Part shown: in pieces, positions 1 to 35,128 of the stretch | Layout: every line of letters starts with the position of its first letter | Numbering within the stretch: position 1 is the stretch's first letter | Source: a virus | Reading direction: 5' to 3' (one strand) | Length of the DNA: 35,128 bases | Virus record (IMG/VR): IMGVR_UViG_3300047316_000240 | Location: 1-35,128 of that record | Program-made: the position numbers and the translations under genes | The notes under the pieces: model-generated | Databases searched by the model: none | Seen by the model: the letters and a program-made list of their open reading frames with translations, nothing else | Told to the model about the DNA's origin: nothing

Positions 1-176
1 GAACGACCGGCGCTGCGAACGACCGGCGCTGCGAACGACCGGCGCTGCGAACGACCGGCGCTGCGAACGACCGGCGCTGCGAACGACCGGCGCTGCGAAC
101 GACCGGCGCTGCGAACGACCGGCGCTGCGAACGACCGGCGCTGGGAACGACTGGCGCTGCGAACGACCGGCGCTGC
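1..176. repeat. 11-copy 16-bp tandem repeat
   Basis: Eleven head-to-tail copies of gaacgaccggcgctgc. Copies 9 and 10 carry single substitutions (positions 144 and 152) and the rest are identical. A 16-bp period is not a multiple of three, so it is unlikely to be coding. It starts at base 1, so the array may continue beyond the window or be a collapsed assembly edge. It sits directly upstream of the first promoter. Function unknown. Confidence 0.95.
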
Positions 177-192
177 GGCCCACACGCCACAA

Positions 193-238
193 CCACGTGG
201 GACGTGATGTTGACAATCAAGATTACGTTGATTACTAT
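193..238 (+). promoter_or_regulatory. Promoter with CACGT-GGG-ACGTG operator
   Basis: A consensus sigma70-type promoter: TTGACA at 210-215, a 17-bp spacer, and TACTAT at 233-238. Directly upstream lies a perfect inverted repeat CACGT-GGG-ACGTG at 194-206. A 22-bp block covering this repeat up to TTGAC is repeated identically at 2289-2310. The predicted transcription start (about 245-246) coincides with the ATG at 246, so the first mRNA may be leaderless. Confidence 0.75.
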
Positions 239-245
239 CTAGCTC

Positions 246-527
246 ATGACAACGAACATCGGAAACGGCTGGCCGGTCATCGACGTGCGACGCGACGCCA
301 ACGATCGCGTGACGATTTATCTGCGGATACCGGCGGACCTTGCCACGCCAATCGACGGCGGTTGCGCGTGCGACTGGTGTAAGGCACATCCGGCCAACAC
401 GCCGACGTGGGATTGTCTGGCCGTCTGTGACACACACGGCGATCACAGTTGGACGGTTCACTATCCCACCACGAACGTCAGTAAAGCCGAGCGCGATCGT
501 GGGTATGAGATGCGGAGAAAAGGCTAA
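246..527 (+). CDS. Small Cys-rich hypothetical protein
   Basis: A 93-aa protein of no recognised family. The middle contains CACDWC followed by further Cys and His residues (AVCDTHGDH), which suggests a bound metal, probably zinc; this is inference. It starts at the ATG 7 bases after a TACTAT -10 box, with no ribosome binding site, which points to leaderless translation. Its stop codon overlaps the next start in TAATG, so the two genes are translationally coupled. It is the first gene of the rightward early block. Confidence 0.7.
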   Translation: MTTNIGNGWPVIDVRRDANDRVTIYLRIPADLATPIDGGCACDWCKAHPANTPTWDCLAVCDTHGDHSWTVHYPTTNVSKAERDRGYEMRRKG

Positions 528-748
528 TGACACGAACCGAGCAACAGGCGATCGCCGACCAGATGATCGGCGCGGCGCAACAGTTGGAGAAGACGGCGCG
601 CCAGCTCAAAGAGCAGGCCACCTCAGCCGAGGCCGCACCCGTGGAGAGGCCAGATAACCGCGACACCTGTTCTCACTGTGGGGAGCGTCACTCTAGCCAC
701 ATTGGTTGCCGGTCAGATTGGACTGGCGTTGACAAACATGGCCGCTAA
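527..748 (+). CDS. Small helical / CxxC protein, mosaic
   Basis: A 73-aa protein with a helical N-terminus rich in Gln, Glu and Lys (residues 1-33), then a linker AEAAPVERPD and a Cys/His segment CSHCGERHSSH, probably metal-binding. The start is coupled to the upstream stop (TAATG). The 26 bases encoding the linker are identical to a stretch of the minus-strand gene at 25550-25975. A second 26-base block just after this gene (751-776) matches the 3' end of that same gene. This looks like a recombinant relative of it. Function unknown. Confidence 0.65.
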   Translation: MTRTEQQAIADQMIGAAQQLEKTARQLKEQATSAEAAPVERPDNRDTCSHCGERHSSHIGCRSDWTGVDKHGR

Positions 749-799
749 GCCTGCCCTTCCCCCGTCCACGGAGCGCCCGCACGACTGAACCCCAAGCTC

Positions 800-910
800 G
801 TGCGGCAAGGCGCCCTGCACCAGAGCATCACGGCCGACTTGTGGCGGATGCACAAGTGGAGCGATATCGAGCGCACGGCGGCCTCGGCGCTCGCGGAGCT
901 GGCGTCATGA
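800..910 (+). pseudogene. Possible small gene or 3' gene remnant
   Basis: An open frame of about 36 codons whose stop TGA (908-910) overlaps the next ATG as ATGA, which favours real translation. The peptide (…ITADLWRMHKWSDIERTA…) looks like natural coding sequence. However, only a GTG at 800 or a CTG at 785 could start it, and neither has a convincing ribosome binding site. The DNA just upstream (751-776) is a duplicate of another gene's 3' end. It could be a short gene or the tail of a gene cut by recombination. Confidence 0.35.
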
Positions 911-1086
911 CGAACGCGGATCACATTATCGCCGACCTGATGCACGCGCTCGACCTGATCCGGCGCGAATCCGAGAAGCCCGATGCGAGCCGCCACTACA
1001 TCAACGGCGCGGCGGAACACGCGATGGCCACGTGCGATGCGCAGCGCGAACGCAATCGCGATGGTTACCTCGTGGTGAAGCGGTGA
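907..1086 (+). CDS. Small hypothetical protein
   Basis: A 59-aa predicted helical protein, MTNADHIIADLMHALDL at the start. The start was chosen because its ATG overlaps the preceding TGA (ATGA) and its own stop overlaps the next GTG (GTGA), so it sits in a run of coupled genes. No family recognised. The N-terminal pattern (short, acidic, helical) is common among small phage early proteins. Confidence 0.6.
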   Translation: MTNADHIIADLMHALDLIRRESEKPDASRHYINGAAEHAMATCDAQRERNRDGYLVVKR

Positions 1087-1295
1087 GCTGCCCCCGCTGC
1101 GGCGGCGTGCTCGAACTCGTGACGGACGGGACTATCGAGGTGCCGTTCGCCCCCGCGTTCCACCGGCGTGACCTGCCAATCCCGACCCGTGAAGTGGCGC
1201 GGCCGTTCATGGCCTGTACGGCCTGCGAATACTGCGAACAGATCATCCCGGCGCATCACCTAGACCACGACGTGGTACGTAACCTTGACAGCTAA
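1083..1295 (+). CDS. Zinc-ribbon-like small protein
   Basis: A 70-aa protein with two Cys pairs, CPRCG near residue 3 and CTACEYC near residue 45, followed by a His-rich stretch (AHHLDHD). This is the layout of a small zinc ribbon. GTG start, overlapping the previous TGA as GTGA. Such proteins in phages often bind nucleic acid or host proteins, but nothing here indicates a specific partner. Confidence 0.65.
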   Translation: MSCPRCGGVLELVTDGTIEVPFAPAFHRRDLPIPTREVARPFMACTACEYCEQIIPAHHLDHDVVRNLDS

Positions 1296-1369
1296 GGTTG
1301 CGATTCGCCACGCTGTGGAGCCATGACGCCCAATTACACACGACAACCACGTGACAGGAGACCAGACCC

Positions 1370-1663
1370 ATGACTGAACGCGAGATGACGATTCACGGAC
1401 TGCGCGAACTGGCGGACTTTCTGGAGGCCCACCCGGTGGTTCCGCTCTCGGGCCATCGGATCAACGAGTTTATCGACACCCGCGACGAGTGGGAGGCGAT
1501 TCATGCGGCGGCGACGACGATGACGACGTTCAAGACGTCCGATTTCTGTGTCCTGCGGAAAGCATTCTCGGGCGGCGTCGTACTGGACCTCAACATCGAA
1601 CGGCCGCCCCAAGACGAGGACGCGATCCCCGACGAGACCACCCCCCCATTCGGCTCCGTGTAA
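1370..1663 (+). CDS. Hypothetical protein
   Basis: A 97-aa acidic protein with no recognised family. A GGAG ribosome binding site lies about 10 bases before the ATG. The 75-base gap upstream (1296-1369) contains a half-like copy of the promoter repeat (ccacgtgac, 1347-1355), so a regulated promoter may start here. Confidence 0.65.
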   Translation: MTEREMTIHGLRELADFLEAHPVVPLSGHRINEFIDTRDEWEAIHAAATTMTTFKTSDFCVLRKAFSGGVVLDLNIERPPQDEDAIPDETTPPFGSV

Positions 1664-1678
1664 AAGGACGAACAGACG

Positions 1679-2047
1679 ATGGCCGATACCGCCGCTGATT
1701 TGAAAAAATATGCACGGAATCACGCAGAAAGCATCGCAGCCGAGGTTGGGTTGAGTGCTGAGGAATTAAACAGAGTTCTTCATGGCCGTCCCATGACACA
1801 GATCGCAGAACTCTACACGGCACTCCTGAAAGCGGGACTTGAGGAAGGCACCGCACGGGCCGCGGCCACCTCGGTGATGGGGGTTCAGGACTACGAACAA
1901 CTCGCCACCAAGGCGGATCTTCGAGAACTCCGTTCGGAACTTCACGCGGACATGGGTCGGATGCAAGCCGACATCATTAAGTGGAACCTCGTGATCCTTG
2001 GCTTCATGACCGCGCTGTTTTCGGGTCTGGTGACGCTGCTGAAGTGA
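1679..2047 (+). CDS. DUF1640-like coiled-coil membrane protein (copy A)
   Basis: A 122-aa protein. A predicted helical N-terminus (1-38) is followed by a segment beginning MTQIAELYTALLKAGL, the motif QLATKADLRELRSEL (coiled coil), and a single C-terminal membrane helix (about 100-121, GFMTALFSGLVTLLK). This architecture resembles the DUF1640/CCDC90-type coiled-coil membrane proteins found in bacteria and phages. A clear paralogue (31705-31959) lies on the opposite strand at the other end of the window. A single C-terminal anchor with a coiled coil would allow a holin- or spanin-like or membrane-tethering role, but that is speculation. Confidence 0.75.
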   Translation: MADTAADLKKYARNHAESIAAEVGLSAEELNRVLHGRPMTQIAELYTALLKAGLEEGTARAAATSVMGVQDYEQLATKADLRELRSELHADMGRMQADIIKWNLVILGFMTALFSGLVTLLK

Positions 2048-2054
2048 GAGCCAC

Positions 2055-2261
2055 ATGACCGAACACGAGATCCGCGTGCAGATTCACGCCATCCTCAACG
2101 CGCACGATCAAGCCCTGAACGCGATCCGGGTCGCGCGCACCCGCACCGACGAGGCGGCACGCGCCGCGGACGATGCGATCGTCAGCGCGATCGACGCCAA
2201 CCGGGCCGCGCTGCACCTGCTCAATCGTCTGATGGATGAAGGCGTGCAGCCCGACACCTAG
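2055..2261 (+). CDS. Small helical hypothetical protein
   Basis: A 68-aa protein rich in Ala, Arg and Asp, predicted to be almost entirely helical (MTEHEIRVQIHAILNAHDQA). It follows the DUF1640-like gene by 7 bases with a GAG-type ribosome binding site. No family recognised. Confidence 0.6.
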   Translation: MTEHEIRVQIHAILNAHDQALNAIRVARTRTDEAARAADDAIVSAIDANRAALHLLNRLMDEGVQPDT

Positions 2262-2288
2262 ACGCCACTCGCCACATCACGTCCGCCA

Positions 2289-2335
2289 CCACGTGGGACG
2301 TGATGTTGACCGCGGGCCGTGATGTTGATTATCTT
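2289..2335 (+). promoter_or_regulatory. Second copy of the CACGT-operator promoter
   Basis: Bases 2289-2310 repeat the 22-bp block at 193-214 exactly, including the inverted repeat CACGT-GGG-ACGTG (2290-2302). The -35 is TTGACC (2306-2311) and the best -10 is TATCTT (2330-2335, 18-bp spacer). A degenerate third copy (2535-2558, CACGTGAGACGGG) precedes the ribbon-helix-helix gene. Confidence 0.65.
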
Positions 2336-2354
2336 GATAGCGAAGGAGACATCG

Positions 2355-2531
2355 ATGGATGACCGGGAACGCGCGATTGCGCGCAAGATCTACGAGCTGC
2401 ATCTGCAGTTATGGGACGCGCAGGGTGACGAAATCGCCGCCCTGCGTCGCGCGAATGAGGCGTTGCAGAAATCGCACGAAACCATCGGTGAACTGATGAA
2501 GCTCACCGGCGAGCTGATCGGGTTCTCGTGA
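2355..2531 (+). CDS. Small helical hypothetical protein
   Basis: A 58-aa highly charged, predicted coiled-coil protein (MDDRERAIARKIYELHLQLW). The start at 2355 was chosen because AAGGAG stands 8 bases before it; an upstream ATG at 2319 lies inside the promoter. First gene after the second CACGT promoter. Function unknown. Confidence 0.65.
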   Translation: MDDRERAIARKIYELHLQLWDAQGDEIAALRRANEALQKSHETIGELMKLTGELIGFS

Positions 2532-2590
2532 CGACCACGTGAGACGGGATGGGTGACCGTGAATAGCGAAAGGGAGACAGGTTAAAACCG

Positions 2591-2746
2591 ATGGCGAGTT
2601 TTGTGATTCGACACATTGACGATGGGGTCTGGAAACAGGCCAAGAGCAAGGCGGCGCTCGAAGGCATCACGATGAAACAAAAGATCGTGGAGCTGATTGT
2701 GACGTGGACGAAGGCGCCCGCGGCCTCCACCAAAAAGCGCGGATGA
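2591..2746 (+). CDS. Ribbon-helix-helix (Arc/CopG-type) regulator
   Basis: A 51-aa protein. An N-terminal beta strand (SFVIRHIDD) and two helices (VWKQAKSKAALEG; TMKQKIVELIVTW) match the Arc/CopG/MetJ fold, whose members dimerise and place the paired strand in the DNA major groove. Members of this size bind short inverted repeats. A degenerate copy of the CACGT operator lies 33-56 bases upstream, so it may control itself and the two CACGT promoters; this is inference. Its stop overlaps the next ATG (ATGA). Confidence 0.75.
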   Translation: MASFVIRHIDDGVWKQAKSKAALEGITMKQKIVELIVTWTKAPAASTKKRG

Positions 2747-3159
2747 AGCCCACACAAGCGCCCGCGACATTTGTGGACCCCACCACGCACGCCCGCATTC
2801 TTGGTCAGGGCTTTGCGACACACGACCACCGGCCGTTGCTGGTGATCGGGCGGCACCAGTGGAACCGCTGGAGCCTCGGCCGGCTGGGCTGTCCGCATCC
2901 GATGGCCGCGGCCAAACTGAATCGCGTCATTCAGCAGATGCAGATTACGACGCTGGGCGATCTGGCCGACCGCGCGCACGAAATCGGCTGTTTCAAAGGG
3001 CTCGGCGTCACGTCGTACTGGACCGTACTGGCGATACTCGAAGGCGCCGGCTACAACGTCGAACAGGTGCATGCCGCCGACGTGACCTATCAGACGATCA
3101 AGGGGCGCGCGTTGAAGGAGGAGGCCACACCGAAGCCTCGCAAGAAGCGCCGCCGCTAA
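2743..3159 (+). CDS. Hypothetical protein with helix-hairpin-helix-like segment
   Basis: A 138-aa protein. Residues about 65-105 (ITTLGDLADRAHEIGCFKGLG) have the spacing of a helix-hairpin-helix or RNA polymerase alpha-C-terminal-like motif, and the C-terminus is a basic tail (KPRKKRRR). Both suggest nucleic-acid binding. Start at 2743 overlaps the regulator stop. No family could be assigned with confidence. Confidence 0.6.
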   Translation: MKPTQAPATFVDPTTHARILGQGFATHDHRPLLVIGRHQWNRWSLGRLGCPHPMAAAKLNRVIQQMQITTLGDLADRAHEIGCFKGLGVTSYWTVLAILEGAGYNVEQVHAADVTYQTIKGRALKEEATPKPRKKRRR

Positions 3160-3201
3160 CACGCCACACGCACGTACCACACGAGGGGGGATGGAGAGCG
3201 A

Positions 3202-3768
3202 ATGAATAAAGCCGAATTGCACGCGTTCGCCGCGGCCGGCGTCGCGCAGAAGGTCGCCGCGATCGAACAGGAGTTAGGGATCTACCATCGCGAATGGCCG
3301 GAACTCTTTCTGAGTCCGACCGCGCCGCAACTCCTGAAGGCGCCACTGCGCACCTATGGGACCGGGAACGGGCACTGGCCGATCGTCGCCACGAAGCCTC
3401 ACGAGGCACCGGCGGCCGACGCGCTGACGATCGATACACTGCTCGCCGAGCGCCACGAGCGCCACAGGAATGCCGTCAAAGCCTCATGGACGCCGGCCCG
3501 TCGCGCCAAACAAGCGCGGCTGATGAAGGCACGCCGGAAGGGGAGCGCCATCTTGAAGGGCCACCGCGCAGGCAAGCGGATCGGTGGACGCGTCGTGGAT
3601 GGTGTGCATGCGTACCTGCAGGCCCACGGCGAATCGAGTCTCAAAGAACTGATGCAGGCGACGAAGACGGGCGCCTCGAACGTCGTCTCCACGATGCAGA
3701 GTGGATTGAAATCCGGCCGGTTCGTGCGGGTCAGGAAAGGCCGCTATACCTTGGGACCGCAGGCATGA
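3202..3768 (+). CDS. Basic protein with C-terminal winged-helix-like region
   Basis: A 188-aa protein. The middle (about 95-135) is very rich in Arg and Lys. The C-terminus (about 138-185) has the pattern of a winged helix: helix (HAYLQAHGESSLKELMQAT), recognition-like helix (NVVSTMQSGLKSG), then a strand pair (FVRVRKGRYTL). Probably DNA-binding. A purine-rich AGGGGGGATGGAGAG precedes the ATG. Its stop overlaps the next gene in ATGA. Confidence 0.65.
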   Translation: MNKAELHAFAAAGVAQKVAAIEQELGIYHREWPELFLSPTAPQLLKAPLRTYGTGNGHWPIVATKPHEAPAADALTIDTLLAERHERHRNAVKASWTPARRAKQARLMKARRKGSAILKGHRAGKRIGGRVVDGVHAYLQAHGESSLKELMQATKTGASNVVSTMQSGLKSGRFVRVRKGRYTLGPQA

Positions 3769-4124
3769 CCACCCCGCCACCCCGCGGCCGGCGGTCGTCG
3801 GCGACCGCGCAACGTGATGCGGCGCGGCGCAATCGCTACGAAATCTTGTACGAGCGCAATCTTCTCTTGCGGTTGTTGTGCGCGCACTTTCCCGCGCACG
3901 TGGCGCCGGCGGCGACCGCGAAATCGCCCACCGACACATGGCGGTGGGTCGTGTGCGTCCACACGCCCACTGGGAAATTCACATGGAAGATCACCGACGA
4001 GGATCGGACCACGGTGTTTGTGGCCCTGAACGAACGGCCCGATGATTGGGACCGCCACACGCATGGCGACAAGATCGCCGGCCTTGAAGATCTCGTGGAT
4101 CTGAAAGCGCCGCTGGCATGGTAG
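3765..4124 (+). CDS. Hypothetical phage protein
   Basis: A 119-aa protein with an Arg-rich N-terminus and a compact C-terminal part rich in Trp and Asp (DTWRWVVCVHTPTGKFTWKI). The start at 3765 overlaps the upstream TGA. No catalytic motif or known family was recognised. Confidence 0.65.
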   Translation: MTTPPPRGRRSSATAQRDAARRNRYEILYERNLLLRLLCAHFPAHVAPAATAKSPTDTWRWVVCVHTPTGKFTWKITDEDRTTVFVALNERPDDWDRHTHGDKIAGLEDLVDLKAPLAW

Positions 4125-4137
4125 TGGAGGAGAGACA

Positions 4138-4356
4138 ATGAGCCTTCGTCTTGGCGCGCTGCATGATGCGTTACTCGACCCCGGCAACGCGGAGAAAGCC
4201 TTGCGGGCCGCCGAGGAAGTCGCCGGCTACGAAAGTCGACTGGCGTCGATCGACAGTCGGTTGCTGTTGCTCACGTGGATGATGGGGGTCGTCATCGCGC
4301 TGCTCACCGGAGTGTTCTGGCAGGGCTTCGCCATCATGGGCCGATTACCAAGGTGA
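4138..4356 (+). CDS. Small single-membrane-helix protein
   Basis: A 72-aa protein: amphipathic helix (1-40), then one membrane helix (about 42-64, LLLLTWMMGVVIALLTGVFW) and a short basic tail. GGAGGAG precedes the ATG. Size and topology would fit a holin- or spanin-like partner, but no lysin lies beside it, so the role is undetermined. Confidence 0.7.
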   Translation: MSLRLGALHDALLDPGNAEKALRAAEEVAGYESRLASIDSRLLLLTWMMGVVIALLTGVFWQGFAIMGRLPR

Positions 4357-4360
4357 GCCG

Positions 4361-4583
4361 ATGAGTTCAAGCAAAGGGGGATCGGTGACGAACTTCGATC
4401 GCGAGCTATGGCAGGCGGAGTTGCGGCGCGTCGAGGATGTGCTGAAGATTCGCGAGGAGACGATCCACCTTCGACTAACGGCTCGAACAGCGGATCAAGC
4501 AGGACCACGATGAGATCCGCGAATTGCGTGCGCTCGTGGATCGGCTCGCGCACGCACTCGCGTCACTCTCCCCGGTGATTTAG
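4361..4583 (+). CDS. Coiled-coil protein with apparent +1 frameshift
   Basis: The frame from ATG 4361 (AGGTGA upstream) reads a helical protein (LWQAELRRVEDVLKIREETI) and stops at 4511-4513. From about 4486 the +1 frame continues as RLEQRIKQDHDEIRELRALV and further to TAG at 4581-4583, completing a natural-looking coiled coil. The shift must occur around 4476-4485 (cttcgactaacggctcg). It could be a sequencing or assembly error, a real inactivating deletion, or programmed frameshifting; no classical slippery heptamer is visible. It ends head-to-head with the last virion gene, overlapping by 4 bases. Confidence 0.5.
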
Positions 4584-4873
4584 AACGCGCCGACGCCCCA
4601 CAAGAGGCGCACGAAGGCGCGGAAATCTTTCGCCGCGGGCAAGGCGGCGCTCCCGGTCCAGATCGTCCCGAGCTGTGTGAGATCGGCATAGGCCGATTTC
4701 AGCGTCGCGACTTCCCCGGCGGTGTAGCCGAGCGCGATCAGGTCGGGGTCGGCGGTGCTCGCGAGAAAGGTTTGCAGCGTCGCGACATCTTCGAAGGCGC
4801 GTTGAAAGTTCCGCGCAGTGTCGCCGGCGCGCTGGTCGATCTCGTTCTTGGTAACGGGGAGTCCCACACTCAT
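4580..4873 (-). CDS. Small late structural-region protein
   Basis: A 97-aa mostly helical protein (KNEIDQRAGDTARNFQRAF). It is the last gene of the leftward virion operon, directly after the fibre. Small proteins in this place in phages may be fibre chaperones or head-associated proteins, but no specific family is recognised. It converges on the coiled-coil gene at 4361-4583. Confidence 0.7.
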   Translation of the reverse strand: MSVGLPVTKNEIDQRAGDTARNFQRAFEDVATLQTFLASTADPDLIALGYTAGEVATLKSAYADLTQLGTIWTGSAALPAAKDFRAFVRLLWGVGAF

Positions 4874-4891
4874 AACATCGCATCCCTTCTC

Positions 4892-5938
4892 TTAGACCAC
4901 TTCGCCGAACCACGACCCATAGATGAACAATGACCCAGCCGCAAAGGTGCCGTTAGACCCTTTCATAATATTCAGGTAGTTCGCCCCCGGCGGACCGGCT
5001 GGTGGGATGGCGACGTACGGGAATCCGGCTGAATCCGTCGTAAATCCAATGGCGAAATATGCGTTAGTCAGGAGCTTATGGCCACCAAACTGACCGTTAA
5101 AGATATTTAGTGCAGTTGGCGCCCCACCGACCGTCGTTGTGAGTATCTGAAACACGATAAAGATCATGCGCCCCGTTAACTTGTAGCTCATCGCGCCGAT
5201 GTTGCCGGAGGCGACCGTCCATGTGCCACCGCCACCAGTAGCCGTAAAATCGGCCGCATTGAATGGGGGCGTGATCCATTCGCCTTGGTCGTGCGCGACT
5301 AACTCCCAGCGGTTTATCAAAGTACCATCGTAAATGTACGTCGCTGAACCACAGGTCACGACCGAACGGGCGAGCGCGGTCGGAGCCGCCGTGGCCCAAT
5401 TTAATAACCGATTCGCCACGAGCGAACCACTATTGCTCGGCGCTAGGTTGACTTGGGCACCTAGCGCGATAATTGTGAGGCGTTGCCCCGACACCCCGCC
5501 AGACAATCCCGTGATCGTCAGCGGCACTCCGGAGTTGGTGCAGTACAGGACCGAACAGCCGGGAATCAGCGGGAAATCATTGACCGTGCCCGTGAGGCCC
5601 GTGATCTGCGTGATGCCGCCGCCGGAGCCCGGCACGATCGTGGTGACCGCGAGGATGTTGTCGCGCGTGGCGAGCACGGCGCCGTGAGCCGGTGGCACGG
5701 CTGGCATTTCATACACGAACTTGTAGGAAATGCCGCCCGTGAGAAACGCGACGAACCGCCCATCACTGCCTGCCACGATCGGGTTGGTGTTGGGGACCGT
5801 TAACCCGACATCGGTGTACGTCGGCGTGGGCGTCGTCGTCCCGGCGATGTAGGTCCAGACGAGCCCGCCACTGACGGGGACGCCATTGGCGTCGACCACG
5901 TGCAGGTCGGGATCCGGTGCATAAGTGCCAGTGGCCAA
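4892..5938 (-). CDS. Tail fibre / receptor-binding protein
   Basis: A 348-aa protein. The N-terminal about 75 residues (DPDLHVVDANGVPVSGGLVW … GSDGRFVAFL) follow a pattern common at the virion-attachment end of phage tail fibres and spikes. The rest is rich in Gly, Thr, Asn and Val and poor in charge, typical of beta-structured trimeric fibres. It lies at the end of the virion operon, where P22-like phages carry the tailspike. No enzymatic motif was seen. The distal half is presumably host-specific; that is inference. Confidence 0.75.
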   Translation of the reverse strand: MATGTYAPDPDLHVVDANGVPVSGGLVWTYIAGTTTPTPTYTDVGLTVPNTNPIVAGSDGRFVAFLTGGISYKFVYEMPAVPPAHGAVLATRDNILAVTTIVPGSGGGITQITGLTGTVNDFPLIPGCSVLYCTNSGVPLTITGLSGGVSGQRLTIIALGAQVNLAPSNSGSLVANRLLNWATAAPTALARSVVTCGSATYIYDGTLINRWELVAHDQGEWITPPFNAADFTATGGGGTWTVASGNIGAMSYKLTGRMIFIVFQILTTTVGGAPTALNIFNGQFGGHKLLTNAYFAIGFTTDSAGFPYVAIPPAGPPGANYLNIMKGSNGTFAAGSLFIYGSWFGEVV

Positions 5939-5947
5939 GTCGTTCTC

Positions 5948-6724
5948 CTAATCGCGCTGGAGGAAATCCGCCACCGTATTGGGCGGGCCGGGTGGTGGAG
6001 CCGGCGCGGCCGCTGGACGGGACGCCGCGGACGACTGTGAGGCCGTCATCCGATCCGTAATCGCTTTGACAGCATCGACACGAGACAGGCCGTACTGCAT
6101 GAGTGCGGCGATGCCGTCTTGGACCTTCCCGGCCAGCATATTCACCAGGGCCGGATGGGCGGCCTTATCGGCCTCCGATCGCGGTGCCCCCACACTCACG
6201 CCCAGTGTGCCGATGTCCGTCCGCTTAGGGTTGGCCATCTGCGCCAGATCAAGAAACGATTGCGCGCCGCCGATCGTCGCCAAACTCTGGGCAAACGGCG
6301 CGACGGCGTCCAGCACGGCCGCCACGGGCCGGGCGACGGCTTGCAGCCCTTTGCCAAGGAAATAGCCGCCTTTCCCGGCCTGCCAGCCGGCGAGCGGCGC
6401 GGCGACGATTTCCGACAGGTTACCTGTGTACGCGCCATGACCGAGCGCGCCGAGGGTTGTGGCTGTGCGCGCGACGGTCCCGGCCATCCGGGGCACGTTC
6501 GGATTCGTGGCCACTTCTGCGGCGGCTTTCGCCATGGCTGGGACGATTGCCTGACCGCCAGCCACCATGGCCGGTCCTCCCCAATTCGAGCCCTGTGGGG
6601 GCGCTGGGGCCGCCGCAGGGGGCATGGTGCTGAGCGCCGCACTGATCTCCGCCGGCGTGAAATCGGCCGGGAAGACGTTGGGCTTCCCGTCAAAGATCAC
6701 CGTCTGTGTCTGCGGATCAGGCAT
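5948..6724 (-). CDS. Ejection-type / internal virion protein
   Basis: A 258-aa protein. The N-terminus (TVIFDGKPNVFPADFTPAEI) resembles N-termini of proteins in the ejection cluster of many podovirus-like phages. An Ala/Gly-rich, partly hydrophobic middle (about 50-150) and Pro/Ala-rich ends follow. The start overlaps the upstream stop (TAATG). By synteny it belongs with the proteins that leave the capsid with the DNA and form a channel through the cell envelope. No enzymatic domain recognised. Confidence 0.65.
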   Translation of the reverse strand: MPDPQTQTVIFDGKPNVFPADFTPAEISAALSTMPPAAAPAPPQGSNWGGPAMVAGGQAIVPAMAKAAAEVATNPNVPRMAGTVARTATTLGALGHGAYTGNLSEIVAAPLAGWQAGKGGYFLGKGLQAVARPVAAVLDAVAPFAQSLATIGGAQSFLDLAQMANPKRTDIGTLGVSVGAPRSEADKAAHPALVNMLAGKVQDGIAALMQYGLSRVDAVKAITDRMTASQSSAASRPAAAPAPPPGPPNTVADFLQRD

Positions 6725-8526
6725 TAGCCGCCGACCTTGATTCTCGGCTTGCCATCAGGGCCGCGCTCCCACATGACGGGCGCACTCGGACCTGGCGCAC
6801 TCGGACCCGGCGCTTGTCCAGGCACGAACGGCACCGTCTCTTTGCGGGCGGCGTCCCGGATCCGCATATTCGCCCGCCCTTGGGCCGTCATGGCTTTGAT
6901 CGTCCCATCGCCCCACCAGCCTTGGAGCCCCTGGGCCGCCACCTCACGCGCGTCGTTGGTGGGCGTCATGCCGTTCTGTTCGACGGTCGCCACATCCGAG
7001 GTCAACTGCGCGATCTGCCCGGTCAACTGCGTGGCCAGTTGTTGCGCGGCTGGGCCTTTGTAGCCGGCTTGGGCCGCTTTCAGATTGGCTTGGCTCAGGA
7101 TGCCGATGCCGAGCCCGTCCCACTGACTCGATAACGCATCCACCTTGTCATACATCGCCAGGCCCGAGCGCACGGCGATGTCGAGCCGCACGCCTTGCGG
7201 ACTGTTCTGCGTGTTGATGAGTTTTTTCGCCGCGAGATAGTTCTGTCGCAGCTCTGAGTAGTTGACGCCTCGATTTTTGAGTTCCGCGAGCACATCGCCG
7301 TACAGCCCATTGCGCTGCAAGCCTTCGGGGTCCGAGGGTAGCGTGCCATCCGCCACGCCATCCGCGATGGCCTTGATGTCGGAGCGGCGGCGCGTCTTCT
7401 CATCCAGATTCGCCTGGGCGTTTTGCAGATTCAGCGCTGCGAGGGCTTGCGCGATCGGATCTTTTTGCGGGGCGGCTCGGACGACTTGATCGGCGGGCAC
7501 CGGTTTCTGATTGAATGACCACAAGCCGGTCGCCGGGTCGTAATTCGGGATATTCGTCGTGCCCTTGATGACGAATCCTTCTCGTGCTTCAAGCCTCGTA
7601 GCTGTTTTTGGCCCGAGGCCGACCGCGATCGCCGACGTCTTGGAGGTCGGCGTCTCGTCTGGCCCCCCGACCTTGGCGGCGTCCATCTTGAGCCACGTCA
7701 GATCGTGTTTCTCCCCGCCGGTATGCAGCACGGCGCCGGACGTGCGGCCATACTGGATCTCGCCTTCCTTTACCGTGTCCGGTGTCTGCAGGCGATCGGC
7801 GTTGCTCACGTACCCTTGCAAATACGCCTTCTGCTGATCGGGCGGCAACGCCTGCATCCGTTGCAGCACGGTGTTGAATTGCTCGGGCGTGAATTGTTTG
7901 GTGTCCAGTCCTTGCTGGGCCATGAAGGTGAGCGCGCCATCAAGCGGCATGTTGATCTGCTCATGGATTTTCAGCGCGCCCTGCGCGACGCCGCCGATAT
8001 AGATCGCCCGCTTCGTCGCCGCCGCTTCCTGTGCGGCTTGCGATTTATCGAGTAAGTCATTTTGCGCTTCGGCGGTCTTGAGGAGATCGGGCGCCTGCGC
8101 GCCGTACCCGCGGCTCGCCAGCCAGTCGTTGAGCGCAGGAATGTCGTACCGATGATCCGGCGTCCGGAACGTGGGCAGTCGCGGCCCTGCTTCGCCCGGT
8201 CCTAACGTGTCGCCGGCGAGCGCGGTATTCAACGCCGCTTTCCCGGCTTGTGCCTGCTGCAGATTGTCGAGCGCGATCTTGTCCGCGGCGAGCTTCGGCG
8301 CGATCTCCTGTTGCCGCAGGATCGTTTGCATGACGTTGCTGCCGGCGTTCGCGATGCCCTGTGCCGCACCGCCGTACGCGCTGGCGACCTGTTCGCCGGC
8401 GCGGGCATTCGCTAAGGCGACCGTCTGCGCGGCCTGCGCTGCCGGATCGCCTTGGTGCGCGAGTAACTGCGCGATGGTGTTCGCGTAGGGCGAACCTTGA
8501 TACGGTTGGTATTGAAACGGAGGCAT
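6724..8526 (-). CDS. Large internal virion (ejection-type) protein
   Basis: A 600-aa protein rich in Ala, Gln and Gly with long predicted helices and few Cys. It is the largest of four consecutive proteins between the connector genes and the fibre, matching the position of the P22 gp7/gp20/gp16 ejection set. The N-terminus (PPFQYQPYQGSPYANTIAQL) is typical of such proteins. No lysozyme or transglycosylase signature was seen. Assignment is by position and composition. Confidence 0.65.
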   Translation of the reverse strand: MPPFQYQPYQGSPYANTIAQLLAHQGDPAAQAAQTVALANARAGEQVASAYGGAAQGIANAGSNVMQTILRQQEIAPKLAADKIALDNLQQAQAGKAALNTALAGDTLGPGEAGPRLPTFRTPDHRYDIPALNDWLASRGYGAQAPDLLKTAEAQNDLLDKSQAAQEAAATKRAIYIGGVAQGALKIHEQINMPLDGALTFMAQQGLDTKQFTPEQFNTVLQRMQALPPDQQKAYLQGYVSNADRLQTPDTVKEGEIQYGRTSGAVLHTGGEKHDLTWLKMDAAKVGGPDETPTSKTSAIAVGLGPKTATRLEAREGFVIKGTTNIPNYDPATGLWSFNQKPVPADQVVRAAPQKDPIAQALAALNLQNAQANLDEKTRRRSDIKAIADGVADGTLPSDPEGLQRNGLYGDVLAELKNRGVNYSELRQNYLAAKKLINTQNSPQGVRLDIAVRSGLAMYDKVDALSSQWDGLGIGILSQANLKAAQAGYKGPAAQQLATQLTGQIAQLTSDVATVEQNGMTPTNDAREVAAQGLQGWWGDGTIKAMTAQGRANMRIRDAARKETVPFVPGQAPGPSAPGPSAPVMWERGPDGKPRIKVGG

Positions 8527-8536
8527 GGTTCAGCCG

Positions 8537-9667
8537 TTACTGCGACGCCTGCAACTGCAGCAGGAATTTCCGGTACCATTCGTCGAAATTTGATTGCTGG
8601 GTCTGCAACCCATAGTTCGCATCGAACACTTTGTTGTTGAAGCCGTAGAGTGCGGCCTGGTCGGCGTCGTGCTGCGCCGACGCGGTGGCGGCATCGGTCG
8701 CGTGCTGCGCGGCACCGATCTTCGAGGTGTACGCCAGTTCCTGCGGCTGGAGTTCTGCCTGCGCGTTGGCGAAGGCCATCTGGAACGGATCGGTGTACTG
8801 CGTCTGGTAGTTCGTGTTGTAATTGGCGATCGCGTTCGCGCGGTTCGCGCCGTACGTCTGCATCGCCTCGTTGTACGGATCGGCGTACTGCGTCTGGTAA
8901 TTCGTTTTGTAGGTGTTGTAGGCGTTGCCGAGGTTCGTCAGGTAGTCCTGCTGTTGGCGACCGTAGACGTTGCCGTACTCCTGGCTCGCGAAATTCTGGC
9001 CGTAGTTGATGAAGTCTTTGATCGTGCCGCCGGTGCCGAGCACGCCGCGGGCGGACGCGGAATTTTCAATCGCGTTCTGGCCCTGCTGGAAGCGCAACTG
9101 ATAACTCGGATCCTTATAGACATCCTCGGCGGTCGGTGCCGTGAAATCGGCGTAACTGAACGCGCCGGGCTTGTCCACCGGCGAGGTGAAATCCCCATAG
9201 GAGAACGCGGGCGGCGGCGTATACGCGGGCGCGTTGAAGGTCGGCGGATTCCCCGCGATATCGGTCGCCGACTGCGAGGGCGGCGGCGGTGAGTACGACG
9301 GCGGCGTATAGCCGCCGCCTGATGAGGGCGCCGGCGGGGTGTACGCGGGCGTCTCGGGCGGCGGCGTATAGCCACCCCCCCCACCACCACCGCTCGGTGC
9401 CTCGGGCGCGGGCGCGGGCGCGACGTCGTTCGGGACGTATCGCGCCATATTGGGATCCCAATGGTAGCCGGCCGGATCGGGACTGCTCGGCGCCGTGCCC
9501 CCCGGATCAAACGTCACATCCGGGTTGTTGACGTTCGGGTCGGTGGTGTCCGCAACGTACATCCCCATCCCGGCATCCCAATGCCAGCCGGCATATTCGT
9601 TGGAGGGGCGATCCGCACCCGGTGCCCAGACGAGATCGGGATTGTTCTGGTTCGGATCGAAAGCCAT
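8537..9667 (-). CDS. Pro/Gly/Tyr-rich virion protein
   Basis: A 376-aa protein in three parts. Residues 1-80 carry two tandem repeats around NNPDLVWAPG … GWHWDAGMGMYV and NNPDVTFDPG … GYHWDPNMARYV. Residues 80-160 are a Pro/Gly/Ser-rich low-complexity region. Residues 175-376 are a helical domain with SYQLRFQQGQNAIENSASAR and repeated NYQTQYxDPF segments; this domain type is frequent in phage virion proteins beside ejection genes. The two N-terminal 35-40-residue repeats may be small binding modules. Confidence 0.7.
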   Translation of the reverse strand: MAFDPNQNNPDLVWAPGADRPSNEYAGWHWDAGMGMYVADTTDPNVNNPDVTFDPGGTAPSSPDPAGYHWDPNMARYVPNDVAPAPAPEAPSGGGGGGGYTPPPETPAYTPPAPSSGGGYTPPSYSPPPPSQSATDIAGNPPTFNAPAYTPPPAFSYGDFTSPVDKPGAFSYADFTAPTAEDVYKDPSYQLRFQQGQNAIENSASARGVLGTGGTIKDFINYGQNFASQEYGNVYGRQQQDYLTNLGNAYNTYKTNYQTQYADPYNEAMQTYGANRANAIANYNTNYQTQYTDPFQMAFANAQAELQPQELAYTSKIGAAQHATDAATASAQHDADQAALYGFNNKVFDANYGLQTQQSNFDEWYRKFLLQLQASQ

Positions 9668-9676
9668 TGGCGGTCC

Positions 9677-10480
9677 TCACTGCTGTGGCGTGTAGCTCCC
9701 AATCGTGGGGTTATAGATGTTCCCGTTGGGATTCAGGTACGGCAGCGGTTGCCGCACGGCGCTCGGCGCGACCATGTTGGAGGTCGGCAGAAACGCCGCC
9801 AGCGTGTTGGCCGGCGCGGCACTGGTGCCGGCCGCGCCGCCGCCGGCCTTCGCGAGTTCCTGCTTGATGCGATCCGGCCAGTAGCCCGCGTTCGCGGTCG
9901 TCCAGCCGCCCGTCTTGGCCACTTGATCGGCCATGTACTCGATGTCGGTCGGGCCGGTGCCGCGCCCGGTCGGCGACACGCCCAGCGTCTTGTAGACGTT
10001 GGTGAGGTTCTGGAGGATGACGTTGCGATCGGTCGGATTGCCCGTGGCCAGCGCGGGGCCACTCGCGCTCGGCGGCGCGGGTGTTCCGGGCGCACTCGGC
10101 GGCGCACTCGCGCCCGGAGTCGGCGACGGCGCGCTGCCTGGCCGCAGCGTCGGGACGTAGGCCGGGATTGGATGCGACGGCATCCCGAGCGATTGCCGGA
10201 TATCGTTCATGCGCGTTTCTCTCGCGGCCCACTGGTCGTAGTTGGCGCGTTGCGTCGCCTCCGATTGCGCTTGCGCCTCCCGATCTTTCTGTTGTTCGAA
10301 CGCGAGCGAGGCGGCGTTGGCGGCAGACGTTTTATCGGCCGCGTAGTTCGCCGCGGAAGCCGTCGAGGCTGCGCCTTCCTTGGCGGCGGTGGCCATCTTG
10401 TGCCCGGCGTAGGCCGCGCCCGCGCCGCCGGCCACGCCCCCCGCAATCGCGATGATCGTCGTCGCGCTGATGGCGCTCAT
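9677..10480 (-). CDS. Ejection-type virion protein with N-terminal membrane helix
   Basis: A 267-aa protein. The N-terminus (ATTIIAIAGGVAGGAGAAYA) is a Gly/Ala membrane-type helix, followed by an Ala-rich helical region (30-95), a Pro/Ser/Ala linker (105-150) and a small C-terminal domain. The start overlaps the upstream stop in ATGA. A Gly-rich hydrophobic start followed by helices is characteristic of small phage ejection proteins. First of the ejection-like set in transcription order. Confidence 0.65.
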   Translation of the reverse strand: MSAISATTIIAIAGGVAGGAGAAYAGHKMATAAKEGAASTASAANYAADKTSAANAASLAFEQQKDREAQAQSEATQRANYDQWAARETRMNDIRQSLGMPSHPIPAYVPTLRPGSAPSPTPGASAPPSAPGTPAPPSASGPALATGNPTDRNVILQNLTNVYKTLGVSPTGRGTGPTDIEYMADQVAKTGGWTTANAGYWPDRIKQELAKAGGGAAGTSAAPANTLAAFLPTSNMVAPSAVRQPLPYLNPNGNIYNPTIGSYTPQQ

Positions 10481-11151
10481 GGCGTCCTCCGCTGCAGCGA
10501 GCCGGTGCCGAACACGAGTTGAATGAGGCGCGCCTCGTCGCCGGTCCCGTAGTTCTCGAAGATGGCGCGTGAGTGAAAGAGCGGCGCCGGAAAGAGCACG
10601 AGCCGATTCGGTTGCGCTTTCACACGCGCCCACTCCTCCCACCGATCGGGGTCGCGCCACGTCACGCCTTCGGCGAACAGGTCGGCCGCCGTGGTCGCCG
10701 TGCTCGCCGTCGCGCCCGTGATCCGATCGCGCCAGAAGGCGGTCCCGTCGCCGATCAGCGGATGCGCGGTCAGGTAGAGAATGCCCGACCAGTCGCCCAT
10801 GTCGCGGTCGGTGTGGAGGAAGTTGGGTTCGACTTGGCCGGCCGGGCTCTGTCGAAAGAACGTCATGCGCGGCTGGGCGTCCGGATAGCGCGCCGTGATC
10901 CAGTCGGCAAGCGTGGGATCCTCACAGGGCGCGATCCCGTGAAACGGCAGCGGCCCGACCATCACCGTCTGAAACGGCAACGCGAGCACGGCGTCCCGGT
11001 ACGTGGGCAGATCCGGGATCACGCCATCGGCGATCTGCAGGGCATCGAGCCCGAGCCGTCCGGTGGGCGCCGGCGTCGTGTCAGTCGCCATCTCCCCACG
11101 GACCCCTTTCTCGTGCAGGTGTTGGCGCGCCTCCTCGAAGGACAGCAGCAT
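10477..11151 (-). CDS. 2OG-Fe(II) oxygenase-like protein (DUF6445-like)
   Basis: A 224-aa protein. H113-x-D115 (FLHTDRDMGDWSGILYL) and H193 (LFPAPLFHSRAIFENY) fit the HxD…H iron-binding triad of 2-oxoglutarate/Fe(II) dioxygenases, as in the DUF6445 group common in phages. A GGAGGTTG ribosome binding site precedes the ATG. The substrate is unknown. It lies between connector and ejection genes beside an acetyltransferase, so modification of a virion or host protein is possible but unproven. Confidence 0.65.
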   Translation of the reverse strand: MLLSFEEARQHLHEKGVRGEMATDTTPAPTGRLGLDALQIADGVIPDLPTYRDAVLALPFQTVMVGPLPFHGIAPCEDPTLADWITARYPDAQPRMTFFRQSPAGQVEPNFLHTDRDMGDWSGILYLTAHPLIGDGTAFWRDRITGATASTATTAADLFAEGVTWRDPDRWEEWARVKAQPNRLVLFPAPLFHSRAIFENYGTGDEARLIQLVFGTGSLQRRTP

Positions 11152-11592
11152 TTACAACCTCCGGAAATACATGCGCTCCACCGGCGTGTAGCCCAGCCGG
11201 TCATAGAGCTGTTCGACGCGGGGGGAGGGGGCGACGAGTTCCAGCGCCTCCGCGCCGTGCGCGCGCGCCCAGCCCTCGGCATCGCGCAAGAGACGGACGC
11301 CGACCGCGCCGCGTTGATCGGGATCGACCCACCACACGAGTTCGATCGCTTTACGCACGCCACTCATGTAATGCGTGTAGAGCAGCACCGCGAGCATCCC
11401 CACGAGATCGCCGCTCGCCGGATCCTCCGCGACGAACACGATGCTGTCATCGCCGCTCACCATACGCGTCGTGAGCGCGCGTACCGACGTGGGCGACTGC
11501 GCGACGGTGGCCGCGTACGTCGTCTGCGATCGGAAGCGCTCCCCCATCAGGACGATCGCCTCGACGTCGGCGAGGGTGGCTGGCCGGCGCAC
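11152..11592 (-). CDS. GNAT-family N-acetyltransferase
   Basis: A 146-aa protein with the full GNAT layout: MRRPATLADVEAIVLMGERF at the N-terminus, a central beta strand (DLVGMLAVLLY), the acetyl-CoA loop region (WWVDPDQRGAVGVRLLRDAE) and the end AHGAEALELVAPS…YDRLGYTPVERMYFRRL. It would transfer an acetyl group from acetyl-CoA to an amine. The GTG start overlaps the upstream TAG as TAGTG. GNATs occur in many phage structural clusters with unknown targets. Confidence 0.85.
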   Translation of the reverse strand: MRRPATLADVEAIVLMGERFRSQTTYAATVAQSPTSVRALTTRMVSGDDSIVFVAEDPASGDLVGMLAVLLYTHYMSGVRKAIELVWWVDPDQRGAVGVRLLRDAEGWARAHGAEALELVAPSPRVEQLYDRLGYTPVERMYFRRL

Positions 11593-12062
11593 TAGACTTG
11601 CTCCACCACGGCGGCGAATCGGTATTTCATCGTGCCCGGCGTGTTGCTCACAGACGTCGTGCGGTACGTCACGCTGCTCGCCTGATCGGTCATCAGCAGC
11701 GCCGTACCCGTCAGCACACTCGCTAACGTGTTGCCCGTCAGCGGCGTCGTCGTCACCGACAGCGCCAGCCCGCTCTCGGTATAGCCGATGGTCACGCTGA
11801 CGGAACTGCTGACCGGATCCACGGTCGTGATCCGCAGGTACCAGCTCACGCGGACCAAGCCCCCCGTCAAGGCGGGCGTCGGAAACGCCGTCAGGCCAAT
11901 CGAGGCGTTCTGCGCCGTCTTGTTGACGCGCGTTCCCAGCACGGTCGGTTGCGACGACACCACGCCGAAGAGCGCGAGTAACCAGCGCGTCCAGTCCGCG
12001 GTCGCCGCGCCCGTCTTGGGATTCGTGATCGGGGCAATCGTCGGCGGGGGATCGAGTTGCAT
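11592..12062 (-). CDS. Tail/connector-region structural protein
   Basis: A 156-aa protein rich in Thr, Ser and Val with alternating strand-like pattern. It follows the gp10-like gene, the position held by the tail needle gp26 in P22, but no long coiled coil typical of a needle is visible. The N-terminus (PPPTIAPITNPKTGAATADW) is common in phage virion proteins of unknown role. The start is 6 bases beyond the gp10-like stop. Confidence 0.6.
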   Translation of the reverse strand: MQLDPPPTIAPITNPKTGAATADWTRWLLALFGVVSSQPTVLGTRVNKTAQNASIGLTAFPTPALTGGLVRVSWYLRITTVDPVSSSVSVTIGYTESGLALSVTTTPLTGNTLASVLTGTALLMTDQASSVTYRTTSVSNTPGTMKYRFAAVVEQV

Positions 12063-12068
12063 AGTGCA

Positions 12069-13520
12069 TCACGTGGCCACATCGTTGTTCAAAAAACACC
12101 CCAAGATCCGCCACGGCACCCCGTCACTCGCCGAGAGTTCCACGACACGATCGCGCGGGATGCCGAGCCGCCAGAAGCGGACGCGCACGCGGGTCTGGCC
12201 GATGCGACCGATCTCCGCCTGTCGTTCGTGGCCGAAAGTGCGCCCGCCGTCGTCGCTGGTGCGCCACATCACGAGCGGGGCGTTACCGGGCGCCACCGCG
12301 TTGCCGACGCCGTTTTCGAGCAACACTTCCGCGACACGCATCGGCACTTGTCGGAATTCGCTGAACACCGCGGGCGTCCGGCGCACGCGCCGAATCGCCG
12401 ACCCATCGAGTTCGGACCCATACGTGACATCCATCGCTTGGATCGTGCCGGTGACGTCATCGCCAATCAGGTGGCGATCGAACGCGTACGTGTGGACGCG
12501 CGGGCGCCACACTTCGAATTGATTGCGCGCGGGGTTCCAATAGCCACGTTCGTGCCACGTGTTCATCGTGAGGTCGTACACCCAGGTGCGTTCGGGCGTC
12601 GGGAAGCGGAGGCAGTAGAACGGATGCCCTTGGTCGGTGTACGTCATCGCTTCCGCGTTGGCGATTCCGCCGGGCAGCAGGGCGTACTGCGCGATCATGC
12701 GTTCGACGGCATACGTGCTCACGCGTTGCGGGTCATAGCCCACGCTGCGCACGACGACGCCGGTCCCTTCGATGGCCTGCGCGAGCCACATGACGGTCGA
12801 TCCGATCGCGGCAGCAGAGAACGGCGCCGCGATGCCGTACTTGAAGTTGAGCCCGACGCGCGGGGCGAGCGGGAACGGATACGCGCCGGCGTTGTACCAG
12901 ATATCGCCCGACACCGACCCCAGTACCCAGATGTCCGGCGGCACGACGATCATCGCCTTCCACGAATCGGGCGCGGTGGACCGCTGCGCGAACTGCGTCG
13001 GATCCCACGTCGTGGCGTCATTGAGATTCGACAGCCACATCCGCCCGGTGTTGATATCGAAGCTGATCACGAAGCCATCGATCATCCCGACGAGCGTGGA
13101 TTTATTCGTGAGCGGTTGTGTGAGCGCATTCGTCGCCAGATTCAGACAGTAGCCATTGCCGCCGCTGCCGATGAACGCCTGATTGCCGATCGTGCCGTTG
13201 AACACGATCTGTGAGGGGTTCGCATCATGGGCCACCGCCCCGTACGCCGCACTGGTCGGCGCCGCGGTCGTGCCGTTGATGCCGTAGAGCGTGCCGCCGA
13301 CGATGGCGAGCGTGCGGCCATTCATCGTGAACAGGCCGCGCGTGGCGGTGTCATTCGGGAGATTGAGAAACGTGGTGAAGCCCGGCGTCGGGTACAGCGC
13401 GGCTTGGACCGCCGCATTCGGCGATTCAATCGCTTCCGGGTACCAATTCATCAGCAACTCACTATCGGCCACGCGCGACGCCGACGTGTACGAGCCGCCG
13501 ACAAACCCACGCCACTCCAT
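12069..13520 (-). CDS. P22 gp10-like packaged-DNA stabilisation protein
   Basis: A 483-aa protein (P22 gp10 is 472 aa). The N-terminus (GFVGGSYTSASRVADSELLM, then NWYPE and YPTPGFTTF) is the signature opening of the gp10-type head-completion/tail-hub family. The remainder is beta-rich with repeated GIxG, VWVLGS-like segments consistent with a propeller-like fold. It caps the portal and retains packaged DNA. GGGGAG lies just before the ATG, which immediately follows the gp4-like stop (TAGATG). Confidence 0.85.
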   Translation of the reverse strand: MEWRGFVGGSYTSASRVADSELLMNWYPEAIESPNAAVQAALYPTPGFTTFLNLPNDTATRGLFTMNGRTLAIVGGTLYGINGTTAAPTSAAYGAVAHDANPSQIVFNGTIGNQAFIGSGGNGYCLNLATNALTQPLTNKSTLVGMIDGFVISFDINTGRMWLSNLNDATTWDPTQFAQRSTAPDSWKAMIVVPPDIWVLGSVSGDIWYNAGAYPFPLAPRVGLNFKYGIAAPFSAAAIGSTVMWLAQAIEGTGVVVRSVGYDPQRVSTYAVERMIAQYALLPGGIANAEAMTYTDQGHPFYCLRFPTPERTWVYDLTMNTWHERGYWNPARNQFEVWRPRVHTYAFDRHLIGDDVTGTIQAMDVTYGSELDGSAIRRVRRTPAVFSEFRQVPMRVAEVLLENGVGNAVAPGNAPLVMWRTSDDGGRTFGHERQAEIGRIGQTRVRVRFWRLGIPRDRVVELSASDGVPWRILGCFLNNDVAT

Positions 13521-14273
13521 CTAGCTCCCCTGATCCGAATCGATGTCGTAATTGCCGAAGCCCTGAAACAGCCACGTCGCATCGATCGCGAGGTCGGTCA
13601 TCCGCACGTTGTTGGTTTTGAGCCAGCCGAGCCCCTCGACCGCACTCGCGCGCAGCTCCGGATCGATCGGCACGTTCTCGCGCCACTCGGGCCAGAGCAC
13701 ACGCGCCAAGTTATCCATCAGCGGGAGGTCGTACCCTTCGGGCACCACCAGCGTGCTACTGGTCGCCGCCGGGTTGTCGATGCCGATGGGCGCATAGACA
13801 CACAGCGTGAGGCCCGATCCGAGCGGCACCGGGTAGAGCGTGGCCAAGCCCAACGTCGTCGTGGGCGGGAGCCCGTTGACCGGCTGGTACCACACGAAGA
13901 CGGGCCGCGCGGCCGGCTGATTTTTTTGCGCGATCCCGATCGCTTGTGCATCCGTCAACGGCGTGAGGGGAGTTTCCTGCGCGAGCGCGCCGGCGCCCGT
14001 CAGCAGGGTCCACGTTAGCGCCTGCGGTTGCGTGGGTCGCGCACACGCCAGATCGCCGCCCACGCCTACGGTGTAGGTCGGATCGTTCGGCACAATCGGC
14101 GTCGTGACGCGCTGGACGCAGGGGATCGTCAACCGCTGGAGCCGCCAGAGGCCGAGCATCGCCTTGAAGCGGAGAAAGCCATCCGCCAGATCCTCCGGCG
14201 ACGGCACGGCATTGCTCTCGATGACGTTGAGTCGCCGAAAACTTGCACAGATGATGTCCGCAACAGTCCCCAT
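13521..14273 (-). CDS. P22 gp4-like head-to-tail adaptor
   Basis: A 250-aa protein (P22 gp4 is 166 aa, so this one is longer). The N-terminus (TVADIICASFRRLNVIESNA, with PSPEDLADGF and LGLWRLQRLTI) matches the helical start of gp4/head-closure proteins. The C-terminus (MDNLARVLWPEW) contains the usual helical end. It directly precedes the gp10-like gene, as in P22. P22 gp4 also has peptidoglycan-hydrolase activity; nothing here shows whether that is retained. Start chosen at ATG 14273. Confidence 0.75.
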   Translation of the reverse strand: MGTVADIICASFRRLNVIESNAVPSPEDLADGFLRFKAMLGLWRLQRLTIPCVQRVTTPIVPNDPTYTVGVGGDLACARPTQPQALTWTLLTGAGALAQETPLTPLTDAQAIGIAQKNQPAARPVFVWYQPVNGLPPTTTLGLATLYPVPLGSGLTLCVYAPIGIDNPAATSSTLVVPEGYDLPLMDNLARVLWPEWRENVPIDPELRASAVEGLGWLKTNNVRMTDLAIDATWLFQGFGNYDIDSDQGS

Positions 14274-14277
14274 GCGA

Positions 14278-14622
14278 TCACGATCCTGCGATCTCGACGT
14301 ATGCGGATCCGCCCACAATCGCCGACGTGATGCGCGCCCGCAGGTACCCGAACGAACCGGCCGGGATGTGGTTGACGAGTTTGCCGGGGCCGGCCGCTGC
14401 CGTGATGCTCACGAGCTGCGCCATCGTGCCGATCGATCCATCCTGCGGATCGTCGGTTTCTTCGATGAGGATCGTCCCCGCCGACACCGCGCCCACCATC
14501 GTCGTGGTGATGGCGAGACTGATCGGGCCGCCGACGACGGCGCACCAGTTCCCGGTGCCGGTCGTGATGGGCGCGCTCTGCGTGCCGAGCAGATATTGAT
14601 TGGCGACGACGGTGTTACTCAT
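14278..14622 (-). CDS. Small virion-region beta protein
   Basis: A 114-aa Thr/Gly/Ile-rich, strand-forming protein (SLAITTTMVGAVSAGTILIE … AGSFGYLRARITS). The start overlaps the upstream TGA (ATGA). It lies between coat and gp4-like genes. Its composition resembles small capsid decoration or fibre-like proteins, but no family is recognised. Confidence 0.65.
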   Translation of the reverse strand: MSNTVVANQYLLGTQSAPITTGTGNWCAVVGGPISLAITTTMVGAVSAGTILIEETDDPQDGSIGTMAQLVSITAAAGPGKLVNHIPAGSFGYLRARITSAIVGGSAYVEIAGS

Positions 14623-14903
14623 GATTTGTGCGCTTTGTGAAACGCCGCGTCCGCCTGCGTCTTGCGCTCCTCGTCTTCTGGGGACTCCACGACTTGCGGC
14701 ACGCCGCCGATCTCGACCCACTTGGGATAGGGCTGCGGCACGGGGCGGCGCAGCTCCACGAGCGCCGCTTCGAGTTCCTCGATCAACTGTTCTTTTTCGT
14801 CCGCGGACAGCGCCGCGATCTGCTCGGCACTCAGGCCGGCCTTCTTGTGCGACGGGTGGCCGGTGCCTCTCGCGGGGGCGGGGATCTCGTTTACGTCAGT
14901 CAT
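14619..14903 (-). CDS. Small charged head-region protein
   Basis: A 94-aa acidic, helical protein (SADEKEQLIEELEAALVEL) with Pro-rich linkers (RPVPQPYPKWVEIGG). GGAG lies 8 bases before the ATG. It is located in the head-gene cluster with coupled translation to the next gene. Function unknown. Confidence 0.65.
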   Translation of the reverse strand: MTDVNEIPAPARGTGHPSHKKAGLSAEQIAALSADEKEQLIEELEAALVELRRPVPQPYPKWVEIGGVPQVVESPEDEERKTQADAAFHKAHKS

Positions 14904-14928
14904 GGATGGCTCCTGCTCCTGTGCGATG

Positions 14929-15522
14929 TCAGCGGCCTTCGGGCTCGGCGACGACACGGGCGAACTTTTTGCGCCGCCCGCGGACCGACTTCGGGACGCC
15001 GCGGACGTCGGTAACGTGCTGGTGGGTTTCCGCGCCGGCCGCGGCGAGTTCATCTTGGGCTTGCTGCGAGAGCCGCTTCGCGGCATGGTTGGCCTCCGCT
15101 GCGGCGTTACCGATCGCTTGTTCGAGACGCTCATGGGCGGCGAGCGCGTCCTGCGCCGTGTCACACCAGCCGTCGCGGATCTTCTGGCGGTACTGATCCT
15201 CGTCCTGCACGGTGAATTCACAGCGCCGATTGAACGACTCCACCGCGAGACACGCCGCGGCGAACGCGCGCTCGTCGCCGGGATACCACTCGGCGGAGGG
15301 GATCACGTCGCGACAGAGCACTTTGCCGAGCGCGTTTTTCTGGGCCTTGTAGAGCATCCGCGGGTAGGGTTCGATGCCGACCGCGCCCATGCCCTTGATC
15401 GGGTGGCCCTGTTCGTCACGCAGCGTCTCGCCCTGCGAGTCCTCCACGTACCGATTGCGCGGCGTGTTCCACCGCGCGAGTTCTCGACCCCACGCACTTT
15501 CGACGGGAATGACGATCGGCAT
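14929..15522 (-). CDS. Conserved-type phage head-region protein
   Basis: A 197-aa protein. The N-terminal half (PIVIPVESAWGRELARWNTP … MLYKAQKN) is compact; the C-terminal half is a long helix followed by a basic tail (KSVRGRRKKFARV). The ATG at 15522 is preceded by GGAG at good spacing; a GTG two codons earlier is less likely. This kind of protein is frequent between coat and connector genes of P22-like phages, role unassigned. Confidence 0.65.
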   Translation of the reverse strand: MPIVIPVESAWGRELARWNTPRNRYVEDSQGETLRDEQGHPIKGMGAVGIEPYPRMLYKAQKNALGKVLCRDVIPSAEWYPGDERAFAAACLAVESFNRRCEFTVQDEDQYRQKIRDGWCDTAQDALAAHERLEQAIGNAAAEANHAAKRLSQQAQDELAAAGAETHQHVTDVRGVPKSVRGRRKKFARVVAEPEGR

Positions 15523-15549
15523 ACACACTCCACGGTGTTGTTAGGAGGC

Positions 15550-15589
15550 GTGGGGTCGGTCGTGTCGCCACAACACCGACCGTCCCCAC
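15550..15589 (-). other. Strong intergenic hairpin in head operon
   Basis: Arms 15550-15562 and 15577-15589 (gtggggtcggtcg / cgaccgtccccac) pair at 12 of 13 positions around a 14-base loop. A second 9-bp inverted pair (cggtgttgt / acaacaccg) is interleaved. There is no U-tract, so this is more likely an RNA-processing or stability hairpin, or a protein-binding site, than a full terminator. Confidence 0.5.
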
Positions 15590-15620
15590 ACCGAGCCACA
15601 GGTACCTTGAACCGGGGGGA

Positions 15621-16256
15621 TCAGGCGATACCTGCAACCACTTTCGCGACGGTGCCCGACAGGCCGCCCGCCGTGAGGGGCACCCAGACGCCGTTGGCCG
15701 CGATCGCCATCAGCGCGGTGGGGCCGGACGCGTTGTTCGTCACCGTCGTGTAGCCGGCGCCGACGCCACCGAGCCCGCCCGTGAACGTCAATACATGCGC
15801 CGCGATCCCGTTGCCGAGAATCGTGAGGCGCGAGGTGTCCATATCGACGGTGGGCACCGGGATCGTCAACGTGATCGCGGCGATGCCGTTAAGGATCACA
15901 TCGACGTCGCTCGGGCCGGGGGGCAGCACGAGTGTCGAGGTGGCGCTCACGCTGATGACCACGCGGGGCCGCTGCACCGCGTAGGTCACGATCGCTTGCG
16001 GCGCCGGCGAGGCAAAATCGCTCGCCGTGCCGTGGCTCACGTTCGCGCCACTCTTGTGCGCCGCCGTCGCCGAGCCTTCACGGCCGCGCAGAATCGGCAC
16101 CGTGGTACTGGCGCCGGTGTAGCCCTGCACGACTTGGACGGTTTCCTGATCGATCTCGGCGAGTCGGCCGCCTGCCAGATTCGCGGCTGACGCGACCACC
16201 ATCGCGATGTCGTTGACGCCCAGCGGAGACGCGAGCGTCGTTTTTGCCAATGTCAT
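15621..16256 (-). CDS. Putative head decoration / surface protein
   Basis: A 211-aa protein. The N-terminal part (LASPLGVNDIAMVVASAANL, then ETVQVVQGYTGASTTVPILR and GREGSATAAHKSG) has the repeating beta pattern of small capsid-surface or fibre-base proteins, and GREGSxAxxH motifs are common in phage virion proteins. The C-terminus is Gly/Thr/Val-rich beta. It directly follows the coat gene. Start ATG 16256 chosen over an upstream extension that would enter the coat gene. Confidence 0.6.
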   Translation of the reverse strand: MTLAKTTLASPLGVNDIAMVVASAANLAGGRLAEIDQETVQVVQGYTGASTTVPILRGREGSATAAHKSGANVSHGTASDFASPAPQAIVTYAVQRPRVVISVSATSTLVLPPGPSDVDVILNGIAAITLTIPVPTVDMDTSRLTILGNGIAAHVLTFTGGLGGVGAGYTTVTNNASGPTALMAIAANGVWVPLTAGGLSGTVAKVVAGIA

Positions 16257-16302
16257 AAGCGTGCTCGTCCTTTCCAAAAAGAAAACGGATCGCAGATCCG
16301 GA

Positions 16303-17544
16303 TCAGCCCCACACGCGACAGGCAAGGCGGGGTTGGAGTGTCGCGGCACCCACCAAGACGTCCAAACGCGTTGGGAGTTGATCAGTGGATATCTGGTACT
16401 GTTCGACCATGCGGATCGAGAAGCGCAACGCTTTGCTGTTCACGACGGTCGCCTCCGCGCCCGCGCCCGGCTTGATGAGATCCGCCATGACGAACGTGGC
16501 GAAATCCGGGTGATAGACGAACGACTGCGGGGAAACGGTCGCCGCGAGCGTGCCGCCGACCGCGGATGTCGCGCCGGTCACGGTGATCGCGGCGCCGGCG
16601 GCCGGCGACACATCGACCGTGGCCAACTGGCCGCTGGTGATGATGGGCGGATCGATCTGCAGCGCCGCGATCGCACCGGTCACATCCGAGACGGTGGCCT
16701 TGACGACGAATTGCTGTAAGCGGCCATTGCTCGAATACGCCAGCGGATTGAGGCTATTGACGCCAGCGATCACGAACGTGTCGCCGCGATTGAGCGTCGT
16801 CGCGGTGGACGCCCAGCCGTTCGTGTTCAACGACGATCCGGTCTGGTTCGCGCCGTTGACCACTGGCGTGCAGGCGGTGAACGATCCCGTGGTGTGGACC
16901 GGCCGCGCCGGATCCTGATACCACTCGTCGATGCCTAACTGCTGGCGCCCGAACATGCCCATCCGATAGTTCTCGCTGATGGTCGCGCTCGGATTGAACA
17001 ACGTAGACGTGCTGCCGGCGAGCGTCTGCATCGCGAGCGGATCGAGCACGGCCTTGCGTCCGCGCAGTGGCGTCGCGAGATCGGTGAGCTTCGTGCCCGC
17101 TTGCAGGTAGAGCGTCTGCGAGCCTGCAGTGGATCCGGGGGCACCGACATTGTTCGAGATGTCGCGATAGACCGCCTGAAAGAACAGCACTTCGCAGGCG
17201 TTGGCCAGCGCTTCGGCGCCGGGCTGCGCATACCGCTGGCGAATGTCGTCCAGCTCCGTGGTGGCCTGTGCGCTGGAGTAGCCGAACGCGACTTGCTTCT
17301 GATTCGTCAGGGTGATGGGGACCACCTGATCGAAAATGTTCTGCAGTTGGAGCGCCTGCCCGTCCATCGCTTGGAAGCGCTGGGGCATGCGCGCGTTGAC
17401 GGTGTTGCCCACCTTCGCGCCGGCGACCACGTACTGGTCATCGTAGTCGCGGTTCACGTTCCCGTCTGCGAGCACCGTCAAGTCATTGACGAAGTACCGG
17501 GCCGTCTCTTTCGTCGTCCAGAGCGGCGTAGCTACAGTGTTCAT
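16303..17544 (-). CDS. P22-type major capsid (coat) protein
   Basis: A 413-aa protein (P22 gp5 is 430 aa). The N-terminus is ETARYFVNDLTVLADGNVNR; the motifs ARMPQRFQAMDGQAL and LTNQKQVAFGYSSAQATTEL match the P22 coat family, which has the HK97 fold plus an inserted domain. The order scaffold-coat-gp4-gp10 agrees. GGGAGAG precedes the ATG, and a hairpin lies in the 41-base gap after the scaffold gene. Confidence 0.88.
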   Translation of the reverse strand: MNTVATPLWTTKETARYFVNDLTVLADGNVNRDYDDQYVVAGAKVGNTVNARMPQRFQAMDGQALQLQNIFDQVVPITLTNQKQVAFGYSSAQATTELDDIRQRYAQPGAEALANACEVLFFQAVYRDISNNVGAPGSTAGSQTLYLQAGTKLTDLATPLRGRKAVLDPLAMQTLAGSTSTLFNPSATISENYRMGMFGRQQLGIDEWYQDPARPVHTTGSFTACTPVVNGANQTGSSLNTNGWASTATTLNRGDTFVIAGVNSLNPLAYSSNGRLQQFVVKATVSDVTGAIAALQIDPPIITSGQLATVDVSPAAGAAITVTGATSAVGGTLAATVSPQSFVYHPDFATFVMADLIKPGAGAEATVVNSKALRFSIRMVEQYQISTDQLPTRLDVLVGAATLQPRLACRVWG

Positions 17545-17559
17545 GCGCGCTTCTCTCCC

Positions 17560-17579
17560 GAGACGCCTCCCGGCGTCTC
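17560..17579 (-). other. Hairpin between scaffold and coat genes
   Basis: Perfect 7-bp inverted repeat GAGACGC / GCGTCTC around a 6-base loop, in the short gap between the scaffold stop and the coat ribosome binding site. No U-tract follows on the minus strand. It could set the relative amounts of scaffold and coat mRNA. Confidence 0.5.
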
Positions 17580-17585
17580 AAGCGA

Positions 17586-18581
17586 TCAGCGGCGACCGGA
17601 GGATCGAGCGTCTCGCGCGTTGCCGCGTTTGAAAAATTCTTCCACGGGCAACTCGGCCTCGTCCTCAGCGTCGTCACTGATCACGGGCGAGCTGCCGACT
17701 GGCTTATTCGGCGGTTTCGCTTTGCTGATTGGCTGTGGCTTGGACGTCGGGCCAGCGGAGGCGGCGTCAAACCGGGATTCAATTTTGCCCAATTCTCGCG
17801 CGGCGAGCAGTGGGTGCAGCGTTGAGATCCGCTGAAAGTCGGGGTGATGACTGGAGAAGTATTCGAGCAGCGCCGCCGTGTGCGGCGAATCGACAATCAG
17901 ATCGCCGATCGGCGTCCCATATTCGCGCGGGGTGGAGAATTTGATATTCGCCACGTCCGGATGCAGCGCGGCCGAGAAGCCCGGATGCGACGTTTCGTAC
18001 TGCGCGAGTTTGTCAGTGAGGCGCGAGGTGCGCGTGGCATACATCGCGTGGGCCTGTTGCGCGCTTTGGATGCGGCGATGTTCTTGCCGCACGTCCCAGC
18101 GCGCCGTCTCCCGTGACCATGCGCTGTAGGGATCCGCGGCGCCGGCGAACTGTTCGAGGCGCGGTTCCGGATCATGCTCGGGCGGCGGCGGCACGAAGGC
18201 TTGCGGCTGGCGCGGCGGCGCCGGCGGCGGCGCCGCGGGCTGGGCCTGCGCGCCGGTGCCGTTGGGCGAGACGGGCGCCCGCGGCAGCTCGCGCAATTCC
18301 TGACGCAGCCGTGCCAGTTCCGCTTGGGTCGCCTCGACTTCCTTGCGCGTCTCATGCTTCGTGGTGGTGAGCGCGTCGATCTCCGATTGAATCGATCCCT
18401 TGCGGCGCGTCGGGGAGGAGCGCGGCTTGGTTTTATCCGCGGGCTCAGCCGGGGCGGCGGCGGCCGGCTCCGGCGGCGCGACCTCATCCCCGCGATCCCG
18501 CGCGTTGCCGCGCTCGAAAAATTCTTCGACCGACAATTCCCCCTCAGCGGTCGGATCAATGGTCGCGTCGTCGTCTGCCAT
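17586..18581 (-). CDS. Scaffolding protein
   Basis: A 331-aa acidic, helical protein with a Pro/Ala-rich middle (about 105-140), placed between portal and coat genes as in P22 (gp8, 303 aa). It would assemble the procapsid and then leave. The N-terminus (about 15-30, LSVEEFFERGNARDRG) and the extreme C-terminus (LPVEEFFKRGNARDAR) carry the same motif, encoded by similar DNA. In P22 the C-terminal helix-turn-helix binds coat. The ATG overlaps the upstream stop as TGATG. Confidence 0.75.
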   Translation of the reverse strand: MADDDATIDPTAEGELSVEEFFERGNARDRGDEVAPPEPAAAAPAEPADKTKPRSSPTRRKGSIQSEIDALTTTKHETRKEVEATQAELARLRQELRELPRAPVSPNGTGAQAQPAAPPPAPPRQPQAFVPPPPEHDPEPRLEQFAGAADPYSAWSRETARWDVRQEHRRIQSAQQAHAMYATRTSRLTDKLAQYETSHPGFSAALHPDVANIKFSTPREYGTPIGDLIVDSPHTAALLEYFSSHHPDFQRISTLHPLLAARELGKIESRFDAASAGPTSKPQPISKAKPPNKPVGSSPVISDDAEDEAELPVEEFFKRGNARDARSSGRR

Positions 18582-18826
18582 CACTTTTTCCGTTGATGCG
18601 CGAACGTACCTAAATTACGTAATGGATGAGCGCCGCGGCGCGGGGTGGCCAGACGGGCCGATGCCGCGGGACGCGCGATCGCTCGCGGCACGGCCGGTCG
18701 CGCGACGGCGGCGGCGGTGACCGGGCGCACGACGGCGACTGGACGCACGACCGCCACGCGTACAGGCGTCGAGGCAGGAGCAAAGGCTCGGATTTGATTC
18801 GGAGTGGCCGACGAGAACCGTGGCAA
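18581..18826 (-). CDS. Small basic low-complexity protein
   Basis: An 81-aa protein almost wholly of Ala, Arg, Pro and Val, with repeats such as VAVVRPVAVVRPV. Its stop is coupled to the scaffold start (TGATG), the main reason to accept it. The start would be a TTG at 18826 with GAGGG before it. It may be a disordered basic packaging or scaffold-associated protein, or an artefact of the GC-rich frame. Confidence 0.4.
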   Translation of the reverse strand: MPRFSSATPNQIRAFAPASTPVRVAVVRPVAVVRPVTAAAVARPAVPRAIARPAASARLATPRRGAHPLRNLGTFAHQRKK

Positions 18827-18879
18827 AAACCCTCGAACGCCCGAACGGGGAGGAGGCTGAGGAGGTTACTGCCGACGAT

Positions 18880-19098
18880 TCAGGCTGTCAAGGTCATATC
18901 CACAAACCCCACGTGCGTCGTTGGCGGGGGAATCGGCTCGCCCGCAGCTTGGAGGCCGTTGACATGGAGGGCGATCGCCTCACGGATATTGTGTGCCGTC
19001 TCGGCGATCGTGTCGCCGACCGAGATGCAGCCGGGGAGATCAGGCACGTACGCGGAGTGATTCCCACCTGCGTGTTCGATTACGACCGCGTATTTCAC
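18880..19098 (-). CDS. HicB-like antitoxin, no HicA partner
   Basis: A 72-aa protein with the HicB antitoxin core: KYAVVIEHAGGNHSAYVPDL, then PGCISVGDTIAETAHNIREA and IALHVNGLQAAGEPIPPP. This is the partially degraded RNase H-like domain of HicB. The family normally neutralises the mRNase HicA encoded next door; no HicA-like ORF is adjacent. The DNA-binding C-terminal domain of longer HicB proteins is absent. Own promoter: TATAAT 7 bases before the GTG, so the transcript may be leaderless. It could act as an anti-toxin against a host HicA. Confidence 0.8.
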   Translation of the reverse strand: MKYAVVIEHAGGNHSAYVPDLPGCISVGDTIAETAHNIREAIALHVNGLQAAGEPIPPPTTHVGFVDMTLTA

Positions 19099-19105
19099 GA
19101 AGGCG

Positions 19106-19111
19106 ATTATA
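19106..19111 (-). promoter_or_regulatory. -10 box (TATAAT) of the HicB-like gene
   Basis: A perfect TATAAT on the minus strand ends 7 bases before the GTG start at 19098. No consensus -35 stands 16-18 bases upstream. The predicted start of transcription falls on or next to the start codon, giving a leaderless mRNA inside the virion operon. Confidence 0.5.
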
Positions 19112-19137
19112 TCTCTGCTATACCCTGTGGTGACTGA

Positions 19138-19236
19138 TCAACCGATCAACAACCAGCCGAGCGAGAAGCCGATCGCGCTGATAAAGAGTGCGCGGATGAG
19201 CAGGGCCGTCAGAAAATCCCGCACGTCACGATCCAT
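19138..19236 (-). CDS. 32-aa membrane peptide after portal
   Basis: A 32-aa peptide: short charged start (MDRDVRDF) and one membrane helix (LTALLIRALFISAIGFSLGW). GGTGAG, formed by the end of the portal gene, stands just before the ATG, and the portal stop is 4 bases away, so it is probably coupled. Function unknown; possible virion-membrane or lysis-accessory peptide. Confidence 0.5.
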   Translation of the reverse strand: MDRDVRDFLTALLIRALFISAIGFSLGWLLIG

Positions 19237-19239
19237 CGC

Positions 19240-21624
19240 TCACCCCAGCGGTGGCTGACCGTTCCCCTCCCCCGGTCCCGTTGGTGGGACGGGCGGGCCG
19301 CCCGCGGGCGCACCGGGCGGCACGGCCTGTTGCATGGTCGCCTGCTGCTGCCCCGACGCCATCGTCGCATCGTGCCGGCGCTGCAACGCCGCCTGCAGCG
19401 CGTCGCCGCCCGCCATCTGCCCCTCCTGCGTCCGATCGAGGGCGGATTGCGTCGCCTCATGCGCCTGACTGCCGAGTCTCCCCCGCTCCTCCATGAAGAG
19501 TTGCATGAGGTTCGAGAGCGATTCGACTTTCGAGCCGAGCGCCGCGACGGTGATCTTGGTTTCGTTGGCTTCGCGCGCCCGCTGCGTCTCGGCGTCTTCC
19601 TGCATCCGCGTGACTTGCAGCTTCCCTTGTTGCTCGATCTGTTTGGTCTGGAGCGTCTGCCCAGCCAGCCCGAGTTGCTGCTTGAGTTGCTGATTCTCGG
19701 CCATGAGCTTTTGCGGATCCATCGCCGCGGCCATCGGCTGATCCGAGAGCCACGGCATCATGTGATCGCGCATCTTGGTCAACAGTTTCGCGATCGTGTC
19801 GGAGCCGGGGAAATCTTGGAACTTCGCCCACTCCGGCCCAAGCACCGGCACCAGCGCAGGATCCGCTTGCATGAGCTGACTGATCGCGTCGTTGCCGGCC
19901 TGCATCCGCGATGATTTGCCCTGCCCGATCGTGACGCTGACGCCGTAGCGGCCTTTGCTCAGGTCGTACTGCTTGGCGGGGTTGTTGGGATCGTTCACCA
20001 TGCGGCTGGCGAGCGATTGCTCATCAGGCGTGCCGGTGGGCAGCGCCCGCGGGCGACCCGTGGCAGGATCCGGCGTGAACGGCGCATTGAGCACGACTTG
20101 TTGGCTGCGATTCTGATCATCGAGAATGCGCGCGACGCGACCGGGCCGATCGTAGACGTGCGGAATCAGATCGAGCACGACGGTCGCCTCGTACGGCATC
20201 GACACCGACGCGAGGTTATCCAAGTACGGCGTGTTGGCTTGCAAGCTCTGATCTTGGAGCGCCGTGATCGCGCGGCCACTGCGATGCGCGGGCGTGTTCT
20301 CGCCCAGCGCCGGCGGATAGATCGCGGTCGCCGCCTGCACGAACTGGCGGCCCATGCCAAGGAGCTGCATCGACGGTCCCATGCGCGACACGTCGGCTTG
20401 CACGCGCTGCGGCGGTTCGACGGGTTGCCCGCGCACGAAGCGATGTACCGGCAGGTACGGGAAGTTGCGCAGGTTGGATTGATCCCACCACGCTTCGTAG
20501 CCTTCGATCTGTTCGGGATCGAGTTCGAAGGGCGCGCGGGGCTCGAGCGCGGCCATCTCAATCGCGCCGCTGGCCGCGTAGTTGGTGAGCCGCACGGCGT
20601 CCTTCGCGTTACTGACCATGCCGAGCCACTGGCGTTTGCCTTTCACGGGCTGGAGTTCGCGACCGATCGTCGCGATGAGCGGAATGTACTGGCCATCCCA
20701 CTCCTGTTCGGGTTCCAATTCTTCGCGCGCATTGATCACGCGCCAGAAGACGCGCCGGACTTCCTCAATCGCGTACCGTGCTTCGTCACCTTCCACCGCC
20801 ATGCGCCCCTCGGGGATGTGGTCCTCCCGCGCCGTGCTGCCATCATCGAGGAGCAGGTGCCGCAACTCGGTCACCTCGATGCGCCACTCCTCCACGATGC
20901 GGACGGTCGCCGTCTCGTCGTCCTTGTCGCCGCGGTTGGCCCACTCGGGGTATTCGGCGCTGATGTCTTCGAGGCCAGTCATCCCATACTTGGCGACTTG
21001 CGACTTCGGGTACTTCTCTTTGTAGATGGGCCACGGGAGATCATCGACCACCATCGCGCGGCGCATGTCGGACCAATCCGGTTTGCGCGCGAACGGATCG
21101 AGAAAGACGTTGGCCTGAAACAGAATCCGTTCGAGCACGATTTTCTGATCGAACGGATGGCCGCCGTACGGATCGAACTGCTTGCTGACGCGGTAGACAC
21201 CCCAGCCGGCCCAGAGTGAGCGCTGATAGGACCACGAACGCACGTTCGAGGCGTGCGAATCCGTTTCAATCGACCGATACAAGCCTTGCAAGACTTGCGC
21301 GGTGTCGTCGGTGGCCTCTTCGGAGAGCGGATGAATCGTGACGCCGAGATGGGCCTTGCGCTCCTCCGCCGCCACCAGCGCGATCGGTTCATCGATCGAG
21401 GCGACCGAGAGCATGGGCCGCGCCGGCAGGGCCGGGAGCTTCCCGCTCGGCGGTTGGGCCGCGCGTTGCCGGCTGACGTCATCCGGCCATGCGCCTTCGG
21501 CGGTTTGGAATTCGAGATCTTCGTTTTCGCGCTTGCGCTGCGCGTCGAAGACGGATTTCGTGAATTTCAGCCAGTCGATCGCATCGGCGATCGAGTCGGT
21601 GATGTCGGTGCGCGAGCGGGGCAT
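19240..21624 (-). CDS. P22-type portal protein
   Basis: A 794-aa protein (P22 portal 725 aa). It shows the family's order: helical start (TDITDSIADAIDWLKFTKSV), the clip/stem core with LPARPMLSVASIDEPIALVA, WSYQRSLWAGWGVYRVSKQF, FLDPFARKPDWSDMRRAMVV and QEWDGQYIPLIATIGREL, and a long C-terminal coiled coil (about 650-730) like the P22 portal barrel. A dodecamer would form the DNA entry channel. The C-terminus is a Gln/Gly/Pro-rich tail. Confidence 0.88.
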   Translation of the reverse strand: MPRSRTDITDSIADAIDWLKFTKSVFDAQRKRENEDLEFQTAEGAWPDDVSRQRAAQPPSGKLPALPARPMLSVASIDEPIALVAAEERKAHLGVTIHPLSEEATDDTAQVLQGLYRSIETDSHASNVRSWSYQRSLWAGWGVYRVSKQFDPYGGHPFDQKIVLERILFQANVFLDPFARKPDWSDMRRAMVVDDLPWPIYKEKYPKSQVAKYGMTGLEDISAEYPEWANRGDKDDETATVRIVEEWRIEVTELRHLLLDDGSTAREDHIPEGRMAVEGDEARYAIEEVRRVFWRVINAREELEPEQEWDGQYIPLIATIGRELQPVKGKRQWLGMVSNAKDAVRLTNYAASGAIEMAALEPRAPFELDPEQIEGYEAWWDQSNLRNFPYLPVHRFVRGQPVEPPQRVQADVSRMGPSMQLLGMGRQFVQAATAIYPPALGENTPAHRSGRAITALQDQSLQANTPYLDNLASVSMPYEATVVLDLIPHVYDRPGRVARILDDQNRSQQVVLNAPFTPDPATGRPRALPTGTPDEQSLASRMVNDPNNPAKQYDLSKGRYGVSVTIGQGKSSRMQAGNDAISQLMQADPALVPVLGPEWAKFQDFPGSDTIAKLLTKMRDHMMPWLSDQPMAAAMDPQKLMAENQQLKQQLGLAGQTLQTKQIEQQGKLQVTRMQEDAETQRAREANETKITVAALGSKVESLSNLMQLFMEERGRLGSQAHEATQSALDRTQEGQMAGGDALQAALQRRHDATMASGQQQATMQQAVPPGAPAGGPPVPPTGPGEGNGQPPLG

Positions 21625-21647
21625 CGCATGTCCTGAGCCCCCCGGTT

Positions 21648-21683
21648 CAAGGTACGTGACAACGACGTGGGACGTGACGCGTG
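21648..21683. promoter_or_regulatory. Degenerate CACGT-type intergenic repeat
   Basis: The gap upstream of the portal gene contains gacgtgggacgtgacg (21664-21679), closely matching the inverted repeat of the promoters at 193 and 2289, and, on the other strand, CGTCCCACGTCGTTGTCACG, which reappears inverted at 22159-22177 (cgtcccacggtgttgtcac). It may be a binding site of the same phage regulator. Confidence 0.45.
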
Positions 21684-21684
21684 G

Positions 21685-22077
21685 CTAATGCGTCGTGAGT
21701 TTCGGTGCGGGTTCCTCGGGCGGGATCGGCGGATCGCCGGGCCGCACGAGATCGAGCTTGGTCACGTAGAACCGCAACAGCGGTTCCTGAAAGGCGTCAT
21801 GCGAGGCGGCCCCGTCCGGATGCGTGCCGCCGTTGTCGGTCCACGCGACATCGAGATGATCCGGGTCGAGGAGTTCGGCTTGCGCGCGAGCTTCCGCGGC
21901 TTCCTCCAAGGCGACGGCGGCCGGCGCGTGCTGCCGATCATCGTGCGCGCGGCGATAGTCGAGATGCGCCGCGTGGGACCGGGCCAACCACTGCGCGATG
22001 GTCAATGGCTCGTCGGGCGGCTTGCGCTGAATCCGCGAGAGTACGAGCCGGGCGAGTTGTTGCGTCGTGGCGGACAT
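21685..22077 (-). CDS. Hypothetical head-operon protein
   Basis: A 130-aa protein, helical N-terminal two thirds (SATTQQLARLVLSRIQRKPP, ARSHAAHLDYRRAHDDRQ), C-terminal strand region with Pro-rich end. ATG 22077 is preceded by AAGGTGG at good spacing; a GTG three codons earlier is possible. It lies between terminase-associated genes and the portal. No family recognised. Confidence 0.6.
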   Translation of the reverse strand: MSATTQQLARLVLSRIQRKPPDEPLTIAQWLARSHAAHLDYRRAHDDRQHAPAAVALEEAAEARAQAELLDPDHLDVAWTDNGGTHPDGAASHDAFQEPLLRFYVTKLDLVRPGDPPIPPEEPAPKLTTH

Positions 22078-22111
22078 GCCTTCCACCTTGTCCTGTCTCC
22101 CCCCTCGTTGT

Positions 22112-22164
22112 GACCCGATTGTTACCGGGTCGTCATAGCTCGGGACGCGTGGCGAAGGCGTCCC
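22112..22164. other. Two adjacent hairpins
   Basis: GACCCG / CGGGTC (22112-22117 and 22126-22131) and GGGACGC / GCGTCCC (22142-22148 and 22158-22164) form two perfect short stem-loops in an 86-base gap. Neither is followed by a run of T on either strand. Possible transcript punctuation or protein-binding sites. Confidence 0.45.
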
Positions 22165-22173
22165 ACGGTGTTG

Positions 22174-22305
22174 TCACCGCTTCAGCGCACGCAGCCGCTC
22201 CAAGGTGGACGGCTGGAGCCGACGCCCGACGACGATGTGTCGGCTCGCCTCGATCCCCATGAGGAGTACCACGATCGTCGCCGCGATCATGACCACGTTC
22301 AACAT
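22174..22305 (-). CDS. 43-aa membrane peptide
   Basis: A 43-aa peptide with an N-terminal membrane helix (MLNVVMIAATIVVLLMGIEA) and a basic tail (RRLQPSTLERLRALKR). A near-perfect AAGGAGG ribosome binding site overlaps the last codons of the upstream gene, so translation is likely strong and coupled. One of at least four very small membrane proteins in this phage. Confidence 0.7.
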   Translation of the reverse strand: MLNVVMIAATIVVLLMGIEASRHIVVGRRLQPSTLERLRALKR

Positions 22306-22306
22306 G

Positions 22307-22513
22307 TTAACCTCCTTCCATCGGCCACACATGCGCACACGCCCGACACCACAGTGCATCGGGTTTCATCTTCGAGAGCGCGGCGTGACGCACGCCACAG
22401 CGCGGACAGACCGCGGCGGTCACCATGTTCCGCAGAGCGCGGTCCTTCGGCAGCTTCATCATTGACCGCTGCCCCGCCGGCTTGAGTCCGAGTTTGCCGT
22501 TGATGGTACTCAT
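22307..22513 (-). CDS. Small zinc-ribbon-like protein
   Basis: A 68-aa protein: basic N-terminus (LKPAGQRSMMKLPKDRALRN) and two Cys pairs, CPRCG near residue 36 and CRAC near residue 57, a classical zinc ribbon. Start overlaps the upstream TGA (ATGA). Function unknown. Confidence 0.65.
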   Translation of the reverse strand: MSTINGKLGLKPAGQRSMMKLPKDRALRNMVTAAVCPRCGVRHAALSKMKPDALWCRACAHVWPMEGG

Positions 22514-22830
22514 GTCCCCTCGACGCCCATCCCGAGATCACTCAGGTCCGCTTTCGACAACAGACGATTGCGCGGCAGCTTATCGGTTTCGTGTTCGCCG
22601 GTCACGTCGATCGTCAGAATCTGGCCGCCGGGATTACAGCCGGTGGCCCATGCGACTTGGCCCGCCGCGGCGATCCATTCCGAGCCCGAGTGCGCATGGG
22701 GAAAGCGGGCCATGACCAGCCGTTTCGCGCGGGCGGCGTCCGCGTCGGTGACGTCCACGATGGCGACGCCGAGAAATTGCTCGCCCTTGGGGCGGTCGGG
22801 ATCGCCAAACGAGAGCCAGAAGGTTCTCAC
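22510..22830 (-). CDS. Hypothetical protein coupled to terminase
   Basis: A 106-aa alpha/beta protein (RTFWLSFGDPDRPKGEQFLG, VAIVDVTDADAARAKRLVMA) that starts within the TerL stop (ATGA). Its strand-helix pattern is compact and well formed. Widespread in phage head modules as an unknown, by analogy; no enzymatic residue pattern identified. Confidence 0.65.
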   Translation of the reverse strand: MRTFWLSFGDPDRPKGEQFLGVAIVDVTDADAARAKRLVMARFPHAHSGSEWIAAAGQVAWATGCNPGGQILTIDVTGEHETDKLPRNRLLSKADLSDLGMGVEGT

Positions 22831-24293
22831 TGTGCCATCCAGCTATGCGCGATATCCGGCACCGCCGGCGCCTGCTGCCGCTGCTGCTGCCGCACGCGCA
22901 GGCGGCGCGTCTCGCGCTCGTCCGCCGAGAGTTCGTCCACACAGAAATTCAGGAGCAGATGTTCGATGGCGTGCATGACGTTGGCGTACTCGTCATCTTC
23001 GTGCGGTTGCCGGACGTCCTTGTTGGACACGCTGATCGTATGCTCACTCCACACGTACCCGCCTTCGAAGGCGAACGCGGCGAACGCCATCGGCTTGTCG
23101 GTGCCGTCCAGACTCACCGAGCGCCAGCGGTCGGGCGCATCGGCAATGCTGAGCGCCGGCCCGTGGTCCCGCGTCTGCCGGCGCAACAAGCTGGAGATTT
23201 CCTCGATGACGGCGAGCCGGACATCGGGCGCGTTGCCGCCGTCGCGCCACTCCGGCCGATAGCCGGCCTGTTCGAGCTGTCGCAGCATGGTGTAGCGGCC
23301 GAATTTCACTTTCGCTTTCGCGCCCATCGGCGACGTGCAGGTTTTGAACGTCCACGCGTCCGGGGGAAACCACGCGAGCCGCTTCTCGGCGACGATCGGG
23401 AGAAAATCTTCGAGCGCCATGCGCCGGCCGAGCACGCCGCCCAAGAGCGTCAGGCCACCGTAGAACGATCGTTGCGCAACAATCCACACCGGGTTGTGAC
23501 GTCCCACCTCGAACGCTTCGAACAACGGCAAACCGTTGGTGGGCAGCACGGCCCGCACATGGCGAGCGCGATCGAAGTAGTTCTCGTACACCGCATCGCC
23601 GATGACGTTAAGCCCGCGCCGGCCCAAGATCACCGTCTGGTGTTTCGGATGCTCCGGCGGATAGGCCGTCAGCATTGTCTCGATCATGTCGTCCGGTAAG
23701 TTGTGCGCGTTGTCGAACAGCGAGAACGCGTAATACTTGCGGCCCTTGATGGTGTTGCTCTCGGGAAACTGTTTCGCCAGCCAGTGTTCTTCATTGCAGG
23801 GATTCGGGCTGAACGTCAGTTGCCGCGGATAGGTTTTGCCGCGCACGCGCGCCTCGATGTCGGGACGCAGACGGGCGCGAAGTTCGAGCGCGAGATCGGC
23901 GGGCAACTGCTCGGCCTGATCCACGTAGATGCGCGAGACGGGCAGGCCGCGAATTTTCGCGTACCGATCTTCCGCGCGGGACGATTGCGTCTTGAGGCCG
24001 AACGCAAACACGCGCGAGCCGTTCAATGTGTCGTACGCGCTCTCATCGTCGTTCCACTTGAGCGTCGTGTTGTGCAGCCGGGCGAGCTGTTCGAACTGTG
24101 GACGCAGCAACGTGTCGGTCGCGTCGCCGGTGTAGCGCGCGATCAGAATCCAGATCCCCGGATGGCGGCGCAGTGCCTCCAGTTCTTTCCATAAACACGC
24201 AACAGTTTTTCCACTACTGAGCGCGCCCTCCGCATCTATTTCGCTACTGCGATCGCGCAGAAATTCGAGATGTTTGCCTCTAAATTCCAGCAT
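22827..24293 (-). CDS. terL: Terminase large subunit
   Basis: A 488-aa protein (P22 TerL 499 aa). Walker A-like GALSSGKT (23-30), Walker B region RIYVDQAEQL (121-130), coupling motif FSPNP (about 159), and a C-terminal nuclease region with FEAFEVGRHNPVWIV. It cuts concatemeric DNA and drives ATP-dependent packaging through the portal. The first about 35 codons are AT-richer and differently coded from the rest. A divergent duplicate of residues 3-21 lies at 25288-25377 on the far side of an endonuclease gene, so this N-terminus seems to be a replacement. Confidence 0.9.
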   Translation of the reverse strand: MLEFRGKHLEFLRDRSSEIDAEGALSSGKTVACLWKELEALRRHPGIWILIARYTGDATDTLLRPQFEQLARLHNTTLKWNDDESAYDTLNGSRVFAFGLKTQSSRAEDRYAKIRGLPVSRIYVDQAEQLPADLALELRARLRPDIEARVRGKTYPRQLTFSPNPCNEEHWLAKQFPESNTIKGRKYYAFSLFDNAHNLPDDMIETMLTAYPPEHPKHQTVILGRRGLNVIGDAVYENYFDRARHVRAVLPTNGLPLFEAFEVGRHNPVWIVAQRSFYGGLTLLGGVLGRRMALEDFLPIVAEKRLAWFPPDAWTFKTCTSPMGAKAKVKFGRYTMLRQLEQAGYRPEWRDGGNAPDVRLAVIEEISSLLRRQTRDHGPALSIADAPDRWRSVSLDGTDKPMAFAAFAFEGGYVWSEHTISVSNKDVRQPHEDDEYANVMHAIEHLLLNFCVDELSADERETRRLRVRQQQRQQAPAVPDIAHSWMAQ

Positions 24294-24305
24294 GGGCCAG
24301 CCCTC

Positions 24306-25157
24306 TCAGGACGCCTTGTGCTGCGTGAGATATTCAATGGCCTTCAACAGTAACGCCGGATTGTCTCGGAAGTTGCCCAGTCCGGTGTTGCAGTGATGAC
24401 ATAGCAGTGCCCGCACTTTATTGGTCGCGTGATCATGATCAACGGAGAGCCGACGCGTTTTTGTCCGATCCTCACAACCGCAGATCGCGCAACAGTTATT
24501 CTGATGGCTCAACATCTCGCGGTAGGTCGCGAGCGTTATCCCGAATTTAGCTTTGAGCCGACGATCGAGATGTTTGACATTGACCTCGGCTTTGCCGACG
24601 ATTCCTCGCTGACGTTTCATTTGAGTGCTTATCCTGTCGCGATGCTTCGCATAATATGCCGCTGATTTCAACCGCCCATTTTCTCGAAACGCCGGATCGT
24701 TCAATCGCCTGATTCTCTGTCGTCCAGCACTCTTACTCCGCTGTGTCGGCGTCTGTTTGTATTCACTCCTACATGTGATGCACCACGCATCGCGAAACCG
24801 TTCATCTTTCCCGCGATTGTGTCGTTTGAGCCATCTGAAACGGCGCTGAATTTGCCCGATATGGCAGCGAGCGCATTTTTTCGTGCGTGATTCATCAGCG
24901 GCGAGAGCCGCCCGATGATCCAGCCGCGGGCCGCCGCGCTGACCAACCGCCATACATTGGCGAGAGCAGTAGACGCGCTTAGCGACCATCCTGTCCTGTT
25001 TCAACTCCATCGCAACGCCGCACGCTGCGCAGGACACGCGCACACGCTTGCGCCGAGCTGCCCGAGAACATGCCCACGAGCAAAACTGCTGGCCAGCCTC
25101 TGAGGGGCAGACGGTTTTCTCGCGTCCGCAAGCGATGCAGCGAATCACAGCAGGCAT
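24306..25157 (-). CDS. Endonuclease VII-type HNH nuclease
   Basis: A 283-aa protein. The C-terminus has the recombination endonuclease VII pattern: CCAIC (222-226), SVDHDHA (238-244, ββα-metal active site), CHHCNTGLG (253-261). The N-terminal third holds three treble-clef-like Cys clusters (CIAC…C…C, CAAC…C…C, CARC…C…C) for DNA recognition. This class is often encoded by mobile homing genes. The start at 25157 overlaps the membrane-peptide stop (TGATG). Base use is clearly AT-richer than its neighbours. It sits inside the 5' end of terL. Confidence 0.88.
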   Translation of the reverse strand: MPAVIRCIACGREKTVCPSEAGQQFCSWACSRAARRKRVRVSCAACGVAMELKQDRMVAKRVYCSRQCMAVGQRGGPRLDHRAALAADESRTKKCARCHIGQIQRRFRWLKRHNRGKDERFRDAWCITCRSEYKQTPTQRSKSAGRQRIRRLNDPAFRENGRLKSAAYYAKHRDRISTQMKRQRGIVGKAEVNVKHLDRRLKAKFGITLATYREMLSHQNNCCAICGCEDRTKTRRLSVDHDHATNKVRALLCHHCNTGLGNFRDNPALLLKAIEYLTQHKAS

Positions 25158-25294
25158 CAGCGTAGTGGGATGCTTTGCAGCAACAGCGCGATGGACAACA
25201 GCAGTACCGCGATCCATAACGCTGCGCGCCCGAGCGCCGCCATGATCGTGACGATGAACGCCGCCAAGCCAAGGAGTAAGGCGATGGTCAACAT
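25157..25294 (-). CDS. 45-aa membrane peptide, copy 1
   Basis: A 45-aa peptide that is nearly all hydrophobic: two helices (MLTIALLLGLAAFIVTIMAA and AALWIAVLLLSIALLL) separated by LGRA, a hairpin-like two-helix membrane protein. GGAGGAG lies 7 bases upstream. Coupled to endonuclease VII by TGATG. The identical protein is encoded at 27212-27349. Size and topology are holin-like; identity to known holins cannot be judged. Confidence 0.8.
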   Translation of the reverse strand: MLTIALLLGLAAFIVTIMAALGRAALWIAVLLLSIALLLQSIPLR

Positions 25295-25308
25295 GGGGGA
25301 GTCTCCTC
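25164..25308 (-). repeat. 145-bp duplicated unit, copy 1
   Basis: This segment matches 27219-27363 at 136 of 145 positions with no gaps. It covers the membrane peptide gene from its ribosome binding site (GAGGAGACTC) nearly to its stop. All nine differences lie in third or otherwise synonymous positions. Confidence 0.9.
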
Positions 25309-25377
25309 CAAATCGATCTCGGCCGTCTTGTCGTGCAGGAACTCGCGGTGCGGTCCCCGGAAGTCCAGCGCACTCAT
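25288..25377 (-). pseudogene. Relic of the original terL 5' end
   Basis: Twenty-nine codons starting at an ATG coupled to the upstream gene (ATGA, 25374-25377). The peptide LDFRGPHREFLHDKTAEIDLE aligns (split here for reading: FRG-H-EFL-D---EID-E) with residues 3-21 of TerL. Homology stops at the codon before the Walker A motif, where the duplicated membrane-peptide unit begins (ending EETPPC then TGA). DNA identity to the live terL start is low, so it is not a simple tandem duplication. Most likely the old terL start, cut off by the insertion. Confidence 0.75.
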
Positions 25378-25553
25378 GTGGGGCGCTCCGTGGACTTGGC
25401 GATGATCTGATGTGCAGCCTCATGCTTCATGCCGTCATAGAACATTTCGCCGTCACGTTCTATGCCCTGCTGAATCGCGGCATTGACTTCAGGTGTGCAG
25501 ACTTCAGGCAGCACAGGCGGTAATCCACAATGCGGACATACATCTTGGCTCAT
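25374..25553 (-). CDS. Small CxxC protein
   Basis: A 59-aa protein starting MSQDVCPHCGLPPVLPEVC (Cys cluster near the N-terminus), then a charged helix. The ATG overlaps the upstream stop (ATGA) and follows the conserved CCACGGAGCGC junction motif. Its own end (STERPT) overlaps the terL relic start. This placement, directly before the old terL, is where a small terminase subunit would be expected, but the protein is too short to claim that. Confidence 0.6.
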   Translation of the reverse strand: MSQDVCPHCGLPPVLPEVCTPEVNAAIQQGIERDGEMFYDGMKHEAAHQIIAKSTERPT

Positions 25554-25975
25554 GTGCGCTCCGTGGACGGGGGAAGGGCAGCGAGGCGCCGTGCCACGCT
25601 GAGTCCGAATTGGATTACGGCCTCTGAGTCCTGTAGGTGTGTGCGTGGGCCGCTGATAGCGCGAGCTTCCCGCACGATCCAATCCTCAACGCTTTCGGCG
25701 TCCGGCCTCTCCACGGGTGCGGCCTCGGCCCCACAAGTGCAGTCCTCGTAAGGCGGCTGGTAGTTGCTGTAAGCACGACACGCTGTCGTATGCCGTGGTG
25801 CTGGTGTCGCGGCCTCGTGCGCGGAGAGCAGGGCGTCGATATTGTCGGCCCAGTCGTCAGCCTTATCGGCGTAAATCACATCCTGCGAGCCGTAGGAGTG
25901 TGGCCATCGAGACTTCGCGTCTCGCATCTGCTGCGCTAAGGCTCTCAGGCGGGGGACTAATTCAGCGTCACTCAT
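25550..25975 (-). CDS. Hypothetical protein with PRLRAL leader
   Basis: A 141-aa protein. N-terminus MSDAELVPRLRALAQQMRDA, a helical region, a short Cys segment (CTCGAEAAPVERPD) and a C-terminal helical part ending LAALPPSTERT. The N-terminal motif reappears as two leader peptides upstream. Two 26-base blocks of this gene recur on the + strand at 527-776. ATGA overlaps at both ends. Function unknown; appears to be a reservoir of recombining segments. Confidence 0.65.
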   Translation of the reverse strand: MSDAELVPRLRALAQQMRDAKSRWPHSYGSQDVIYADKADDWADNIDALLSAHEAATPAPRHTTACRAYSNYQPPYEDCTCGAEAAPVERPDAESVEDWIVREARAISGPRTHLQDSEAVIQFGLSVARRLAALPPSTERT

Positions 25976-26193
25976 GATTTCGCCTCACTGAGCCACTTCC
26001 ACAACTTGAGGAATGTCTCGACATCGAATGCTTGCCCGTGCTCAATTCGCATCAGTGTGGCGTGGCCGATCTTCGTCTCAGCCGAGAGATCGCGGAGCGA
26101 CAGCATTCGCATCGTGCGATAGATCCGCACCATCTCACCCAGACGTGTCGGCACGATGCGTCCTGACAACGTCGTCGCACGCGGCTTACTCAT
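25972..26193 (-). CDS. XRE-family HTH regulator (small)
   Basis: A 73-aa protein, essentially a single Cro/CI-type helix-turn-helix: GEMVRIYRTMRMLSLRDLSA with recognition helix IGHATLMRIEHG, then FDVETFLKLWKWL. Binds DNA as a transcription regulator. There is no C-terminal dimerisation domain. The start lies inside the leader mini-ORF (26186-26230), suggesting translation coupling. Targets might include the palindromes at 28304-28349 or the control region at 30140-30310. Confidence 0.8.
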   Translation of the reverse strand: MSKPRATTLSGRIVPTRLGEMVRIYRTMRMLSLRDLSAETKIGHATLMRIEHGQAFDVETFLKLWKWLSEAKS

Positions 26194-26230
26194 GTAGGGC
26201 TCTCAGGCGGGGGATCAGCGGATCAGTCAA
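26186..26230 (-). CDS. 14-aa leader peptide (xTDPLIPRLRALHE)
   Basis: Starts at a TTG 7 bases after TGAGG and ends overlapping the XRE start codon. It encodes nearly the same peptide as the mini-ORF at 26968-27003 and the start of the gene at 25975. It may act by translational coupling, or be the relic of a gene N-terminus left by an insertion. Confidence 0.45.
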   Translation of the reverse strand: MTDPLIPRLRALHE

Positions 26231-26238
26231 TGGACACC

Positions 26239-26967
26239 TCAATCTGTGCAAAAGCAATCTTGCAATTCACCGAGCGGGGCGAACAGATCGCCTTGATTGA
26301 GCAGTTCCGCATAGCTGGGCGTGTCCTTCCGAAAGGTTGAGCCTATACGCGCCTCTTGCTCCATCCACCAGACGCCCAAGTCGGGCCGATCGCGCATGAT
26401 CTGGCGACGTTTACCGGGACTCTTCAGGAAACAGAGATCGCAATTGCCCTCATGCGGCCGGAGTTGAAGATCGAAGGGCTGTTTGTCCCAGAAGGCCATG
26501 ACATCCACCACGGAGACACCGGCATCAGCTAACGGTAATGTGATACTCCACCGTTCGTGTCGCTGTTCGTCAGCCGCTCGCATCTTGGCGACACGGCGAG
26601 GCTCATCGGCCCTGATGCCGACTACGTTCGTCCAGTGCTCATACCCACGGCCGCGCATCCAATCGCGCATCGGGCGGATCTTGAGTTCCTGCGTGCAGAA
26701 TCGAAACACCGGATTCGGCAATCCGCGATCCGTAATCAATTGTTCAAAGCCGCCTTCACGTTTGACCCACACGATCGGCACACACCATTGCCTCGCGATT
26801 TCGTTCACAAATCGATAGGTTTCCACTCGTTCCTTGAGCGTATCGGCAAAGAGCACATGCACATCTGGCCGGAGTCCTTCATCGAGAATCCGTCGCAGCA
26901 TGTAGGCGCTCGTGCGTCCTCCTGAGAACGAAATCACGGCTGGACCGTCAATCTGAAATGGGTTCAT
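26239..26967 (-). CDS. PAPS-reductase-like PP-loop enzyme
   Basis: A 242-aa protein of the adenine nucleotide alpha-hydrolase fold. PP-loop SFSGGRTSAYM (13-23), then LFADTLKERVETY, FCTQELKIRPM (Cys near 91), GIRADEPRR, and NCDLCFLKSPGKR. The phage members of this family (DUF/‘phosphoadenosine phosphosulfate reductase’ domain) are common, but their reaction is unproven; sulfate assimilation or DndC-like DNA sulfur modification are known relatives. No dnd genes are nearby. The start follows directly on a leader peptide stop (TAAATG). Confidence 0.85.
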   Translation of the reverse strand: MNPFQIDGPAVISFSGGRTSAYMLRRILDEGLRPDVHVLFADTLKERVETYRFVNEIARQWCVPIVWVKREGGFEQLITDRGLPNPVFRFCTQELKIRPMRDWMRGRGYEHWTNVVGIRADEPRRVAKMRAADEQRHERWSITLPLADAGVSVVDVMAFWDKQPFDLQLRPHEGNCDLCFLKSPGKRRQIMRDRPDLGVWWMEQEARIGSTFRKDTPSYAELLNQGDLFAPLGELQDCFCTD

Positions 26968-27003
26968 TTAGGCTCTAAGGCGGGGGATCAGTGGATCAGT
27001 CAT
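26968..27003 (-). CDS. 11-aa leader peptide MTDPLIPRLRA
   Basis: Starts in ATGA overlap with the upstream Cys-rich gene, after the CCACGGAGCGC junction motif, and ends TAA directly before the ATG of the PP-loop enzyme. Same peptide as in the leader at 26186-26230. Probably links translation of neighbouring genes, or is a gene-start relic. Confidence 0.5.
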   Translation of the reverse strand: MTDPLIPRLRA

Positions 27004-27212
27004 GGCTCGCGCTCCGTGGGGGGAGATGTGGTGAACCACTGCAGCCGCGCGCCACGACACCGGCGGCATCCGCGGCTCTGGCATTGGGCATGGTGCGACT
27101 GCGCCCGTCGCCACGCCGCTATCGCGGGCGTGTCTTTGATGTGTTGCAGGATCATGCCTGAACACCCGCAGGATCCACACTGCCAGTGCCGCCGCTGATA
27201 AGGGTCATTCAT
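27000..27212 (-). CDS. Small Cys/His-rich protein
   Basis: A 70-aa protein: MNDPYQRRHWQCGSCGCSGM, a helical middle (DTPAIAAWRRAQSHHAQC) and a second cluster CRRC, consistent with one or two zinc sites. The ATG overlaps the membrane-peptide stop (TGATG), exactly as endonuclease VII does after copy 1, so both copies of the membrane peptide are followed by a zinc-cluster protein. Ends in TEREP, overlapping the leader peptide. Confidence 0.65.
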   Translation of the reverse strand: MNDPYQRRHWQCGSCGCSGMILQHIKDTPAIAAWRRAQSHHAQCQSRGCRRCRGARLQWFTTSPPTEREP

Positions 27213-27349
27213 CATCGCAGTGGGATGCTTTGCAATAAGAGCGCGATGGAGAGCAGCAGGACCGCGATCCACAACGCTGCGCGCCCGAGCGCCGCCATGA
27301 TCGTGACGATGAACGCCGCCAAGCCAAGGAGCAACGCGATGGTCAACAT
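27212..27349 (-). CDS. 45-aa membrane peptide, copy 2
   Basis: Encodes exactly the same 45 residues as copy 1 (25157-25294) although the DNA differs at nine sites. The same GGAGGAG ribosome binding site and the same TGATG coupling to the next gene are present. Conservation of the protein against synonymous drift shows it is selected. Confidence 0.8.
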   Translation of the reverse strand: MLTIALLLGLAAFIVTIMAALGRAALWIAVLLLSIALLLQSIPLR

Positions 27350-27363
27350 GGGGGAGTCTCCTC
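27219..27363 (-). repeat. 145-bp duplicated unit, copy 2
   Basis: Second copy of the unit at 25164-25308, same orientation, about 2.05 kb away, 94% identical. Similarity ends sharply at GAGGAG on one side and within the last codons of the peptide on the other. Confidence 0.9.
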
Positions 27364-27630
27364 GTTCAGTGCGCGGACGATTTCCGGGGCGCGTAGCGCG
27401 TCGTGGATGCGGAGTGTCGGGATCCAGACGATGAAGCCGGTCATGGGAAACCGGTTCAACGCGAGATCCGTCGCCGTGATCTGGTTCGTGCCAAACGTCA
27501 GCAATGTGTCACCCCGCCGCCGCGTCCGGGCGTTGGTCAGGCTCGTGATCAGGGACTGCACGCGGATGTGCGGTTCGCCCACGCGCGTCAGAAGGTCGAG
27601 AATCCCGAGCGGGAGATGCACGTCGTTCAT
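27343..27630 (-). CDS. Hypothetical protein, 3' end replaced by repeat
   Basis: A 95-aa protein, strand-rich (LLTFGTNQITATDLALNRFP, MTGFIVWIPTLRIHDAL). Its last residues EETPPC come from the duplicated unit and are identical to the end of the terL relic, so the unit has joined onto, and may have truncated, this gene. AGGACG stands 9 bases before the ATG. No family recognised. Confidence 0.6.
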   Translation of the reverse strand: MNDVHLPLGILDLLTRVGEPHIRVQSLITSLTNARTRRRGDTLLTFGTNQITATDLALNRFPMTGFIVWIPTLRIHDALRAPEIVRALNEETPPC

Positions 27631-27817
27631 GGGGATGCGTCCTTTCCGTCACGTCCTTCGGCAAGAGTGGGCGCCCGCACGTACGGCAGCAGGGCCACTC
27701 GGCGAGCTTGTACGTGTCGCGCAGGGCTTCGATGTCCTTGTGTGAGAGCACGACGCCGCGTCCGAGCCAGTGGCGGATCAGTTCGCGGAGCGCGTTGGTG
27801 GTCTTTCGTCGGCCCAC
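27509..27817 (-). CDS. Small basic protein with Cys cluster
   Basis: GTG start after GAGGTG. Residues 1-60 look genuine: MGRRKTTNALRELIRHWLGR, then SHKDIEALRDTYKL and CCRTCGRPLLPKD. Beyond that the frame runs 122 bases into the next gene with Arg/Pro/Asp-rich, less natural sequence. Either the gene truly overlaps, or its real end was lost by a frameshift near 27630. Confidence 0.5.
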   Translation of the reverse strand: MGRRKTTNALRELIRHWLGRGVVLSHKDIEALRDTYKLAEWPCCRTCGRPLLPKDVTERTHPHERRASPARDSRPSDARGRTAHPRAVPDHEPDQRPDAAAG

Positions 27818-27819
27818 AG

Positions 27820-28242
27820 TTACACCTCGATCACTTCGATGCCATAGATCGCCTCGGCGAGTTTTTTTCTGAGGCGATAGGCTTCGGTTTTCGTCGGCTC
27901 GCTTTTCACGTCGACAACGCGCAGCGTTTCCCCCCCGTCCGGCAGTCGTTCCCAGTACCGGAAGTCGGGCGTAAAATCCCCGACATGGATCCGGCCGCGG
28001 CCGGGTGGCTCCACGTACAGCTCGAACACGGGTTGCAGTTCGAGATGGTCGATTTCCTTCAGACGCTCGCGCATCTTCAGGAGTAGGTAGAACTCGGCCT
28101 CTTTTTTTGAGTCGAAGGTGAATTTATCGATCGTCGTTTTCGTGTTCCCGTACTTGCGGCGCGGCGCTGGCGCCGTCGCGAGCGTCGCGAGCGTATGCCG
28201 GGCCAGCACGCGGGCGACGTCGGCGTGTGTCCAGTGACTCAC
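27820..28242 (-). CDS. DUF1064-type PD-(D/E)xK nuclease-like protein
   Basis: A 140-aa protein. YGNTKTTIDKFTFDSKKEAE (E about 64), HVGDFTPDFRYWERL (D about 100) and LRVVDVKSE (D-x-K about 118-120) reproduce the E…D…DxK layout of PD-(D/E)xK nucleases seen in the DUF1064 phage family, which is found among replication and recombination genes. Likely role: DNA-junction or recombination nuclease. GTG start, overlapping a 10-codon upstream mini-ORF (28239-28271). Confidence 0.8.
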   Translation of the reverse strand: MSHWTHADVARVLARHTLATLATAPAPRRKYGNTKTTIDKFTFDSKKEAEFYLLLKMRERLKEIDHLELQPVFELYVEPPGRGRIHVGDFTPDFRYWERLPDGGETLRVVDVKSEPTKTEAYRLRKKLAEAIYGIEVIEV

Positions 28243-28539
28243 GGCAACACCTGTGCCATTCGACTTCTCATGATTGCTTCTCAGACTGCGGGGTTATGCA
28301 AAATTCCTTAAGGAAATCACTAGTGTTATGTTTCTAACTTCTAGGAAGTGCTTCTCAGACTGGTTCTCAGCATGGACACCTCCCCCCCGGACGAATCGCT
28401 GGCGACGCATCTACGCGCACCCCTCCCAGGAGAAGCGAGACATGAGCGCACCATTGCATCGAGGGCGGGCAACCCTCTGACGCCGCAGGTGTTCTCGCCC
28501 ATCTGTCGCCAATCGATTCGTCCGGTGGAACCTTGCAAG
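28243..28539. promoter_or_regulatory. Intergenic control region with palindromes
   Basis: No convincing gene. It holds a perfect 12-bp palindrome TTCCTTAAGGAA (28304-28315), ACTTC-TAG-GAAGT (28337-28349) and a 13-bp direct repeat GCTTCTCAGACTG (28276-28288 and 28350-28362) flanking them. Two tiny minus-strand ORFs (about 28341-28373 and 28239-28271) have ribosome binding sites or coupling. This fits an operator/promoter for the leftward genes starting at 28242, but no consensus promoter is seen. Confidence 0.5.
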
Positions 28540-28788
28540 TCATTCGCGGTAGGGCATCCAGCCCGCCCCGGCGTCCTTGAGTAAGACCGATCCATCGACA
28601 CGGGCCGGCCGGGGCGCCGGCTCGTGGTCAGGCACGTCGGCCGGCGCGTCGCCCACGCAGTCTTCGCAGCGCACGAAATCGCGTTTGACGGTGGCGATGT
28701 GCGTGACGCGTACGGGCGAGTGCGGCGCGAGCGTCGCCCCGCAAAAGCCGCAGCGCACGGGGATGGGAAAGCGCGTCCATTCAGTCAT
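28540..28788 (-). CDS. Small zinc-ribbon-like protein
   Basis: An 82-aa protein with Cys pairs CGFCG (about 13) and CEDC (about 43), separated by strands, typical of a zinc ribbon, then a Pro/Asp-rich tail. The ATG overlaps the replication-initiator stop (ATGA), so it is made together with it. It might bind DNA or RNA; no direct evidence. Confidence 0.65.
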   Translation of the reverse strand: MTEWTRFPIPVRCGFCGATLAPHSPVRVTHIATVKRDFVRCEDCVGDAPADVPDHEPAPRPARVDGSVLLKDAGAGWMPYRE

Positions 28789-29768
28789 CGGCGCCCTACC
28801 CGGCGGTCACGCGCCACCTGTGGATCCCATGAGCGATCCCGCATCGCGCGTTGGTCGTAGACATCGCACATCGCGGATCGACACTGCTCGATTGACGACG
28901 CAATCCCGAGCTTTTGAAGTCTGGTCAGTAGGCGATCGGCATGGACATCGAAGCCCGCGCCGGGCCGGTGGTCGAAAACGCGGTAGCCCACGAAGCGCGC
29001 CGCCTTAGACGAAGCGAATGGACTAGGGAGCGGCAGTGTCGCTAGTTCAGCTTCGAAAGCGGCGCGATCAGCGGAACGGATCCCCCAACCGACAACGGAA
29101 ACGACATCTGGAGTCGGTGCGCGTTCTGTGCGCGCCTGCTCCTGATCTAGTTCTGTACACTCGGCGGTGGTTAGTACTTGTACTGTTCTTTGTACTGTTC
29201 TATGTACTATTCCCCTGACACCGGTGTCATGGTTAGCGGTCACCGGTGTCAGGGTTAGCGGTCGTGGGTGACAGGGTTGGTTTTTAACCCTGTCACCCGT
29301 GTCAGGGTTATCGTGGTTATTAACCGTGACATCAGTGTCATGGTTATCATCCATCTCATCCACAAGGCGGCCCGATCCACGCCGCCGAGCTTCGCGGGCG
29401 GCGGCCAGCGCATCCAGCTTCGGATCCCGTCGCAGCGGGGCCGCGTTCAAAAAGAAAATCGTGGACAGGCCGGGACCACCCTTACGGGAGCTTCTGGCTT
29501 CGAGAAAGCCATACTCGATCAGCTTCGTCACGCAACGCGTGGCCGTGCGTCGGTCCCGGCCGATCATCGCGGCGATCGTCTCGATCGCCGGCCACGCTAA
29601 GCCGGCCTCGTTGACGTGGCTGGCGAAGACGAGTGCGGTGAGTTTGTCGAGGGTGTCTAAATTAGAATCGCGGATGCGCTTGATCAGGTCGAAGCCGATG
29701 ACGATGGACTTGTGTTGGGACGGGTCCGATTGAGGGCTCACCAGTTCACACCATTTCTGGCACGGCAC
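28785..29768 (-). CDS. O-like replication initiator (winged helix)
   Basis: A 327-aa protein. The N-terminal 110 residues form a winged-helix domain (DTLDKLTALVFASHVNEAGL, WPAIETIAAMIGRDRRTATR, CVTKLIEYGFLEARS), as in phage O-type or DnaD-like initiators. Residues about 140-190 form a His/Asp/Thr-rich linker encoded by the iteron array. The C-terminal part (about 225-327) may recruit helicase. Layout matches lambda O: N-terminal origin-binding domain and an origin inside the gene. GTG starts at 29768 or 29741; neither has a strong ribosome binding site. Confidence 0.75.
   Translation of the reverse strand: MPCQKWCELVSPQSDPSQHKSIVIGFDLIKRIRDSNLDTLDKLTALVFASHVNEAGLAWPAIETIAAMIGRDRRTATRCVTKLIEYGFLEARSSRKGGPGLSTIFFLNAAPLRRDPKLDALAAAREARRRGSGRLVDEMDDNHDTDVTVNNHDNPDTGDRVKNQPCHPRPLTLTPVTANHDTGVRGIVHRTVQRTVQVLTTAECTELDQEQARTERAPTPDVVSVVGWGIRSADRAAFEAELATLPLPSPFASSKAARFVGYRVFDHRPGAGFDVHADRLLTRLQKLGIASSIEQCRSAMCDVYDQRAMRDRSWDPQVARDRRVGRR
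29179..29346. other. Probable replication origin (iterons)
   Basis: Inside the initiator gene: five direct copies of GTGTCAnGGTTA or one-base variants at 29224, 29246, 29268, 29299 and 29335; the first three are spaced exactly 22 bp. An inverted copy creates a perfect 13-bp inverted repeat (29266-29278 / 29286-29298) with a T-rich 7-base loop. Next to it are three 12-bp AT-rich direct repeats of TGTACTGTTCT (29179-29213). This is the classic iteron plus AT-rich melting-region design. Confidence 0.7.
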
Positions 29769-29794
29769 AGCCGCGCGGAAAAGTCAGTGAAGTG

Positions 29795-29924
29795 ATGAGG
29801 GAGGACTTGTTTGACCGAGACGATCCTGTCGTGCTAAGGTTCGTCTTGAACTTCGGCGATGGGTTGTCCTCCCTCGCCACTCCGCACGGCCCATGAACAC
29901 CACATTCATGGGTCGTTTTCTTTT
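29795..29924 (+). ncRNA. Structured RNA candidate, oop-like position
   Basis: GAGGGAGGAC (29797-29806) pairs perfectly with GTCCTCCCTC (29866-29875), enclosing a smaller hairpin ACGA-tcctg-TCGT (29820-29832). The segment ends in a good intrinsic terminator (29888-29924). No coding frame is convincing. It is transcribed away from the initiator gene, starting near its 5' end, like lambda oop relative to O. The 5' end is estimated and no promoter was identified. Confidence 0.5.
29888..29924 (+). terminator. Intrinsic terminator
   Basis: Stem GGCCCATGAA / TTCATGGGTC (29888-29897 / 29905-29914, one G-T pair) around a 7-base loop, followed by gttttctttt. It is oriented for + strand transcripts; there is no matching T-run on the other strand. 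Confidence 0.8.
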
Positions 29925-30403
29925 GCGCCTCAACTATAGCGCGGTTGTCAAGTTGTAGTGTTGAGAGGGCTTCGCTGCCCCGTATCTGGTGGGGGGTGTG
30001 GTCAAATGCGGGGTCGATGCTGAGCACGGAGCGCCCTCCCCTACTCGGCCCCCCCCCGAAGGCCAAACCCTAATTTTTGTTCGAAACCTAACACACGCGT
30101 AACGACTTATGGGCATTCTCCAAATGCCGGCCGCCCGTGGGAACTGTCAGCCCTGACAGATGTCGATAATGGCTGACATGTCTAATTCGTACTGAGATGA
30201 CTGTTATAGACATGTACTGTCCGCTCCTATTGTGAGGTAACTCGTACTAAACACTAGATATGGCCCCACGGTATCTGTCTTATTTTTACGAATATTTAAT
30301 AAATTTACTAGTTAAAATATTGCGGCTGAGATGTGCCCTACAGCGCGTGAGGATGCCGTAGGAGCGACGCGCGACGGTTTCCGCTAGGGGGGGGGCCCCC
30401 CCC
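29925..30403. promoter_or_regulatory. AT-rich control region with operator repeats
   Basis: No convincing gene in about 480 bases. A perfect CTGTCAG-CC-CTGACAG (30144-30159) is followed by a further half-site GGCTGACATGTC (30171-30182). Tcgtact occurs twice (30187 and 30242). 30280-30325 is the most AT-rich stretch of the window. A minus-strand frame (29746-30066) overlaps the ncRNA and lacks a start signal. Probably early promoters and operators controlling replication genes. Confidence 0.55.
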
Positions 30404-30673
30404 TCACCGATCGCCCGTCCTGTGGGTCGGTGGCGTGGGCTGAATGCGCCGCCAGCACGCGACGTAGCCGGTGATGAACCCGGCGACCGCCTGAAACCGC
30501 CCGGCGAACTCATCACGCCCGTCGATCGAGGCGACACAGAAGCCGCTGCCCTTGTCGAGCCGGTACACCACAAGGGGACAGCCCGCCGGCACCAGCGCCA
30601 GTAGGTGCTCCAGACTCACCTCCTGAAGGTGCTCGAACTGCTGAAGGTGCTCGAACTGCTTGGAGATGGTCAC
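30404..30673 (-). CDS. Small hypothetical protein with 15-bp repeat
   Basis: An 89-aa protein. Residues 5-16 contain a tandem repeat (QFEHLQQFEHLQ) from a 15-bp DNA duplication, then a strand-rich domain (PLVVYRLDKGSGFCVASIDG). GTG start overlapping the upstream TGA (GTGA). No family recognised. The repeat looks recent (DNA copies identical), perhaps length-variable. Confidence 0.6.
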   Translation of the reverse strand: MTISKQFEHLQQFEHLQEVSLEHLLALVPAGCPLVVYRLDKGSGFCVASIDGRDEFAGRFQAVAGFITGYVACWRRIQPTPPTHRTGDR

Positions 30674-31215
30674 AGGGTGAGCAGGTCGGCGCGCCTGATC
30701 TTCCAGCCGCCGTCCTTGAGCGCCTTCAGGTTCCCCTCGTGGCACAGCCGGCGAATCCGCGTCTCCGTGAACCCTGACAGGCGCGCGGCCTCCGGAATAC
30801 TCAGATAGAGTTTCTGCGAAAGCTCAGAAATCTCAGACTTCCGAGACTTCTGAGACTGCTCTAAGGCGGCAGTGAACGCCTCGATGATCGCCGCCGTCGT
30901 GCTCGGCAGCGTCGGTGCGCGTTGGATCTCGACGCTCGGGCTCGTGGCTGGCACGACGCGACCCACGGTCAGGGGCGGCGCCGGCAACACGGCGTCCGGC
31001 ACGCTGCCAGCATCTCGCGCCGTCGCGAGAGTGAGCACATCTTCCGGGTGAAAAATCGTGATACGGGCGCCGCCGGTCAGCCGTTTGTAGTTTGGGATCG
31101 AGCGCATCCGGTGTTCCCGTGCGTAGGCTTCCACCGTTTTCGTGGTGACGCCGAGCTGGTCGGCCGTCTGTTGTTTCGTGAGCCAGCGTTCATGGTCGGT
31201 ATCAAGGATGGACAT
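30670..31215 (-). CDS. Regulator with two excisionase-type HTH domains
   Basis: A 181-aa protein. N-terminal MerR/excisionase-like domain (WLTKQQTADQLGVTTKTVEA … ITIFHPEDVL), a Pro/Ser/Ala linker (about 75-125), a helical spacer rich in Ser/Lys, and a second similar domain (LSIPEAARLSGFTETRIRRL … WKIRRADLL). Each would insert a helix and wing into DNA, so it could bridge two sites. ATG 31215 chosen at the domain start; the longer frame crosses the operator. It faces three palindromes in its own promoter. Confidence 0.8.
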   Translation of the reverse strand: MSILDTDHERWLTKQQTADQLGVTTKTVEAYAREHRMRSIPNYKRLTGGARITIFHPEDVLTLATARDAGSVPDAVLPAPPLTVGRVVPATSPSVEIQRAPTLPSTTAAIIEAFTAALEQSQKSRKSEISELSQKLYLSIPEAARLSGFTETRIRRLCHEGNLKALKDGGWKIRRADLLTL

Positions 31216-31249
31216 ACCGACGAGTTTACCAGATTTCACAGAAACGCCG

Positions 31250-31305
31250 GAAATATTTCGCGGAAATTTCAGCGAAACCGGTTTCCCGGAAAAGGGGCAT
31301 ATACT
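31250..31305. promoter_or_regulatory. Triple palindromic operator at divergent promoter
   Basis: Three perfect palindromes in a row: GAAATATTTC (31250-31259), GAAATTTC (31263-31270) and GAAACCGGTTTC (31274-31285), all built from GAAA/TTTC half-sites and each separated by 3 bases. A rightward -10 (TATACT, 31300-31305) follows. They lie between the two-HTH regulator and the first rightward gene of this block. Confidence 0.7.
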
Positions 31306-31351
31306 CCGGATCTGAGAACCGGGGATCACCTGCCACGTAGTTGTGTACGTG

Positions 31352-31582
31352 ATGAAACAGCCCAACGCGATCGTTGACCGACTCGCCGCCTGCATCTACT
31401 TTGCGGACTGCGACGCCCGGCGCCACACGACGGTCCTGTGGGGCATGGTGCCGGCCAAAGACCAAGCGTGGTACTTTCGGGCGGCGGAACGGGTGCTCAG
31501 ACATGCGGCGCAAAAAGACCACGAGGCGACGCCCGACCATTCCCGCCCGCGCCAGCGATCCCTACTGGCTCGGGTTGGATGA
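31352..31582 (+). CDS. Small phage early-type protein
   Basis: A 76-aa protein (MKQPNAIVDRLAACIYFADC … WYFRAAERVLRHAAQKD); the pattern of an N-terminal helix, a Trp-containing middle and a helix ending in AAExVL is common in small phage proteins of unknown role. No ribosome binding site. A perfect hairpin CACGTA-gttgtg-TACGTG (31334-31351) abuts the ATG and could block or bind a regulator. In-frame GTGs at 31343 and 31349 are alternatives. Confidence 0.6.
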   Translation: MKQPNAIVDRLAACIYFADCDARRHTTVLWGMVPAKDQAWYFRAAERVLRHAAQKDHEATPDHSRPRQRSLLARVG

Positions 31583-31730
31583 CGCCGAGTTAGAGCAGCT
31601 CACCGACGCGATCTGTCCGGAGTCGGTCGCCCTGAAATGCTGGGAGGTACTTCGGTGGCGCCGCGACGGCCATCGCAACGAGGCCCGCGGGAAGGCAAAG
31701 GTGTCTAGGCCATCAATTTCAGTAAGGTGA
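31503..31730 (+). CDS. Small basic hypothetical protein
   Basis: A 75-aa protein: very basic start (MRRKKTTRRRPTIPARASDP), then a helical acidic core (DDAELEQLTDAICPESVALK CWEVLRWRR in two parts) and a basic end. It overlaps the preceding gene by 80 bases in another frame and converges on the copy-B coiled-coil gene (26-base overlap). It may bind nucleic acid. No strong ribosome binding site. Confidence 0.5.
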   Translation: MRRKKTTRRRPTIPARASDPYWLGLDDAELEQLTDAICPESVALKCWEVLRWRRDGHRNEARGKAKVSRPSISVR

Positions 31731-31959
31731 TCAGACCCGAAAATAGCGCGGTCATGAAGCCCATCGTGATGACATTCCACCGAATGATCTCAGTCTTCGT
31801 CTCCGCGATGAGCACGCGCAAATCCGCGATGTCTGCTTTTGTGGCGAGGTGTTCGCGATCCTGAATCGAAATGACGGATTTCGCGGCGGCACGGGCGAGG
31901 TCATCTTCGACGCCAGCCGCGCGCAGCGCGTCATATAACTCCGATACCAGTTGCGCCAT
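31705..31959 (-). CDS. DUF1640-like coiled-coil membrane protein (copy B)
   Basis: An 84-aa protein: MAQLVSELYDALRAAGVEDD, HLATKADIADLRVLI coiled coil, and a C-terminal membrane helix (GFMTALFSGLITLLK). It aligns over its whole length with residues 39-122 of the protein at 1679-2047 (shared QLATKAD/HLATKAD and an almost identical membrane segment). ATG 31959 chosen because the longer GTG form (32022) adds residues without similarity. A lone gene on the minus strand between two rightward genes. Confidence 0.7.
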   Translation of the reverse strand: MAQLVSELYDALRAAGVEDDLARAAAKSVISIQDREHLATKADIADLRVLIAETKTEIIRWNVITMGFMTALFSGLITLLKLMA

Positions 31960-32039
31960 ATAGCTCGACCATAGTAGCACGCAGTCGTCTTGCACTAGGC
32001 GGTACAATTCGCCCGTCGCCACGACAAACGGGAGAGCCT

Positions 32040-32318
32040 ATGCCCACCTATCGAGTGAACGTGAGCGACGTGACCGCACAACTCATCCCCTGCACCTATG
32101 AGCCGTCCGTCCGCGCCCCCGGCAAATTCATCTGCTACAGCGAGAATGGGCTCGCGCTCGTCGTGGAACCGACCGGCCTGATCCGTGATCTGCGGCCGGG
32201 CGAAGACGCCGACTCGCCGTGGTGCTGGGCGGATCGCTGCGCGGAGTTTCTCGTCTATCGCACCGACCCGGCCGGTCCCTCTGTCGTCGGCTTCCGCCTC
32301 GTGGAGTCCGGCTCATGA
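32040..32318 (+). CDS. Hypothetical protein coupled to hydrolase-like gene
   Basis: A 92-aa protein, strand-rich (TYRVNVSDVTAQLIPCTYEP, GLALVVEPTGLIRDLRPGED) and acidic. GGGAGAG precedes the ATG and the stop overlaps the next ATG (ATGA), so both are made together. No family recognised. Confidence 0.65.
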   Translation: MPTYRVNVSDVTAQLIPCTYEPSVRAPGKFICYSENGLALVVEPTGLIRDLRPGEDADSPWCWADRCAEFLVYRTDPAGPSVVGFRLVESGS

Positions 32319-33430
32319 GGGTGCTGTCGATCGCCGCGAGTCCCCACGGCGCCGGCGGCGGGAGCCTGCTCGGCCCCTCCATGCCCACCATGCGGCGTCC
32401 CCAGCTCGGCCCGTGGCCGGAACCGCAGGATTACGTCAAGGTGCTGCCATTCACGCCGCCCACCGGCCGCACGCTCGACTTCTACCGCGGCCAGTTCTGC
32501 GGCCTCCGCGTCCACGGCGCGCCCGTCGTGCCGGGCAGCAACGGCGCCAACCCCGATTGCATTATGAGTTGCCTGCTCGACAACTATCCGGAAGACATTC
32601 AGAACGAATTTCTGGATTGGTACGCGTCGTACGGCTACACGCATTTGCAGCGCAGTCTCGGCCACGCGCTCGGCTACGGCCATTCGATCGAGTCGTTCAT
32701 CGCGCTCACGAAAAAAGCGCGCGAACAATTCGGCCTGCTGTCGGACGTCTGGTTTATCGCCAACGAGCTACCCGCGTTTCGTCCCGACGCCGACGCGTCG
32801 TACTGGGGGCCGGTGCTCGATCCCTACATCAAGCAACTGCTCGATGCCGGCTGCATCGATCTCGCGTGCGTCGGCTGGCAGATGGATCAGTGGAACGTGC
32901 CCGGCAATCCGATCATCTCGATCATCGCCGATGTGGCCGCGCGACTCCCGAAAGAGATCCCGCTCTACACGCACTGGATGAACGAAGCGCTGGCATGGTG
33001 GCGCGACGGCGGGGAAGTGTGGTCCGACCCGTACCAGACGATCAACATCCATGACCGGTTTAGCTGGTGGTATGCGATGCGGTACTACTTGTCCGGCGGC
33101 CATCACCAAGGCAACACCCGCATGCTGTGTAAAGAGTACCAAGATCGGATCTGCGACACCCTCGATTATTTCGGCGACGAGCACGGCCGCGACACCGGCA
33201 AGGGCGACATGGGCCAGTCGTTACGCACCGGCACGGCCAAGCCGTTCGCGTTGACGGTGTTCGAATGTTCTGGGCAAGATCAGTTTGATGATCAGCCCGA
33301 GAATCCGTACGCGATCAGTGAAGATGAAGGCGACCAGCGTGGGTACCTCCTGATGTGTACGACGAGTCAGTGGGGCCACCTGCGTGGCTACGGGAACGGC
33401 GCGCGGCGGCCGGACGGCCTCCCGCTGTGA
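32315..33430 (+). CDS. Putative glycoside-hydrolase-like TIM barrel
   Basis: A 371-aa protein. Alternating strand-helix pattern from about 55 to 350, starting DFYRGQFCGLRVHG and with DVWFIANELPAF (N150-E151) and FALTVFECSGQ (E317). An Asn-Glu pair at the end of a central strand plus a later Glu strand is the acid/base and nucleophile arrangement of clan-A glycoside hydrolases. This is a fold guess, not a family hit. It could digest cell-wall or capsule glycan as a lysin or depolymerase. No signal peptide. It is the best candidate for a missing lysis or entry enzyme. Confidence 0.5.
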   Translation: MRVLSIAASPHGAGGGSLLGPSMPTMRRPQLGPWPEPQDYVKVLPFTPPTGRTLDFYRGQFCGLRVHGAPVVPGSNGANPDCIMSCLLDNYPEDIQNEFLDWYASYGYTHLQRSLGHALGYGHSIESFIALTKKAREQFGLLSDVWFIANELPAFRPDADASYWGPVLDPYIKQLLDAGCIDLACVGWQMDQWNVPGNPIISIIADVAARLPKEIPLYTHWMNEALAWWRDGGEVWSDPYQTINIHDRFSWWYAMRYYLSGGHHQGNTRMLCKEYQDRICDTLDYFGDEHGRDTGKGDMGQSLRTGTAKPFALTVFECSGQDQFDDQPENPYAISEDEGDQRGYLLMCTTSQWGHLRGYGNGARRPDGLPL

Positions 33431-33438
33431 GGTGAGCA

Positions 33439-33711
33439 TTGACCAAGTTGCCGTCCTTCGCTATCGTGCCGACGTCGATGTGCCCACACTGCGGCTACAT
33501 GATGGACTTAGGGGGGCTCGTGGGCGGTGGCGAAGGGCGACCGGAGCCCGGCGACATCACCGGGTGCATGGCGTGTGGCCAGCGGCTCGTCTATGGCGAC
33601 GACATGCAGATCCGGATCATGACGGTCGAGGAGTACGACGCGCTCCATCCTGATCAGCAACGCGACCTCGCCAAGATTCGCACCTTCGCCAACACCGGAT
33701 GGTATCGGTGA
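33439..33711 (+). CDS. Zinc-ribbon-type phage protein
   Basis: A 90-aa protein with CPHCGYMM (about 15-22) and CMACGQRL (about 43-50), then RIMTVEEYDALHPDQQRDL. The two Cys pairs form a zinc ribbon and the C-terminal motif is frequent in phage zinc-ribbon proteins. TTG start after GAGGTGAG. Its stop overlaps the next start (TGATG). Confidence 0.7.
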   Translation: MTKLPSFAIVPTSMCPHCGYMMDLGGLVGGGEGRPEPGDITGCMACGQRLVYGDDMQIRIMTVEEYDALHPDQQRDLAKIRTFANTGWYR

Positions 33712-34100
33712 TGGCGAAGCTCGCGCCGGCCTTCCGATCGTTCGCCATCGAGGGGCAGGCCGTCTCGAAGCGGCTCGCGCTCGAAACGAAAAAAGTGGAG
33801 GCCATCGATCGGCGCACTGCGGTGATGGAACGCTTGGCCACCGAGCGGGCGCAGGCGCGGGAAGCCCGCCAACGCGCCAAGGCCACGCCCCCGGCGGTCT
33901 CGCCGCCGCCATCCAAACCCTCTAGCCGGCCGAGCGTGGAGTTTGCCCAACGCCGCGCCGAGATTGAGGCCATTCTGGAGACGGCTCGCGCGGAGATCAC
34001 CGAGCAACTCCTTGTGCTATGTGAGCAGTGGTCCGCCGGCGACGTCACTGTGGCGCGGTGTTGCGCCGATGTGGCTAAACTGGCCAAGAGCCTTCAGTGA
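33711..34100 (+). CDS. Coiled-coil hypothetical protein
   Basis: A 129-aa protein: basic, Ala/Arg/Glu-rich coiled coil (about 15-60), Pro/Ser-rich linker (62-80), and a helical C-terminus (FAQRRAEIEAILETARAEIT … CCADVAKLAKSLQ). Start coupled as TGATG, stop overlapping the next GTG (GTGA). No family recognised. Confidence 0.6.
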   Translation: MAKLAPAFRSFAIEGQAVSKRLALETKKVEAIDRRTAVMERLATERAQAREARQRAKATPPAVSPPPSKPSSRPSVEFAQRRAEIEAILETARAEITEQLLVLCEQWSAGDVTVARCCADVAKLAKSLQ

Positions 34101-34483
34101 CGAACTCCCAACTGTATCTCGCCCGGCCGCCCGCCATGATTAGGTACGCCACGCGGTTCCCACCCTACGTATTCTCGACCAGCGGAAACGCGAAACTCGT
34201 ACATCTTGTCGCCAACCTGCAGTTGTGGTGGGACTGGCGGGATGACACAGGATGCTATCAGACCAGTCCGCGCCTGATCGCTGACACGCTCTGCGGCCAG
34301 AGTTTTCATGGGGGCAGCGCACAGCTATGTCACGAGCCGAACCCAGCCGCGATGCAATGCGGGCGTTGTCAGGGTCTGCCGCCGCCGTTCGGCAGGTTCA
34401 GCGCCGCGCGCACAGCCGGGCGTCGGGCCTTCCGCAAGGCACTGCGATCGGCGCATCGCAAACTCGTGGGGAAACGGCGTTGA
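34097..34483 (+). CDS. Hypothetical Cys/His protein with repeated C-terminus
   Basis: A 128-aa protein. The middle contains CHEPNPAAMQCGRC, a likely metal site. The basic C-terminus RTAGRRAFRKALRSAHRKLV is encoded a second time about 140 bases downstream (34555-34610). GTG start overlapping the upstream TGA. Function unknown; the repeated basic end may be a nucleic-acid-binding tail. Confidence 0.55.
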   Translation: MTNSQLYLARPPAMIRYATRFPPYVFSTSGNAKLVHLVANLQLWWDWRDDTGCYQTSPRLIADTLCGQSFHGGSAQLCHEPNPAAMQCGRCQGLPPPFGRFSAARTAGRRAFRKALRSAHRKLVGKRR

Positions 34484-34615
34484 CGCAGACGGGAAAGTGC
34501 GCAGTCACTACAACGTCTTCACGGATGAAAACAACCGACCAGCGAGGCGCGCACGGCCGGGCGTCGCGCCTTCCGCAAGGCCATACGGGCGGCGCATCGT
34601 AAACTCGTTGCATTC
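34484..34615 (+). repeat. Degenerate duplicated segment between two genes
   Basis: This stretch joins a copy of the start of the motif DADGKVRSHYNVFTDENN (34487-34535; compare DAEGKVRSHYDIVKDE in the next gene) to a second copy of the basic tail of the previous gene (RTAGRRAFRKAIRAAHRKLV, 34552-34611). It looks like the scar of a tandem duplication of the pair with partial deletion. Little here should be functional on its own. Confidence 0.6.
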
Positions 34616-34834
34616 ATGCCTGCTAGCGAGCCACGAATGACGACGCGATTTGTATCACTTAGTCGGTACGAGATGCTGCTCAGAGAAGCCAAGGCGGGAG
34701 AGTTCAGTCTTCCTGATGCAGAGGGGAAAGTGCGCAGCCACTACGATATTGTCAAGGACGAGACGACCGAGTGGTACGTGGTGCCAGACAATGATCCACG
34801 AGCCGAGACGTACGAAACCGACGACGTATCGTGA
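34616..34834 (+). CDS. Small hypothetical protein
   Basis: A 72-aa protein, MTTRFVSLSRYEMLLREAKA, then LPDAEGKVRSHYDIVKDETT and an acidic end. ATG at 34616 or, equally likely, 34637. The DAxGKVRSHY segment is duplicated upstream. Its frame is open into the upstream repeat, suggesting origin by fusion. Stop overlaps an ATG in another frame. Confidence 0.5.
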   Translation: MPASEPRMTTRFVSLSRYEMLLREAKAGEFSLPDAEGKVRSHYDIVKDETTEWYVVPDNDPRAETYETDDVS

Positions 34835-35036
34835 TGGCGTCGGCCTCGAACGCTGCGAACGCTGTCTCGGCACCGTCCCGAACTGCCCGTGCTCTCGGCC
34901 CTTCTGGTGCTCGCGTTGTGGGGAACGCCGCCGCGCGATGTTTCGCACTAGTTCGCCGCGCCGCTGCAGACGATGTGTAAGTGCTTTAAGACGTAAAGAG
35001 ATTCACGGCCGCCAGCGTTCAGGCGCGCAGGTATAA
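34791..35036 (+). CDS. Cys-rich zinc-finger-like protein
   Basis: An 81-aa protein with many Cys: CERC, CPC, CSRC and CRRC, fitting two zinc sites, and a very basic end (ALRRKEIHGRQRS). The start is uncertain: ATG 34791 overlaps the upstream gene by 44 bases and has no ribosome binding site. Probably a small nucleic-acid-binding protein. An alternative frame from ATG 34834 gives a short Ala-rich peptide and seems less natural. Confidence 0.5.
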   Translation: MIHEPRRTKPTTYRDGVGLERCERCLGTVPNCPCSRPFWCSRCGERRRAMFRTSSPRRCRRCVSALRRKEIHGRQRSGAQV

Positions 35037-35128
35037 CCGCACAAGCCAGACTTGCACCGCGGATCCTGAAAGATTTTGATAGGCGCTCCATCAGGACACA
35101 TCAGATCGCGATTGACCCGCAGCACGCG
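35003..35128 (-). CDS. Partial minus-strand gene at window end
   Basis: A frame open from the window edge to TGA at 35003-35005. The peptide has a natural look with paired Cys (MCPDGAPIKIFQDPRCKSGL, then CGYTCAPERW). It may begin at ATG 35101 (32 aa) or outside the window. It overlaps the + strand Cys-rich gene by 34 bases in convergent orientation. Confidence 0.4.
   Translation of the reverse strand, partial: RVLRVNRDLMCPDGAPIKIFQDPRCKSGLCGYTCAPERWRP

Follow-up and report, generated by a model that had tools for sequence, protein, structure and literature searches.

Phage genomes are mosaics in which illegitimate recombination (moron accretion) leaves gene-border joints, short homology, and duplicated fragments of neighboring genes. 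Nuclease genes are frequent at the boundaries of phage genetic exchange, and the terL gene of phage ICP1 carries an intron together with a neighboring nuclease (PMC10448857). Free-standing homing endonucleases of the T4 type have been described in split genes, including mobE in nrdA of Aeh1 and mobA in gene 60 of T4 (PMC2988022). A further arrangement is found in fungal mitochondria, wherein endonuclease ORFs bring a replacement gene end while the native end stays behind as a relic. The described cases are atp6 of Allomyces macrogynus and atp6, atp9, cox2, and nad3 of Glomus sp. (PMC3630166).

The locus examined here comes from an uncultured phage represented by a 35.1-kb IMG/VR record, the whole of which was analyzed and is referred to below as the window. 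The start of terL is present twice in this locus, with an EndoVII-type nuclease gene lying between the two copies. The features of the locus and their coordinates are collected in Table 1.

The terL locus and its closest relative

A domain scan of the window identified a P22-like portal gene and a Terminase_3-type TerL, and every gene at the terL locus and in the adjoining cargo slot is located on the minus strand. At the contig end, positions 1–177 of the window form a tandem repeat with a 64-base period. The analysis is based on this one metagenomic contig and on one close relative, the sister phage L002, whose TerL is 91% identical to that of the window and whose genome shows broad synteny with it at about 75–92% identity by block. 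The terL gene of L002 is single and uninterrupted and occupies the position of the relic, directly behind gene Y in an ATGA overlap, providing an empty, uninterrupted terL site in a related genome. A search of the 39.9-kb L002 record for PF02945 (EndoVII) gave no match.

The gene order in L002 is geneX-TM-Y-terL, as compared with geneX-TM1-Z-PAPS-HTH-Y1-Y2-[terL relic]-TM2-EndoVII-terL in the window. A variable slot is thus delimited by TM on one side and terL on the other. Searches for a TerL homologue in INPHARED and in genome contigs returned none, and a search for a second terL start among the other TerL relatives found one start in each. TerL homology in one further record (L006, 5049–5843) ends at residue 226 and is followed by unrelated sequence, and a separate EndoVII domain is located 4 kb downstream on the opposite strand. 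A TnpB-like gene, judged by eye, lies directly upstream of terL in L009 (1465–2511), and in L008 (1159–3015) the TerL frame extends ~125 codons upstream through a Cys-rich, zinc-ribbon-like stretch that is possibly a fused domain.

Table 1. Features of the terL locus and cargo slot, listed in the direction of transcription of the minus-strand genes
Feature	Coordinates	Strand	Basis
geneX, 95 aa; tail (...EETPPC, stop) overlaps the TM1 start; left slot border	27343..27630	-	74% identical in L002, same order
TM1, 45-aa hydrophobic membrane-protein gene, original copy	27212..27349	-	L002 protein 96% identical
Z, small Cys-rich cargo gene; its end is the shared CCACGGAGCGC...CATGA boundary	27000..27212	-	sequence comparison
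Truncated gene Y start, relic 1 (MTDPLIPRLRA, stop), before the PAPS-reductase-like gene	26968..27003	-	93% over 30 nt to L002 Y start
PAPS-reductase-domain cargo gene	26239..26967	-	PF01507, E=1e-11
Truncated gene Y start, relic 2 (TDPLIPRLRALHE, stop), before the HTH gene	26186..26230	-	32/32 nt identical to L002 Y start
Small HTH-like cargo gene	25972..26193	-	function predicted from sequence alone
Gene Y1, homologue of the L002 gene directly before terL	25550..25975	-	comparison with L002
Gene Y2 (CPHCGLP... module), ATGA overlap with the relic terL start; inside gene Y in L002	25374..25553	-	comparison with L002
Relic ORF, terL codons 1 to ~22 (25377-25309) continued in frame by the terminal codons of the geneX copy (...EETPPC, stop)	25288..25377	-	ORF list, profile, alignment
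Ectopic junction, microhomology 11 nt	25307..25317	-	overlap of L002 matches
154-nt duplicate of 27210-27363: geneX tail, TM, and TGATG; 93% identical	25155..25308	-	sequence comparison
TM2, second copy of the 45-aa membrane-protein gene	25157..25294	-	differs from TM1 at 11 bases
EndoVII/HNH-type nuclease gene, 283 aa when read from the ATG of TGATG; C-terminal catalytic domain	24306..25157	-	PF02945, E=3e-23
Recoded, AT-richer terL head, codons 1 to ~40, through Walker A GALSSGKT	24174..24293	-	codon comparison, GC3 track
Working terL, 488 aa	22827..24293	-	PF04466; 91% to L002

Two starts for one terL gene

The relic ORF comprises 29 codons, opening with MSALDFRGPHREFLHDKTAEIDLE and closing with ETPPC and a stop codon, and it overlaps the preceding gene in an ATGA. 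Its relationship to TerL was probed with a profile of the TerL N-terminus (first 24 columns, 7 relatives), with 40 shuffled windows serving as the control. The relic (25377–25309) scored 47.6 bits (E=4e-14) and the start of the working terL at 24293 scored 36.0 bits, while the next-best place in the window reached 4.9 bits and the best match among the shuffled windows 9.9 bits. Given 47.6 bits against a shuffled best of 9.9, the relic is therefore a genuine terL start. The likeness to TerL covers the first ~23 codons of the relic and stops at EIDLE, ahead of the P-loop. It is confirmed that the terL start exists twice, once as an old, cut-off copy and once as a differently coded working copy. 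A first-pass annotation of this DNA had read the 29-codon ORF as a TerL N-terminus in ATGA coupling and had placed the interruption of terL after codon ~21; both matches lie far above the shuffled best, and the end of the relic at EIDLE and the uninterrupted terL of L002 agree with the proposed interruption. Similarity between the two N-termini, on which that annotation depended, is borne out as well, since the profile matches both.

The relic and the working head share 60% of their bases, and the 21 codons compared include 4 that are identical, 9 that are synonymous, and 8 that are replaced. Both copies have diverged from the terL start of L002, with nucleotide identities of 66.7% (relic) and 65.1% (working head). 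The relic, with a GC3 of 0.90, is the closer to the native gene by GC3, and the working head is nearer to L002 by protein.

The working terL starts downstream of the EndoVII gene and has a complete start of its own with an SD-like GAGAGGG. Codons 2–41 of this gene have a GC3 of 0.42 vs 0.83 for codons 42–488 (Fisher p=9e-8). A GC3 track of the kind suggested in the first-pass annotation was run over the EndoVII gene and terL, and it contains one strong step, positioned at 24173 (interval 24191–24137) just past Walker A (2dlnL=58 vs <=17 in 300 permutations). The EndoVII gene and the first ~40 codons of terL consequently form one AT-richer tract with a sharp end. That annotation was thus correct in having the AT-richer coding fade out near 24180, and its description of a second, recoded terL 5' end contiguous with the nuclease gene stands. 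When terL is compared with that of L002 in blocks of 20 codons, identity is 65% in the first block, 80% in the second, and mostly 85–97% thereafter.

The left junction and the cargo slot

The relic does not lead into the nuclease gene. Instead, it continues from 25308 into a copy of 27363–27210, a feature that is new relative to the first-pass annotation, and the TGATG that closes this duplicate is the place where the next gene starts. TM1 and TM2 have an exact shared stretch of 59 nt, and the base differences between them are all synonymous (8% within the gene). Two matches to L002 meet at the joint, one to its terL start, which extends as far as 25307, and one to its geneX tail, which begins at 25317, so that they overlap by 11 nt; the terL sequence here is ATCGATTTGGAGG and the geneX sequence ATCGACGTAGAGG. 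The insert is therefore not flanked directly by the two halves of a target, as it would be for a homing element, because the 154-nt copy of the geneX tail and TM intervenes. The inserted unit envisaged in the first-pass annotation, a nuclease element fitted into terL, is not supported: the left joint connects terL to the geneX tail and a duplicated TM gene, the PAPS and HTH genes sit behind truncated starts of gene Y in a similar manner, and the other EndoVII loci examined have no such duplication.

The cargo genes upstream of the relic carry similar marks. The gene Y start pattern, GATCC-CTGATCCCCCGCCT-AGAGCC, is present as truncated copies before the PAPS and HTH genes (26186–27003 region), and gene ends of the type CCACGGAGCGC...CATGA are also repeated in the slot. 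The beheaded and re-headed pattern at the PAPS and HTH genes resembles that of terL, with the nuclease absent. Taken together, the truncated Y starts, the repeated gene ends, and the Y2 repeats show that duplicated borders beside cargo are a habit of the slot, and such borders need no nuclease. The EndoVII gene itself follows TM2 and takes up the slot position there. Short homology, duplicated fragments of neighboring genes, and variable gene content, which characterize the joints of a mosaic slot, are all found here.

Two further observations concern gene Y. In L002 (5546–5760), the CPHCGLP module is embedded in frame in gene Y and flanked by 17-nt direct repeats, an arrangement indicative of domain hopping. 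At the other end of the window and on the opposite strand, positions 621–778 (plus strand) contain short pieces nearly identical to gene Y at 25701–25729 and 25556–25581.

The nuclease gene

The PF02945 match of the nuclease scores 81.8 bits against a curated cut-off of 23.6, and alignment to 1e7d and 3fc3 locates the D-H-D-H residues and the zinc cysteines expected of the EndoVII family. The catalytic domain appears, by alignment, to be intact, and the protein is a predicted nuclease that may be either a homing enzyme or a resolvase-like passenger. The nuclease gene had been described in the first-pass annotation as AT-richer. Its GC3 of 0.60 upholds that description, but the property is not distinctive, because other slot genes are about as AT-rich (Y2, 0.56; PAPS, 0.62). 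An AT-rich nuclease alone was dropped as a mark of foreignness on account of these similar values.

A close search for EndoVII relatives in viral contigs gave only distant matches, and a profile search yielded 80 loci. At 69 EndoVII loci other than that of the window, the beginning of the downstream gene was matched against the 900 nt preceding the nuclease, and no convincing duplicated downstream start was found among them (a score of 72 for the window vs <=54 elsewhere). The runner-up scores are mostly arginine-rich, low-complexity matches, and the cross-locus null has a 99% quantile of 45 with one value of 115. Neither the TerL relatives nor these 69 loci show a recurrence at the same site in another genome. 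Mycobacterium phage Vincenzo has an EndoVII-like frame in the region of its terL intein, which associates the nuclease family with a mobile element in terL. This frame (L047, 3806–4390) differs from the frame of the annotated terminase-intein ORF and represents an overlapping endonuclease ORF. The Vincenzo terL intein was considered as a same-site case and ruled out, as it sits after ILIQ, far beyond the P-loop.

Origin of the locus

The locus is proposed, with confidence slightly above even, to be a recombination scar in a gene-swapping cargo slot that was left when two related phages recombined ectopically. In this phage group, geneX and TM mark the left border of the variable slot and terL the right border. 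A putative parent, phage A, with the slot Z-PAPS-HTH-Y1-Y2, would have been broken in terL at about codon 22, and the broken end would have been joined by short homology (EIDLE of terL vs VIDVEE of the geneX tail) to the geneX tail of a second putative parent, phage B. The slot of phage B would have held EndoVII, and this phage would have donated TM, EndoVII, and a complete, AT-richer terL head, leaving the beheaded terL of phage A as a 29-codon ORF that stays in frame. The head would have been fused to the terL body through homologous exchange within the conserved P-loop region, the change point being at codon ~41. The short relic ORF may still couple translation from Y2 to TM2 via the overlapping stop and start codons. 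We infer the two parents, the order of these events, and the translational coupling from the arrangement of the locus.

Several results argue for slot exchange. The relic and the duplicated module are found alongside a sister phage with an uninterrupted terL, the gene order of L002 identifies the borders, and the joint contains an 11-nt overlap. Furthermore, the same type of joint precedes the PAPS and HTH genes without a nuclease, no convincing duplicated start accompanies EndoVII at the 69 other loci, the other TerL relatives have a single terL start, and phage nuclease genes are often located at exchange boundaries (PMC10448857). The differences between TM1 and TM2 are synonymous, as are many of those between the relic and the working head, which both keep the family motif; these copies therefore diverged while functional, which suggests two lineages rather than duplication followed by decay. 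The postulated parent B (geneX-TM-EndoVII-terL) was sought via other TM and slot contexts and was not found.

Two further results weigh against slot exchange and lead to its main rival, nuclease-driven homing with one-sided repair, which is live but doubtful. An EndoVII resident beside terL in a donor would have cut the conserved terL of a recipient before the P-loop. The right end would then have invaded the donor terL and copied the donor head, EndoVII, and TM in the leftward direction, and microhomology at the geneX tail would have allowed the copy to be sealed to the cut left end. On this view, the recoded head would correspond to the site in its uncut form. The breakpoints at codons ~22 and ~41, that is, the ends of the relic and of the recoded tract, lie within about 20 codons of each other, and a single break in terL explains this proximity better than two independent crossovers. 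In addition, the nuclease and terL codons 1 to ~40 are contiguous and share an AT-rich composition, as co-conversion with the nuclease predicts; the donor is absent from the search results. The T4 td homing system provides a documented case of one-sided, illegitimate double-strand-break repair that leaves microhomology junctions (PMC2988022), and the EndoVII-like frame of Vincenzo also favors homing. These points are countered by the lack of a second case, as neither the 69 EndoVII loci nor the other TerL relatives have a convincing duplicated start, and by the joints of the same type at the PAPS and HTH genes. Moreover, relatives of EndoVII include the T4 recombination endonuclease and a restriction enzyme, not homing enzymes alone. 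The more specific claim, that EndoVII homes into terL before the P-loop with its own cleavage-resistant recoded head and thereby restores an essential gene without an intron, intein, or split protein, is unlikely.

An assembly chimera, in which an assembler or a chimeric read produced the relic/TM2 joint from a mixed population of related phages, is improbable. The contig is a single metagenomic one, its exact 59-nt TM stretch could mislead an assembler, and near-identical records may exist outside the searches; however, the ~11 nt shared at the relic/TM2 joint are too short for usual assembly overlaps, the in-frame fusion preserves the chain of overlapping stop and start codons, and a context switch within TM would leave the same joint anyway. 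It is very improbable that the segment was duplicated in a single genome, that the copies then diverged, and that EndoVII was a later arrival. While a tandem copy reaching from the geneX tail to terL codon 22 yields the same order of parts, and the TM copies are 93% identical, the relic and the head differ at 40% of bases as opposed to 8% within the TM gene. Of the two, the relic is also the better match to the TerL family, and its GC3 is that of the genome; neither sequence thus has the appearance of a copy of the other in decay.

An intron or intein, with the relic as exon 1 spliced to terL codon 22 onwards, is extremely improbable: the relic does break off where the P-loop segment of terL would come next, and a spliced phage terL is known from ICP1 (PMC10448857), but the working terL needs no upstream exon to supply its start, the relic is followed by the translated copy of a different pair of genes, and an Rfam search found no intron RNA at gathering score in the window and no relevant match at E<=5 in 24050–25500, in keeping with the first-pass view that terL is restored without an intron or any splicing.

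Comparison with known systems

Slot exchange would place the locus within phage mosaicism, with which it shares gene-border joints, short homology, and duplicated fragments of neighboring genes. It departs from that pattern by including a recoded head that replaces the one of an essential gene. The nuclease has the same catalytic domain, D-H-D-H residues, and zinc cysteines as T4 endonuclease VII (PDB 1e7d) and Hpy99I (PDB 3fc3), and it differs from both in a long N-terminal Cys-rich region that is GC-richer than the rest of the gene.

As in the HEG islands (PMC10448857), the nuclease gene adjoins an essential gene, terL, at a recombination boundary. The available part of that source does not describe a displaced duplicate gene start, and the nuclease families it names are T5orf172, IPA-HNH, and HNH-3 rather than EndoVII. 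The mobE and mobA cases are similar in that an essential phage gene is split by the gene for a nuclease. There, the split gene remains divided and its two parts come together again at the protein level, in contrast to the one intact terL and the relic found here.

The architecture has a described precedent in the gene-end-replacing ORFs of fungal mitochondria. In both, an endonuclease ORF is located between a foreign working end and a displaced native relic, no splicing is needed, and DNA identity is low (63.5% for atp6) while the protein is conserved. The fungal replacements affect the 3' end and involve LAGLIDADG or GIY-YIG enzymes, whereas here the 5' end of a phage gene is replaced beside an EndoVII-type nuclease, and there is an additional duplicated module upstream, which would not be expected from a simple insertion. 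The literature searched yielded no case of a phage terL with a replaced 5' end, which is not proof of absence.

The locus shows how a phage can gain genes next to an essential gene and still keep that gene: the truncated start persists as a short ORF in a chain of overlapping genes, and the incoming DNA supplies a new and complete head. Should the nuclease be a passenger, the locus clearly documents the growth of a cargo slot beside terL. Should the nuclease be the driver, the locus would represent a phage instance, at the 5' end, of the insertion strategy known from fungal mitochondria.
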